In this document: positions 1 through 64,000 of the stretch, one piece after another
Position numbering within the stretch: the stretch's first letter is position 1
How the letters are laid out: the number at the start of each line of letters is the position of its first letter
NCBI GenBank assembly: GCA_036925085.1
Contig: JAUPFP010000063.1
Coordinates: 742,575 to 806,574, forward strand
Origin: Brachycybe producta
Taxonomy: Eukaryota; Arthropoda; Diplopoda; Playtdesmida; Andrognathidae
Direction of reading: 5' to 3'
Length of the DNA: 64,000 nucleotides
The notes under the pieces: generated by a model
What the model was told of the DNA's origin: nothing
Database searches by the model: none
What the model saw: the letters and a program-made list of their open reading frames with translations, nothing else
Made by a program: the position numbers and the translations under genes

Positions 1-32
1 ATTTGTGAAGATATATTTGAACACGTAAAATT

Positions 33-97
33 TGACCAAACATGGCGGCATTAAACGTTGAATCATATGCGTTTAAAACGCCATAGTAGTACACCTA
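33..97. repeat. Short ATGGCG/CGCCAT foldback, copy 1, upstream of RAB18
   Basis: A short inverted repeat with ACATGGCGGC on the left and ACGCCATAGTAGTACACC on the right, about 240 bp before the RAB18 start codon. Five similar copies lie at 10045-10111, 10760-10820, 20581-20643, 57851-57905 and 58088-58145. The shared arm is roughly GTGTACTA, a few bases, then ATGGCGTT. It could be a tiny MITE or a regulatory hairpin, and the ATGGCGGC core resembles a YY1 site. The rest of 1-335 has no coding signal and is taken as the RAB18 promoter and 5' UTR. Confidence 0.55.
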
Positions 98-335
98 GTT
101 TATCTAATAACGATATGAATCAGGCTTCACTATGTGTATGTTGAAGATTATTATGATGCCTTTTGTTTTTATTATTAGGTTTGTTAGATTAAAAATAACA
201 GTCAGCTGATTGACCGCCGCCATTTTGTTAATTACATCGCATTTCAGACTTTATTCTGGTTTTATTTCCGTGTCTTTCGCTTTGTTTATTTTTTCTCTCG
301 ACGGTTTATTTTCTTATTTGCATTTGATAATCGTA

Positions 336-3300
336 ATGGAAGACGATATACTTACGACGCTTAAGATATTAATACTAGGAGAAAGCGGAGTTGGAAAATC
401 AAGGTGAATTTCAATGAGAATTAAGAGAAAAATGACGTCTATTAAAGTTGCGCGCGTGGGCGCTAAAGGCAGAACAAGAGTTAAAACAAGGCGTCGCTGG
501 TTGCCATGACGACGGCACGTGCGGCGTGATACCATTATTATACAAGCTCTCTTTTTTTTTTTCCTGATTGGTCAGCCTTGCGGTTTTATTTCGTAACATC
601 CAGCAAGTGATGAATGACGTCACACTTGTTGTTCAGTCAACAGCTGTTTACGTAATGTTAGATGCTTCGGTAGACGCATACGCAAGAAAGGCGCGCGCGC
701 GAAATATTGTTGGTTTCCACGTGTTGGCCACGTGCTTCATATGTTTTCTTGTGTTTTTTCTTCTAGTCTTTTGCTGAGGTTTACCGATGATACGTTTGAT
801 ATTGAACAAAGCGCAACGATTGGAGTTGATTTTAAAGTGAAATCGCTTAATGTCGATGGAAATTACGTCAAATTAGCCATTTGGGTTTGGTTTTTCTGTA
901 CATTTTTTGTGAAGATTTAAACCATAATTCGTTTTTTTTGTGTGTGTGTGTTTGTTTTTTAAGGACACGGCTGGTCAAGAAAGGTTTCGTACTCTTACAC
1001 CGAACTTCTACAGAGGAGCGCAAGGAATCATTTTAGGTTTTAAGCTTGTTTTTTAAAGTGTAAACGCGTCCTTTGAACTCTTTGGTTATTTCTGTCTTCT
1101 GAGAGCAAAAATTAAGAGAGAATTTGATTAGCAAAACCTACTTATAGCCTCTATTGAGGAAGATTGTTTAGCGTTTTTGCCCTATTTCGTAGCGGCTAGA
1201 GGTGTCAACGTTTCGGAACCGGTAGAACCAGTTCGCCAGTTACTGTAACTGATACAACCGGTTCGCCAGTTTCGGTCGAACTGATAATAACTGGTTCCGA
1301 ACCGAGTAGGTTCGGTTCTATGCTTCGCCACGTCTGACTAATGTGAAAATGCATATTGTGAACTGGTTCTAATCAGTTCGTCGATCTTGACGAGCCGGTT
1401 CAAATGCATTAGCAGATTTGCGCAACAGATTGGATTAATGTGCTGTGCAATATTACGCATATCTGCGTAAATCTGCTAATACATATTGGGAACCGGTTTA
1501 TCAAGATCCACGAACTGATCTGAACCGGTTTCCAAAAAAATTTCCTACCGATTAAACCAGTTTCGAACCATGTAGGTTCGGTTCGGTTCTACCCGTTGCC
1601 ACTTCTAAAAAAAAAAAAAAATAATGGCCATTTTTAACGTTTTTGTTTGTTTTGTAGCTTACGATGTTTCGTGTCGGTCATCTTTTAACAAATTGGACAT
1701 TTGGCTAAATGAGTTAGAGACGTTTTGTAACGTTCACAACGTCGTTAAGATGTTGGTCGGCAACAAAATCGACAAAGTGCGTTCGTTTACGAGGCTGTTT
1801 CTTTGCAAAGTTAATTGCATTGTGTTTTTTTTTTTTCCTTCGCTCGTTATTAGGGTTCTCGTGAAGTGAGTCGCGAAGAAGGAGAGAAATACGCGAGACG
1901 ACATTCGATGCTCTTCATCGAATCGAGCGCAAAGACGAAGGACGGAGTTCAGTTGGCTTTCGAAGAACTCGTAGAAAAGGTTTGCAAGCAATATAATTGA
2001 TTACATATTCATTGCAAATTGCAGTCCGTAATGTTGGAAATTTCATCAAATTGTTGAAATTGTTGAAAAAGCTCGGGTTTGATTGAACAGAGAAGGTAAA
2101 AATGGTGAAATACGAAGAAAATCATAAATTGTATGGAAATTTCATCAAAAGAAAAAAAATCAGCTGACGAAATGTGAGAAAAATTATGAATTTTGTAGAT
2201 GTTTCATTCAAGATTCGTAGAAATTCGTTCTTTTAACACGAAATTCTGTTATCACAAAATATATTCAAATCCCTTCCATTTTGTGTTAAACGGTTTCCAC
2301 TGTATTTTCAAATGTAGTAAAAAATCGTTTAACACGAAATATATTTTCGGTCTTGTTTTTTGAGTAAAATATATTCTTTTAACACGAAATTCGTTTAAGA
2401 CGAAAAAATTGTCCAATCTCTTCCCTTTCATCCTAAACCGATTTACTTTGAAAAATATAAAAAATCGTTTAACACGAAATATATTTTCGGTCTGGTTTTT
2501 TTTAAAGTAAAATATATTCTTTTAATGCGAAATTCGTTTAAGACGAAAAAGTTGTCCAATCTCATCCCTTTTGTCTTAAACCGCTTTACTTCGAAATAAG
2601 TAAAAAATCGTTTAACACGAAATATATTTTCGGTCTGGTTTTATAAGTAAAATATATTCTTTTAACACGAAATTCGTTTAAGACGAAAAAGTTGTCCAAT
2701 CTCTTTCCTTTCATCTTAAACTGCTTTACTTTGAAAAATATAAAAAAATCTTTTAACACGAAATATATTTTCGGTCTGGTTTTTTTGAAAGTAAAATATA
2801 TTCTTTTAACACGAAATTCGTTTAAGACGAAAAAGTTATCCAATCTCTTCCCTTTCCCCTTTCGTTTTAAACCGCTTTACTTTGAAATAAGTAAAAAAAA
2901 ATCGTTTAAGACGAAATATGTTTTCGGTCTGGTTTTTTAAGAGTAAAACAAATTCGTTTAACACAAAAAAAAAAAAATTCTAGTCTCGTCCATTTCGTGT
3001 TAAACGGTTTCCACTGTTTTTTCAAATGTAGTAAAATCTTTTAACACGAAATATATGTTCGGTCTTTTCTATTAGAATAGCAAAAATTCTTTTAACACGA
3101 ATTAATTTGAAAATTATTTTAAGACGAAATTTTTTTCGGGTCTCGTCCATTTCGTGTTAAACGGTTTCCACTGTACTTTCAAATGTAGTAAAAATCGTTT
3201 AACACGAAATATATGTTCGGTCTCTTCTATTAGAATAGCAAAAATTCTTTTAACACGAATTATATTTGAAAATTATTTTAAGACGAAATTTTTTTCCGGT

Positions 3301-3482
3301 CTCGTCCATTTCGTGCTAAACGGTTTCCGCAGTCTTAATTAAAATGTTTTTTTTTTTGATTTTCCTTTCAGATAATTCAAACACCCGGATTGTGGGAATC
3401 GAAAGAATCCGGATTCAGGATCAAAGCAACAGACAGTTCCGGTTCTTCTTCGTCTTGTATGTGGAAAATGTGCGGTTATTGA
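336..3482 (+). CDS. RAB18: Rab18 small GTPase, six coding exons
   Basis: Ras-superfamily GTPase. Rab18 acts at the endoplasmic reticulum and lipid droplets. Exons: 336-403, 767-884, 964-1036, 1658-1776, 1854-1979, 3372-3482; all phases match and give 204 aa (human Rab18 is 206). Visible motifs: starts [19 protein letters not shown]-loop GESGVGKS (residues 15-22); switch I region ending [22 protein letters not shown] (switch II); NKID; ESSAK. The signature WLNELETFC and the C-terminal [10 protein letters not shown] are Rab18-specific. The second donor is weak (TGG|GTTTGG). The predicted tail ends CMWKMCGY, so the usual terminal CxxX box is missing. Introns 3 and 5 carry repeats. Identity is very secure; the last few residues are not. 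Confidence 0.95.
1197..1607. mobile_element. Foldback MITE in RAB18 intron 3
   Basis: The ends are inverted copies: TAGAGGTGTCAACG at left, CGTTGCCACTTCTA at right. The body is rich in repeated AACCGGTT/GGTTCG blocks in both orientations. TAGAGGTG-type ends suggest a hAT-like non-autonomous element, but I see no clear target duplication. No coding capacity. Confidence 0.6.
2225..3340. repeat. Tandem repeat of about 150 bp in RAB18 intron 5
   Basis: Six or more diverged units, each containing TTTAACACGAAATATATTTT, then TTCGTTTAAGACGAAAAAG, then a TCCAATCTCTTCC block. The last two or three units are a variant with TTTCGTGTTAAACGGTTTCC. The short reading frames across it simply follow the repeat. 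A related fragment lies near 33010-33050. Confidence 0.75.
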
Positions 3483-3867
3483 AAAACAACAACAGGTTAC
3501 CCGTTTCTGGTTATGATTTTTTTTTTTAAAAAAAACTTGAATTTTGAATCTTTCCGATTTATTAATCGGTTAAATTCGATGCGAGAGCGCGACCAATAAT
3601 TAAAAGCGAATCATTTAAAAAAAATGCCAAAGCATAACTTAAAAAAGCGAAAGCATAACTTAAAAGGGCCAACATTTCCGTCGTTATTTTCTTTTCGTCT
3701 AAAGAGATGTTTAATATTTTTTTTCCCTCTGCTTTTTCGTTAAAAAAAATATTAACATAAAAATTTAAAAATATAATAACTATTTTTTAATAAATTCACA
3801 ATTAATTATTTATTAAAATTGTTTTTTTTTTGGATAAATAGAAAAACAGACTGGCTTTTGTTTTGCT

Positions 3868-4388
3868 TAAGGTGGCTTTATAGATATTTATTTGTTTTTG
3901 TCCTTCCAGATGGCGCCACTACAGTGGCTATTGTGTTCTATAGGAGGTCTCTTAAACTCCTATTTTTCAAGCGAACGCGTTTTTTTCAGAAGAAACATTA
4001 CGAAAAAAACTCAAAAAGTGTTTTAAAAACTAGAATAGTTGATAATAATGCTTTTAATGTTTTTTCAATGATGATATCTTTCAAAATAAACTTTTTATGA
4101 CAGTTTGAAAAAAAAAGGCCGAAAATAGGTTTTTCACAAAATTTCAATGGAAAAAACGGGTCATTTTTCAATAAAATTGTTTATTTTTAAAGATATTTCA
4201 ATGAAAAAACTTAACAAAATCTTTTACCATTCTAGTTTTGAAAACAATTTGAATTTTTTCGTGAGAAAGTTTCTTCCACCAAAAAACTGCAGTTTTGAAA
4301 GAAAAAAAAATATATTTTTCAAGCGAACGTTTTTTCAGGAGAAAACATTACGAAGAAATTCAAAATGTTTTAGAAACTAGAATAGTTG
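3868..4388. mobile_element. Remnant of the GATGGCGCCACTGCAGTGG foldback family
   Basis: Starts AAGGTGGCTTTATAGATATT and includes CAGATGGCGCCACTACAGTG. It continues into AAGCGAACG and AACTAGAATAGTTG blocks that recur in partly inverted order. The same modules occur at 32390-33010 and, as a full palindrome, at 48305-48860. No coding capacity. Confidence 0.55.
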
Positions 4389-4411
4389 TTGCTTTCACCA
4401 GGAAATGTATT

Positions 4412-4985
4412 GCACTTAGGCTTGCCACCTTTCCTCCTTTGTGGAGGACAGTCCACCATTTGGGGGAAATGTCCTCCTTTGTGAAGGACAGTCCACCATT
4501 TGGGGGAAATGTCCTCCTTTGTGAAGGACAGTCCACCATTTGGGGGAAATGTCCTCCCTTGTGAAGGACAGTCCCTCATTTGGGGGAAATGTCCTCCTTT
4601 GTGGAGGACCCTCCGTTTGGGGGAAATGTCCTCCTTTGTGGAGGACAGTCCTCCGTTTGGGGGAAATGTCCTCCCTTGTGGAGGACAGTCCTCCGTTTGG
4701 GGGAAATGGCCTCCTTTGTGGAGAACAGTCCTCCGTTTGGGGGAAATGACCTCCTTTGTGGAGGACAGTCCTCCGTTTGGGGGAAATGACCTCCTTTGTG
4801 GAGGACAGTCCTCCGTTTGGAGGAAATGTCCTCCGGCCAGGACCGTCCTCCACGAAGGCAAACATGTCCTCCACACAATAAATTGTATAAAAACTTAAAT
4901 ACGTTCGTGAAGGACGGACCTGGCCGGAGGGATAGTTCTTCCGAATGGAGGACTGTCCTCCACAGGTGGCAAGCCTAATGTGCAT
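4412..4985. mobile_element. TIR element carrying an internal 40-bp minisatellite
   Basis: The outer ends are inverted: TTAGGCTTGCCACCT at 4416-4430 and AGGTGGCAAGCCTAA at 4964-4978, both reached through TGCA/TGCAC. Between them, 4432-4830 is about ten copies of a 40-bp unit with GTCCTCCTTTGTG, GGACAGTCC and TTTGGGGGAAAT. The later units drift from CACCATTTG to CTCCGTTTG. Several frames stay open because of the repeat. No transposase. Confidence 0.7.
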
Positions 4986-5242
4986 CCGACATTTCAATTG
5001 TTGCTCTTCCGGTTCACGTGCAATGAAGTTTCGATGTTGCATTGGTTGCGAGCACGGTTTCTCTTTTAAAATCGACTATTTCGTAAATATATAAAACTAT
5101 TTTTTAATTAATTCGGCAAGTGAAAAAAAGAGACGCGTTACAAACAGAACAAAAATATGCGGGACTTAAATTTGCAAAACGTTTGAAAATAAGAAAAAAA
5201 AACACGGTTGATGATCTTTTTACGATATATGAAAAAAAAAAA
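4986..5242. other. RAB18-CYP20 intergenic, no feature
   Basis: AT-rich sequence just beyond the CYP20 stop codon. A short frame at 5120-5317 is lysine-rich, overlaps the last CYP20 exon on the other strand, and resembles nothing I know. I see no feature here. Confidence 0.4.
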
Positions 5243-8200
5243 TCAAAGATGGTCGCTTCTTTTATTGATCTTTATCCAAATCTCATCGTCGGGTTTGGTA
5301 AAGACGCAGTAATTTGACAGAACCACTTGATCATCCACTAGTTTGACCTCCAGGTGGCGCAGAACAACGACCAGAACGACCGTTACGAACGTCCGTGCGA
5401 AATCTTCGGCGGGACACTTCCGTTTGCCATCGACACCGAAAGGACACGATGCAAAAGGAACTGTTTCGACATCTTGCGAGAATCTTTCCAAATCAAACCT
5501 AATTAGACAATTTCAAAATTAATTTTAGAAACTAGAAGAGTAAATGAATCAAGTCTCCTTCATTTGCATATTTTTTTTTTTTCAAATTGGCTGCTTCAAA
5601 GAAGAGGAAGAAAATGTTTTAATATTAACTTTTCTGGATCCGTCCATATTTGAGGATCGTTCTGAACGACACCAACGGCTCGAACAACCGGCGTTCCTTT
5701 CGGTATTCGGTGGCCACCGATTTCGATATCGATCTCTTGCGTTCTCGTCATAAACGGAACGATGGAAGCGATTCGAAGCGTCTCATCGATCGCTTGTCGT
5801 GTAGAACTTAAAAAGATGATAAAAAGGTTAATCGGTTTTCGGATCGAGGGAATTTGCAGAAATTGTTGTTCTGAACTTCTCACCGAAGTAACTTGACGTT
5901 TTCTTGGCTGTTGATGTCTTTTACGTTCTTAATCGCAGCTGATTCTTTGGCGATTTCGTTTTGAATGTCTCGATCGATAGCCAAATGATAGAAAATCCAC
6001 GTTAAAACTAGAAAATGATCAAAAGAAAATTAATTCGTGGTTAAATAATGAACAGAAAAGTTCATTTTTTTATGTTTTAGAAGAAGAAAAAAAGGTTATG
6101 TAGAAATTCAAAATTAAAAACTAGAAAAATAAATTTACTATTTACGATATTCACGATTACTTTCAAAATAAACTATTTCAGTTTGAAAATTATCAAATTT
6201 TGTACTTGTTTTTTTCTCTTTAAATAGTTTATTTTTAAAGATTGCTATTTAAAAATGCTTTCATTTGTTTTATTTTTTATATTGTTTAAAATAAACGATT
6301 TAGAAGCAACTTTTCGAAAAAAAATCCCAAATGTGTTAGAAACTAGAATAGTAAATAAATTTACTGAAAATATTTTCCATTTCTCAATATCTTTCAAAAT
6401 AAACTACTGTGTTTAGGAAGCAACTTTCAGAAGAAATTCAATCTTTGTTAGAAACTAGAATAGTAAATAAATACACTTATTTTTTATGATATTGTTTAAA
6501 ATAAACGATTTAGAAACAACTTTCCGAAGAAAATCAAAATTTATTAGAAACTAGAATAGTAAATAAATTTACTGAAAATATTTTCCATCAACAATCTCTT
6601 TTAAAATAAACGATTTAGGAAGCAACTTTCAGAAGTTTATTTTGAGCGATAGCTTCATAAAAAATGCTTTCATTTATTTTACTATTCTAGTTTCTAACAA
6701 AATTTGAATTTCTTCTGAAAGTTGCTTCCTAAACACAGTAGTTTATTTTGAAAGATACTGAAATGGAAAATATTTTCAGTCCATTTATTTACTATTCTAG
6801 TTTCTAACACATTTTGATTTTCTTCTGAAAGTTGCTTCTAAATCGTTTATTTTAAACACTATAATAAAAAAATTGAAAATAACAATTTTCAATTTTTACG
6901 AAAACTTTCAAAATGAACGTTTTTATGAATTTTTTTTTATCAATTTTCATTACGGAAATTGATTTAAAAAAACACGTAAAATTATGTTAGTTTTCATAAT
7001 GAATTGCAACGAAAAGATTACGAGCCGCTGCTAGCGTCTAAGCTAAGGTTGCGAAGTTGTTACATAGATTGCGTTGAAGACGAAAAGGAGCAGTGGGAAC
7101 TCGCACGTAGAGGCTAAGCGGCACCTAATCGAAAGAACTTCTTCCACCAGTCGAATACAAAGAGATTCAAACCGTACGATTTGAGGTCGTATGAAAGCCA
7201 AAGTGGACGAAAGTAAGAATCGTATCCACGATTTCTTCCTCTTTGGCTTCGTAATCCGTTTTCAGCAGTTCGTCGACAAAAAGCGAAGTCTCGTTTGGTT
7301 GCAATCCCTTCTTGCGATCTTCAATCATTAATTTGATCTGCTTTCGTAACGCTTTGATCGCTTAAAACAAACAACATTGAAAGATAAAAAGCGCTTTTAT
7401 TGATGTTTGCAGCGCAAAATGAATGAAGTTTACCATTTTCTACGTTCTGTTTTGTAGTTTCGTCGTTTTCCGAACGGTGTCCTTTGAGTTTTTGCTCGAT
7501 GTCAAAAGAACACTTAAACAAATACGTATATATTAGAAAAATAACTTAACTCAAAGATACTTCTTATAGTTACTTTTATTCGAGCACATATTTTTTAAAA
7601 AAAGTAACTGTAATGCGAGTTACTTTTAGTTTCAGTTTGTTTTCCAAGTACTATGACTTATTACTGTTACTTGGCTTAGTTTCTTAAGAAAGTAACTATA
7701 ATTTGTGTAGAGTTAATTTGCTTTATTGTTAGTTGACTGCATAAAGTAACTAGGTACTTCATAAAGTAACTCGGTGCTTCATAAAGTAACCAGTTACTTC
7801 ATAAAGAAACCAGGTGCTTCATAAAGTAACTAGGTACTTCATAAAGAAACTGTAATTTGAGTTATTTTGAATATCACTTCGTTACTTTGGAAAGTAACTT
7901 AATTTGTGGAAAGTTACTTCAAAAAGTAACTAAAATGGTGAACTTTATAGTTTAATTCATAAAGTAACTGCTACAAGTGTTACTTCGTTGTTTAGTTACA
8001 GTTACTTTTTTTTTTATTACTTTTTTTAAATTTTCACTCATTTTGACTTACAATTTCAAAGTTTCGTTTAAAACTCAAAACGTTATCCGTTTTACGAAAG
8101 AAACCACCGAAAAGAGCAACGAGAATCGATTTCATTACGAGTGCCGTTAAATATCCGTTCAACGGAACGTGTTGTTCGGAAGGCAAAGATTCCAATTTGT

Positions 8201-9753
8201 GAACCATTTCTTCCGACATCTGAGTTTGAATTCCGTAAAAAAAAAACGAATTCGTAGTTTATTAAAAGTTCAATTTCTTTTAAACGAATTTTAAAATCAC
8301 TTCTTCGAAGATCAAAGTAGAATTTCTGCATTTTGCTTCTTCCGATAGAATCCGAGTTAACACTTTATGTTTCTGTCGTGCCGTAGTTCCGTTCTGAAAG
8401 AAGATTCCGTCTTTGCCGAGAAGTGGTTTAAAAGCTGCAAACAGATCACCTTTGAAAATAAATAAGAAAAATGGATGAAATCTTTCTCGTAGTATTAATT
8501 TTGCGCAAAATAGGTACAAATTGAAAGATTACTCTCTCTCTCTCTCTCTCTCTCACCCGCTCGATTAAACACGTATTCGTGTTCTTCGAAGAGTTTCGGC
8601 GAAGCCAAACTGACAACTAACTGGGTTTCTAACCAGAAAGAAGCAATCGGACCATAAGTTTCGTGAAGTTCGATTAGAAATTCATGAAGACTTCCTTTTT
8701 GTTGAATGTCCGAAATGTTGCCTTCTCTATATTTATATTAATAGAAACCATATTCGTTTGAATAGAAGTTGAATGTGTTTTAGAAACTAGAAGGGCAGCT
8801 CAATCATTTAAGGGTGTTTTTTCATGATATCTTTCAACATTAATTACATTTTTTTAATTATAAACGTATGCAATTAATCTTTAAAGATTGAAAAACCACT
8901 AAACACAAATTGTTAAACAATAAACAATATTTAATTAGTGGTTTTATTGGTCTTAATTTTAACTAAAAATTGAAGTTTTTGACTTTTGAATCACCCTGTA
9001 CATTACTGTATTTAATTAATTAATATATTAATTATCATATGATGGATAATTAATAGTTAACAGCCACTAAACACACATTGTTAAATAATAAACTATTTAA
9101 TTATTGGTTTTGCTGGTTTTAATTTTAACTAAAAATTAATTTTTCAACTTTTGAATCACCCTGTACATTACTGTATTTAATTAATTATTATTATATTAAC
9201 TATCATTTGATGTCATTAATGGATAATTAATAATTGACAGCCACAAATCACACATTGTTAAACAATAATAATGTTTAATTGGTGGGTTTTCACTTTTAAT
9301 TTTAACTAAAAATGTGATTTCAATATTTTGAATCACCCTGTACATGATTAGCCTATTAAATTTATTAATTAAAAATCAATATGATTTGACGCAATTAATG
9401 GGATAGCATTGGCAGCCACTAAACACACATTGATATATATTAGTAATGTTTACTTCATAAAAATCAAAGCAATTTTTTAATTAAAATTAGCTCAGTTTCC
9501 ACCATATTTTTAATTGACATAAGCAAGTTATACTCAAGATTGATACCCACTTCCGGTCTGATGGATCGCGACCTGGAATAGTAGTTCCGCTTTTGCGCGA
9601 GCCCTGAAATTGTATCAAAAAAATATATAAAAGAAATGACGTCATTTGTTGACGTTATGATCTGCAGAAAAAGAAACTTACGGGATAAAGATAAAACACA
9701 GTTATTATAAGAACAGTCACAAATGTAGCAGCGAAAATAACAAAATCCAACAT
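5243..9753 (-). CDS. CYP20A1: CYP20A1-like cytochrome P450, ten coding exons
   Basis: Orphan P450 of the CYP20 clan, a haem-thiolate enzyme with a single N-terminal membrane anchor; substrate unknown. Exons in order of translation: 9682-9753, 9551-9603, 8557-8726, 8301-8449, 8052-8219, 7434-7512, 7178-7360, 5884-6007, 5630-5806, 5243-5498. Phases match throughout and give 476 aa (human 462). It starts MLDFVIFAATFVTVL, matching vertebrate CYP20A1. Other matches: GSLHEFL and ASFW in exon 3; SEQHVPL and MKS in exon 5; I-helix region FGFHTTSN rather than AGxDTT; K-helix ETLR; FDLERF; haem loop FGVDGKRKCPAEDFA with the ligand Cys. This haem loop is closer to the P450 consensus than the human one as I recall it. 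Introns 5 to 9 are full of repeats. The gene is divergent from AAAS. Confidence 0.93.
5518..6860. repeat. Cluster of TTTTAGAAACTAGAA foldback pieces in CYP20 introns 8-9
   Basis: Copies of TTAGAAACTAGAA(G/T)AGTAAAT and its reverse complement occur near 5523, 6112, 6345, 6447, 6545, 6690 and 6800. They are joined by TTCAAAATAAACGATTTAG blocks. 6330-6640 and 6650-6860 are in opposite orientation, so the region can fold back on itself. The cluster is interrupted by exons 8 and 9 but shows no coding function. Confidence 0.7.
7555..8030. repeat. Degenerate GTAACT-rich tandem repeat, CYP20 intron 5
   Basis: Units of about 20 bp built on CATAAAGTAACTAGGTACTT, most regular at 7738-7850. The same GTAACTGA vocabulary builds the much longer array in the last AAAS intron (16640-18940). 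Confidence 0.65.
8531..8554. repeat. (CT)n microsatellite at a CYP20 donor site
   Basis: A run of CT dinucleotides that, on the gene strand, is GAGAGA immediately after the exon 3 donor GTGAGA. Other GA/CT tracts lie at 24500-24518, 33162-33410 and 42823-42868. Confidence 0.9.
8930..9440. repeat. Tandem repeat, period about 190 bp, with GAATCACCCTGTACAT
   Basis: Three diverged units in CYP20 intron 2, each with TTTTAACTAAAAAT, TTGAATCACCCTGTACAT, a TTAATTAAT run and GCCACTAAACACACATTG. Ends of the CACCCTGTA type are common on Tc1/mariner-like elements in arthropods. Here the motif sits inside a satellite-like repeat. Confidence 0.65.
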
Positions 9754-10554
9754 TGCAAAATGACTTTTATCAGCGTAAAAAAAAAACTAGATATTTGTGT
9801 CCTGAAATTCAATAACGTTCATGAAATGTACGTTTACGGTTGCGTTTATCGTAAGAGCAGGTTTTGCGTTTATGTGAAGTGTATAAAGTTGAAAGATCGC
9901 TTCGTTAAGAATTGTAACAAATCAGCAAACGTAAATGTATGCAGCGTATATGTGTGTGTGTGTGTGTGTGTGTTTCTGACTCCTTTTGGGTGTAAGTAAT
10001 CATCTTTCCAGTATTATTTTGAAGCCACAGAACGGCCACATTTCGCGTACCAATATGGCGTTTTTACATATGATATATGTTAATAGAATGCAACGCCATA
10101 GCAGTACGCCCAATTTGCTGTATTTTATAACTTGACGTCACGCCATTGTTTTGATTTTTTTGTGCGAAGCGCTCAGGATCGTTCCACAGAAGGGATGATT
10201 GTTGACAGTGTTGTCCGATGTAAACTTTTAAATGTAATTTTTTGTTCTCTATACATATTACTATAAAATCCAATTTATTTCAGTAATATGTTACTAAGTA
10301 TAAATGAGTAGTTATTGTTAATTAAATTGCAATTATATTGTTATAACAATTCTTCTGTTTTGTTTTTTATAATGATGATTTTTATTTTGAATTATGTATC
10401 TGGCAACACAACTTATCATAAAAACTGTGAGAAGTAGATTGTTTTACGATAAATGGCGGTGTGATTTTAGCAAGTTGAATTTTAGCCGGTTGAGCGTTTT
10501 TCTTTGTGTTTGTAAGTAATTTTTTTGTGTTTTTGTTATAAAAAACATTCGGAA
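9754..10554. promoter_or_regulatory. Divergent CYP20/AAAS intergenic region
   Basis: About 800 bp between two start codons pointing away from each other. It holds a (TG)n tract at about 9953-9972, a TGACGTCA site near 10134-10141, and the second copy of the ATGGCG foldback at 10045-10111. A shared promoter is inferred from the arrangement; no TATA box is evident. Confidence 0.5.
10045..10111. repeat. ATGGCG/CGCCAT foldback, copy 2
   Basis: Left arm GCGTACCAATATGGCGTTT, right arm AACGCCATAGCAGTACGC. It sits in the middle of the divergent promoter region. Confidence 0.65.
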
Positions 10555-13500
10555 ATGTGTTCTTTGAGTTCGTTTCCATTGCCGCCTCAACGTGGACATA
10601 AAACTGTATGTGAAATCGACGGTCGTTTAATCGTATCGTCAAATGAAGCTTCCGTTCTTGGTCTTGTGGCTGATAAAGTTCGTATCAGGTTTTCTTAAAT
10701 CCTATTCATAAAAATGCTATAATGGAGACATTGGTGAAATTTTGTTGTACCTGTATATGGTGTACAAACATGGCATTTTTGCGCTGATTATCAATTTGTG
10801 GGGCGCCATATTAGTTCACCATTACTTTACTTTACTATGGCGATTTAGTTCATGCTTTGTGCATCTAATTTTTTCTATTGAAGTACACGTGCGTGTTGTC
10901 TTATTCGTCTGCATGACAGATTACGGTCAATGTCCAAAATATTGAAATATTGGTAATTTTTATTGTTTTTAAAGAAAAAAATTGATTATTATGACATTTA
11001 ACTATGTGATATATGACAACCAGTGTCAGAAATAAAGAAATTTGTGTTCGTTTTATAGTTTTTTGAATGAAAACGTCGCTATTTCGGACATTGGCCTATT
11101 TGGCCAATGTCCGAAATAGCGAGGTTAGTAAATTTATTTTTAATATTTTATTCAATATAAATATAATTTTTCGCTATTTTAAACATTGTCCGTTGTTGAA
11201 ATTTGTAATAATTGTTTTTTTCTCGTTACAGTTACAAGAATATCCAAAAGTTACAATAACGAAATCTTCGTTAAATCCAACAATTTCGAAAGAAAGTGTC
11301 AAATCGGTTTTTATTTCAACCAGTGAAACTCGATGGACGAAAATATTATCAACTTTGTTAGTTTTTAATATTTAAATATTTTGGAAATATAAAATTCACG
11401 ATTTTGTTGAAAAGAATACATTTTAATTTTATTATAAAATGTGTTTTTTATTTATTATAAGAAAAAACTTGGTTTTTTTTTTAAGAGACTAGAAGAGTAG
11501 TTGTATTAATTTAGGGTATTTTTCATGTTGGAAATATATATTTTAAAACGAAAATAAATCGTTGAAATTGTAATAAACATTTTATTTTAAAAAAGATATA
11601 TTACAACTAACATTAAAAATTCTCTAAAATTCTTAAATACATTTTTTCTACCATTCAAAATAGTTTAATTTTTAATTTCATTTTAAACATTTTCTTAAAT
11701 AAATCTAATTTTTTATTTTTCATTTTTTTTTCTTCTTATTTTTTCACTTTTTATTTTTCATTTTTCACTTTTTTTATTTTTCATTTTCTACTTTTTTATT
11801 TTTCATTTTCTACTTTTTTATTTTTCATTTTTCACTTTTTTTATTTTTCATTTTCTACTTTTTTATTTTTTATTTTTTCACTTTTTATTTTTTCACTTTT
11901 TATTTTTCATTTTTCACTTTTTTTATTTTTCATTTTCTACTTTTTATTTTTCATTTTTTACTTTTTTATTTTTCATTTTCTACTTTTTTATTTTTCATTT
12001 TTTATTTTTTATTTTTTCACTTTTTATTTTTCATTTTTCACTTTTTTTATTTTTCATTTTCTACTTTTTATTTTTCATTTTCTACTTTTTTATTTTTCAT
12101 TTTTCACTTTTTTTATTTTTCATTTTCTACTTTTTTATTTTTCATTTTTCACTTTTTTTATTTTTCATTTTCTACTTTTTTATTTTTTATTTTTTCACTT
12201 TTTATTTTTTCACTTTTTATTTTTCATTTTTCACTTTTTTTATTTTTCATTTTCTACTTTTTATTTTTCATTTTTTACTTTTTATTTTTCATTTTTTACT
12301 TTTTATTTTTTCACTTTTTATTTTTCATTTTTTACTTTTTATTTTTCACTTTTTTATTTTTAATTTATTTTTCACTTTTTTATTTTTAATTTATTTTTAA
12401 TTTTTCATTTTCTACTTTTTTATTTTTCATTTTCTACTTTTTTATTTTTCATTTTTTACTTTTTATTTTTTCACTTTTAATTTTTCATTTTTTTACTTAT
12501 TATTTTATTTATTTTTTAACTTTATTTTTCATTTTTTACTCTTCATTTTTACGTTTTATTTTTAATTTAGAATTTTTTTTTATAATTTAATTCATTTATT
12601 TTTAAATTTACAATTAATTTACACTTTAATTTTTTTACTTTTATTATTTCTCCGTTGTATTTCTTTAATTATCGTGATTTAAAAAGCAAATTATTGATTA
12701 TTTTAATAATAATATCAGTTTTGTTTTCGTAGAAATGAAGATGGAATCTTTTCGGCGATCGAAGAATTAACGCAAAATGGAGAAATCTTAAGTCTGAATT
12801 TAATTGTTTGGTTATATTTTTCCGCATTTTAATCCTGGAATTTTTTTTTTTTTTTGAATTTCTCTTGTTTTTTTAAGGTTCCGCTTTGATTCGAAATGTG
12901 GCCGGATTTTTCTTAGCCGCAATAAGACGGATTCAAATCGTACAAAGTTCCATTTATCCGCATTTCAGAGTAAATTTTCACATTTTATTTCACCAATTTA
13001 TGAAAACAACTTATGTTGTTTCTAAAATGACCGATTCAATTATTCTGTCCTCCAGGTTCAAAATAATAAAAAAAGTGAAAGTGTTTTAGAAACTAGAAAG
13101 GTAACTGAATCACTTAATGCTATTTTCATGTTGATATCTTTCAAAATAAACTTTTTAGAAGACAAAAATTTAAAAAAACATAGTCACAAACTGACATTAA
13201 AATGATATATCAACGTGAAAATACCCTTCTAGTTTCTAAAACACTTTCAATTTATTCTTTATGCGTTTCTAAAAAATAACACTAAAGAAAAAAATTGAAA
13301 GTGTTTTAGAGGCTAGAAGGGTAGCTCAATAATCAATCACTTAATGATACTTTTATGTTGGTATTTTTTGAAAATAAGCTTTTTTTTTTGTTATTTTTGT
13401 TCGATGAGAAGTTTATTTTGAACGATATCAACTGGGAAATTCGATTACGTAACTCATCTACCCTTCTAGCTTCTAAAACACTTTCAATTTCTCTTTAGTT

Positions 13501-16500
13501 TTGATTTGGAAACGTGAAACATTAAAGAGTTTTCACTTCAAAGCCAATTTAATTATCAAAAATTTCAATTAAATATAATTACCTAATTTAAATTTAAAAC
13601 AAATCGATTCTATTTAATTTTTTTTTAAAGACACTGATCGGGTTTTTTAAAAATTTTATTTGTATTGTAGTTTTCCGACGATGAAATTATCGAGAAATTT
13701 AGTCCGGCAAATGAATGGTTTGTATTTTTTTAAAAACTAAGTTATATTACAAATTTGCATAAATATGTTAGTGAAAGGGAAAAATTGGAATAGAACTCTT
13801 GTTTATTTTCCGTTTAAATGAGGTTGTGACAAAAACACAATAAAGAACGACAGAAAAAGCAGATTTTACAAACAAAACAAACTTGAAACAAAAGTGCAAC
13901 ATGAATTCGAGACAAAAACATAACAAAAATATGCCAGAAAAAGCAGATTTTGAAAACAAAACAAACCTGAAACAAAAGTGCAACATGAGTTAGAGACAAA
14001 AACACAACAAAAACGCCAGAAAACCAGATTTTGAAAACAAAACAAAAGTGTAACATGAGTTCGAGACAAAAACACAACAAAGAACGACAGAAAAAACAGA
14101 GTTTGAAAACAAAAACAAAACTGAAACAACTGTCAGCAGTACTCGAGACAAAACCACAACAAATATACCAGAAAAAGAAGATTTTTAAAACAAAACAAAA
14201 GTGCAACATGAATTCGAGACAAAAACAGAACAAAAATAACAGAAAAAGGAGATTTTAAAAACAAAAACAAAACTGAAACAACTGTCAGCAGTTACTCAAG
14301 ACAAAACCACAACAAATTTGTGACAAAACACAAACAAAAGTGGTCATTTAATACCGAAGATAATTTTTAAAAATATCGTTCTGAAAAGCTGAAACCTTAA
14401 ATGATTTTTAATTTGAATAATTACTCTGCAAACAGCCCAGAGGGCCTATGACAGAGGGACAGTGTTGTCCACAGGCAACATAAGTCAAAGAAACCATGAA
14501 AAATATCCATTTCTTCACGCTTACAAAGGATTTTTTTTGTGGTATATTTCATTTTAAATTATGTGAAGGCGTGATGGATTGATCCGTTGTTTCTGTTGGC
14601 ATCCTCACACTTTAAAATTTGCCGTCGCTCAACGAGACGACACGATCAAGATCTTCTCGTCGCCTCAACGTATCAATCTCATCTTAAAACACCGTCAGCA
14701 GCAGATGATCTCAGATCTATCATGGCGGTTGGTGTAAAATCAACGTTATTATGGACTTGACATTTATTTAATTTAATTTTACAGTCCGTTGTCGAGTTCT
14801 ACTTTGGCCGTCGCGTGTCGTGTCGGCGTTGTCGTCTGGACGATCGATCCGACTTCGGTCGTATCGCGTCCTTCGTCTTCTTGCGTTCAGGTCTTGATAC
14901 GAAGCGGTCACTCGCCGGTTACTTCCGTTCGGTTCAGTCCGTGTGGACGTCTTCTCGTATCTGCATCGCCTCTCGACAAATCGATGATCGTACGGAATTT
15001 GAAGGAAAAATTTGCCACTTTGAGCATTTTAGAATACGGAATTGTTTGTTTTTAGGTTTGGGATGTAACAACACAGATTGGAGTTCCGTTAAAAAGAGTC
15101 ACGGGTGGCTGCGTGTCGTTTGTTCGTTGGTCACCCGATGGACAACGGCTCTTCGAAGCAACAACTTCGAAAGTCTTTCGGTATTTCACATTCTCACACT
15201 GACATTCAAAAACTGTTTTGAAGCTTTTTTTTTATTCCTTATATATAGCGTCTGGGAAACAAAGACTTGGACTTCAGATTTTTGGTCTTCTGGAACGGGA
15301 CGATGTCGTGCTGCGTGTTGGAGTCCCGATGGAGCCATTCTTTTGGCTGCCATGGACAATGAACCGCTCATCTATTCGATGTCGTTCACGGATTCTTTTG
15401 ACGAGACATCGAATTCGGTCGGTGGCTCCAAAGCAGCCGTTCCCGTCGTAAATCTAGCTGAAGTCGAATTCGATACGGAAATGTAATCGTTTATATTTTT
15501 TTTTTACTGAGTTGACTTCTGAATTTTTGCTTAAATTGTTTTCAGATAGTTTATTTTGAAAAATATTGTTATGAGAATACTTTCAGCCTATTTTACTATT
15601 CTAGTTTCTAAGAAACTTCTAAATCTCATGTTAAAATAGATTCCAAAAAAGTTTAATTTAAAAGATTGTGAAAATGTTTTCACTTTATTCTTTTACTCTT
15701 CTAGTTTTTAAGAAACTTCTAAATCTTGTGTTAAAATGCCTTCCAAAAAGTTTAATTTGAAAGATATTATTATGAAACTATTTTTTAATTTATTCTTTTA
15801 CTATTCTAGTTTCTAACAAGGTTCTGAATTTCTTCTTAAAGTTTTTTTTCTAAAATCTTCTTACATTTTGATTGATTTCAAATAGTTTATTTTGAAAAAT
15901 ATTGTTATGAGAATACTTTCAGCCTATTTTACTATTCTAGTTTTTAAGAAACTTCTAAATCTTGTGTTAAAATGCCTTCCAAAAAGTTTAATTTGAAAGA
16001 TATTATTATGAAACTATTTTTTAATTTATTCTTTTGCTATTCTAGTATCTAACAAACTTCTGAATTTCTTCTTAAAGTAGCTTCCCAAAAAGTTTATTTT
16101 GAAAAATATTGTTATGAAATTACTTTCATGTCATTCTTTTACTATTCTAGTTTCTAACAAGCTTCTGGATTTCTTCTTAAAAGTTTTTTTTTTTTCTAAA
16201 ATCTTCTTACATTTTGATTGATTTCAGTGTCGGAGGTTTCGTTCAGTCGATGGTTTGGGATAAAAGTGGGCAAAGGCTCGCAGTTTCGTTAAATTGCAAA
16301 GGTTTAAATAACAAAAAGTTCAAATTGAAACGGATCATCCATTTTTGCCCTTAAAACTAACTTCGTGTTTTCATTCTATGAACAGATTCTCGACAAGAAA
16401 TGGTTGTCGTTTTTCGTACTAAGACGAAACCTATTTTGGACATAACTCCATGGTTTGGATGAAAATTCTTTAAAAGTTGTTTAAATGACGAGAGTTTTTA

Positions 16501-19072
16501 TTTAACGAAGTTTAAATCGTAATTAGTGGGTTCGTTCGTGGATCGGTCGGAGATGAGCCGCAGTTTATCGGTTTTCAGGATTCATTTCAAGGCGGTGCTT
16601 TACTCACCATTGTAATTTGTGCTTATTTTTTTAATTACAAAAACTGAAATTGAGATTTATTGAAAAGTTACAGTTACTTTGCAGAAAAGAAAATGTAACT
16701 TTTGATATAGAGGAAACAAAATCTACGATACAAAACTAACACAATTTTTTCTTAAAAGTAATTGAAAATTACTGAAGTTTTGTGAAAATAACTTGAAATT
16801 TTCATACAAAAAAGTAACTGAGATTTTTCTTGAAAAAAAGGTAACTGAAATTTTCATAAAAAAGTAACTGACATTTTCATGAAAAAATAACTGATAATTT
16901 TTCTAAAAAAAAGTAACGGATGTTTTCTAAAAAAAAGTAACTGAAGTTGTCATAAAAAAAGGTAACTGAAATTTTCATAAAAAAGTAACTGACATTTTTA
17001 TGAAAAGTGACTGATATTTTTTTTAAAAAAAAGTAACTGACATTTTTCTAAAAAAAAAGGTAACTGAAATTTTCATGAAAAGTAACTGATATTTTTCTAA
17101 AAAAAAGTAACTGAAGTTTTCATTAAAAAAAGTAATTGAGATTTTCCTAAAAAAAAAATGTAACTGAAATTTTCATGAAAAAGTAACTGACATTTTCATG
17201 AAAAAATAACTGATAATTTTTCTAAAAAAAGTAACGGACATTTTTCTAAAAAAAAAGTAACTGAAGTTTTCATTACAAAAAGAAATTGAGATTTTCCTAA
17301 AAAAAAAGGTAACTGAAATTTTCATAAAAAAGTAACTGACATTTTCATGAAAAAATAACTGATAATTTTTCTAAAAAAAAGTAACGGATATTTTCTAAAA
17401 AAAGTAACTGAAGTTTTCATTAAAAAATTAATTGAGATTTTCCTAAAAAAAAAAGGTAACTGAAATTTTCATAAAAAAGTAACTGACATTTTCATGAAAA
17501 AATAACTGATAATTTTTCTAAAAAAAAGTAACGGATATTTTCTAAAAAAAACGTAACTGAAGTTTTCATTACAAAAAGGAATTGAGATTTTCCTAAAAAA
17601 AAAGGTAACTGAAATTTTCATAAAAAAAGTAACTGGCATTTTCATGAAAAAATAACTGATAATTTTTCTAAAAAAAACGTAACTGAAGTTTTCATAAAAA
17701 AGTAACTTCAGATTTTTCTAAAAAAAGTAACTGAAGTTTTCATTAAAAAAAGTAATTGAGATTTTCCTAAAAAAAAAATGTAACTGAAATTTTCATGAAA
17801 AAGTAACTGACATTTTCATGAAAAAATAACTGATAATTTTTCTAAAAAAAGTAACGGACATTTTTCTAAAAAAAAAGTAACTGAAGTTTTCATTACAAAA
17901 AGAAATTGAGATTTTCCTAAAAAAAAAGGTAACTGAAATTTTCATAAAAAAGTAACTGACATTTTCATGAAAAAATAACTGATAATTTTTCTAAAAAAAA
18001 GTAACGGATATTTTCTAAAAAAAGTAACTGAAGTTTTCATTAAAAAATTAATTGAGATTTTCCTAAAAAAAAAAGGTAACTGACATTTTCATGAAAAAAT
18101 AACTGATAATTTTTCTAAAAAAAAGTAACGGATATTTTCTAAAAAAAACGTAACTGAAGTTTTCATTACAAAAAGGAATTGAGATTTTCCTAAAAAAAAA
18201 GGTAACTGAAATTTTCATAAAAAAAGTAACTGGCATTTTCATGAAAAAATAACTGATAATTTTTCTAAAAAAAACGTAACTGAAGTTTTCATAAAAAAAG
18301 TAACTTCAGATTTTTCTAAAAAAAGTAACTGAAGTTTTCATTAAAAAAAGTAATTGAGATTTTCCTAAAAAAAAAAAAGGTAACTGAAATTTTCATAAAA
18401 AAGTAATTGACATTTTCATAAAAAGTGACTGATATTTTTTTTAAAAAAAAGTAACTGAGATTTTTCTAAAAAAAGTAACTGAAATGTACATTAAAAAAAG
18501 TAATTGAGATTTTCCTAAAAAAAAAAAAAGGTAACTGAAATTTTCATGAAAAGTAACTGATAATTTTTCTAAAAAAAGTAACTGATATTTTTCTAAAAAA
18601 AGTAACTGAAGTTTTCATTAAAAAAAGTAATTGAGATTTTCCTAAAAAAAAAAAGGTAACTGAAATTTTCATAAAAAAGTAACTGAAATTTTCATAAAAA
18701 AGTAACTGAAGTTTTCATAAAAAAAGTAACTGAGATATTTAAAAAAAAAAAGTAACTGAAATTTTCATTAAAAATAACTGAAGTGTGCATAAAAAGGTAA
18801 TTAAAAATATCCTAAAAAAGCTGAAATCTTTATAATAATTTTTATAGTAACAGAAAAAGTAAAGTAAAGTAACTGAAACTTTACTTAAAAGTAACTGAAA
18901 CTTTGATTAAACTAATCTGAAAGTCTCTCATTTACTTTTAGAATTTTTTTAATAACTTTTCTCGTATTTAAGTTATTAACGAGAATATTTCTTTTCATTC
19001 TTTTTTTTTCAGTGTTGGTCTTCAGGGGAGATAAATCATATTCCCTTCTTTTTTCCTGAACATTTCATCTAA
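10555..19072 (+). CDS. AAAS: Aladin (WD-repeat nucleoporin), about 13 coding exons
   Basis: Nuclear-pore WD40 protein Aladin, anchored by NDC1. Exon 1 starts at 10555 (MCSLSSFPLPPQRG, like vertebrate MCSLGLFPPPPPRG). Others: 11232-11356, 12733-12791, 12878-12969, 13671-13717, 14569-14727, 14785-14989, 15056-15180, 15249-15482, 16228-16301, 16386-16452, 16527-16611, 19013-19072. Phases match from exon 2 onward. Diagnostic stretches: CFCWHPHTLKFAVAQRDD, STLAVACRVGVVVWTIDP, SPDGQRLFEA, VWETKTW, NEPLIYSMSF, TPCGFVRGSVGDEPQ. The protein is about 485 aa and ends HIPFFFPEHFI, lacking the proline-rich tail of human Aladin (546 aa). The end of exon 1 is unresolved: an in-phase donor (AAA|GTTCGT at 10677, or CTT|GTGGCT) is weak, and CAG|GTTTTC at 10688 is out of phase unless a small exon is missed. 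The exon 3 donor (GTCTGA) is also weak. Confidence 0.94.
10760..10820. repeat. ATGGCG/CGCCAT foldback, copy 3, AAAS intron 1
   Basis: GGTGTACAAACATGGC at left and GGCGCCATATTAGTTCACC at right, less than 100 bp after the first AAAS exon. Confidence 0.55.
11077..11121. other. Perfect 20-bp hairpin, AAAS intron 1
   Basis: CGCTATTTCGGACATTGGCC, a five-base loop TATTT, then the exact reverse complement. Partial echoes of TCAATGTCC/ACATTGTCC lie at 10928 and 11180, so it may be the core of a decayed foldback element. Confidence 0.85.
11700..12560. repeat. T-rich minisatellite in AAAS intron 2
   Basis: About 860 bp of short units TTTTTATTTTTCATTTTCTAC with variants ending TTTCACTT or TTTTACTT. It is strongly pyrimidine-rich on the transcribed strand and close to the next acceptor (12732). 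No other feature. Confidence 0.85.
13083..13485. mobile_element. Two adjacent TTTTAGAAACTAGAA foldback MITEs, AAAS intron 4
   Basis: 13083-13250 and 13300-13485 each begin GTGTTTTAGA(A/G)(A/G)CTAGAA and end with the reverse complement TTCTAG(T/C)TTCTAAAACACTTTC. ATATCTTTCAAAATAAACTT lies near the centre. These are among the cleaner copies of a family present dozens of times in the window. Confidence 0.75.
13805..14340. repeat. ACAAAAACACAACAAAAA tandem repeat, AAAS intron 5
   Basis: Units of about 90 bp with GAGACAAAAACACAACA, CCAGAAAAAGCAGATTTT, GAAAACAAAACAAAC and AAAGTGCAACATGA. The same repeat fills the element at 49399-50787, so the two loci share a family. Reading frames through it are artefacts of the repeat. 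Confidence 0.8.
14341..14568. other. Rest of AAAS intron 5
   Basis: Unique-looking sequence between the repeat and exon 6. No feature seen. Confidence 0.4.
15540..16190. repeat. ACTATTCTAGTTTCTAA repeats in AAAS intron 9
   Basis: Six or seven copies of TTACTATTCTAGTTTCTAA in one orientation, spaced about 110 bp, joined by AAAAAGTTTAATTTGAAAGATATT. It is a tandem form of the same family seen as foldbacks elsewhere. Confidence 0.7.
16640..18940. repeat. 2.3-kb GTAACTGAAATTTTCAT minisatellite, last AAAS intron
   Basis: Roughly 20-30 bp units of the form AAAAAGTAACTGA plus (AATTTTCAT, CATTTTCATG, TATTTTTCT or AGTTTTCAT). Higher-order repetition is visible: 17160-17690 and 17777-18290 are near copies about 617 bp apart. 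It separates exon 12 from the 60-nt terminal exon. Confidence 0.9.
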
Positions 19073-19266
19073 TGCGCTGGAACCGAAACAGCACCTTGTT
19101 AATTCGTTAAGTTCTCAATAAGTTTTGTTTTTGAAGTTTTCGAAAGTATTTTCGTTTAATATATCATCTTAAAATAATAACAATCCGATAAAAAATACAC
19201 AATAAAAATATTAATATTTTTTAAAAAATAACTTTGTCTATTAAAAATAATTTTTAAAAAAGTCAA
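19073..19266. terminator. Convergent 3' ends of AAAS and aquaporin
   Basis: Only 194 bp separate the two stop codons. AAAS-strand poly(A) candidates are CAATAAG (19113) and ACAATAAAAA (19199). The aquaporin signal would have to lie in this same stretch on the other strand. Confidence 0.4.
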
Positions 19267-22043
19267 TCAAGATTGTTTATTTCCAGCTTTGACTATTCTG
19301 AAGTAGCCGGTTAGTTCGAGGATCTTCTTGACGCCGAATAGTTGATGAAAAGTTAGAGCCAAAACGGAACCAATGACGGAACCGACCCAATAGACTAGAA
19401 AGAACTCGACGAAACTGTGTCCTTGACAGCCGAATTTAAGAGAAGAGGCTAAAACCGGATTGAAATAACCTCCGCTTGAATGAAGCGCTACGAAAGAAAT
19501 GTTTCGGTTAGAATTTGAATGATTACTCTGCAAATTTCTAAAAGGTTTAAGGTTGGTCCAATAGGTTTTTTGATTAGTATTAATTACAACTTTTGCTCGT
19601 AGTTGAAGTTGCTTGTCTAGTGCGTGCCCACACACATAAAATTGTACAGGAAAGCAATACGTTAAGGAGCGAATCTACCGAAAAACAAGTATGGTGCTTT
19701 TTAAAAACATCTTTTAAACAAAATTCGAAGTGTTTTAGAAACTAGATGCACAACTTAACAAGGTGATTACTTTTTTGTGACGAATCAGTTTAGAAATAAT
19801 TATTTTATGCCAGTTTTGAATTGTTTTGATTTTTTATCGGCATTTTAAAAATGTCATAAAACAATTATATCCAAACATAACATCGTTAAAGAATAACCAC
19901 TTGGTTAATTTATTTATCTAGTTTCGAAAACACTTTGAATTTTGTTCAAAAAATGCTTTTTAGAAGCTCCATACTTGAATCCGTGGGATCCGCTCCTTGA
20001 AATATTTTTTTGCCTTTTTAACTAAAATCCTTCACCTCCAGTCCAACCTTAATCGTTTTATGCAAACCTGACAATACGAGGAAAGTAGACAGTCCAGCTG
20101 TTGTAATCGTGGACTGTGGCCAGTTCATTTCCTCGAGTGTCAGTGCATTGAGCCGATCGATGAACGTGATTATGCCTTCGATGATGGCACCGTTTTTCAC
20201 CGTTACCTGTATTTTAAAAAAAAATCATTTTAATTTATTTAATTAATTACATTATTTAATTGAATTTTTATTTAGTGCCTGAAGATCTGCGTGACAATTT
20301 CTATCGCTGCTTTTATCTAAATGAGCATGCGACCAACCAAATGCCCATAGATAACGCATATATCTGCAAAGAAAATAGAAATTGAAAAAGTTTATTCACT
20401 TTTTAACAGTAATTAGGAGGAAAAAAAATAGGGATTTTTCCGCATATGGTAGGGATAATCGGGAAGTTGTAGCCTAATACAAAGTTGTAGGGATTTATTA
20501 ATGAGTCCTAGGGATATTATAGATACTTTACTTTAAAACAAGAAGGGAAACACATGATGCATAATCTGTGAAGCGGATAAGTGTACTAATATGGCGTTCT
20601 CTTTATGAAATCTAGACAATATAAAGACGCCATGTTAGGTCAACCTCTTTTCCATATTGATTTATGCTTCAATAACGTCAAGGAAGATAACCATCTTAAG
20701 AAACGTAGTGTTATTAACTTATTACAGTGCCGTTTTGTGTCCAAAATATATTTGAACGTAACTGACAATAGGACACAAAGTGTCGGTTAATGATAATGTT
20801 TTAACGTGGGGTCGTAAGAGATTACTAAGATAACATGCGGCTCGGTTTTTATTGGTTACTTGGTAATATGGCGGCTACGAGAAGCGGTTTATGCAAGTCG
20901 GTTTGTGAGTTTTAACGCGATTTCTTGCAAAATGAACTGAATTTGACAAGAAAACAGCCTGAAACAAATTTTGAGAATGTCATAACGAATGTGAGTACGT
21001 GGTTTTTGTGAAATTAAAGTGGTTGCACGTGACGATTATCGCGAATAACATCGCTTTCTAATGTAAGTGAACGGGATGACGTCATCCAAACTGGCATCTG
21101 GAATTTCTCCCGGGCAATAAAGATCACGTGACGTGAAGGTACGTTAGATTTCATTTCATTGACCTATGACGTAATATAATAACTACACCGTGGCAATATT
21201 TACGAGCTCGTATATCTGTTTTGCGAAGACGCAACAATTTTGACGCCTTTGTTGGAGGCTAGTGGTGCGATTTCAAAAGAATAGCCGCTAATTTTGCTTT
21301 TTTTTTTGCGCACGTGCCAATGAGGGAACGGGCTGACGATACAGGCAATTAGAAATCGGGACAAACAGAAGTTGGCTCCGCCCTTTTTATGACGAACGCA
21401 ACTTCTAATTGGTTGGTTATGTAGTCTGACGTCACATGCTCCGCCCCTTTTCAACGTCGCACCCACGCAACAAACCAATTAGAAGTTACCGGTCGTCATA
21501 AAAAGGGCGGAACCAATTTCTGTTTGTCCCGATTTCTAATTGCCTGTGCTGACGATGGGGTACATCGCTGTGAATAAGATGTGTGGCGCCATCTATTGCC
21601 ATTTAGTATAAAATGTCAAGTTTGTACTAAATGTCACTGAAAGGCGCCAAATACGCTTAAAAAAAATAAGTAAACGTGACTTACGTAAAGACTAATGAGC
21701 CGGCAACTATTTGCGCGAGAATCATCTGTCCGGCCCTATTGGGTCGCATTCGGCCCCTGATGACGTCCTCGACGTACTTGTTGGGGTTTGCGGCTGCATC
21801 ACCAAAACTATAGCACCACCAGACACACATAGCGAATAACAGAGGTCCAAAGATAAGAGCGCCATACATGTCGCACAGAAACGCCAGTTCGCAGCAGCCG
21901 CTACAGAAATCCATGGTCGTGATGAACTCCTCGGCTAGCAGGCGCCTTTTACGAGGAACCATTGTACGAGCCACGAGGCGAAGTCCGTGGAAGATGGCGG
22001 AAGTCGTCACCAAGTTAATGACACATGCGAATAGTGGGAACAT
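19267..22043 (-). CDS. AQP11: Unorthodox aquaporin of the AQP11/12 type, four exons
   Basis: Intracellular-type aquaporin (superaquaporin). Exons in order: 21685-22043, 20279-20363, 20068-20206, 19267-19487; phases match, giving 267 aa (human AQP11 271). An in-frame TAA lies five codons before the ATG at 22043. First pore loop: DAAANPNKYVEDV. Second: SSGGYFNPVLASSLKFGC, followed by FFLVYWVGSVIGSVLA. Both boxes are altered: NPN and NPV instead of NPA; in AQP11/12 the first is usually NPC or NPT and the second NPA. Intron 2 must start with GC (CAG|GCACTA), because no GT donor exists before a stop. AQP11 versus AQP12 is not separable by eye. A foldback MITE sits in intron 3, and the ATGGCG hairpin and a 9-bp-TSD MITE in intron 1. 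Confidence 0.88.
19664..19998. mobile_element. Foldback MITE with AAGGAGCGAATCTACC ends, AQP intron 3
   Basis: Left end TTAAGGAGCGAATCTACCG, right end GGATCCGCTCCTTGA. The arms carry TTTTAGAAACTAGATG and its partner CATCTAGTTTCGAAAACAC-like sequence. A better-preserved relative is at 60837-61158. Confidence 0.65.
20581..20643. repeat. ATGGCG/CGCCAT foldback, copy 4, AQP intron 1
   Basis: GTGTACTAATATGGCGTTCT at left, AAGACGCCATGTTAGGTCA at right. A further ATGGCGGCTACGAGAAGC motif lies at 20868. The rest of 20644-21340 has TGACGTCA-like sites (21075, 21170) but nothing else. Confidence 0.65.
21341..21547. mobile_element. ACAGGCAATTAGAA foldback MITE with perfect 9-bp TSD
   Basis: Begins ACAGGCAATTAGAAATCGGG and ends with its reverse complement; nearly the whole 207 bp folds back. 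GCTGACGAT flanks it on both sides (21332-21340 and 21548-21556). A 9-bp duplication with long inverted ends points to a Mutator-like (MULE) non-autonomous element. Inside are CATAAAAAGGGCGGA, ATGTAGTCTGACGTCACATG and ACCAATTAGAAGTT blocks. Confidence 0.9.
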
Positions 22044-22194
22044 GGCTGTTTTTCTTTAACGAAACAAAATGGCGCACCTTGTTAGGTTCTTTATTTGGGC
22101 CTCAGGAATTGGTTTGACACTTTAGAAAATAAATATGAAAGTACTCTTAGCCTCATTTATTTACTATTCTAGTTTCTAACTTTATCAGAAGCCT

Positions 22195-23010
22195 TTGTAC
22201 GTTGTTGTAAAGTTTGAACGACAGTGTTGTCTTCATTTCCGGTTAACAATCGTCTCTTCATTTCCGGTTTACAATGCAAGATTTGAACGGAAATGCTATT
22301 TCAAAAATTTATTTCTTATGAACCGGAAGACTGATGATGAAAATTATCTCTGCAATGCATTTCCAATGCAGTCTGCAAGACAAGAATGTCTTCATTTCCT
22401 GTGCACAACACATGATTCTAAAGTTAGGCCAATTCAGAGTGCGCTTCTTTGTGGTCTCGCTATACGTGCTCGCGACAAGGCAACTTCTAAAAATCACTGC
22501 AAAATGAATCGGATGAGCGACAATGTAGATTTTCAGCGAAGTCTGCAAGACAAGAATGTCTTCATTTCCTGTACACAATACACGATTCTAAAGTTAGGCC
22601 AATTCAGAGTGCGCTTCTTTGTGGTCTCGCTATACGTGCTCGCGACAAGGCAACTTCTAAAAATCACTGCAAAATGAATCGGATGAGCGACAATGTAGAT
22701 TTTCAGTGAAGTATGCAAGACAGGAATGTCTTCATTTCCTGTACACAATACACGATTCTAAAGTTAGGCCAATTCAGAGTGCGCTTCTTTGTGGTCTCGC
22801 TATAGGTGCTCGCGACAATGCAACTTCAAAAATTCATTGGAAATTAATCGGAAGAGCGAGTGAAGTCTGGCAAGACAAGAATGTCTTCATTTCCTGAATG
22901 CAATGCACGATTCAAATTTGTAACTTCGTAAATTCATTGCACCCGAACTGAGAAAGAGCAACAATGAAGATGTTCGGACCGTGCAATTTACATTCAAAGT
23001 GAAGTCTGGC
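22195..23010. repeat. 170-bp tandem repeat upstream of the aquaporin
   Basis: GTCTGCAAGACAAGAATGTC recurs at 22371 and 22541 (with a variant at 22711 and degenerate copies near 22865 and 23003), a period of exactly 170 bp for the central units. Each unit includes GGCCAATTCAGAGTGCGCTT and GTGCTCGCGACAA. The overlapping reading frames are repeat artefacts. Confidence 0.85.
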
Positions 23011-23047
23011 AAGACAAGAATGTCTTCATTTCTGGTTAAAAATATAT

Positions 23048-24129
23048 ACAGGCAATTAGAAATCGGGACGAACTTTAGTTGGCTCCACCCTTTTTATGAC
23101 GACCGGCAACTTCTAATTTGGTTGGTTATGTAGTCTGACGTCACATGCTCTGCCCTTTTCGACGTCGAACCACACAACAAACCAATTAGAAGTTGCCGGT
23201 CGTCATAAAAAGGGGCGGAGCCAACTTCTGTTTGTCCCGATTTCTAATTGCCTGTGTGCACAAAAAAACAGGCAATTAGAATTCGGGACAAACAGAAGTT
23301 GGCGCCACCTTTTTTTATGACAGAAGCAACTTCTAATTGGTTGGTTATGTAGTCTGACGTCACATGCTCCGCCCTTTTCAACGTCGAACCCCATAACAAA
23401 CCAATTAGAAGTTGCCGGTCGTCATAAAAAGGGGCGGAGCCAACTTCTGTTTGTCCCGATTTCTAATTGCCTGTGTGCACAAAAACAGGCAATTAGAAAT
23501 CGGGACAAACAGAAGTTGGCGCCACTTTTTTTTATGACAGAAGCAACTTCTAATTGGTTGGTTATGTAGTCTGACGTCACATGCTCCGCCCTTTTCAACG
23601 TCGAACCACACAACAAACCAATTAGAAGTTGCCGGTCGTCATAAAAAGGGGCGGAGCCAACTTCTGTTTGTCCCGATTTCTAATTGCCTGTGTGCACAAA
23701 AAAACAGGCAATTAGAATTCGGAACAAACAGAAGTTGGCGCCACCTTTTTTTATGACAGAAGCAACTTCTAATTGGTTGGTTATGTAGTCCGACGTCACA
23801 TGCTCCGCCCTTTTCAACGTCGAACCACATAACAAACCAATTAGAAGTTTCCGGTCGTCATAAAAAGGGGCGGAGCCAACTTCTGTTTGTCCCGATTTCT
23901 AATTGCCTGTGTGCACAAAAAAACAGGCAATTAGAATTTGGGACAAACAGAAGTTGGCGCCACCTTTTTTTATGACAGAAGCAACTTCTAATTGGTTGGT
24001 TATGTAGTCTGACGTCACATGCTCCGCCCTTTTCAACGTCGAACCACATAACAAACCAATTAGAAGTTGCCGGTCGTCATAAAAAGGGGTGGAGCCAACT
24101 GAAGTTCGTCCCGATTTCTAATTGCCTGT
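23048..24129. mobile_element. Five-unit tandem array of the ACAGGCAATTAGAA MITE in one TSD
   Basis: Units at 23048-23255, 23268-23474, 23485-23691, 23704-23910 and 23923-24129, separated by GTGCACAAAAA-type spacers of 10-13 bp. The whole array is flanked by a single perfect 9-bp duplication AAAATATAT (23039-23047 and 24130-24138). The outermost arms share CGAACTT(T)AGTTGG / CCAACTGAAGTTCG and a TGGAG variant. The inner arms all read GGGACAAACAGAAGTTGG. No coding capacity. Confidence 0.9.
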
Positions 24130-24138
24130 AAAATATAT

Positions 24139-24845
24139 AAAGTTCTGATTATAATTTTAAATTTTTTATCCGCCATTTTTTTTTTGTCCTCATCATCAAC
24201 TTAAATAAAACAAAAAATGAGAAAGTGAATTTTTGATAGTTTCCTGTAATCGTTTTTGGATTACAAATTTACTTGACAATTTTAGTCAATTTTTTGGTAA
24301 ACATTTAACTAGAAAAGAAAAAAATGAGGTTATAATGTTGTTTTAAAATTCAAAACTTAACTATAATCGTGATTACAATATGTACTTACCTTTTTTTTTG
24401 ATTAAAATAGAAAATATTTTAAGTTAAGAACCAACCAAATTAAGAAAAGTTTTCCGATTTCCTTTCTTGAAATCCTTGAGAAAAAGTTTTTACATTTCTC
24501 TCTCTCTCTCTCTCTCTTTCTATTTGGCACTCGACAAAATGAATCGATAAGAAAAAATAACATAATTTCTATGTTTAGAATTTCAAAGAAAGTTTGGCTT
24601 TGAGTCAACAGTAAAAGTAATAAATATAACGAAACACAAAAAGAAAAGTTGCACAGAACTAAAAAAACAAACATAGAAAGTTCGGCAGCTTTGAAATGTT
24701 TATTAGAAAAGTTTTGAATTAACTAAATTAACGATAATTTAACGAATTGGTACATTGTTAACACCATGTAGTGAAAATTGAAAGATAACTTGTTAAGAAA
24801 ATCTGGAATAAAAATGATTTAAATGGAAATCGAAACATAACGAAA
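24139..24845. other. AT-rich spacer before the satellite
   Basis: Contains only a CT tract (24500-24518) and, from 24780, diverged lead-in units of the satellite. A short reverse-strand frame at 24402-24674 has no recognisable product. Confidence 0.4.
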
Positions 24846-24849
24846 TTAG

Positions 24850-27800
24850 AATTGAATAAAAACGATAACGAAAGGAGAATTGAATAAAAACGATAACGAA
24901 AGGAGAATTGAATAAAAACGATGACGAAAGGAGAATTGAATAAAAACGATAACGAACGGAGAATTGAATAAAAAAGATAACGAAAGGAGAATTGAATAAA
25001 AACGATAACGAAAGGAGAATTGAATAAAAACGATAACGACAGGAGAACTGAATAAAAACGATAACGACAGGAGAATTGAATAAAAACGATAACGACAGGA
25101 GAATTGAATAAAAACGATGACGAAAGGAGAATTGAATAAAAACGATAACGAAAGGAGAATTGAATAAAAACGATGACGAAAGGAGAATTGAATAAAAACG
25201 ATAACGAAAGGAGAATTGAATAAAAACGATAACGACAGGAGAACTGAATAAAAACGATAACGACAGGAGAATTGAATAAAAACGATGACGAAAGGAGAAT
25301 TGAATAAAAACGATAACGAAAGGAGAATTGAATAAAAACGATAACGACAGGAGAATTGAATAAAAACGATGACGAAAGGAGAATTGAATAAAAACGATAA
25401 CGAAAGGAGAATTGAATAAAAACGATAACGAAAGGAGAATTGAATAAAAACGATAACGAAAGGAGAATTGAATAAAAACGATAACGACAGGAGAACTGAA
25501 TAAAAACGATAACGACAGGAGAATTGAATAAAAACGATGACGAAAGGAGAATTGAATAAAAACGATAACGAACGGAGAATTGAATAAAAAAGATAACGAA
25601 AGGAGAATTGAATAAAAACGATAACGAAAGGAGAATTGAATAAAAACGATAACGACAGGAGAACTGAATAAAAACGATAACGACAGGAGAATTGAATAAA
25701 AACGATAACGACAGGAGAATTGAATAAAAACGATGACGAAAGGAGAATTGAATAAAAACGATAACGAAAGGAGAATTGAATAAAAACGATGACGAAAGGA
25801 GAATTGAATAAAAACGATAACGAAAGGAGAATTGAATAAAAACGATAACGACAGGAGAACTGAATAAAAACGATAACGACAGGAGAATTGAATAAAAACG
25901 ATGACGAAAGGAGAATTGAATAAAAACGATAACGAAAGGAGAATTGAATAAAAACGATAACGACAGGAGAATTGAATAAAAACGATGACGAAAGGAGAAT
26001 TGAATAAAAACGATAACGAAAGGAGAATTGAATAAAAACGATAACGAAAGGAGAATTGAATAAAAACGATAACGAAAGGAGAATTGAATAAAAACGATAA
26101 CGACAGGAGAACTGAATAAAAACGATAACGACAGGAGAATTGAATAAAAACGATAACGACAGGAGAATTGAATAAAAACGATAACGAAAGGAGAATTGAA
26201 TAAAAACGATAACGACAGGAGAATTGAATAAAAACGATGACGAAAGGAGAATTGAATAAAAACGATAACGAAAGGAGAATTGAATAAAAACGATAACGAC
26301 AGGAGAACTGAATAAAAACGATAACGACAGGAGAATTGAATAAAAACGATAACGACAGGAGAATTGAATAAAAACGATGACGAAAGGAGAATTGAATAAA
26401 AACGATAACGAAAGGAGAATTGAATAAAAACGATAACGACAGGAGAATTGAATAAAAACGATAACGACAGGAGAATTGAATAAAAACGATAACGACAGGA
26501 GAATTGAATAAAAACGATGACGAAAGGAGAATTGAATAAAAACGATAACGAAAGGAGAATTGAATAAAAACGATAACGAAAGGAGAATTGAATAAAAACG
26601 ATAACGACAGGAGAATTGAATAAAAACGATAACGAAAGGAGAATTTAATAAAAACGATAACGAAAGGAGAATTGAATAAAAACGATAACGAAAGGAGAAT
26701 TGAATAAAATCGATAACGACAGGAGAATTGAATAAAAACGATAACGAAAGGAGAATTGAATAAAAACGATAACGAAAGGAGAATTGAATAAAAACGATAA
26801 CGACAGGAGAATTGAATAAAAACGATAACGACAGGAGAACTGAATAAAAACGATGACGAAAGGAGAATTGAATAAAAACGATGACGAAAGGAGAATTGAA
26901 TAAAAACGATAACGAAAGGAGAATTGAATAAAAACGATAACGAAAGGAGAATTGAATAAAAACGATGACGAAAGGAGAATTGAATAAAAACGATGACGAA
27001 AGGAGAATTGAATAAAAACGATAACGAAAGGAGAATTGAATAAAAACGATAACGACAGGAGAACTGAATAAAAACGATAACGACAGGAGAATTGAATAAA
27101 AACGATGACGAAAGGAGAATTGAATAAAAACGATAACGAAAGGAGAATTGAATAAAAACGATAACGACAGGAGAACTGAATAAAAACGATAACGACAGGA
27201 GAATTGAATAAAAACGATAACGACAGGAGAATTGAATAAAAACGATAACGAAAGGAGAATTGAATAAAAACGATAACGACAGGAGAATTGAATAAAAACG
27301 ATGACGAAAGGAGAATTGAATAAAAACGATAACGAAAGGAGAATTGAATAAAAACGATAACGACAGGAGAACTGAATAAAAACGATAACGACAGGAGAAT
27401 TGAATAAAAACGATAACGACAGGAGAATTGAATAAAAACGATGACGAAAGGAGAATTGAATAAAAACGATGACGAAAGGAGAATTGAATAAAAACGATAA
27501 CGACAGGAGAATTGAATAAAAACGATAACGACAGGAGAATTGAATAAAAACGATAACGACAGGAGAATTGAATAAAAACGATAACGACAGGAGAATTGAA
27601 TAAAAACGATGACGAAAGGAGAATTGAATAAAAACGATAACGAAAGGAGAATTGAATAAAAACGATAACGAAAGGAGAATTGAATAAAAACGATAACGAC
27701 AGGAGAATTGAATAAAAACGATAACGAAAGGAGAATTTAATAAAAACGATAACGAAAGGAGAATTGAATAAAAACGATAACGAAAGGAGAATTGAATAAA

Positions 27801-29130
27801 ATCGATAACGACAGGAGAATTGAATAAAAACGATAACGAAAGGAGAATTGAATAAAAACGATAACGAAAGGAGAATTGAATAAAAACGATAACGACAGGA
27901 GAATTGAATAAAAACGATAACGAAAGGAGAATTGAATAAAAACGATAACGAAAGGAGAATTGAATAAAAACGATAACGAAAGGAGAATTGAATAAAAACG
28001 ATAACGAAAGGAGAATTGAATAAAAACGATAACGAAAGGAGAATTGAATAAAAACGATAACGACAGGAGAATTGAATAAAAACGATAACGAAAGGAGAAT
28101 TGAATAAAATCGATAACGACAGGAGAATTGAATAAAAACGATAACGAAAGGAGAATTGAATAAAAACGATAACGAAAGGAGAATTGAATAAAATCGATAA
28201 CGACAGGAGAATTGAATAAAAACGATAACGAAAGGAGAATTGAATAAAAACGATAACGAAAGGAGAATTGAATAAAAACGATAACGAAAGGAGAATTGAA
28301 TAAAAACGATAACGAAAGGAGAATTGAATAAAAACGATAACGAAAGGAGAATTGAATAAAAACGATAACGAAAGGAGAATTGAATAAAAACGATAACGAC
28401 AGGAGAATTGAATAAAAACGATAACGAAAGGAGAATTGAATAAAAACGATAACGAAAGGAGAATTGAATAAAAACGATAACGACAGGAGAATTGAATAAA
28501 AACGATAACGAAAGGAGAATTGAATAAAATCGATAACGACAGGAGAATTGAATAAAAACGATAACGAAAGGAGAATTTGAATAAAAACGATAACGAAAGG
28601 AGAATTGAATAAAAACGATAACGAAAGGAGAATTGAATAAAAACGATAACGAAAGGAGAATTGAATAAAAACGATAACGACAGGAGAATTGAATAAAAAC
28701 GATAACGACAGGAGAACTGAATAAAAACGATGACGAAAGGAGAATTGAATAAAAACGATGACGAAAGGAGAATTGAATAAAAACGATGACGAAAGGAGAA
28801 TTGAATAAAAACGATGACGAAAGGAGAATTGAATAAAAACGATAACGAAAGGAGAATTGAATAAAAACGATAACGAAAGGAGAATTGAATAAAAACGATA
28901 ACGACAGGAGAATTGAATAAAAACGATAACGACAGGAGAACTGAATAAAAACGATGACGAAAGGAGAATTGAATAAAAACGATGACGAAAGGAGAATTGA
29001 ATAAAAACGATGACGAAAGGAGAATTGAATAAAAACGATGACGAAAGGAGAATTGAATAAAAACGATAACGAAAGGAGAATTGAATAAAAACGATAACGA
29101 AAGGAGAATTGAATAAAAACGATAACGAAA
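24850..29130. repeat. 28-bp satellite, about 153 units, with higher-order repeats
   Basis: Unit core GAATTGAATAAAAACGAT followed by AACGAAAGGA. Point variants mark units: GACAGG, GATGACG, GAACTG, AACGGA, AAATCG. Rare variants recur at exact multiples of 28: the AACGAACGGA/AAAAAAG pair at 24951 and 25567 (616 bp = 22 units), and GAATTTAAT and AAATCG near 26645/26710 and 27737/27802 (1092 bp = 39 units). One inserted T at about 28575 shifts the phase. Because 3 x 28 = 84 and the reverse strand has no stop in any frame, it shows two meaningless 1,450-aa reading frames. Confidence 0.97.
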
Positions 29131-29443
29131 TTGGAAAAAAAGATGATTGAAAGATAAATTGCTAAAAAAAATATGGAATAAAAATAACAATTTAAATGAT
29201 AACGAAATGGAATCATAACGAAATGAGAATTGAATAAAATAACGATATCGAAATTGGAAAAAAGGATGATAAGTTGATAAAAGGTGAAAGTTGAAAGATA
29301 AATTGCTAAGAAAATATGGAATAAAAATAACGATTTAAAACGATAACGAACATGTTCGCAACGTTTGACTCGGCTGTTGTCATGTTTGCCGAGACGTCCA
29401 AACTACTCCTGGATGTGACGTTGGGCAAAAACCGACAACTGGT
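29131..29443. other. Satellite edge and unique sequence
   Basis: Diverged satellite units continue to about 29350, then unique, higher-GC sequence that is interrupted by the next MITE. No gene seen. Confidence 0.4.
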
Positions 29444-29452
29444 GGATCGGAA

Positions 29453-29658
29453 ACAGGCAATTAGAAATCGGGACGAACTTCAGTTGGCTCCGCTCTTTTT
29501 ATGACGAACGGCAACTTCTAATTGGTTTGTTGTGTGGTTCGACGTTGAAAAGGGCGGAGCATGTGACGTCAGACTACATAACCAACCAATTAGAAGTTGC
29601 CGTTCGTCATAAAAAGGGCGGAGCCAACTGATATTCGTCCCGATTTCTAATTGCGTGT
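29453..29658. mobile_element. ACAGGCAATTAGAA MITE with 9-bp TSD
   Basis: 206 bp, same family as 21341-21547, here with GGGACGAACTTCAGTTGG arms. Target duplication GGATCGGAA (29444-29452) against GGATCGGAG (29659-29667), 8 of 9 identical. Confidence 0.88.
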
Positions 29659-29667
29659 GGATCGGAG

Positions 29668-30425
29668 CCGAACAGAACAACGAACACAATTTGTTAGATA
29701 GAAATGTTCGGAAAAACTGTCCACATTGTTCGCGAACAGTGTTTGATTCGTTTGTTCTCTTCTAGTTTGGACCTGGCTTTAGGTGTAAACCCACCTTTTA
29801 GACCTTTGTTGCAAAGCCGAACAAAATAAGTTAATTTAATGAGAATTTCGTTTTTGTTTTTTCTGTTTCCGCTTTCTCAGCCATTAAAGTCAATGGTCTT
29901 TTAATTATTCTTAAATAAGAAATTTTTTCCTCACAGAAAATTAAGAAAAAAACAATTTATTCATGCAAATCAGTTACGAATTTTAGCAATTGTAATTTAT
30001 TTATTAATTAATACATTTTTAGTGAAAAATAAAACAAAATTAGCTCAAATTTGTTCTAAATTTCTTAAAAGTTGTTTTTGTCGTTTTTTTTTCAATTCAG
30101 GAAGTTAAAAAGAAAGTTATTTTAATTGTTTACATTTGCTTTTGCAATTTAAAACATTTAATTTAAAGTTAAATTTAGCAAAATATATACAGTGCTGTGA
30201 CAATAGCATACTTTGCACTTTGAACTCTCCTCAGCAGGGTTCTAACATAAATTATTCCTGTATTTTTTATATGTTGATACCCTTTTCGGAGTGTTGAAGT
30301 TGAAGTTTTAAGATCCAAATTTAATATGGAAACTCCGCCTTTGAACTTTAACCCGATTTCTGAGCTCATAAGTTTGAGTGAGGTTTGGTCAAGTTTCATT
30401 ATGAACTTGGTTTAGCGATTGTGAC
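29668..30425. other. Unique AT-rich stretch, nothing recognised
   Basis: No coding frame with a recognisable product. A reverse frame at 30175-30399 (74 aa) looks like chance. Confidence 0.4.
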
Positions 30426-30429
30426 TGAG

Positions 30430-31035
30430 TTTGAGTGAGTTTCAGCTTGATTGAGTTTGAAAGAGTTTCAGTTTTTGAGCGAGTGGCAGTTTTCCGAGCA
30501 AGGGGCAGTTTTTTGATCGAGCGGCAGTTTTTCTATTGAGCAGCATTTTTCGAGCGAGTTGTAGTTTTTTTTTGGAGCAAGTTCCTGTTTTTGAGGGTGT
30601 GGTAGTTTTTCGAGTAAGTTGCTGTTTTTCGAGCGAGTTGTATTTTTTCGTACATGTGTCAGTTTTTCAAGCGAGTTGCAATATTGTGAGTGGCAGTTTT
30701 TCGAGCGAGGTTTAGTGTTTCGAGCGAGTTTTAGTGTTTCAAGCGAGTAGCAGTTTTTTTTAAAGCGAATGGCAGTTATTGAGCGATTTGCAGTTTATCA
30801 AGCGAATTGTAGTTTATCATACGAGTGGCAGTTTATCGAGCGAGTTGCTGTTTTTCGAGCGAGTGGCTGTTTTTCGAGCAAGTTGTAGTTTATCGAGCGA
30901 GTGGCAGTTTTCCACCGAGGGACAGTTCGAGCAAGTTGTAGTTTTCGAGCGAGTCGCTGTTTTTCGAGCAAGTTGCAGTTTTTCGAGCGAGTTGTAGTAG
31001 TTTATCGAGCGAGTGACAGTTTGTAGAGTGAGTCG
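30430..31035. repeat. Degenerate 19-22 bp tandem repeat TTTTTCGAGCGAGTTG
   Basis: About 28 units, each near TTTTTCGAGCGAGTTGCAG, alternating GAGTGGCAG and GAGTTGTAG endings. The repeat explains the short frames here. Confidence 0.85.
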
Positions 31036-31963
31036 TAGGTTTTCAATTTATTCAGTCGTTAATAAATTCAATTTTACTTTGTTCGTGTCCGTAACTGTTC
31101 TCCGTATAATTCATTTAAACACATTTAACTTGAATTGATTTAACTGCAATGTAGAGAGATAAGGTATAAAGAGTCCTTCTGCAGTTAACCTTTAAATGAC
31201 ATTTAATTCTTTCAGAGACTAAATATTAAAAAAAAAATATGTACAACTTTGAAAGAACAGAAAGTTTTGTAAAATTTCTTAAAATTAAAATCAACAAAAG
31301 TTGCCTTGATTTGGATAGAAAATGGAGGGGGGAGGAGGAGGAGGAAAGAAGGGGGGGGGGCAATGGGGCTTGGCCCTAGTAAGACCTAAATACCAAAACC
31401 AGGTATGCAAAATACGCCTGTGTGACGTCATCAACGATTATTATTCATAACAACAAAACACCCTTGTTTTCATTATTCGCGCCATTTATTTGAGGAGGTT
31501 GCCCGTGGCGCTTTTTGCGCGTTGCACGGGCACCTTTTTATTATTGATTGACAGCTAGCTTTTTTATGTGTGTGTGAACGTGTTGAAGTTAAGTTAGAGT
31601 TGGGGTGCCGCCTTTATTTCTGATAAGATTTTGAATAAAATTAGGTCATTATGTCTGAAATATTTTTACAAGAACAACCTTGAAAAAATGGCCGCCAGAT
31701 TTTTTTTATTTCTTCTCATATTTAAGATAAAAGAGGAGAGAGAAGAAAAAAACTTGTTTAATTACCGTTTTAGAAAAGAATTTCAGTTGACAATTTTGTA
31801 TTTAAATTGTCGTGTAATTTTTAGTCAAAAAAGGTATTGTGATTTTACAGGGTGGAGTTTTTTTTTTCTTCTTTCCTCAGAAGCATGAACATTTTTATAC
31901 ACCCTGTATTTTTAATATACATATTTAGAAAATTACAGGGTGTGCTTTTAAGAAGAAATTTCA
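31036..31963. other. Intergenic with mixed fragments
   Basis: 31040-31175 resembles part of the foldback arm at 46886-47723 (CGTATAATTCA, AACACATTTAA). 31322-31362 is G-rich. 31500-31535 holds a GC-rich inverted repeat (TGCCCGTG ... CACGGGCA). TACAGGGTGGAG / ACACCCTGTA / TACAGGGTGT occur at 31848-31945, mariner-like ends. No gene recognised. Confidence 0.45.
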
Positions 31964-32261
31964 ACAGGCAATTAGAAAACGGGACGAACTTCAGTTGGCT
32001 CCGTTCTTTTTATGACGAACGGCAACTTCTAATTGGTTTGTTGTGTGGTTCGACGTTGAAAAGGACGGAGCATGTGACGTCAGCCACTACATAACAAACC
32101 AATTAGAAGTTGCCGGTTCTCATAAAAAAGAAACGGAGCCAACTTCTGTTCATCTCGTTTTCTAATTGCCTGTTTTTTCTGGACAGGCAATTAGAAAACG
32201 GGATAAACAGAAGTTGGCTCCGTTTCTTTTTTATGAGAACCGGCAACTTCTAATTGGTTTC
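31964..32261. mobile_element. One and a half ACAGGCAATTAGAA MITE units
   Basis: A full unit (31964-32173), then a 9-bp spacer, then a second ACAGGCAATTAGAAAACGGG start at 32183 that stops after the first arm at about 32261. Right arms use GGGATAAACAGAAG-type sequence. A partial form of the array seen at 23048-24129. Confidence 0.8.
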
Positions 32262-32269
32262 ATTTTTCA

Positions 32270-33045
32270 AACTGAATTATTAAATTGTTTATTTTGTAAG
32301 ATATTGCAATGAAAAAACTTTTAACATAAATCTTTTACCTTTCTAGTTTTGAAAACAATTTGAATTTTTTTTTTCATAATGTTTTTTTTTTAAAAAAAAC
32401 GTTTGCTTGACGTTTTTGCGTCCAAATTTTACCAAAAAAAAGACGTCTATGGAGCATAACTAGTTGCTGCAGTGGCGCCATCTGGTAAGACAAAAACAAA
32501 ATAAATATCTATAGAGCCACCTTAAAGTATAAGTTTTTATAGGATCATTTTCAAACTGACATTAAAAAAAACGTTCGCTTGACGTTTTTCGTCCAAATTT
32601 TACAAAAAAAAACGTCTATGGAGCATAACATTAGCTACTGCAGTGGCGCCATCCGGTGAGACTAAATCAAAATAAATATCTCTAGAGCCACCTTAAAGTA
32701 GGATCATTTTCAAACTGACATTAAAAAAACGTTCGCTTGACGTTTTTACGTCCAAATTTTACAAAAAAAAAACGTCTATGGAGCATAACATTAGCTACTG
32801 CAGTGGCGCCATCTGGTGAGACAAAAACAAATTAAATATATCTAGAGCCACCTTAAAGTAGGATCATTTTCAAACTGGTATAAAAACGTTCGTTTGACGT
32901 TTTTACGTCCAAATTTTCGAAAAACACTATTAACATTAATAACATTAACATTAGCTACTACAGTGGCGCCATCTGATGGGACAAAATCAAAATAAATATC
33001 TATAAAGCCAACTTAACACGAAAAAACTTATTTCGTGTTAAACGG
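32270..33045. repeat. Tandem CAGTGGCGCCATCTG repeats
   Basis: Four units of about 150 bp, each with GTTCGCTTGACGTTTTT, GTCTATGGAGCATAAC, GCAGTGGCGCCATC and AATAAATATCT(A/C)TAGAGCC. Same family as 3868-4388 and 48305-48860, reverse orientation. Confidence 0.75.
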
Positions 33046-33158
33046 TGTTCCATTGCATATATATCTATGGACGTGATTGTTCCACCGCTGAATAAATCGA
33101 TGAATAACGGAGAATGTGCGGTTTTTTCAAATAAGACACTCCCTTGGCTTATCTGATG

Positions 33159-33161
<3 letters not shown>

Positions 33162-33204
<43 letters not shown>

Positions 33205-33297
33205 GAGAGAGAGAGAGAGAGAGAGAAAGAGTAAGAAAGAGAGAGAGAAAGAGAGAGAGAGAAAGAGTAAGAAAGAGATAGAGAGAAAGAGAGAGAT

Positions 33298-33394
<97 letters not shown>

Positions 33395-33410
33395 AAGAAA
33401 GACAGAAAAC
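33162..33410. repeat. (GA)n microsatellite
   Basis: About 250 bp of GA dinucleotides with occasional AAAG or AGTAAG breaks. Open frames on both strands (Glu-Arg or Leu-Ser runs) are meaningless. Confidence 0.97.
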
Positions 33411-33785
33411 AAAAGGAAAAATAAATGTTTTGTTTTCGTTACGCCATAAATTTATAATAATTTTATAATCAGATTTAGTGAAATTGATATTAAATTTGAA
33501 TTTGTGTTTTTGTTTTTAGTTTTCTTAAAAAAAAATGGGGACAAAATATGTATTTTAAATATTTCGAGTAAGAAAAACAGGATATAAAATGGCGGATTAA
33601 ATGACGTCATAACTTTGGTGGGTTGTGGTTTAGATTTTGACTGATGGTGGCGACCCAACCCTCCCATTGTTTTATATGAAGGGGTGGGGCCCCACCATAA
33701 TGACACTTTAAAGTCATGGAGGGAGGGGGGGCCTGCTTATAGAAAAAAAATGACATTGCAGAAAATTGTTTCTTGTAATTTCACT
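33411..33785. other. Intergenic, nothing recognised
   Basis: Includes a TGACGTCATAAC site near 33602 and a C/G-rich 33640-33735. No gene seen. Confidence 0.35.
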
Positions 33786-33794
33786 CTTCAGTTT

Positions 33795-35895
33795 TCAGGT
33801 TACTCTTCTAGTTTCTAAAACACTTTCAGGTTTCTCGTCGGTCGTTTATATTTTAAAACCAGGATTGAGTCATGATTACTCTTCTAGTTTCTAAAACGCT
33901 TTCAAGAGTTTCTCGTATGAGTTTTATATTTTAAAATGAAGTTTGAGTCATCATGATTACTCTTCTAGTTTCTAAAACACTTTCAGGTTTCTCGTCGGTC
34001 GTTTATATTTTAAAACCAGGATTGAGTCATGATTACTCTTCTAGTTTCTAGAACACTGAAAAGAGTTTCTCGTATGAGTTTTATATTTTAAAATGAAGTT
34101 TGAGTCATCATGATTACTCTTCTAGTTTCTAAAACACTTTCAGGTTTCTCGTCGGTCGTTTATATTTTAAAACCAGGATTGAGTCATGATTACTCTTCTA
34201 GTTTTTAAAACACTTTCAAAGAGTTTCTCGTAGGAGTTTTATATTTTAAAATGAAGTTTGAGTCATCATGATTACTCTTCTAGTTTCTAAAACACTTTCA
34301 GGTTTCTCGTCGGTCGTTTATATTTTAAAACCAGGATTGAGTCATGATTACTCTTCTAGTTTCTAAAACACTGAAAAGAGTTTCTCGTATGAGTTTTATA
34401 TTTTAAAATGAAGTTTGAGTCATCATGATTACTCTTCTAGTTTCTAAAACAATTTCAGGTTTCTCGTAGGACTTTTATACTTTAAAACCAAGATTGAGTC
34501 ATCATGATATTACTCTTCTAGTTTCTAAAACACTTTCAAAGAGTTTCTCGTAGGAGTTTTATATTTTAAAATCAGGATTGAGTTATCAAGATTACTCTTC
34601 TAGTATCTAAAACAACTTGAAGTTGTTGTTTTTAAATGTTGAGAGAGTAACCAGGTAAAGTTCTAGGCAACCAGAGAGTTCTGAGGTTACTCTTCTAGTT
34701 TTTAAAACAAGTTGAAGTTATTTAAAATGTTGAGAGAGTAACCATAATAACTCAATCCTGATTTTAAAGTGTAAAACTCCTACGAGAAACTCTTTGAAAG
34801 TGTTTTAGAAACTAGAAGACTCTTAAGAGTAACCTGAAAACTCTCTGAGAGTCAAAAATGATGATGACACTAGGTGGTTACTCTCTCTCAGCATTTTAAA
34901 AAACAACTTCAACTTGTTTTAGAAACTAGAAGCGTAACCTGAGAACTCTTTGGTTACCATAGAGTTTTACCTGGTTACTCTCAAGTATTTAAGAAACTTC
35001 AAGCTGTTTTAGAAACTAGAAGAGTAATCATGATGACTCATTCCTGATTTTAAAGTATAATCTAATATACCTCTTGAAAGTGTATTAGAAACTAGAGGAG
35101 TAATCTGAGAACTCTTTGGTTACCATAGAATTTTACCTGGTTACTCTCTAAGCTGTTTTAGAAACTAGAAGAGTAATCACGATGATTCAATCCTGATTTT
35201 AAAGTATAAAAGTCCTACGAGAAACATTTGAAAGTGTTTTAGAAACTAGAAGACTCAAAAAGTAACCTGAGAGTCAAAAATGATGATGACACTCTAGACT
35301 CTCTGTCTCTCATTCTTTCAGCATTTTTAAAAAAAAAAACTTCAACTTGTTATAGAAACTAGAAGAGTAACCTGAGAACTCTCTGGTTACCATAGAATTT
35401 TACCTGGTTACTTTTAAGTATTTAAGAAACTTCAAGCTGTTTTAGAAACTAGAAGAGTAACCTCAGAACTCTTTGGTTACCATAGAATTTGATCTGGTTA
35501 CTCTAAGTATTTAAGAAACGTCAAGCTGTTTTAAAAACTAGAAGAGTAATCATAATGACTCAATCCTGATTTTAAATTATAATTTAATATAACTCTTGAA
35601 AGTGTATTAGAAACTAGAAGAGTAACCTGAGAACTCTCTGATAACCCTAGAACTTTACCTGGTTCCACTCTAAGCATTTTAAACACCATAAATTGTTTTA
35701 GAAACTAGAAGAGTAACCTGAGAACTCAATCCTGATTTTAAAGTATAATTTAATATATAACTCTTGAAAGTGTATTAAAAACTAGAAGAGTAACCTGAGA
35801 ACTCTGTGGTAACCCTTGAACTTTACCTGGTTACTCTCTAAGCATTTTTTAAAAAAAATTTCAAACTTGTTTTAGAAACTAGAAGAGTAATCATT
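33795..35895. repeat. 2.1-kb array of CTTCTAGTTTCTAAAAC units, changing orientation midway
   Basis: From 33795 to about 34730 the unit reads ACTCTTCTAGTTTCTAAAAC followed by ACTTTCAGGTTTCTCGT, with an alternating GGTCGTTTATATTTTAAAAC / GAGTTTTATATTTTAAAATG module of about 115 bp. From about 34740 to 35895 the same module appears reversed (GTTTTAGAAACTAGAAGAGT) at wider spacing. The array is a giant imperfect palindrome centred near 34735. Confidence 0.8.
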
Positions 35896-36184
35896 GTAGT
35901 GTCATCCAGTTAATTATCATTACATGTGACTTTCAGGTGTGTGTGTACCTCGTTTCTTACTAATTTCTAATTGGAACACACACAACTGAGTAATAGTGTA
36001 AAATAAACTATATAATGAAAAAATAGACAAAATGTTCAGTCATTTTTTTTATTTTCTAGAAAAAAAAATTCCTTTTTAGAGAAATATAAACCAAGAAGCC
36101 CAAAAAAAAAAGGTAAGATTTCTAGATTTCTAAGTTGATATCTAAATGGAGGAGAAATAAGGTCAACCAATGGGAATTAAGGGG

Positions 36185-36529
36185 GGTTTACATTGTATAT
36201 AAGTGAGTGTATCTCAGCGGCCAGCGGTCAGAATGCTGTCTCAGCATACAACTGAGCACATCACCTGTTGTTCATAATTAATAATTAATAATTAATAATT
36301 TCATTCTTCTTCTTAATGGAGTTTATGTGACATTTTTTTTTATTTTTCAAGTCTCCGGTTTTTTTTTTTCTTCTTCAAAGGAAAAAAAAAAACAATTGGA
36401 TTTTGTGTTTTATTTTATTTTGAAAGTTTTTTTAGTGAATTTTTTTTTTTTAAAAAAAAATTATTAATAATTTTGGCGAAAAAAAAATATATATTTTTTT
36501 ACAAAAAAATCGCAGAGAAAAAAAAAACA
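36185..36529 (+). promoter_or_regulatory. TATA-like promoter and 5' UTR of the secreted-protein gene
   Basis: TGTATATAAGTGAG at 36195-36208, with GGTCAGAATG about 30 bp further on (near 36227) as an initiator candidate of the arthropod TCAG type. It is followed by about 300 bp of AT-rich leader to the ATG at 36530. Sequence-based inference; no transcript evidence. Confidence 0.5.
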
Positions 36530-36935
36530 ATGGTTTTACGGTAAGTTTTTTAAATTTAGAGATATTTTTAGTTGATATTTATTAACTAAATTATTATTTC
36601 TTTGTTTTATTTCTCAGTATTTTTCATCATAAACTCAAAAGTATTTTTTTTTATAAACTAGAAGGGGTAGCTTATTTCACTTTAAGGGTAATTTTCATGT
36701 TTTGATATCGTTCAAAATAAACTTTTTATGTCTAGTTTAAAAGAAGAAAAAAAAACTTGGATTTTGTGTTATATTTTATTTTGAAAGTTTTTTTAGTGAA
36801 AAAAAAAAATATATTTTTTACAAAAAAATTCGCAGAGAGAAAAAACAATGGTTTTACGCGTAAGTTTTTAAATTTAGAGATATTTTTAGTTGATATTTTT
36901 AACTAAATTATTATTTTTTTCAGTATTTTTCATCA
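36410..36935. repeat. Tandem duplication covering the 11-nt first exon
   Basis: About 36410-36610 and 36760-36935 are near copies. The second contains CAATGGTTTTACGCGTAAGT (36846-36865), that is, the start codon and donor with one extra base pair of CG. Its exon would be 12 nt and phase 0, which would put exon 2 out of frame. It is therefore a non-productive copy of the first exon. Confidence 0.7.
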
Positions 36936-39900
36936 TAAACTAGAAAGTGTTTTTTTAGAAACTAGAAGGGGTAGCTTATTTCACTTAAGGGTAATTTTCA
37001 TGTTTTGATATCATTCAAAATAAACTTTTTATGTGAAGCAGACGATATTTTTAAAATTTTTGTTCATAAAATAATAAATTTTGAAAAATATATCAAACAT
37101 GAAAATACTGTGAAGTGATTCAGCTACCTTTCTAGTTTCTAACACACTTTCCATTTCTCATTAGTAATTGCTTTTCTGACAAAAAAAAAAATTAAAGAAA
37201 TTTTGATTTCTTTAAATTTTTTTCAAAATTTCTTTAAAAAATATTGAAAATTCTTAATTTTTGTTCAACTTCGAAGCATGCAGACGATATTTTTTAAATT
37301 TTTAGTCTGTCGAAAGTTTATTTTGAAAGATATCAAAACTAATGGAAATATGTGTCCTTAAATGAGTCAGCTACCCTTCTAGTTTCTAAAACACTTTCAT
37401 TTTCATCTTAAGGTGGCTTTGTTTAATGTGGTTTTAAAGTGTAAACGCATCTTGAACTCTTTCATTATTTTTGTCTTTCAGGAGAGAAACTTTACTGTGT
37501 TTTAGAAACTAGAAGGGTAACACTTAAGGGTATTTTCATCATTGATATCTTTCAAAATAAGCTTTTTATCTTAGGTTTTTTATGATATTTTTTTAATTTT
37601 TGTTCTATAAAAAGTTTATTTTGAAAGATATCAACATAAAAATGCTCTGAAGTGATTGAGCTACCCTTCTAGTTTCTAAAATACATTCAAAACTAGTTTA
37701 AAACACAAAAACAAAAGTAATAATTTTAAAAGTCATTAAAATTTGCATTTATTTTGGAAACTTTGGAAATTTTTTTTAATGAAAAAATTAAAAAAATTAC
37801 CAAAGTTTCAAAAATAATTTTTTTTCAAATTACAACTTATTTAAAAAAAAGTAATTTAATTAACGTAATTAATTAATTTCATCAAGTTTTATATTATTTG
37901 AGTTTTAATATTCATTTATTTTGTGTTTTTTTTAATTATTTTTATTAATTTGAAAATATTTTTAGGATTGAGTTTTTTTCTCTTAATGGTTTATTCATAA
38001 TAAATCTGACCTTTAACCTTATACAGTTTAAAGGTCAGGTTTATTATAAAAATATATATTTTGAATTACAAAAAAAAATTTGATGTTAATATTTTTTAAT
38101 TTTTATTAAAATTAACATTTTAATTAATTTTTTATTTCGTAAAAATATGAATTAAAACGACTGATTTTAAATTTATAAAAATAATAATAAACAAAATAAA
38201 CTTAAATTCAGACTTCTTAATGTAAATTTTTATGAAATATTAATAGAAATTAATTAAATTAAAAAATATTAATAAAAAATTAATTAAATTAAAAAAATAT
38301 TAATAAAAATAAACTAAATTAAAAAATATTAATAAAAATTAATTAAATTAAAAAATATTAATAAAAATGCACTAAATTAAAAATATTAATAAAAATGAAC
38401 TAAATTAAAAATATTAATAAAAATGAACTAAATTAAAAATATTAATAAAAATAAACTAAATTAAAAAATATTAATAAAAATTAATTAAATTAAAAAATAT
38501 TAATAAAAATGAACTAAATTAAAAAATATTAATAAAAATTAATTAAATTAAAAAATATTAATAAAAATGAAGTAAATTTAAAAAAAAAATATTAATAAAA
38601 ATTAATTAAATTAAAAATATTATAAAAAATAAATTTAAAAAAATATTAATAAAAATGAACTAAATTTAAAAAAATATTAATAAAAATGAACTAAATTTAA
38701 AAAAAATATTAATAAAAATTAAATTAAAAAATACTAATAAAAATATTACCATAAAATCAATTTTTTTGTAATTTAACCAAATATTTGCTCTTTATTATAA
38801 ATAAATTTAAAATGAGACTTTTTAATGTATATTTATTTATTTTTATGAACAAAAAAAGTAATTTTATGGACTTTCTAGTTTTGTTTTATGAAATTGAAAG
38901 TAATTTACTATATTTTATTTTACAAAAAAATGCTTTTATGCTAATTTTGTTCAGTTAAAATGCGTTTTTTTTATAATTTTAGTTATTTAAAAGGGGGCGC
39001 TTTTTTAATTTTTAAAATTTGCGTGATGAAATTAATTCTGGTTTGTTCTATATATTTTTTATGATGTTTATTAATTTGGTTTTCCTGTTGTGTTTGTGTT
39101 TGGTTAACTATGACTTAGTTAAGTGCAAAAAATAAGGGAATAATGATTTTCTAATGATAGGCCAATGATCTTTTTTCTATTCTATTCTATTATTATTATT
39201 GATAGGTTTAATAACAAAGGGGGAAAAAATAGGCATTTTTATCATTGATATACCTGTCATTACCAGGCAATGAGAAATTTATAACAAGGTTTTAATAATT
39301 TTCATAATTTCCTCATAACAGACAATAATAAGGTCATACATTGATCATCTGTAAGGGAAATTATTATTAACATTAAATTACATACACATGTGGTCTACAT
39401 ATAATTGATAATTTAATGAAAAGGAATTTTTTTGAAACTAATTTTCAAGAAATATTTCTTTTTATTTTGAAGAAATAATTAATTTTTGAAGAAATTTCAG
39501 CGAAATTTTTTTGAAGAAATTTAAAAGAAATTTCTAGAATTTTTAAGAATATTTTTTTGAATAGTTTTTTTTTTTATAAAAAGAAAAAACAATTTTTTAA
39601 AGAAATTTTTAATATTTTTTTAAAGAAAATTTGTATATTTTTTTAAAATATTTTTTAATATTTTTAAAGAAAATTTGCAAAAAAAAAATGAAAGAAATTT
39701 TGAAAAAAATGAAAGAAATTTTGAAAAAAATGAAAGAAATTTAAAAAAAAAAAATTCCAGAAATTTTGAAAAAAATAATAAAATTTTGAATATTTTTTAA
39801 AAAAAATTTTGAAAAAAATAATAAAATTTTGAATATTTTATAAAAGAAATTTTGAAAAAAATTATAGAAATTTTGAAAAAAAATGAAAGAAATTTTGAAA

Positions 39901-42822
39901 AAAATGACAGAAATTTTGTAAAAAGAAATTCAGAAATTCAGAAATTTGGAAATTCAGAAATTCAGAAATTCAAAAAATTTAAAAATTAAAAAAAATTATA
40001 GAAATTAAAAAAAATTAAAGAAATTTTTGAAAAAAATAAAGAAATTTAAAAAAAAATTAAGGACATTTTTTTTTTTAAAAATAAAGAAATTTTGAACAAA
40101 AATTAAGAAAATTTTCAATATTTTTTAAAAGAAATTTTGGAAAAAAATTTAAAGAAATAAAAATTTCTTTAATTTTTTTTGTCAGAAAAGCAATTACTAA
40201 TGAGAAATGGAAAGTGTGTTAGAAACTAGAAGGGTAGCTGAATCACTTCACAGTATTTTCATGTTTGATATTTTTCAAAATTTATTATTTTATGAAAAAT
40301 ATCGTCTGCTTGAAGTTGATTTCATTTTCAAACTTGACATAAAAAAGTTTATTTTGAAAGATATCACCATGGAAAAATACCCTTACATGATTAAGCTACC
40401 CTTCTAGTTTTTAAAACACGTTCAAATTTCTTTTAATTTTTTGTCTGAAACCAATTTTAAGACGAAAAATTACATAATGTTTTGGTGTTTATAGTAAATT
40501 TTATCCTAATTAATAGGGCTCGAATTTGTATGCAATATCCAGCGAATCTTTTTCAATCTGTGGCCCAAGAGCCAATTTATGTAAAATAATCATTACCAAT
40601 AGAGCAACGGCTATTATACCTTTTCTAGTCAATAAAAGGTTGTTAGAGGCTAGATATCAGCTGTCAACAAGAGTTTTAGCCTCTCTAACCAGGTGTTTTT
40701 GATTGAAAAATCATAACTTGATCTTAAATGGAATTTTTACTTTACATAAATTGGCTCTTGGGCCACACATTGAGAAACATTTGGCTTTATATTGCATACA
40801 AATCCGAGCCCTACTAATTAATATTCTGATGATTAATTTGACACGCGAAAAAATTAGGGTGTTTTTAATTATTTGACCGAACCTGGCCTCATAGTTTTAA
40901 TAACAAATTAATTTATTAATTACTAGAATTTGTAATTAATAATATTATATATCGGTTAGTAAGAATTAAATTTTGTAATGTTGAAAAAAAAAATATATCT
41001 AATTTTAATATTATTAAATGTGTTGTTGTTGGAGACACACACGGAAATAATTTAATATGTATTTTAAATGAAAAAAAATAAGTAGAGCGTTAAGAAAAAT
41101 AACTAAAAAAAAAAACACCATTGGTATTTCATCTTTATTCAAGTCTGTCTTTTTTATTATTCAAAAAATTATTTTATGAAATGGTGGAGGTGGTTACACA
41201 ATTTAATATTTCATTTTAAACTTTTTTTTCTCTCTTTTCGGAATTATGGTTTAAAGTGAAAAGAAGCAATTTACTTGGAATGTGAAAATTTTACTTGCTA
41301 TTTTATTTTGTTTTTTATAATAGTGTATTTTATAATAGTATATTTTATAATAGTATATTTAAAAAAAAGGGAATTCTAACTCTGAATTTGAATGTGAATT
41401 TCTTTAATGTAAATTGGTTTTAAAATCTAAACTTTCATTTATTTAACTCTCAAAGGGTGCTGACAGTTTACTAATAGGTTTATTATTATCCAAGAGAGTT
41501 TTCTCGTAGAATTTCTTAAGTTACCGTAACTTGCAAAGTTTAGTGTTTTGAAAGTGGATTAAATTTATTCAAGGTTTATTGATTTTTCTTGAAAGTTGAT
41601 TTATTATTTTCTTGAAAGTTGATTTATTATTTTCTTGAAAGTTGATTTATTATTTTCTTGAAAGTTGATTGATTTTCTTGAAATTTTACTGAGTTTCTTT
41701 AAAGAAGCTCATTAAACTTTCAAGTGTACTGCATTTCTTGAAAGTTTGTTGGGTTTCTTGAAAGTTTGTTGGGTTTCTTGAAAGTTTGTTGGATTTCTTG
41801 AAAGTTTATTGGGTTTCTTGAAAGTTTGTTGGGTTTCTTGAAAGTTTGTTGGGTTCCTTGAAAGTTTGTTGGGTTTCTTGAAAGTTTGTTGGATTTCTTG
41901 AAAGTTTGTTGGGTTTCTTGAAAGTTTGTTGGATTTCTTGAAAGTTTGTTGGATTTCTTGAAAGTTTGTTGGGTTTCTTGAAAGTTTATTGGGTTTCTTG
42001 AAAGTTTATTGGGTTTCTTGAAAGTTTGTTGGGTTTCTTGAAAGTTTGTTGGGTTTCTTGAAAGTTTGTTGGGTTTCTTGAAAGTTTGTTGGGTTTCTTG
42101 AAAGTTTGTTGGGTTTCTTGAAAGTTTGTTGGGTTTCTTGAAAGTTTGTTGGGTTTCTTGAAAGTTTGTTGGATTTCTTGAAAGTTTGTTGGGTTTCTTG
42201 AAAGTTTGTTGGGTTTCTTGAAAGTTTGTTGGGTTCCTTGAAAGTTTGTTGATTTTCTTGAAAGTTTTTCTTTAGGTTTATTGAGTTTCTTTAAAGTTTA
42301 CAAACTGCCTTTAAATGATTATTGATTGTTTTAAAAGTTTCTTAAGTGTCTTTAAAGTTAACAGAATGCATAAGATATCTACATAGAGCGACTGTTCTAG
42401 TTTTTAACACTTTCAATTTCTTCTTAGTTAAACACAACAAAAATCAATCATCTTAAAATATACAGTTTATTAAAACAAAACGTAATATACATTAAAAATA
42501 AACTATATTAAAAATTACAAATGTTAAGAAATAGTAAAAGCAAAACTAAATTATTAATTATTTATTATGCAAGTTTTTTTTTTGGTTAAAAACAATAATA
42601 AAACTTAATTTAATTGTAAATATTAATCAAATTTATTACTAAGTTAAATTTTGATAATTGAAAATTTAACTAGTTATATAAAATTAATAATTTTGTTTGT
42701 GACATTCACTTTATATTCTGAGGCCTAATTTTGACCCTGACCTTGTTATTTTTTTTAACTTAAAAAAAAAGTAGTCTACTTTTTAAGGGCTGGGCCTTTT
42801 CATCTTTTTAAAAGAGATTCGT

Positions 42823-42874
<52 letters not shown>

Positions 42875-45800
42875 AGATCATGAAGTTTATAAATTCCCGG
42901 AAGTGTTTGCTCTTCTTTTAAACAATAAACGTTTGTATGAACCTTGGATGTGGTTGGGATATTTATTAACAATGCAATTTAGGTTAAGATTGTTCAATTC
43001 CGAAATTAAAATTATACAAAAAAAAAACAGTTATGTCACTCTTTAAAAAAAATAGTTTTCAAAACTTAACAATGTTACAAAATAAACTACAAAAAAAAAA
43101 CATTTAATTCTTTGTTTGAAAAAAAAGGTTTTTTTAGGAGGCTGCTACATCGCAAAATTAGTTCGAAAAATCTCCGCAAAGAGCGCTAGCATCGTTTTTC
43201 TATTGAGCCCCATAGATCCCAATCTTAAAGAAAAAACGTTAATTTTTAAAATTTACAGCAGTCGCGGCGGCAATATGTTTATTTTTTATATTTAAAGTTG
43301 TCCAATTTTGATGGTTCAAAGTGCAATGTGCACCTTAAATATATGCTAATCGAGTGATAGAATGACAAAAAATTGGAAAGTGCGGTTCTATTTTTTTAAA
43401 AATATTTCAAAATCGCGAATTTCTTACTCTTATGTTAAACTCCATTGAGTAAGCTCAAATAAGAAAAAAAAAACATCCATTAAAATGCGCGTAAAAATAC
43501 GTAAAAATAATTTTCAAAAACCACAATTAAACCACAGTGAAGCCAACACATTGGTGCACGTGCTGTATTTTTTTCTGGTTTTTTAAAATTATTTTTAGGT
43601 ATTTTTACTAGCATTTTAATGGATGTTTCTTTCTTACGAAGTTCGTACTCAATGGAGTTTAACATAAGAGTTAGACATTTGCGATTTTGAAATAGTTTTT
43701 AAAAATGGAACAACACTTTCCAATTTTTTGTCATTCTATCACTAGATCAGCATATATTTAAAGTGCAGATTGCACTTTGAACCATCAAAATTGGACAACT
43801 TTAAATATGAAAAATAAACATATTGCCGCCTCGACTGTGTAAATTTTGAAAATTAACATTTTTTTCTTTAACATCGGGTCTATGGGCTCAATAGAAAACG
43901 ATGCTAGCGCTCTTTGCGGAGATTTTTCGAAGTAATTTTGTGATGTAGCCTCTTAACTCATTCATTTATAAATTTGTTTCTTTGAGAAAATTATTAGTTG
44001 AAATAACAATTGAAATCGTTTTGAAAGTTTAAACACAGTTTTTTTAAAAAAAAAGCGATTAAATTTAGTTACATGTATGCGGAATCAGTCAATCTGCAGA
44101 TTACCTAGGCAATCTGCAAAACAACCAACCTACTAGTGAATCTGCAAAATATCCAACCTGCTAGTGAATCTGCAAAATTCAATACATTTCAGGTGTTGAA
44201 TTTTGGTAAATTTAACTGTGGTTAATTTAACTGATATATTCTTTTTTTTTTTAAACAAACAAACATAGTTAACTAACCCATTAACTGTTTACCTGATTAT
44301 AAATCAATCATTCAATTGGTTTATAATTAGGTATGAAAATAATTTTTCTGCCTGATTCGAAACACCCAATTTTGGTAATGGACATAAAATTAAGGTTGGT
44401 ACATAACTGGAATTTAATTTTAACTGTGGTTGAAATTACTAGAAATGCAATGAAATGCATCAACGGTGCATTTAACCGGTTGTTAGTTTTGACTAAATGG
44501 TGAATTAACTAATGAGGTCAAGCCTACATTTGAAGGTTAAAACCGGCATTTTCGACTTATATTTATGTTGGCGGGTTTTTTTTTTGCTTTTTTTTCTGCT
44601 TTGAGGCAAACAACAAATCAGAACAACAATAACAACAACTGACAATGTTGTTGTTGTTGTTTTCTATTGCAGTTAACCTCTTTGAATCACAATTCTAATA
44701 TTATCCTTATTGCTAATTTCTTAAAAAGTCTTGTTATCTTTGATTTTAATCTCAAGACTCAATAGAAACGACATTTTTGCAGCCATATTGTTAACAAAAT
44801 GGCCGCCATTGCTGTTTACTTTATGTTGAATTTATAATTTACACATTTCCTTCTGGTTGTGAACAATTTCAATGAGAGGCAGCCTCAATTTAATACCCAG
44901 TACACACCTGATAATTTAAATGCATTTAAATAATAAATGTGTTCTACAGAGCCCTGTGAAGGACAAACAAACAATATATCGAATTCAATTTATTCAGTTA
45001 ATAATCTGAAAATATTGAGAGTTAATACTTAAATATAATACATTATAATAAACTATTGGCAAAATATTGATTATTTCAATTTAAAATATTAATAATTAAA
45101 GTCAATTTTTAATTTGGTTCATGTCCTTAACTGGATTCCGTATAATTCACCTAAACACATTTAATTTGAATTCATTTAACTCGTGTGTGGACACAGGTAT
45201 AAGGCTCCCTATAACAATTATAAATAGTACAAACTTATACAGGCATTTAGAAATCGGGAAGAACTTCAGTAGGCTCCGCCCTTGTTATCACGAATGCAAC
45301 GTCTAATTGGTTGGTTATGTAGTCTGACGTCACATGCTCTCCACCCTCTTCAACGTCGAACCACACAACAAACCAATTAGAAGTTGCCGTTGTCATAAAA
45401 AGAGCGGAGCCAACTGAAGTTCTTCCCGATTTCTAAATGCCTGTCAAACACATACATGAAGTAAATTGCAATTGTGGCCATTTTGTTAACGAAATGGCTG
45501 CTAATGCCAGTCTTTATTGCCCGAATTTTCAGTGAGGCATTCTTCTTAGAAGAAAATCTGCATTTTGACTGCCATTTTGCAAAACAAAATGGCTGCCAAA
45601 ATGCAGATTTTTTTCCTAATAGGTAGAAAATAGAAAGAGACAAAACTCCATTACACTTCTAACAAACAAAATGGCCGCCAATGCCGCGTTTTATTCATAT
45701 TTGTTATTTCGACGTTCTTTATTGCCTTGAATTCTGAGTGAGGCATTCTCAGGCAAAAAGAAAGTGCATTTTTTGGCCATTTTGTTTGCAAAATGGCTGC

Positions 45801-48800
45801 CAAAATGCAGATTTTTTTCCTATTAGCTAGAAAATAGAAAGAACAAAAAATCCATTACACTTCTAACAAACAAAATGGCCGCCAATGCCGTGTTTTATGG
45901 ATATTTGTCATTTCGACGTTCTTTATTGTCTTGAATGCTGAGTGAGGCATTCTCAGGCTAAAAGAAAGTGCATTTTTTGGCCATTTTGTTTGCAAGATGG
46001 CTGCCAAAATGCAGCAGATTTTTTTTCTCTTCTTCTTCTTAATGGCTTCAAAATGGAAACAGACAAAACTACATAAATAACACTTTCGCCTAATTACACT
46101 TAAGTATGTTTAATTATAAAGTAGTGTCAAATTATCACTTAAGTGATTTTTTTCGAGAGTGAAGTAAATTATCGAGAGACCTGTTTCTGTTTCAGTGAGG
46201 CTAAATGTCTCTCTTTAATTAGGTTTCTATTCCATTTTCTTCAAACCGGTTGCATACGAAATTTTATTGCCAATATTTAACTTGTTCTTGTTTACCTTTA
46301 AAATTAAATTATCTTTGAAATTCTTAAGTTAAATTTCATTTTAAATTTTATTGATATTTTTTTTAAAGAAAACCCCCCTTTAGAACTTTTACGGAGGCCT
46401 GAACTGTAGAGAGAAAGTATTTTTATCTTTAAAATATTCAAAAAATTTCCGAAAAACGCCCAGTGTTACATTTTTTGAAAATGAAATTTGAATAAATTTC
46501 AATTTATTATTTTTTTTATTATCAGTTTTTTTTCCGCGCCGCGTCATCGTCAGCTATTAAGCTGACGATGACGCGGCGCGGAAAAAAAAACTGGCTCCCA
46601 AACAAAATGCATGTAAATGAATGGAGCTTCCGGTCCATTTGGACGGAAGCGCGGAAAAACGCGGCGCGGCACCGCTCTGGAAAAAGTTTGGAACTTCTTG
46701 AAGTCCGGAGTCCTCAAGGTTTGATTCTAGGGCTGGCGACGTTTTCAAAAAAATCGAAATCGGTCCGATATTTTTTAAAAAAAAAATCGATTTTTAACAT
46801 TTTTTTTTTTCGATATTTCGATTTTTTTCGATATATCAATATTTCATTAAAAATATCGAAATATCGAAAATTTTGCTAGCTACAACTTGTATACACACGA
46901 GTTAAATGAATTCAAATTAAATGTGTTTAGGTGAATTATACGGAATCCAGTTAAGGACATGAACACCAAATTAAAAATTGACTTTATTATTAATATTTTA
47001 AAATTGAAATACTAAATCAATATTTTAATGTCAATAGTTTATTTAATTATATTTAAGTCAATTAACTCAATATTTTCAGATTAATTAACTGAATTAAATT
47101 GAATTCGACATATTGTTTGTTTGTCCTTCACAGGACACTGTAGAAAACGTTTATTATTTAAATGCATTTAAATTCTCAGGTGTGTGTACTAGACAGGCAA
47201 TTAGAAATCGGGACAAACAGAAGTTGGCTCCGCCCTTTTTTATGACGACTGGCAACTTCTAATTGGTTTGTTGTGTTGCTCGACGTTGACTACGTTGACG
47301 TCAGACTACATAACCAACCAATTAGAAGTTGCCAGTCGTCATAAAAAAAGGCGGAGCCATCTTCTGTTTGTCCCGATTTCTAATTGCCTGTCTGTATTAG
47401 GTATTACTTGAGTTTCTCAGTAATACTTATTACACACGTGATAATTTAAATGCATATTTAAATAATAAACGTGTTCTACAGAGCCCCGTGAAGGACAAAC
47501 AAACAATATGTCGAATTCAATTTATTCAGTTAATAATCTGAAAATATTGAGTTAATACTTAAATATATAAACTATTGACATTAAAATATTGATTTAGTAT
47601 TTCAATTTTAAAATATTAATAATAAAGTCAATTTTTAATTTGGTGTTCATGTACTTAACTGGATTCCGTATAATTCACCTAAACACACTTAATTTGAATT
47701 CATTTAACTCATGTGTGTACAAGGTATTAGGATATTGCAATAAGGCATGGAGGGTTGTTAAATTGAGCAATATGGCCCCTTGGGCCATTCTGCCCTTGGC
47801 ACCTTAATTAAAATGGTTTCTTTTGTAAAAATGACAGACTGGGAAAAAGCATTTTTAACGAGTTTAACATTGAGAAAAGGGAATGACTTAGCCGAAATGA
47901 AAGAACAGACAAACCGAAAATAGTTATTTGGAATTTTTGCAAACTGACTGAATGAATGAAATGTGGTGTGTGACCCCAATTGAAATCCAGTTTGGTCAAT
48001 CTGGAACAAACGACCACTTGACCGAATGACTTAGTTTTCAGGGGTGCGATTTATTTTTTTTAAAGAGCGAAGGACGACTTTTTTTAATAATAATAATAAT
48101 AATAAAATTAAAACCCATTGTTTCTCATTTTTTGAATGACACCACGGTCCCAGATTGTGAGACGGACCAGAACCGTTTTCACACCGCGGACCACTTTGTG
48201 ATAAGCCACAAAGTGGTTGACGCGGTTTACTTCACATTTATCATTAGGGTTCGGATTTTTATGCAAATATCAAGCAAACGTTTCTCACTCTGTGGTCTGT
48301 GTCTAAGGTGGCTTTATAGATATTTAGTTTCCATAGATGGCGCCACTGCAGTGTCGTGTGTAATGCTCCATAGACGTTTTTTTTTTGTAAAATTTGGATG
48401 CAAAAACGTCAAGCGAACTTTTAAAAAAAAACATTACGAAAACAATTTGAATGTTTTCAAAACTAGAATGGTAAACTATTATGCTGTCAGGTTTTTTATG
48501 GCAATATCTTACAAAATAAACAATTTTATAGTTCAGTTTGAAAAAATGACCCATTTTTTTTGGTTTTTCCATTGAAATTTCATGAAAAAACGGCTTTTTT
48601 CAAACTCATAAAAAGTTTATTTTGAAAGATATCATCATTGATAAAAGTTTTAGCATTATCGCCGACTATTCTAGTTTCTAAAACAACTTTGAATTTTTTT
48701 TTCGCAATGTTTTTCCTGAAAAACGTTCGCTTGAAAAATAGAAATTTTCTCTCAAAACTCCTGGGTTTGGAAGAAGAGATTTCCTATAGAACATAATGGC

Positions 48801-51800
48801 CACTGCAGTGGCGCCATCTGAGAGGACAAAAACAAAATAAATATTTAGAAAGACATCTTTCTCTAGCCTCTAACTAGGTTCTTTGTTTGCAAAAAAAAGC
48901 ATATTTTTTATTGGGCCGATTATCATGTCTGGACCTCGCTTAGAAAAATAGACAAAAAGGGTCAGGGTTTTGACCTCGGATCAGCAAAGAAAGGGGGCCC
49001 GGGGTGAGGGGGAGGCAGGGGGTCCTAATCTTGAAAGGTCCTAAATTTCTAATAGAAAAACAACTTGTCCTGAATACAACAAGCGGTTTTTAAAACGTGG
49101 AAATCTTGTTTCCTGTTCATAATTTATGATGTCTTATTTTAAAAGATTGTCTTAAAACAAGAAAATCTTTTAAAATCAACTTCATTTCGAATGAATTCCG
49201 CGTTTTGTCTTCTGTATTTTTAATTCGTCCTTGTAGGTTTTTTTTTTACTATTCTAGCCAATAATTCACAAAAATGGATGACTTTGAAATTTTTAGACAT
49301 TTTTTTAGCAAAAGAAAAAAAAAATTCCTGAATTTATTTTATAAAATTTTATAAAATAAAAGACGAAAAAAAATTTGTTGTTTTAATAATTTCTTAAGGC
49401 CGGGTCCACACACATCAAGCTGACAAAAGTGCATTAAGTATGAGTTCGAGACAAAAAACACAACAAAAATACCAGAAAAAAAGCAGATTTTGGTATTTTT
49501 GTTGTGTTTTTGTTGCAACAATACCAGAGAAAGAAGAAAACAGAACAAAAACCTGAAACAACAAAAGTGCAACATGAGTTCGAGACAAAAACACAACAAA
49601 AATACCAGAAAAAAAGCAGATTTTGGTATTTTTGTTGTGTTTTTGTTGCAACAATACCAGAGAAAGAAGAAAACAGAACAAAAACCTGAAACAACAAAAG
49701 TGCAACATGAGTTCGAGACAAAAACACAACAAAAATGCCAGAAAAAAGCAGATTTTGAAAACAAAACAAACCTGAAACAAAAGTGTAACATTTGTTGGAG
49801 ACAAAAACACAACAAAAATGCCAGAAAAAAACAGATTTTGGTATTTTTGTTGTGTTTTTGTTGCAACAATACCAGAGAAAGAAGAAAACAGAACATAAAC
49901 CTGAAACAACAAAAGTGCAACATGAATTCGAGACAAAAACACAACAAAACTACCAGAAAAAAAAAACGGATTTTGGTATTTTTGTTGTGTTTTTGTTGCA
50001 ACAATACCAGAGAAAGAAGAAAACAGAACAAAAACCTGAAACAACAAAAGTGCAACATGAGTTCGAGACAAAAACACAACAAAAATGCCAGAAAAAAGCA
50101 GATTTTGAAAACAAAACAAACCTGAAACAAAAGTGTAACATTTGTTGGAGACAAAAACACAACAAAAATACCAGAAAAAAAACAGATTTTGGTATTTTTG
50201 TTGTGTTTTTGTTGCAACAATACCAGAGAAAGAAGAAAACAGAACAAAAACCTGAAACAACAAAAGTGCAACATGAGTTCGAGACAAAAACACAACAAAA
50301 ATGCCAGAAAAAAAGCAGATTTTGAAAACAAAACAAACCTGAAACAAAAATGTAACATTTGTTGGAGACAAAAACACTACAAAAATGCCATAAAAAGCGG
50401 ATTTTGAAAACAAAACAAACCTGAAAAAACTGTCAGCAGTAGTCAAGACAAAACACAAACAAATTTTGGTTTTGTTTTTGTTTCTATAACTGTCTCCTAC
50501 GTAAACTACGCAACTGTTCAGTAGTTGTTTTAATACTAACTGTCCACATCTGCAACAGACAGATTTGACAAAATGTTGCATAATTCCGAGACAAAACACA
50601 AACATTTTGATGTTTACCCGACTTCAGCTACGGGACATTGAATATAGTTTGTGATATTGGAGACAAAACAAAAAAATAAAACACAAAAGTCGCAAACATG
50701 TTCTAGAATTGTCGCCAATTTGTCTCGAAACACTTGAGTTTCTGTTTTGTTTTGTGTTTTGTCAGCTTTTGATGTGTGGACCCGGCATTTAAATTGTAAT
50801 AAAAAAATTTGCAAATTTTGTTTTCAACAGAAGTTAATTTTCCCGACATTAAAACTGGTTCCTGATATTTGTTGGCCTAATTTGATAAAATAAATCTTTC
50901 ACAATGTAAAACCTGACTTTAAAAAATACAATATACCAGTTGCTCAATAGTAATTTCCATACTTATTTTATAAAATAGACGTTTTTTCACCCAAAACACA
51001 ATAGTTTAAACTAGTTTTAAAGTTTTAAATGGCGTCTCTCGAACTCATTTTAAGAAAGACTTGAATATGTTTTAGAAACTAGAAGGGTAACACTATCAAT
51101 CACTTAAGCGGGATATTTTCTTTCATTTTTGATAATCTTTTAAAATAAACTTTTATTATCAGTTTGAAAATAATCCAACTTTAAGGAAACGAATTTTTTT
51201 TTAAATATTTGTAAAAAGTTTATTTTGAAAGATATATCGAACATAAAAATACCCTTAAGTGATTGAGCTAACCCTTCTAGTTTCTAAAACGCTTTCAGAT
51301 TTAACTGAAAGATGGACTAAGAGAAATTGAAAATGTCTTAGAAACTAGAAGGGTAGCTCAAACATAAAAAAGTTCATTTTGAAAGATATCAAACATGAAA
51401 ATACCCTTAAGTGATTGAGCTAACCCTTCTAGTTTCTAAAACACTTTCAGATTTATATTAAAGATGGACTAAGATAAATCGAAAGTGTCTTAGAAACTAG
51501 AAGGGTAGCTCAGACATAAAAAAGTTTAATTTGAAAGATATCGAGCATGAATATACCCTTAAGTGATTGAGCTAACCTTTCTAGTTTCTAAAACGCTTTC
51601 AGATTTATGTGGAAGATAGAGCTGATAGACTAAGAGAAATTGAATGTGTCTTAGAAACTAGAAGGGTAGCTCAAACATAAAAAAAGTTCATTTTAAAAGA
51701 TATCAAACATGAAAATACCCTTAAGTGATTAACCTAACCCTTCTAGTTTCTAAAACACATTCAAGTTTCTTTCATTTTGTGCCTAAAAAATACAGAATTA

Positions 51801-54800
51801 AACGGATTGAAACTAGAAGAGTAAATGAATCGCGAGGATTTTCATGTTGATGATGTCATGATTTCATCTTCTAGTTTTTAAAATACTTTTAAATTCTTGT
51901 TCCTAAGTTGTTTCTAGAAGCTAGAAGAGTAAAAATGAATCCCTTAGGAGGGGGGGAGATCTTTCAGATTAAACTTGTGTCAGTTTTAAAAAGGCTTAAT
52001 TGAGCTACGGCCCTTCTAGTTTCTAAAACACATTGAAGTTTCGCTTCATTTTGCACTCCTGAATTACAGAATAATTCGAGTTCGCGAAGCCACGTTTACA
52101 GTTTAAAACCGGCTTAAAGAAAGCTTCAACTTGGCTTTTTTTGTTGTTGTTGTTTCACTATAAGAAAAGTTTATTTTAAACGATATATCTAAATATTTTT
52201 TTTTCCCCACATTTTTTTGTTTCATTCTTCAGGGAAACCGGACTCATTGGCACGTTGTTGCTGTTTCTATTTGTCTCTATCGATGGAGCAACAATCGCAA
52301 CAAAGGTCAACACAACGGCCGAAGAACGACGAGCCGTCGTGCCACTGGTCGTTTCCATTCCGTCGAAAGTCTTTCGAGCGAACAAACTGAACACGAACGA
52401 CGTTTTCGAACGACCGATTGTATTCGAGCCTATTCAAGAAACCGAACTTCCGACAAAAGAACTTCTGGATACGCAACACTTAAATGCGTTTCCGACCAGA
52501 ACCGTTCCGAAGGCCACAACTGTAGAGCCAACGACGACAACATCCACAACCGAAGCAACAACTTCGTCTACGGAGCCGCCAGTTTCGACGACTACATCCA
52601 CGGAAACGCCATTTGTGGTTGAGATCGATGTCCAAACGGAAGTGGCCGAAGTTTCTTCTTCCGCGTCCTCGTCGACGACCGAAGAACCGACGACTTCCAG
52701 TTCATCGTTATCGACCGAAGCGGAACAGACGGAATCAACATCCGAAGCTGCCACGAATGTGACTACGACAAGAAGCTCGAATCTGGACGAAGTTGTCGAA
52801 AAGGATTACGGACTGTCGTTAGGAGTTAATAACGAACAGTCCGGAAGAAACGGCAACGGTAACGGAAATGGCGACGGACAACTAGAGATCGACGATACGG
52901 AGTTAAGCCACAATGTTGACGAAACAAATCCAGAACCGGAAGATTCCGAAACGAACGTTCCGTCAGAAGTTTCTGAATCGGAGACTCCGTCTGAAGTCGA
53001 TTCGAACAACGAAGGTGTCGTCGAAGCAGATGTGATGGACGAAGCGGCACAAGAAAGCGAACTCGATTACGCTGTCGTGGCTCCATCTTTCGAACATGGA
53101 AGAAGAGAAGAAGCTAGAGATCTGAGCGCGTTTCACGGTCCAATTGCCGATTTTGCCGAGCATCGGTCTCTCGATTTGGCTGTCGAAGATCAGAAGGACA
53201 CCATAACAGACACCGAAACTAGCACGGAAAGAGAACCGATCGACAAGAGCTCTTCGGAGACTAATAACGACGATGTCCGTACTTCGATGTTGTATTCGGT
53301 TTCGGTCGAACATCCTTTGAGTGGATTCGATGGTGAATCGACACCCTTTGTAGCCGTTTCGACGATGAAGTCCGGACATCGGAAGAAGGTCATGGACGAA
53401 AACACGACATTCCTCGATAAGAAAGCGGAAACTTCCGAAAAGCCGACAACGGATTCTATTGTAGTTGTTATGGATGCAAAGCAGCTTGGATCAATGGACG
53501 ACGACGATCAATTCGAAAACTCTACCCTTTTGGTATTGGACATGTCCCCGGAATACAACAATACCGATTCTTCGTCGGAATCAGAGTCGAGGGCTTCGAA
53601 AAACACGTTCTACCGTAGGAGACATCAACCGTGGAAGACTTCCGGTCAAGTGAAAGACGACAGCAATAGTAAGGATCTAATTCCGGAAGAATCGGTTCAA
53701 GAACCAGTTCTATTCTTGGAGCCGAAGAAACCGAAAGTTCCGAGCGAAGACTCGGCAGCGGCTCCTAGTGAAACGGTCGATGTTCTCGATACCGATCTTG
53801 TCGCTGGAAGCCAAGATGATCCGGAAGTGATTCCAGATGAAGGAGAATACGAGTATGTCTATGAATATATTGACTTAAATTCGACGGACATTCCCGAAAA
53901 CCTTCCCGAAGGAGCTGTCATTGTTACGGAAGATCAAATCGGTTCCGGACATCCCGCTGTCGGACAGTTAAAACCATTTGTAACACAACCGATTGATGTC
54001 GTGTTAGCTAACACGTCGGTGGCCACCGATGTTATCGATAGTTCGCAACCGGCAACATTCCGTACTCTGAATCCACCACTATCCATCAACACTGCCGAAT
54101 TGTCGTTAATACAACTCAATTCTACCGGTAACGAAGGAGCTGCGCCAGCTGGTATCCTTCCCGTCAGTGAAGAACTTCCTGTCACAGCGAGTTCGGTTGA
54201 AGGAACTTTACCTTTTATTCCGGGAATGCCGGAGTCGCCGATTTACTTTGTTGGAATCCAACGAGAGAAGATCGAACCGGGAATTGTGGCCGAAGAACGG
54301 TCTCCTCTTAGTCCCGTTAGTCCAGTTGCGGTTAAAGAAGTGGCCTTAGAACCGCTGGGTCCGAATTCTTTACAAGAGAACAAGCCGCAAGTCGTTTCGA
54401 GCAGTAAGGGCAACAAGGAACAACTGATGTCTTTGTACGCATTGTCTCAAGCATTGCCGATGGACCACACGAGCCCGTTTCTGAATCTCATCAACGAGAA
54501 CGGATCATCTTCAGTTATTCTTCCTGCTGATCTTCCGGATCCATTTTCTGAAGAGTTTTTGGGTGACAAAGAATCGAACATTTCGATTTCGGCTGCTGAA
54601 GAGATCTCAACTCCTGAATTAGAGCCAGTCACTATTAAGGTTACGACTGCCGTTCCATCGACGGAAGCCGTAACCTTGCCCACAGAACCCGTAACTGTTC
54701 CAGCAACGTCGGAGGAGTCGAAACCAACAGAAAAGGTTCCCGCTAGAGGTGCTCGTCCTCGAGGTTCCAGACGTTCGACCACAGTTGCCAGTACGACAGT

Positions 54801-55653
54801 CGAGGAGGCATCAACGGCAGAATCACCCGTTACTGAATCGGCGCGTCGAACACGACCAACTCGGATCGGTGGACGTCGTCGTTCTTCGACTGCAGCCACG
54901 ACGGTTGAGCCTGCAAGTACGCCGATACCATCGGCCAATGACGATAAAACAACTACTACCGAGAAAACGAGATTTGGCGGTCGTGGACGAGGTCGTTTTT
55001 CGGCGAACCGTGGCAGCCGATCTAATTCAAGTGCCGGTTCCGATCTCGAAACGGAGGTCAACGGACAGAAGGAACCCGATAAGGAAAGTAATACTATTGC
55101 TCCAAATGGTGCTAAGCGAGTTTTTACTGGGCGTCGAACGACGGCACAGCCAAATGACGTAAAGAACGTGACGGCTAAAGAAGAAAAGCTGACGAGAGCA
55201 ACCTCGAGACCTGCAAGAGGTCGAAGACCTACGACGGCTCGTGTAGCGACGAAGGCCACCGAAGAGAAAGTCACTCCGGCTCCTTCGGAAAATGGTGACG
55301 AGGCTGAGGAAGGTGCGACTCGTAAAGCGGCACTGTTCAGACCTAGAGGTAGAGGTCGGTTCGGACCTAAATCGAAGAGCACGACAAATGAAGCAGAAAC
55401 GGGAGTCAGTACAGAACAAAGCGTTCCAGTAACCGAAGAAGTGGAACAGAAAGAATCTGCGCAAGAGGGTACTGCTGTACCAGAAGGTGATTCAGTTGAT
55501 GGAACCACTACTGTCGTTGATGACGAAGGAGCGGCAGAAGAAGGAACCGAAACCACGACGGAAGCAAGCGGACCGCCGAGGAAGTTTCCACCGAGGTTTC
55601 GACCCGGTTCGCGAGCCACCATACCACATCGAACCACTGAATCCAGTGCATAA
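36530..55653 (+). CDS. Large secreted Ser/Thr-rich protein, two coding exons
   Basis: Exon 1 is 36530-36540 (ATG GTT TTA CG, donor GTAAGT); exon 2 is 52233-55653 (acceptor TTCTTCAG). The joined frame is 1143 aa and starts MVLRETGLIGTLLLFLFVS, a good signal peptide. Without exon 1, exon 2 has no ATG before its signal sequence. Not a family I recognise. Seen in order: Thr/Ser-rich mucin-like region (about residues 95-175), a GNGNGNGDG run near 210, long acidic Glu/Ser region, the tyrosine patch EYEYVYEYIDLN near 543, then from about 830 a basic tail of repeated RGRR/RGRGRF blocks between Thr/Glu stretches. No membrane anchor or RGD seen. Likely an extracellular-matrix or cuticle-associated protein (inference). 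CDS GC content is far above the intron. AATAAATG at 55662 is a poly(A) candidate. Exon 2 is certain as coding; exon 1 is my inference. Confidence 0.75.
36936..38220. repeat. Foldback MITE copies, first part of the 15.7-kb intron
   Basis: TTTTAGAAACTAGAAGGG at 36955 and 37500 and CCTTCTAGTTTCTAA at 37128, 37377 and 37669 form inverted pairs. 37497-37683 is a nearly intact 190-bp foldback with ATATCTTTCAAAATAAGC at its inner arm. 37690-38220 is plain AT-rich intron. Confidence 0.7.
38225..38755. repeat. AATATTAATAAAAATGAACT minisatellite
   Basis: About 18 units of 27-31 bp alternating AATGAACTAAATTAAAA and AATTAATTAAATTAAAA. Intronic. Confidence 0.9.
38756..39430. other. Intron, nothing recognised
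   Basis: AT-rich unique sequence, no feature seen. Confidence 0.35.
39440..40190. repeat. Low-complexity GAAATTTTGAAAAAAAT tract
   Basis: Short A-rich units around GAAATTTTGAAAAAAATGAAA, including a run of TCAGAAATTCAGAAAT at 39925-39975. Intronic simple sequence. Confidence 0.85.
40205..40425. mobile_element. TTTTAGAAACTAGAA foldback MITE
   Basis: GTGTGTTAGAAACTAGAAGG at left and ACCCTTCTAGTTTTTAAAAC at right, with inner arms AAAAAGTTTATTTTGAAAG. About 215 bp. Confidence 0.75.
40514..40813. mobile_element. 300-bp foldback MITE with perfect 8-bp TSD
   Basis: Ends TAGGGCTCGAATTTGTATGC and the inverted GCATACAAATCCGAGCCCTA. Flanked by CTAATTAA on both sides (40506-40513 and 40814-40821). Inner arms carry CCCAAGAGCCAATTTATGTA and its reverse complement. 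An 8-bp duplication and TAGGG-type ends suggest the hAT superfamily. Confidence 0.88.
40822..41570. other. Intron, nothing recognised
   Basis: AT-rich, with three short TATTTTATAATAGTA repeats at 41325-41360. No other feature. Confidence 0.35.
41580..42265. repeat. 20-bp minisatellite TTTCTTGAAAGTTTGTTGGG
   Basis: About 30 very regular 20-bp units from 41720, with diverged units at both edges. Sites 13 and 18 vary (G/A). Intronic. Confidence 0.95.
42266..43137. other. Intron with a GA microsatellite
   Basis: (GA)n at 42823-42868; a lone ACTGTTCTAGTTTTTAACAC at 42388. Otherwise plain AT-rich sequence. Confidence 0.4.
43138..43953. mobile_element. 816-bp foldback element
   Basis: Nearly complete palindrome with arms of about 390 bp. 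GAGCGCTAGCATCGTTTT at 43181 pairs with AAAACGATGCTAGCGCTC at 43897. ATGTTTATTTTTTATATTTA pairs with its partner near 43800, and the ATGGATGTTT segment near 43620 pairs with the one at 43475. A 61-aa reverse frame inside is not a transposase. Ends near GAGGCTGCTACATC and GATGTAGCCTC. Confidence 0.85.
43954..44885. other. Intron, short repeats only
   Basis: AATCTGCAAAA blocks repeat three or four times at 44090-44175. AACAAAATGGCCGCCATTGC occurs at 44795. Nothing else recognised. Confidence 0.4.
44890..45238. repeat. Single arm of the GGACAAACAAACAATAT foldback family
   Basis: Same sequence as one arm of 46886-47723 (GTGAAGGACAAACAAACAAT, ATTCCGTATAATTCACCTAA, TTTAACTCGTGTGTG). Another single arm is at 63168-63345. 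Confidence 0.75.
45239..45444. mobile_element. ACAGGCATTTAGAA MITE, 9-bp TSD
   Basis: 206 bp; both ends carry ATTTAG instead of AATTAG, so the arms changed together. Target duplication CAAACTTAT (45230-45238) against CAAACACAT (45445-45453), 7 of 9. Confidence 0.82.
45465..46030. repeat. Repeats with clustered CAAAATGGC(C/T)GCC motifs
   Basis: Two near-identical units of about 210 bp (from about 45600 and 45810) plus a diverged one. At least six CAAAATGGCNGCC or reverse GGCNGCCATTTTG motifs. They match the known YY1 core, but sit within a repeat. Confidence 0.65.
46523..46593. other. Near-perfect 33-bp palindrome, GC-rich
   Basis: CCGCGCCGCGTCATCGTCAG and its reverse complement around a 4-base ATTA centre, extended by T8/A9 runs and CAG/CTG. 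The GC-rich block continues to 46700 on one side only. 46731-46870 is an ATCGAT/AAAATATCGA simple repeat following CTAGGGCTGGCGAC. Confidence 0.85.
46886..47723. mobile_element. Foldback element with about 300-bp arms, MITE nested at its centre
   Basis: Left end CTTGTATACACACGAGTTAA, right end the inverse TTAACTCATGTGTGTACAAG. Arms hold AAATGTGTTTAGGTGAATTA, ATACGGAATCCAGTTAAG, and GTGAAGGACAAACAAACAAT in matching inverted positions. The ACAGGC MITE sits exactly between the arms at 47193-47391. Confidence 0.85.
47193..47391. mobile_element. ACAGGCAATTAGAA MITE nested in a foldback
   Basis: 199 bp with GGGACAAACAGAAGTTGG arms. Flanks GTGTACTAG (47184-47192) and CTGTATTAG (47392-47400) agree at 7 of 9 positions. 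It split the loop of the older element. Confidence 0.82.
47724..48304. other. Intron, nothing recognised
   Basis: A 22-bp inverted repeat CCACTTTGTGATAAGCCACA... lies at about 48190-48214. Short frames on the reverse strand show no known product. Confidence 0.35.
48305..48860. mobile_element. Palindromic GATGGCGCCACTGCAGT element
   Basis: AAGGTGGCTTTATAGATATT at left; AAATATTTAGAAAGACATCT at right. Both arms have the GGCGCCAC core and GCAAAAACGTCAAGCGAA / TTCGCTTGAAAAA blocks, with the TTCTAGTTT motifs toward the centre. The most complete copy of this family in the window. Confidence 0.7.
48861..49398. other. Intron, nothing recognised
   Basis: A G-rich stretch at 48990-49025 stands out. 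No gene or repeat recognised. Confidence 0.35.
49399..50787. mobile_element. 1.39-kb TIR element filled with ACAAAAACACAACAAAAA repeats
   Basis: Left terminus GGCCGGGTCCACACACATCA (49399), right terminus inverse TGATGTGTGGACCCGGCAT, each followed inward by AGCTGACAAAA. TTAA flanks both ends (49395-49398; 50788-50792 region, TTTAAA), compatible with a piggyBac-type target. Inside are seven units alternating GTATTTTTGTTGTGTTTTTG with GAGACAAAAACACAACAAA, themselves inverted relative to each other. Long open frames on both strands (up to 396 aa) have repeat-driven composition. Confidence 0.8.
50788..51055. other. Intron, nothing recognised
   Basis: Short AT-rich spacer with no feature seen. Confidence 0.3.
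51060..52035. repeat. Tandem series of TTAGAAACTAGAAGGGTAG foldbacks
   Basis: 51068-51290 is a full foldback. Then three shorter units at about 51330-51450, 51480-51605 and 51645-51765 each run TTAGAAACTAGAAGGGTAGC to CCCTTCTAGTTTCTAAAAC. Remnants continue to 52030, about 200 bp before the coding exon. Confidence 0.8.
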
Positions 55654-55696
55654 GTCAAAAAAATAAATGTCTTGTTTCTGAATGGAAGGCATGATG

Positions 55697-55757
55697 AATA
55701 CAGAGTGATTCAAAAGTAATGTTACCATCAAATGACATTTGAATCACCTTGTATTGC
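55697..55757. mobile_element. 60-bp foldback with TACAGAGTGATTCAAAA ends
   Basis: ATACAGAGTGATTCAAAAG and inverse TTTGAATCACCTTGTATT, with a short loop. Solo remnant of the CACCCTGTA-type elements, just downstream of the secreted-protein stop codon. Confidence 0.6.
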
Positions 55758-56270
55758 AAAAAAAAAAAATTGGTTCATTCGGTTTTAATATTGTTGGTTG
55801 TCACTAGATGGCACTGAGAGACTTTTGGCCTACAAAAAATGTCTAAAAATTTGTTGCTTATTGAGGATTGAGCTCCTTTGAGGACCACCTTTAGGGGCCC
55901 TGAAAAAAAGGGTATTGATATATAAATCTGAGAACAGAAGACAAACAAAAATCTTATATTTTTTATCAGCTTTTAATAATTCTTTTTTTATTATAATTAT
56001 TATTTGTTAATAATACAAAATTGTATAAAATAAATAATAAAATTAAACTTTTTGTGAAAAAGTTTTAAATAAATTGTAAAAAAAAACACTGAAAATTGAA
56101 GTTTAAATATGTTTACATTTTTTTTTATTGTGTATAATAAATAATTGAATTAATTTCAAAATTCTAATAATATTTATAGTTTTTTTATATAGAAAATTCA
56201 AGATGGCGTTTTCTCCACGTTTCGGACTGCATGAAAATTCAACACGTTCTTTAATTCAGCTTCGTTGAAT
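55758..56270. other. Intergenic, nothing recognised
   Basis: AT-rich spacer between the secreted-protein gene and the MSL1 upstream region. CAAGATGGCGTTTTC at 56200 is a single YY1-like site. Confidence 0.35.
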
Positions 56271-56276
56271 CAAATG

Positions 56277-56980
56277 TGACGTCACTTTTATAGGTATAGC
56301 TACTGAATGTGACGTCACGTTTAGTTAAAAACAGCTACGCGAGTGGATTAGTTGAAAATCAAACTTTTGAATTTGGCGCTGAAGGTTTAATTGGTCAATG
56401 TTTATTTAGATATTTCTTGATTGGTTGTTTGAAATATACTATTAGCCATTTACATTGAATTAATATAACATAACAATTTGGAGCAGTCGGAGTGATTTTA
56501 AAAGCTCTTGTTTGCTTTTATTTAATGTCGGGTGTTAACACCTGGTTCGACTATTAAATATTAAGTTTAACGTTTAACTCTATAATTGGTTAGATTTTTA
56601 TATAGTGATAATTCATGTTTAGTATTGGTTTGTTTGTTTTGGATTATGTAATTTTCAACCAATCATAGTATTGAATCGTCAAAACGACATATTGCACGTC
56701 ATAATAAATCTTAACACTCCGAGTGTTTAGAGTAGTTTTTAAAAAACCTTTTCTACGTTGTCTTCAATGAAAGGATTTATACTCGAAGAATTCCGTTTGT
56801 ATACAATTAGATCATTTATAAGTTAAGCGCTTCAGCTTATGATTGGTCAAATCTTTATATACAGTAAATGTCTTATTTATAACTGGTTGTTTTTATCATG
56901 AATTAGTCCCCGCTTTAACTACAGCCAATCACAATAACGAAATGTAATGACGTTAAGAATGACGTCACATTTAACGTCAT
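56277..56980. promoter_or_regulatory. TGACGTCA-rich region upstream of MSL1
   Basis: Perfect CRE palindromes TGACGTCA at 56277-56284, 56310-56317 and 56960-56967, plus half-sites ACGTCAT at 56696 and 56974. They lie 200-900 bp before the MSL1 start and outside the MITE that carries the same octamer elsewhere. The ATTGGTT/AACCAAT motif also recurs (56390, 56418, 56586, 56658). Regulatory function inferred. Confidence 0.5.
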
Positions 56981-57186
56981 AATTTCTCCGAGCAATCCGA
57001 ATACTCTTCATGTGTTTCAGTTTGCATAAATTGCATAGAACAGAATAAGAAAATAATTTAGCTCTAACTGCTCTCAATTAAAGGATTTAGAAACGCTCCA
57101 TATGAAGTTTTGTTATGGCATTTTCTGTGTCGTTTTGTTGTCATTTCTTAAAAACAACAATGTTTTTTAAACGTTTTACCGGCTAA

Positions 57187-60100
57187 ATGAGTGAGATAAA
57201 CATGAAATCTGATCTATTAGAGACGGACAGATGCGTTGCAAACATAAAACAAGTAAATAGACGTCAAAAAATGACAAAAACATCGATTTTTAATGGTAGT
57301 GGCGGCGACAATTCAGATAAACGCGTCGTTTCTAACGCCGTTAACATGGTGGCCGCCATGCAAGATCATTTATCGTGTACAAAATCAGTTGAATATCTAA
57401 AGACAGTCGATGAAAAAGACAATAAGACGTCGTTGCCCTACGAACTAGATCATATGTACGCTAATTGCAGCAATCCCCGTTCTTCTAGCGAGGCGCAACA
57501 GTTAAAATGCATCAAAGAATTGCTTTTTCTACACCTGGATTTAATACAACAGCAACAGGAATCGTTAAATCTAAAGGAAAGACAATTGGGAGCGTTACGG
57601 CACGAAAACGGAAACGTAAGAACCTATAATAAAAAAAAGTGACAACTGGTGTGATGTTATGACCAAAACAAAGCGCTTTTATGCGAGTTTATGACCGATA
57701 ATCGTTTGTACACTGCGTAGTGGAGTTAACAGCGTATAATCGCACGTGCGTTTCCAAGGAGACAAAAAGCAGATCAAGAATGGTCATGACCCACTTTTTG
57801 TTCAGTGATAGTGTGAAGCGTAGAGTGTTATAATTGAAATGAATGAGCAGGGTGTACTATGATGGCGTTCTTACCTGTTATGCTTTGCTAAAGACGCCAT
57901 CTTTGTGCAGTTGTTTATTTAGTATGTTCACATCAATGGTTTGATGGCATGTTACATTTTTTGTTAAGAATTTTATTCTTTGTGAATTTATACAGTATAG
58001 AGACAAAAGACAAGCGAGTTGGCATCACCGTTCATTTTTGATTTTGGGTGTGAAGCGCAGTAGCTTACGTTAGAAATGAATGAGTTGGGTGTCCTATAAT
58101 GGCGCTTTTCTACTTTTATGCTATGTAAAATACGCCTTATTAGCGCCGACTTGCCACTTATGTTTTAGCTTCAAACATATGATTTCATGTTTTTCTATTG
58201 CGATTGTAGTTTATTTGAGCTAATGTTGGGGAATCCATTTCTGCATTGTGAAAAGTTTTGTGCGTAGTTTTGGATACTTCGTTGATTTTGCATATCCAAC
58301 TACGTTGTATTTTGTTTCTTTCTATACTTGCTAAATTAAAAAGCGGTAATTTCTTTGTTTTATTATGTGGAAGTACAAATTAAACGATTTATTGTTGATC
58401 GTTTTGTGGGCGATTTTTAAGGTCCTTAATTTCACAGTGGATTTTAAGAGTAGCGAAAGAGCGTAGCTGTTGAGCTAAAATTTGGAGCTACGGTTTCTAA
58501 AAATTCTGAATGCTATCGATGTTTATGACGTCATTCAATTGTGGTTAGCTTAAAGTCGCTCAACATTATAGAGTGGAGCTCTTATTTCAGTTCTTAGCGC
58601 TCAGAAGAATTTTCAGTTTAAAAAAGGGTGTGAGACGTGATTGTTGCGTCATAAGTTGATATTTACTCGTTCGCTCACTAGATGGCAGCTCTTTTTATGG
58701 TGGTTAAGATGGAATAATGATTTGTTTTTCGCGGGAGAAGTTTTTATTATGGTAAAATCTTATAATTATAAATTTACTCGTTAGATGGCGACACTTTCTA
58801 CGTCTTTTTAATATGGATTAAAGTAGTTTACGAACAGCTGATTCTTTGAACTCTTTTCAGGAGCAAGGAGAAGAGGCGTTTACCCTTTAAAACAGCCGTA
58901 AGCTAATGTTTTTATTCGTTTTTTGATTTTATTTTCTAGTTAAAGCAACAATTAGACGACACAAAACTAAGAATTTCTATTCTGGAGAGTGAAAACGACA
59001 AATTAAAAACAGAATTAACAAATTATAACGACAGACGACATCGGAATAACAATTCTAACTCTGACCGTAACCGAAATCAGTAAATAAAATAAAGATAAAA
59101 AGGTGGTTTTCTAGTTTTTAATTCATATTTTATTATGTTTGATAACAGAAGCAACAGTTCTGCCGAATCTCCATCGAAGCGTATCCGTCCAATCGGTTCG
59201 AAACACGAGAAATCTACTTCCGACGGACGAACCGGTTCGATCCAGCGTAAGGAAAACGGGTTACAGACTGAAATAGCTTATTACACACCGATCGGAAGTT
59301 CGGAACGGTTGTCTTCTAGCTCGATATCGGAAGAAACTGTTTTGGGTTTGAAGCTAAAACAGATTAATCGTTCAGAATCTGATATTTAATGGAGTCGGTT
59401 TCTTGTTTTCAGTTCCGTGTTGGAGGGTCAGACCTATTGCTAGCTGCTACCAAATGGAGGGAACAGAAGTAAATGGGATCATCTAACAGAAACTTACAAG
59501 ATTGTCTATTTTAACACAAGATTCTGTATTTTCATGTAGAATCTCGATGACGATATCTTTTTAAAAAGACATCAAAAGCTAGAAATTGACGAGAAACGAA
59601 GGAAAAGGTAATTGATTTTTTAACGATAATGGATTGCGAACATTTTTTTAGTGTTTTTTAGATTTTTTTCATTTGAAATTTAAATATTTTTGGGTCTTCT
59701 CCTCATATTTTTAATTTTTTTCTCGATATTGTCGATTTTTTCTCGATATATTTTAAAGTATTGGTCCGATTTCAATTTTTTATAGGTGGGATATTCAACG
59801 GTTACGAGAACAGAAATTACAAGAGAAACTAAAAAGAGGACGTTCGGCTAACAAAGATCTTCTAAGAAACCGTAATCCAGACTTAAATACTTTCTATCCG
59901 AGGACAGAAGATGGTATTTAAATAAAAAATAGCTGAGAAAATGAACATAAAAATGTTAAATTGAGTTCTCGGGGTTTTCAGTACAATACGTCGAAGTGTC
60001 CGAAACCATTCCAGTGTCCGCATTCGGATATCCGATTCCACTTTTAGAATCGAGGTGATTTTTTTCTTTTGTTGACGAAATAACGATTCGATTTCTAACT

Positions 60101-60226
60101 TGTTTTATTTATCTTTCGTTTCATTTCGTGAAAAAAAGTGAATTCGAAGTTCCGTGGTTGAATTCTTCGCCCAATCAGAATTGGTCCGCGATGGGATGGA
60201 GTTGTCGTGCCGGCGACCGACACTGA
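57187..60226 (+). CDS. MSL1: MSL1 homologue (male-specific-lethal complex scaffold), eight exons
   Basis: Scaffold of the MSL complex, which acetylates histone H4 Lys16: the coiled coil binds MSL2, and the C-terminal PEHE region binds MOF and MSL3. Exons: 57187-57615, 58940-59079, 59149-59369, 59413-59468, 59540-59607, 59786-59913, 59982-60054, 60139-60226. All phases match, giving 400 aa. Coiled coil about residues 112-175 (KELLFLHLDLIQQQQESL, then ILESENDKLKTEL). PEHE region: PCWRVRP, MEGTE, DDDIFLKRHQKLEIDEKR, RKRWDIQRLREQKLQEKL, VSAFGYPIP, FEVPWL, the same order as in fly and human MSL1. The donor of exon 3 (ATC|GTTCAG) is weak but is the only one in phase. Poly(A) candidate near 60608. 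Confidence 0.93.
57851..57905. repeat. ATGGCG/CGCCAT foldback, copy 5, MSL1 intron 1
   Basis: GGTGTACTATGATGGCGTTC and AAGACGCCATC. Preceded by AAATGAATGAGCAGGG, which is also found before copy 6. Confidence 0.65.
58088..58145. repeat. ATGGCG/CGCCAT foldback, copy 6, MSL1 intron 1
   Basis: GGTGTCCTATAATGGCGCTT with partner AATACGCCTTATTAG. Its upstream flank (GTGAAGCGCAGTAG, AAATGAATGAGTTGGG) matches that of copy 5, so a block of about 237 bp was duplicated. The remaining intron (58146-58939) has ACTAGATGGC(A/G) motifs at 58677 and 58789 only. Confidence 0.55.
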
Positions 60227-60836
60227 AGACTAGAAAGGAACAGAAAAACGGGTTTTTTTCTTCATTTTTTCTAAAGAGTAGAAGTGTTGTGAGAAGACAA
60301 AAGGTATCTCATTTTCGGCTTAATTGTTGGTAAAAAGAAATATATTTTTATCAGATACGAAGATGTTTGTTTTCAAACTACGAAAAGTTACGGCATTTTG
60401 TGATTATGTCGAGCTGATGTTCGAACTCGTGGTTAAAAATACATTTACATGTGAGGTTTCCCGATTTTGTTGGACATATATCGAAACATTTTGGGCTGTA
60501 AATCCAAATTGAGCTATAATTATAGCACAACGGTGTATAAAGAGGGATCCATACAGTGAAGAATGAGTATATTTCGGTGCTTATTGCACTTCAAATTATG
60601 TTTAAAAATAAAAAAATAACTGTGCACAAAACGAAGGAACGTAAATGGAAACGGAACACTCCATGTTAAACGGCTATACCAGGTATTGCATCATACTGAT
60701 GTCATTCACGCCAATAGCCTCTTAAGGTGTGACTATTAGGTTTTTATTACAATTAATTACAAATGATGCTACTAGATGCAGTTACGTGTCATCACGTGGC
60801 CACGCCAATAGATCCTCTACGGACGTGGTTATGTTA
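60227..60836. other. MSL1 3' region and spacer
   Basis: No feature beyond AAAAATAAAAAAATAAC (60606) as a poly(A) candidate. 60660-60740 and 60760-60835 contain short partial inverted repeats (CACGCCAATAG). Confidence 0.4.
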
Positions 60837-61158
60837 AAGAAGCGAATTTACCCGGTTATAAGTATGTAGGTTTTTAAAAGCATTTATTAAACAAAAGTCA
60901 TTGTTTTTTTTTAGAAATATGATGAATAAATGAAGCGAGTCAACTCTTTTTTGTGACGATCTGTTCGGAAATATTCGTTTAATGACAGTTTTAAAACACC
61001 AATTTTCGTTTTTTGCTGTTATCCGCAATTTAAAACTGTGATAAAATGATTATTTCCGAACAGATCGTTGCAAAAAAAGGGTTCACTCACTTCATTTATT
61101 CATCAAGTTTCGAAAAGACAATTAGTTTTGTTTTAAATTTGTGGTAAATTCGCTCCTT
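60837..61158. mobile_element. Foldback MITE with AGCGAATTTACC ends
   Basis: AAGAAGCGAATTTACC and inverse GGTAAATTCGCTCCTT. Inner arms GACGATCTGTTCGGAAATA and TATTTCCGAACAGATCGTTG. About 320 bp, related to 19664-19998. Confidence 0.82.
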
Positions 61159-62185
61159 GAAATTTCTTGCGCCATACAACTCAATGGGAATGGTTCCGTG
61201 AAGACACATAGCGATGGTAACGGTGCCCTAGGAGCACGATTTATAAGTAAAAACCTTTTTTTTTAGAATACCGGTATAAAAAAATGAAGTAAAAAAGTTA
61301 AACAATATTCGGAGCTTTCGAATGCGATGATAAAATAAGCATTTTATAATTTGAACGAGGAAAGAGGGGGGGGGGGGAAGGCAAAAATCATAGTTAAATG
61401 TGTATAAAAATGTTCTCAATAATCAATCACTCAACAACCCCCCAACATTCACCGTCACCAGTATTTTTTAGAATTCATTGTTTTTTTAGTTGTTTCATTA
61501 TTCGATGTTTTTTTCTCTCTCGTAATTATCATCCTGGTAGAGTTACCAGTACAAAAATAAGGAAGGGTACCACAGACAATTCATTTTTTATGTACAATTA
61601 TACTTTTAAAATCTTCCTAGAAAATTGGTTCAAAGGAGTAAAAAAGCACAAATCCCATTAATTAAAAAAAATACTTTTGTAGAAAACAAATATTTCCGTT
61701 TTTGATTTTGTCTTTTAAGGAACTTTCGACTTTTATCCGAAGCACAACCTTAGACTTATTACTTTCTTGGACTGGTAACTTCCTATCTTCTCCATGTTAA
61801 AGCGTTGAATGCCTGGTCTATGGCAAAAGTGAAGCCAGCTCCGTCTGGTGGCATTATTTGTGCGTAAAATCCGAGTGAAAGTCTCGGTTTTTTTTAAAGG
61901 GGAAGACATTAGGGGTGAATCATGTACTGTATAGCAAGCCATTTTAGTTTTTCCACGTTTTACTGGATTTTTTCAGATTTTAATTCTATTCTGGGAATCC
62001 AGTAAAACGCGGATAAAAGAGTAAAATGGTTTTCCATATATACGATTATTTTTTTCTTCAATGTCTGCCCCCTTGTAATACACCCTCTATAACAACAAAA
62101 TGAACTCGTCCTAAACTTGACATCTTCTCTAAATTTCATATACCATACTCCCGCTAGACTAGGCGCCGTTTCTAAAGCGACGCCG
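61159..62185. other. Intergenic, nothing recognised
   Basis: Includes a G10 run at 61367-61377. 61930-62030 has an inverted pair (CGTTTTACTGGATT / AATCCAGTAAAACGC). No gene seen. Confidence 0.4.
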
Positions 62186-62193
62186 CATATCAG

Positions 62194-62368
62194 ACTAGCG
62201 TTAGCCCATTAGTATTAGCAGAGCGCATGCGTACTGCCATATTATCGTTTTGTAAAATTTGTATACGAAAGTGATTGCAGATGAGACGGTTCACTATAGG
62301 AAACCTATATAAAACGATAAGATGGCAATACGCATGCGCTCTGCTAATACTAATGGGCTAACGCTAGT
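62194..62368. mobile_element. 175-bp MITE with perfect 8-bp TSD
   Basis: Terminal inverted repeats of about 38 bp starting ACTAGCGTTAGCCCATTAGT. Flanked by CATATCAG on both sides (62186-62193 and 62369-62376). An 8-bp duplication fits hAT-type transposition. The ends are near-identical, so insertion looks recent. Confidence 0.92.
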
Positions 62369-62609
62369 CATATCAGTCGAACACAATTTCGGGAGTTGCC
62401 AGTCCAGTAAGGTAAAGATTATTTTATGAACAGCTGATTTTCGAACTGTTCATTATTTCCTCAGAAGAACAAAATGTAGAGAAACTAAATTAGAAAGTGC
62501 TTTAGAAACTAGAAGGGTAGCATAATCACTTAAGATGACTATTTAAACATTTAATTTGTCCATGTAATGCTAGATGGCGCCATCGTCTTTCCCATAGAAC
62601 TACATTAAC

Positions 62610-62803
62610 ACAGGCATCTGTAGACAGCTTCAGCATTTCTTTGGCTCCTTTCCTTTATGAGCGTCAGACTAAATATCAACCAATTAAAAATAAAAAGGGC
62701 GGGGCATGTGACATCAGACCTAGTGACAAACTAATTAGAAATTGATGACGCTAATAAAAGGGCGGAGCCAAAAAAATTCTGAAGCTGTCTACAGATGCCT
62801 CTC
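62610..62803. mobile_element. ACAGGCATCTGTAGACAG foldback, 9-bp TSD
   Basis: Ends ACAGGCATCTGTAGACAGCT and inverse AGCTGTCTACAGATGCC. The interior matches the ACAGGCAATTAGAA family (GGGCGGGGCATGTGACATCA, AACTAATTAGAAATTG). Flanks TACATTAAC (62601-62609) and TACATTGAC (62804-62812), 8 of 9. Confidence 0.82.
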
Positions 62804-62864
62804 TACATTGACAATTCATCCCAATGTTCAATTATTTTGTGAGCTTCTGTTTGCCAATGTGTTG

Positions 62865-63055
62865 ACAGGGAAGTGTGCTCAGCAAGATGCAGTCGTTTGC
62901 CCAGCCCTTTTTGAGCGTCAGATCAAATAGAAACCATTTAGAAATTTTAAAAGGGCGGGGCATGTGACGTCAGGCCAAATAAACCAATTAGAAGTTCCCG
63001 TTCCTCATAAAAAGGTGGGGCAAACGACTGCATCTTGCTGAGCACACTTGCCTGT
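62865..63055. mobile_element. ACAGGGAAGTGTGCTCAG foldback, 9-bp TSD
   Basis: Ends ACAGGGAAGTGTGCTCAGCA and inverse TGCTGAGCACACTTGCCTGT; the arms continue through GCAGTCGTTTGCCC. The interior again has GGGCGGGGCATGTGACGTCA and ACCAATTAGAAGTT. Flanks AATGTGTTG (62856-62864) and CATGTGTTA (63056-63064), 7 of 9. Confidence 0.82.
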
Positions 63056-63167
63056 CATGTGTTATTGGTAAGTGGGGGATACTGTTAGTAGGGGTTTATG
63101 GAATGTAATGTAGCGCCATCTGAAGGGGGAAATATAGAATGAAATATTTATAGTCACCTTAATACCT

Positions 63168-63345
63168 TGTACACACATGAGTTAAATGAATTGAAATTAA
63201 ATGTGTTTAGGTGAATTATACGGAATCCAGTTAAGGCCACACGAACCAAATTAAAAATTGACTTTATTATTAATATTTTAAATTGAAATACTAAATGAAT
63301 ATTTTAATGTCAATAGTTTCTATATTATATTTAAGAGCCTAGATG
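63168..63345. repeat. Single arm of the CTTGTACACACATGAG foldback family
   Basis: ACCTTGTACACACATGAGTT then AAATGTGTTTAGGTGAATTA and TACGGAATCCAGTTAAGG, as at 46886-47185. The sequence departs from the family at about 63335. Confidence 0.75.
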
Positions 63346-63379
63346 GACGTCCATCTTGTTGTTTTGAGCAGACGACAAC

Positions 63380-64000
63380 GAGACAAAGGTCCTTCTATTT
63401 TTAAACAACGTTCAAAGTCGTGCGTTTTTTAACCCCATGTTAAATCCCATTGGCCCCAAAACCGTCCCACAAACATTTGAAAAACTCCCATTAAAAACGA
63501 CTTAGAACGATAACAAAATAATTAGCACATACACTCATGTATTGGCTTCACGATGTTTCCTTTTTATAAATTTTGAAAAGGTTCTTCTATTTTTTAATAA
63601 CGTTTAAAATCGTACGTTTTTTAACTCCATGTTAAATCCCATAGGACTAAAACACCGTCCAACAAAAGTTAAGAGAACTCTGATTAAAAATGATTTAGAG
63701 CAATCAGAAAAATTAGCACGTACTTACATGTGTTTATTGTCCTCAGGGTTAATCCTTTTTCTAAATTTTAAAAGGGCTTTCTATTTTTAAATAACATTAA
63801 AATCTTACGTTTTTTTAACTCCATGTTAATTCCCATAATAGCAAAAAACCGTCCCACAAACATTTGAAGAACTCCCATTAAAAACGACTTAGAACAATCA
63901 CACAAAAATTAGCACGTGCATTAATCTATTGGCTTCACGGTGTTTTCCTTTTATAAGATTAGCACGCGAAATTATTATTCTATTAATTATTATGTGACTT
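63380..64000. repeat. About 190-bp tandem repeat at the window edge
   Basis: Three units starting near 63390, 63580 and 63775, each with TTCTATTTTTTAA(A/T)AACGTT, AACTCCATGTTAAATCCCAT, AAAACCGTCC and AAAAACGACTTAGAACAAT. The array continues out of the window. Confidence 0.8.

Follow-up and report, generated by a model that had tools for sequence, protein, structure and literature searches.

Several described systems resemble the array reported here, as far as the parts of the sources used here show. Dimers of transposable elements formed by double insertion have been described as satellite seeds (McGurk and Barbash 2018, via PMC12628747, PMC12368964 and PMC9659126). According to these accounts, they share with our locus head-to-tail copies and a short target-derived junction, but our array has a spacer that differs from its own duplication, and all five units lie within one outer duplication. 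Tetris/TIR-220 of Drosophila virilis is a foldback element with 8–10 bp duplications and tandem units of ~220 bp, whose copy number change is attributed in the consulted part of the report to unequal crossing over (PMC4079207). Its repeats, however, lie within long terminal repeats, whereas here a complete short element is repeated together with a spacer. In Atlantic cod, tandem hAT-derived MITEs likewise form units of 167–169 bp with inverted repeats, but they differ in their hAT origin and in building kilobase arrays at inversion breakpoints; in the parts of PMC12368964 consulted, outer arms that match each other but enclose another core are not mentioned. In Xenopus, Xstir (Hikosaka and Kawahara, via PMC12628747) is a MITE known as a tandem array and in composite forms, for which hybrid elements derived from two neighbours were proposed. 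As summarized there, its repeat is thought to derive from internal sequence, unlike our array of whole units with spacers. Multimeric MITEs are already known; the part that appears new is a shell-and-core pattern, in which matched outer arms enclose a different core.

The array lies in a 64-kb stretch of DNA, hereafter the window. It consists of five head-to-tail foldback units at C63:765622–766703, enclosed by one perfect 9-bp duplication, AAAATATAT (Table 1). A 9-bp duplication together with inverted ends is the signature of a transposon insertion, and both copies of AAAATATAT directly adjoin, on the outer side, the element ends ACAGG...CCTGT. Counting both strands, the window contains this 9-mer 28 times; the chance of a match at one fixed place is, by a rough estimate, ~2 in 10,000. 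The original prediction had described five complete 207-bp foldback units within one perfect duplication, joined by GTGCAC-type spacers and free of target duplications in between. The enclosing duplication is confirmed by the sequence at both ends, and the unit length is correct for units 2–5 but not for unit 1, which has 208 bp. The four spacers (10–12 bp) have the predicted GTGCACAAAA(AA) form, GTGCACAAAAAA occurring three times and GTGCACAAAA once, and none of them equals AAAATATAT.

Table 1. Coordinates of the foldback array and of related single units in the window.
Feature	Position	Strand	Remark
Left target-site duplication AAAATATAT	23039..23047	+	sequence; identical to 24130-24138, repeat family D13
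Unit 1, 208 bp	23048..23255	+	first ~115 bp unlike units 2-4
Outer left arm, GACGAACTTTAG type	23048..23107	+	
Spacer GTGCACAAAAAA between units 1 and 2	23256..23267	+	
Unit 2, 207 bp	23268..23474	+	inner core; folding computed
Spacer GTGCACAAAA between units 2 and 3	23475..23484	+	
Unit 3, 207 bp	23485..23691	+	inner core
Spacer GTGCACAAAAAA between units 3 and 4	23692..23703	+	
Unit 4, 207 bp	23704..23910	+	inner core
Spacer GTGCACAAAAAA between units 4 and 5	23911..23922	+	
Unit 5, 207 bp	23923..24129	+	last ~40 bp with outer-type variants, remainder resembles units 2-4
Outer right arm, GACGAACTTCAG type	24070..24129	-	matches outer left arm; inverted repeat I17: 49 nt, 96% complementary
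Right target-site duplication AAAATATAT	24130..24138	+	sequence
Single unit, same family as array	21341..21547	+	own duplication GCTGACGAT
Single unit	29453..29658	-	arm tree; both arms inside clade of the array's outer arms

Every unit of the array is a hairpin; that of unit 2 has two 54-nt arms, 91% complementary, around 99 nt. Its computed fold of -76.1 kcal/mol compares with a shuffle mean of -21.8 (z = -16.45), and none of 200 shuffles reached it. With its long arms and stable predicted hairpin, the 207-bp unit qualifies as a foldback element. An Rfam search of the 64-kb window gave no match.

The family extends across the searched genome (295 Mb in 442 contigs), which contains 1805 exact-ended units, array members included (control 0), and 70 exact unit-unit junctions (control 0). 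As the two search patterns are palindromes, the hits on either strand are the same sites. Being short, present in many copies and equipped with terminal inverted repeats and a fixed 9-bp duplication, the family is a non-autonomous MITE. We dissected 54 arrays, of which 36 are dimers, 15 trimers and 2 tetramers; the window array, a pentamer, is the longest of this set. Because the first similarity search scored only 40 of 5407 candidates, longer arrays may exist. An outer duplication at a score of at least 7 was found in 31 of the 54 arrays. In the first set the corresponding figures were 26 of 49 arrays and 20 of 41 single units, compared with 1.0% for swapped flanks. One outer duplication is therefore a common state, and the expectation that multimeric MITEs with one flanking duplication are uncommon does not hold in this genome, given its 70 junctions and 31 such arrays. 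L026 is counted among the 31, yet a partial third unit follows, so that the right copy lies inside the array.

Several loci were left out of the dissected set: L001, L022, L028, L030–L032, L036, L040 and L042 as repeats of one place, L029 for having no unit, and L037, L039, L045, L048, L049, L054, L060, L061, L065 and L066 because a junction unit covered fewer than 190 model positions. Also left out was unit 4 of L058, which has a duplication of its own and is an adjacent insertion.

This family displays many early stages in one genome, from single units through dimers up to a pentamer, and many arrays keep both an outer duplication, which marks the insertion, and a spacer, which serves as a tag. 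Like many other arrays of this genome, the window array shows a foldback MITE at a real early stage of becoming a satellite. How dispersed transposons turn into tandem satellite repeats is the broader question to which the family speaks. We regard it as parasitic DNA becoming a short satellite-like array, with no function implied.

The arms of the window array fall into distinct types. The left arm of unit 1 and the right arm of unit 5, also written as GACGAACTTYAG arms, are 60 nt long and differ from each other at 3 aligned positions. Their differences number 7 and 5, respectively, in comparison with the inner right arms and 13–16 in comparison with the inner left arms (15–16 for the unit 1 arm alone). 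The original prediction had proposed an arm tree as a check, and in a midpoint-rooted tree of 20 window arms these two arms group with a support of 0.815; column bootstrapping places them closest to each other in 730 of 1000 replicates. A wider clade (0.92) unites them with both arms of the monomers at 29453 and 45239 and one arm of the unit at 31964; the inner arms are placed elsewhere, away from this clade. The further claim that the outer-arm variants are absent from all inner arms stands only in part: the outer arms do pair, but the CCACC A variant is also present in the inner left arms. The start of unit 1 and the end of unit 5 look as if they were the ends of one element around a foreign core. 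A second, decayed dimer is present in the window at 31964–32261, where a full unit is joined to a partial second one by TTTTTCTGG.

Units 2–4 are nearly identical, and the inner left-arm variant occurs at four places in the genome (up to 2 mismatches; control 0), which are precisely the four inner left arms here. The restriction of this variant to the window array strongly supports multiplication of units 2–5 within the array, whether at the present site or, in the case of block movement, at a donor site that has since been lost. A genome search with the right flank of the array found no empty site and returned the self-match and 15 short pieces only.

The outer arms of duplication-bearing arrays behave like the two ends of one element. 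Over 36 arm positions, with the 14 terminal bases that the search pattern prescribes set aside, these arms agree at 0.909, versus 0.859 expected from swapping partners between arrays (n = 31, z = 6.7, 0/5000 shuffles), whereas arms at the first junction show no excess (0.869 versus 0.872 expected). The match is found by either route of discovery, with z = 4.2 for junction-found (n = 15) and z = 4.6 for similarity-found arrays (n = 15), and persists when the window array is removed (n = 30, z = 6.1). In L005, L041 and L026 a partial outer unit was lost, so that one outer arm is misassigned in each; the former two stand in the class without duplication and L026 in the duplication-bearing class, where its removal leaves 0.910 versus 0.860 (n = 30, z = 6.3, 0/5000). 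For comparison, the two arms of single units agree at 0.876 versus 0.839 (n = 41). The outer-arm match is weaker in arrays without an outer duplication (n = 22, z = 2.1), in which the stronger pair is formed by the left arm and the left arm of the next unit (z = 3.3), as after plain duplication. Among some arrays, exemplified by L055, units 1 and 2 bear the same arm variants, again as in plain duplication. The outer arms of the five last GGAG loci do not rise above expectation (0.83, 0.92, 0.78, 0.86 and 0.86).

Spacers recur at unrelated sites and can be read as tags. The 54 arrays contain 76 spacers of 7–30 bp, 29 of them no longer than 15 bp. A search for the 18-mer GGAGTACGGTCCTTTTTT gave 17 sites (control 0) in 14 loci, on contigs C25 (1), C31 (10), C78 (1) and C93 (5), and at all 17 it sits between two units of the family, the second unit being partial in L060 and L061. 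An outer duplication could be read in ten of these 14 loci, and no two of the ten are alike. The GTCC spacer pattern gave five exact junctions, and two spacer families coexist within one array in L006, L050, L052 and L056. Spacer families concentrate on contigs C31 and C93 and, among the matches listed, on C22.

The GTGCAC pattern has five matches in the genome (one for the reversed control): three of the four window junctions, the fourth spacer being too short, a place on C4 without units, and a dimer (L012) at C1:20606251. Of the other GTGCAC multimers that the original prediction suggested searching for, this dimer is the one found. It has the same spacer as the window array, and its right junction arm agrees at 34 of 36 positions, while its left junction arm matches at 28 of 36, below its outer arms (32 and 31), which are of different types from those of the window array. 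Since the left junction arm is not shared, no donor array is identified.

Junctions between units can arise in more than one way. Neighbours have the same orientation at 32 and opposite orientation at 5 junctions of loci found by the junction pattern, which is blind to orientation, and at 39 and 2 of similarity-found loci, respectively, junctions within a spacer family not being independent in either set. In L038, TCTGTAGAC precedes unit 1 and opens the spacer, and GAATTTCT closes the spacer and follows unit 2; scores are 9.0 for left flank and spacer start, 8.0 for spacer end and right flank, and 0.0 for the outer pair. L038 is a clean double insertion, each unit with its own duplication and no outer one, and fits the double-insertion dimer model as outlined in the sources consulted. 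The window array was also considered as a dimer of this type and was rejected, as its spacer ends score 0.0 and 2.0 and the outer pair 9.0.

In L026 a 25-bp spacer, which opens with the duplication, recurs after the second unit, and the spacers of L008 and L009 resemble their own duplications. Across 49 arrays, the likeness of spacers to their own flanks is slightly above that to the flanks of others, a value attained in 232 of 5000 shuffles; the match of L041 included in it is trivial. From L038, and from L026, L008 and L009, we infer that junctions can be born by double insertion and probably also by duplication together with flank.

Locus L006 (1501–3312) contains two trimers in inverted order. 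Their right outer arms, and over 130 bp of the flank beyond, are almost identical, but their left flanks are unrelated. It was considered as a duplicated locus with different cores and rejected, because the likeness is confined to the right end and its flank; it is probably a recombination product between arrays and for that reason not a clean test. A related inverted-repeat sequence at L075:1108–1239, flanked by CTGTAGACAGCTTCAGAATTTCT, resembles the loop of the unit (a weak match), and its end is similar to the spacers of L038, L046 and L047. Sequence of this type may be an insertion hot spot.

The single outer duplication, the spacers unlike it, the private inner-arm variant and the grouping of the outer arms give good support to one insertion rather than five, in line with the original prediction. 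Its second part, internal multiplication of the inserted copy, is insufficient in pure form, because the inner arms belong to another subfamily and the same spacer joins the C1:20606251 dimer with its different outer arms. Plain tandem duplication of the inserted unit in place, with the inner arms drifting later, would agree with an inner variant private to this array, with the mostly head-to-tail order of junction-found loci and with the spacers close to their own duplication in L008, L009 and L026. However, the window spacer is unrelated to AAAATATAT, the subfamily difference of the inner arms goes beyond mere decay, and the same 12-bp spacer is present at a second locus; we consider this origin improbable. 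Several independent insertions side by side, which the family exhibits at L038, are a highly improbable origin of the pentamer, given one outer duplication absent from all four spacers and nearly identical units 2–4 with their private variant.

Another possibility is that a multimer formed elsewhere moved as a block, using its outermost ends at AAAATATAT, in which case the spacer would be a fossil of the donor site. Spacers unlike the outer duplication in most arrays, the constant position of GGAGTACGGTCCTTTTTT among ten different duplications, and clustering that resembles local hopping (GGAG with 10 of 17 on C31 and 5 on C93; GTCTG with 6 of 7 on C22 among the 50 of 70 junctions listed) are consistent with such movement, and the private inner variant is also what multiplication at a donor site now lost would produce. 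A moving block should nevertheless carry its outer arms along, whereas a core copied into different single insertions should not; the shell-and-core reading rests mainly on this argument. Arrays of the same spacer family do not share outer arms: similarity within versus between families is 0.839 versus 0.845 for outer left and 0.839 versus 0.851 for outer right arms, and array ends compared by spacer family give z = -3.3 and -0.6, that is, no similarity, the negative value being without explanation. The window array and L012 are one such pair. Block movement, the strongest of the rival readings, seems rather unlikely to us.

The signal expected beside the spacer is moderate and mainly one-sided. 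Within-family likeness reaches z = 2.9 (4/2000) at positions 183–206 of the left unit, one of 16 bins, with z = 1.7 at left unit 157–182 and z = 1.5 (139/2000) at right unit 1–26 among the same bins, all values being uncorrected for multiple testing. The right-side signal fell from z = 2.8 to 1.5 after five loci were added, and over its full length the left junction arm is no more alike within spacer families than expected (0.860 versus 0.864).

We hypothesize, with about an even chance of being right, that the pentamer began as one foldback insertion, that recombination with another array supplied its interior, and that this interior later expanded. As the sequence itself indicates, an element of the GACGAACTTCAG arm type inserted with a 9-bp duplication, and its outer arms and duplication persist as a shell. 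A break in the hairpin-prone middle may then have been repaired from an array with a GTGCAC junction, placing a core of right arm, spacer and left arm between the arms of the shell. Tandem units expand through unequal exchange, and multiplication of the core unit by this route within the array, the strongly supported step, would have produced the near-identical units 2–4. The first junctions would have formed elsewhere, by two close insertions as in L038 or, as L026 suggests, by duplication of a unit with its flank.

More generally, a junction with its spacer could be a transmissible core, copied by gene conversion into other single insertions, so that arrays spread without transposing; we propose this tentatively, giving it somewhat less than an even chance. 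If true, the spacer would be a heritable tag tracing spread between fixed insertion sites, arrays could seed many sites without transposition, and ectopic conversion would be traceable by spacer families.

Members of the MULE superfamily generate target duplications of 9–10 bp. The 9-bp duplication of the array family fits this, though it is not specific to MULEs. The genome contains 21 MULE matches, and none of the three of these loci inspected (L068–L070) is flanked by termini of the 207-bp family. The Pfam search took in 10 of the 28 window ORFs, none overlapping the array. Part of the ORF at 14815–15486 matches the Aladin beta-propeller with 78 bits, below the curated cut-off, and is probably an exon. 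About 700 bp to the right of the array lies a 4.3-kb satellite (24833–29130) with a 28-bp unit in 153.5 copies and 96% matches; the long ORFs in this interval are by-products of the 28-bp repeat.
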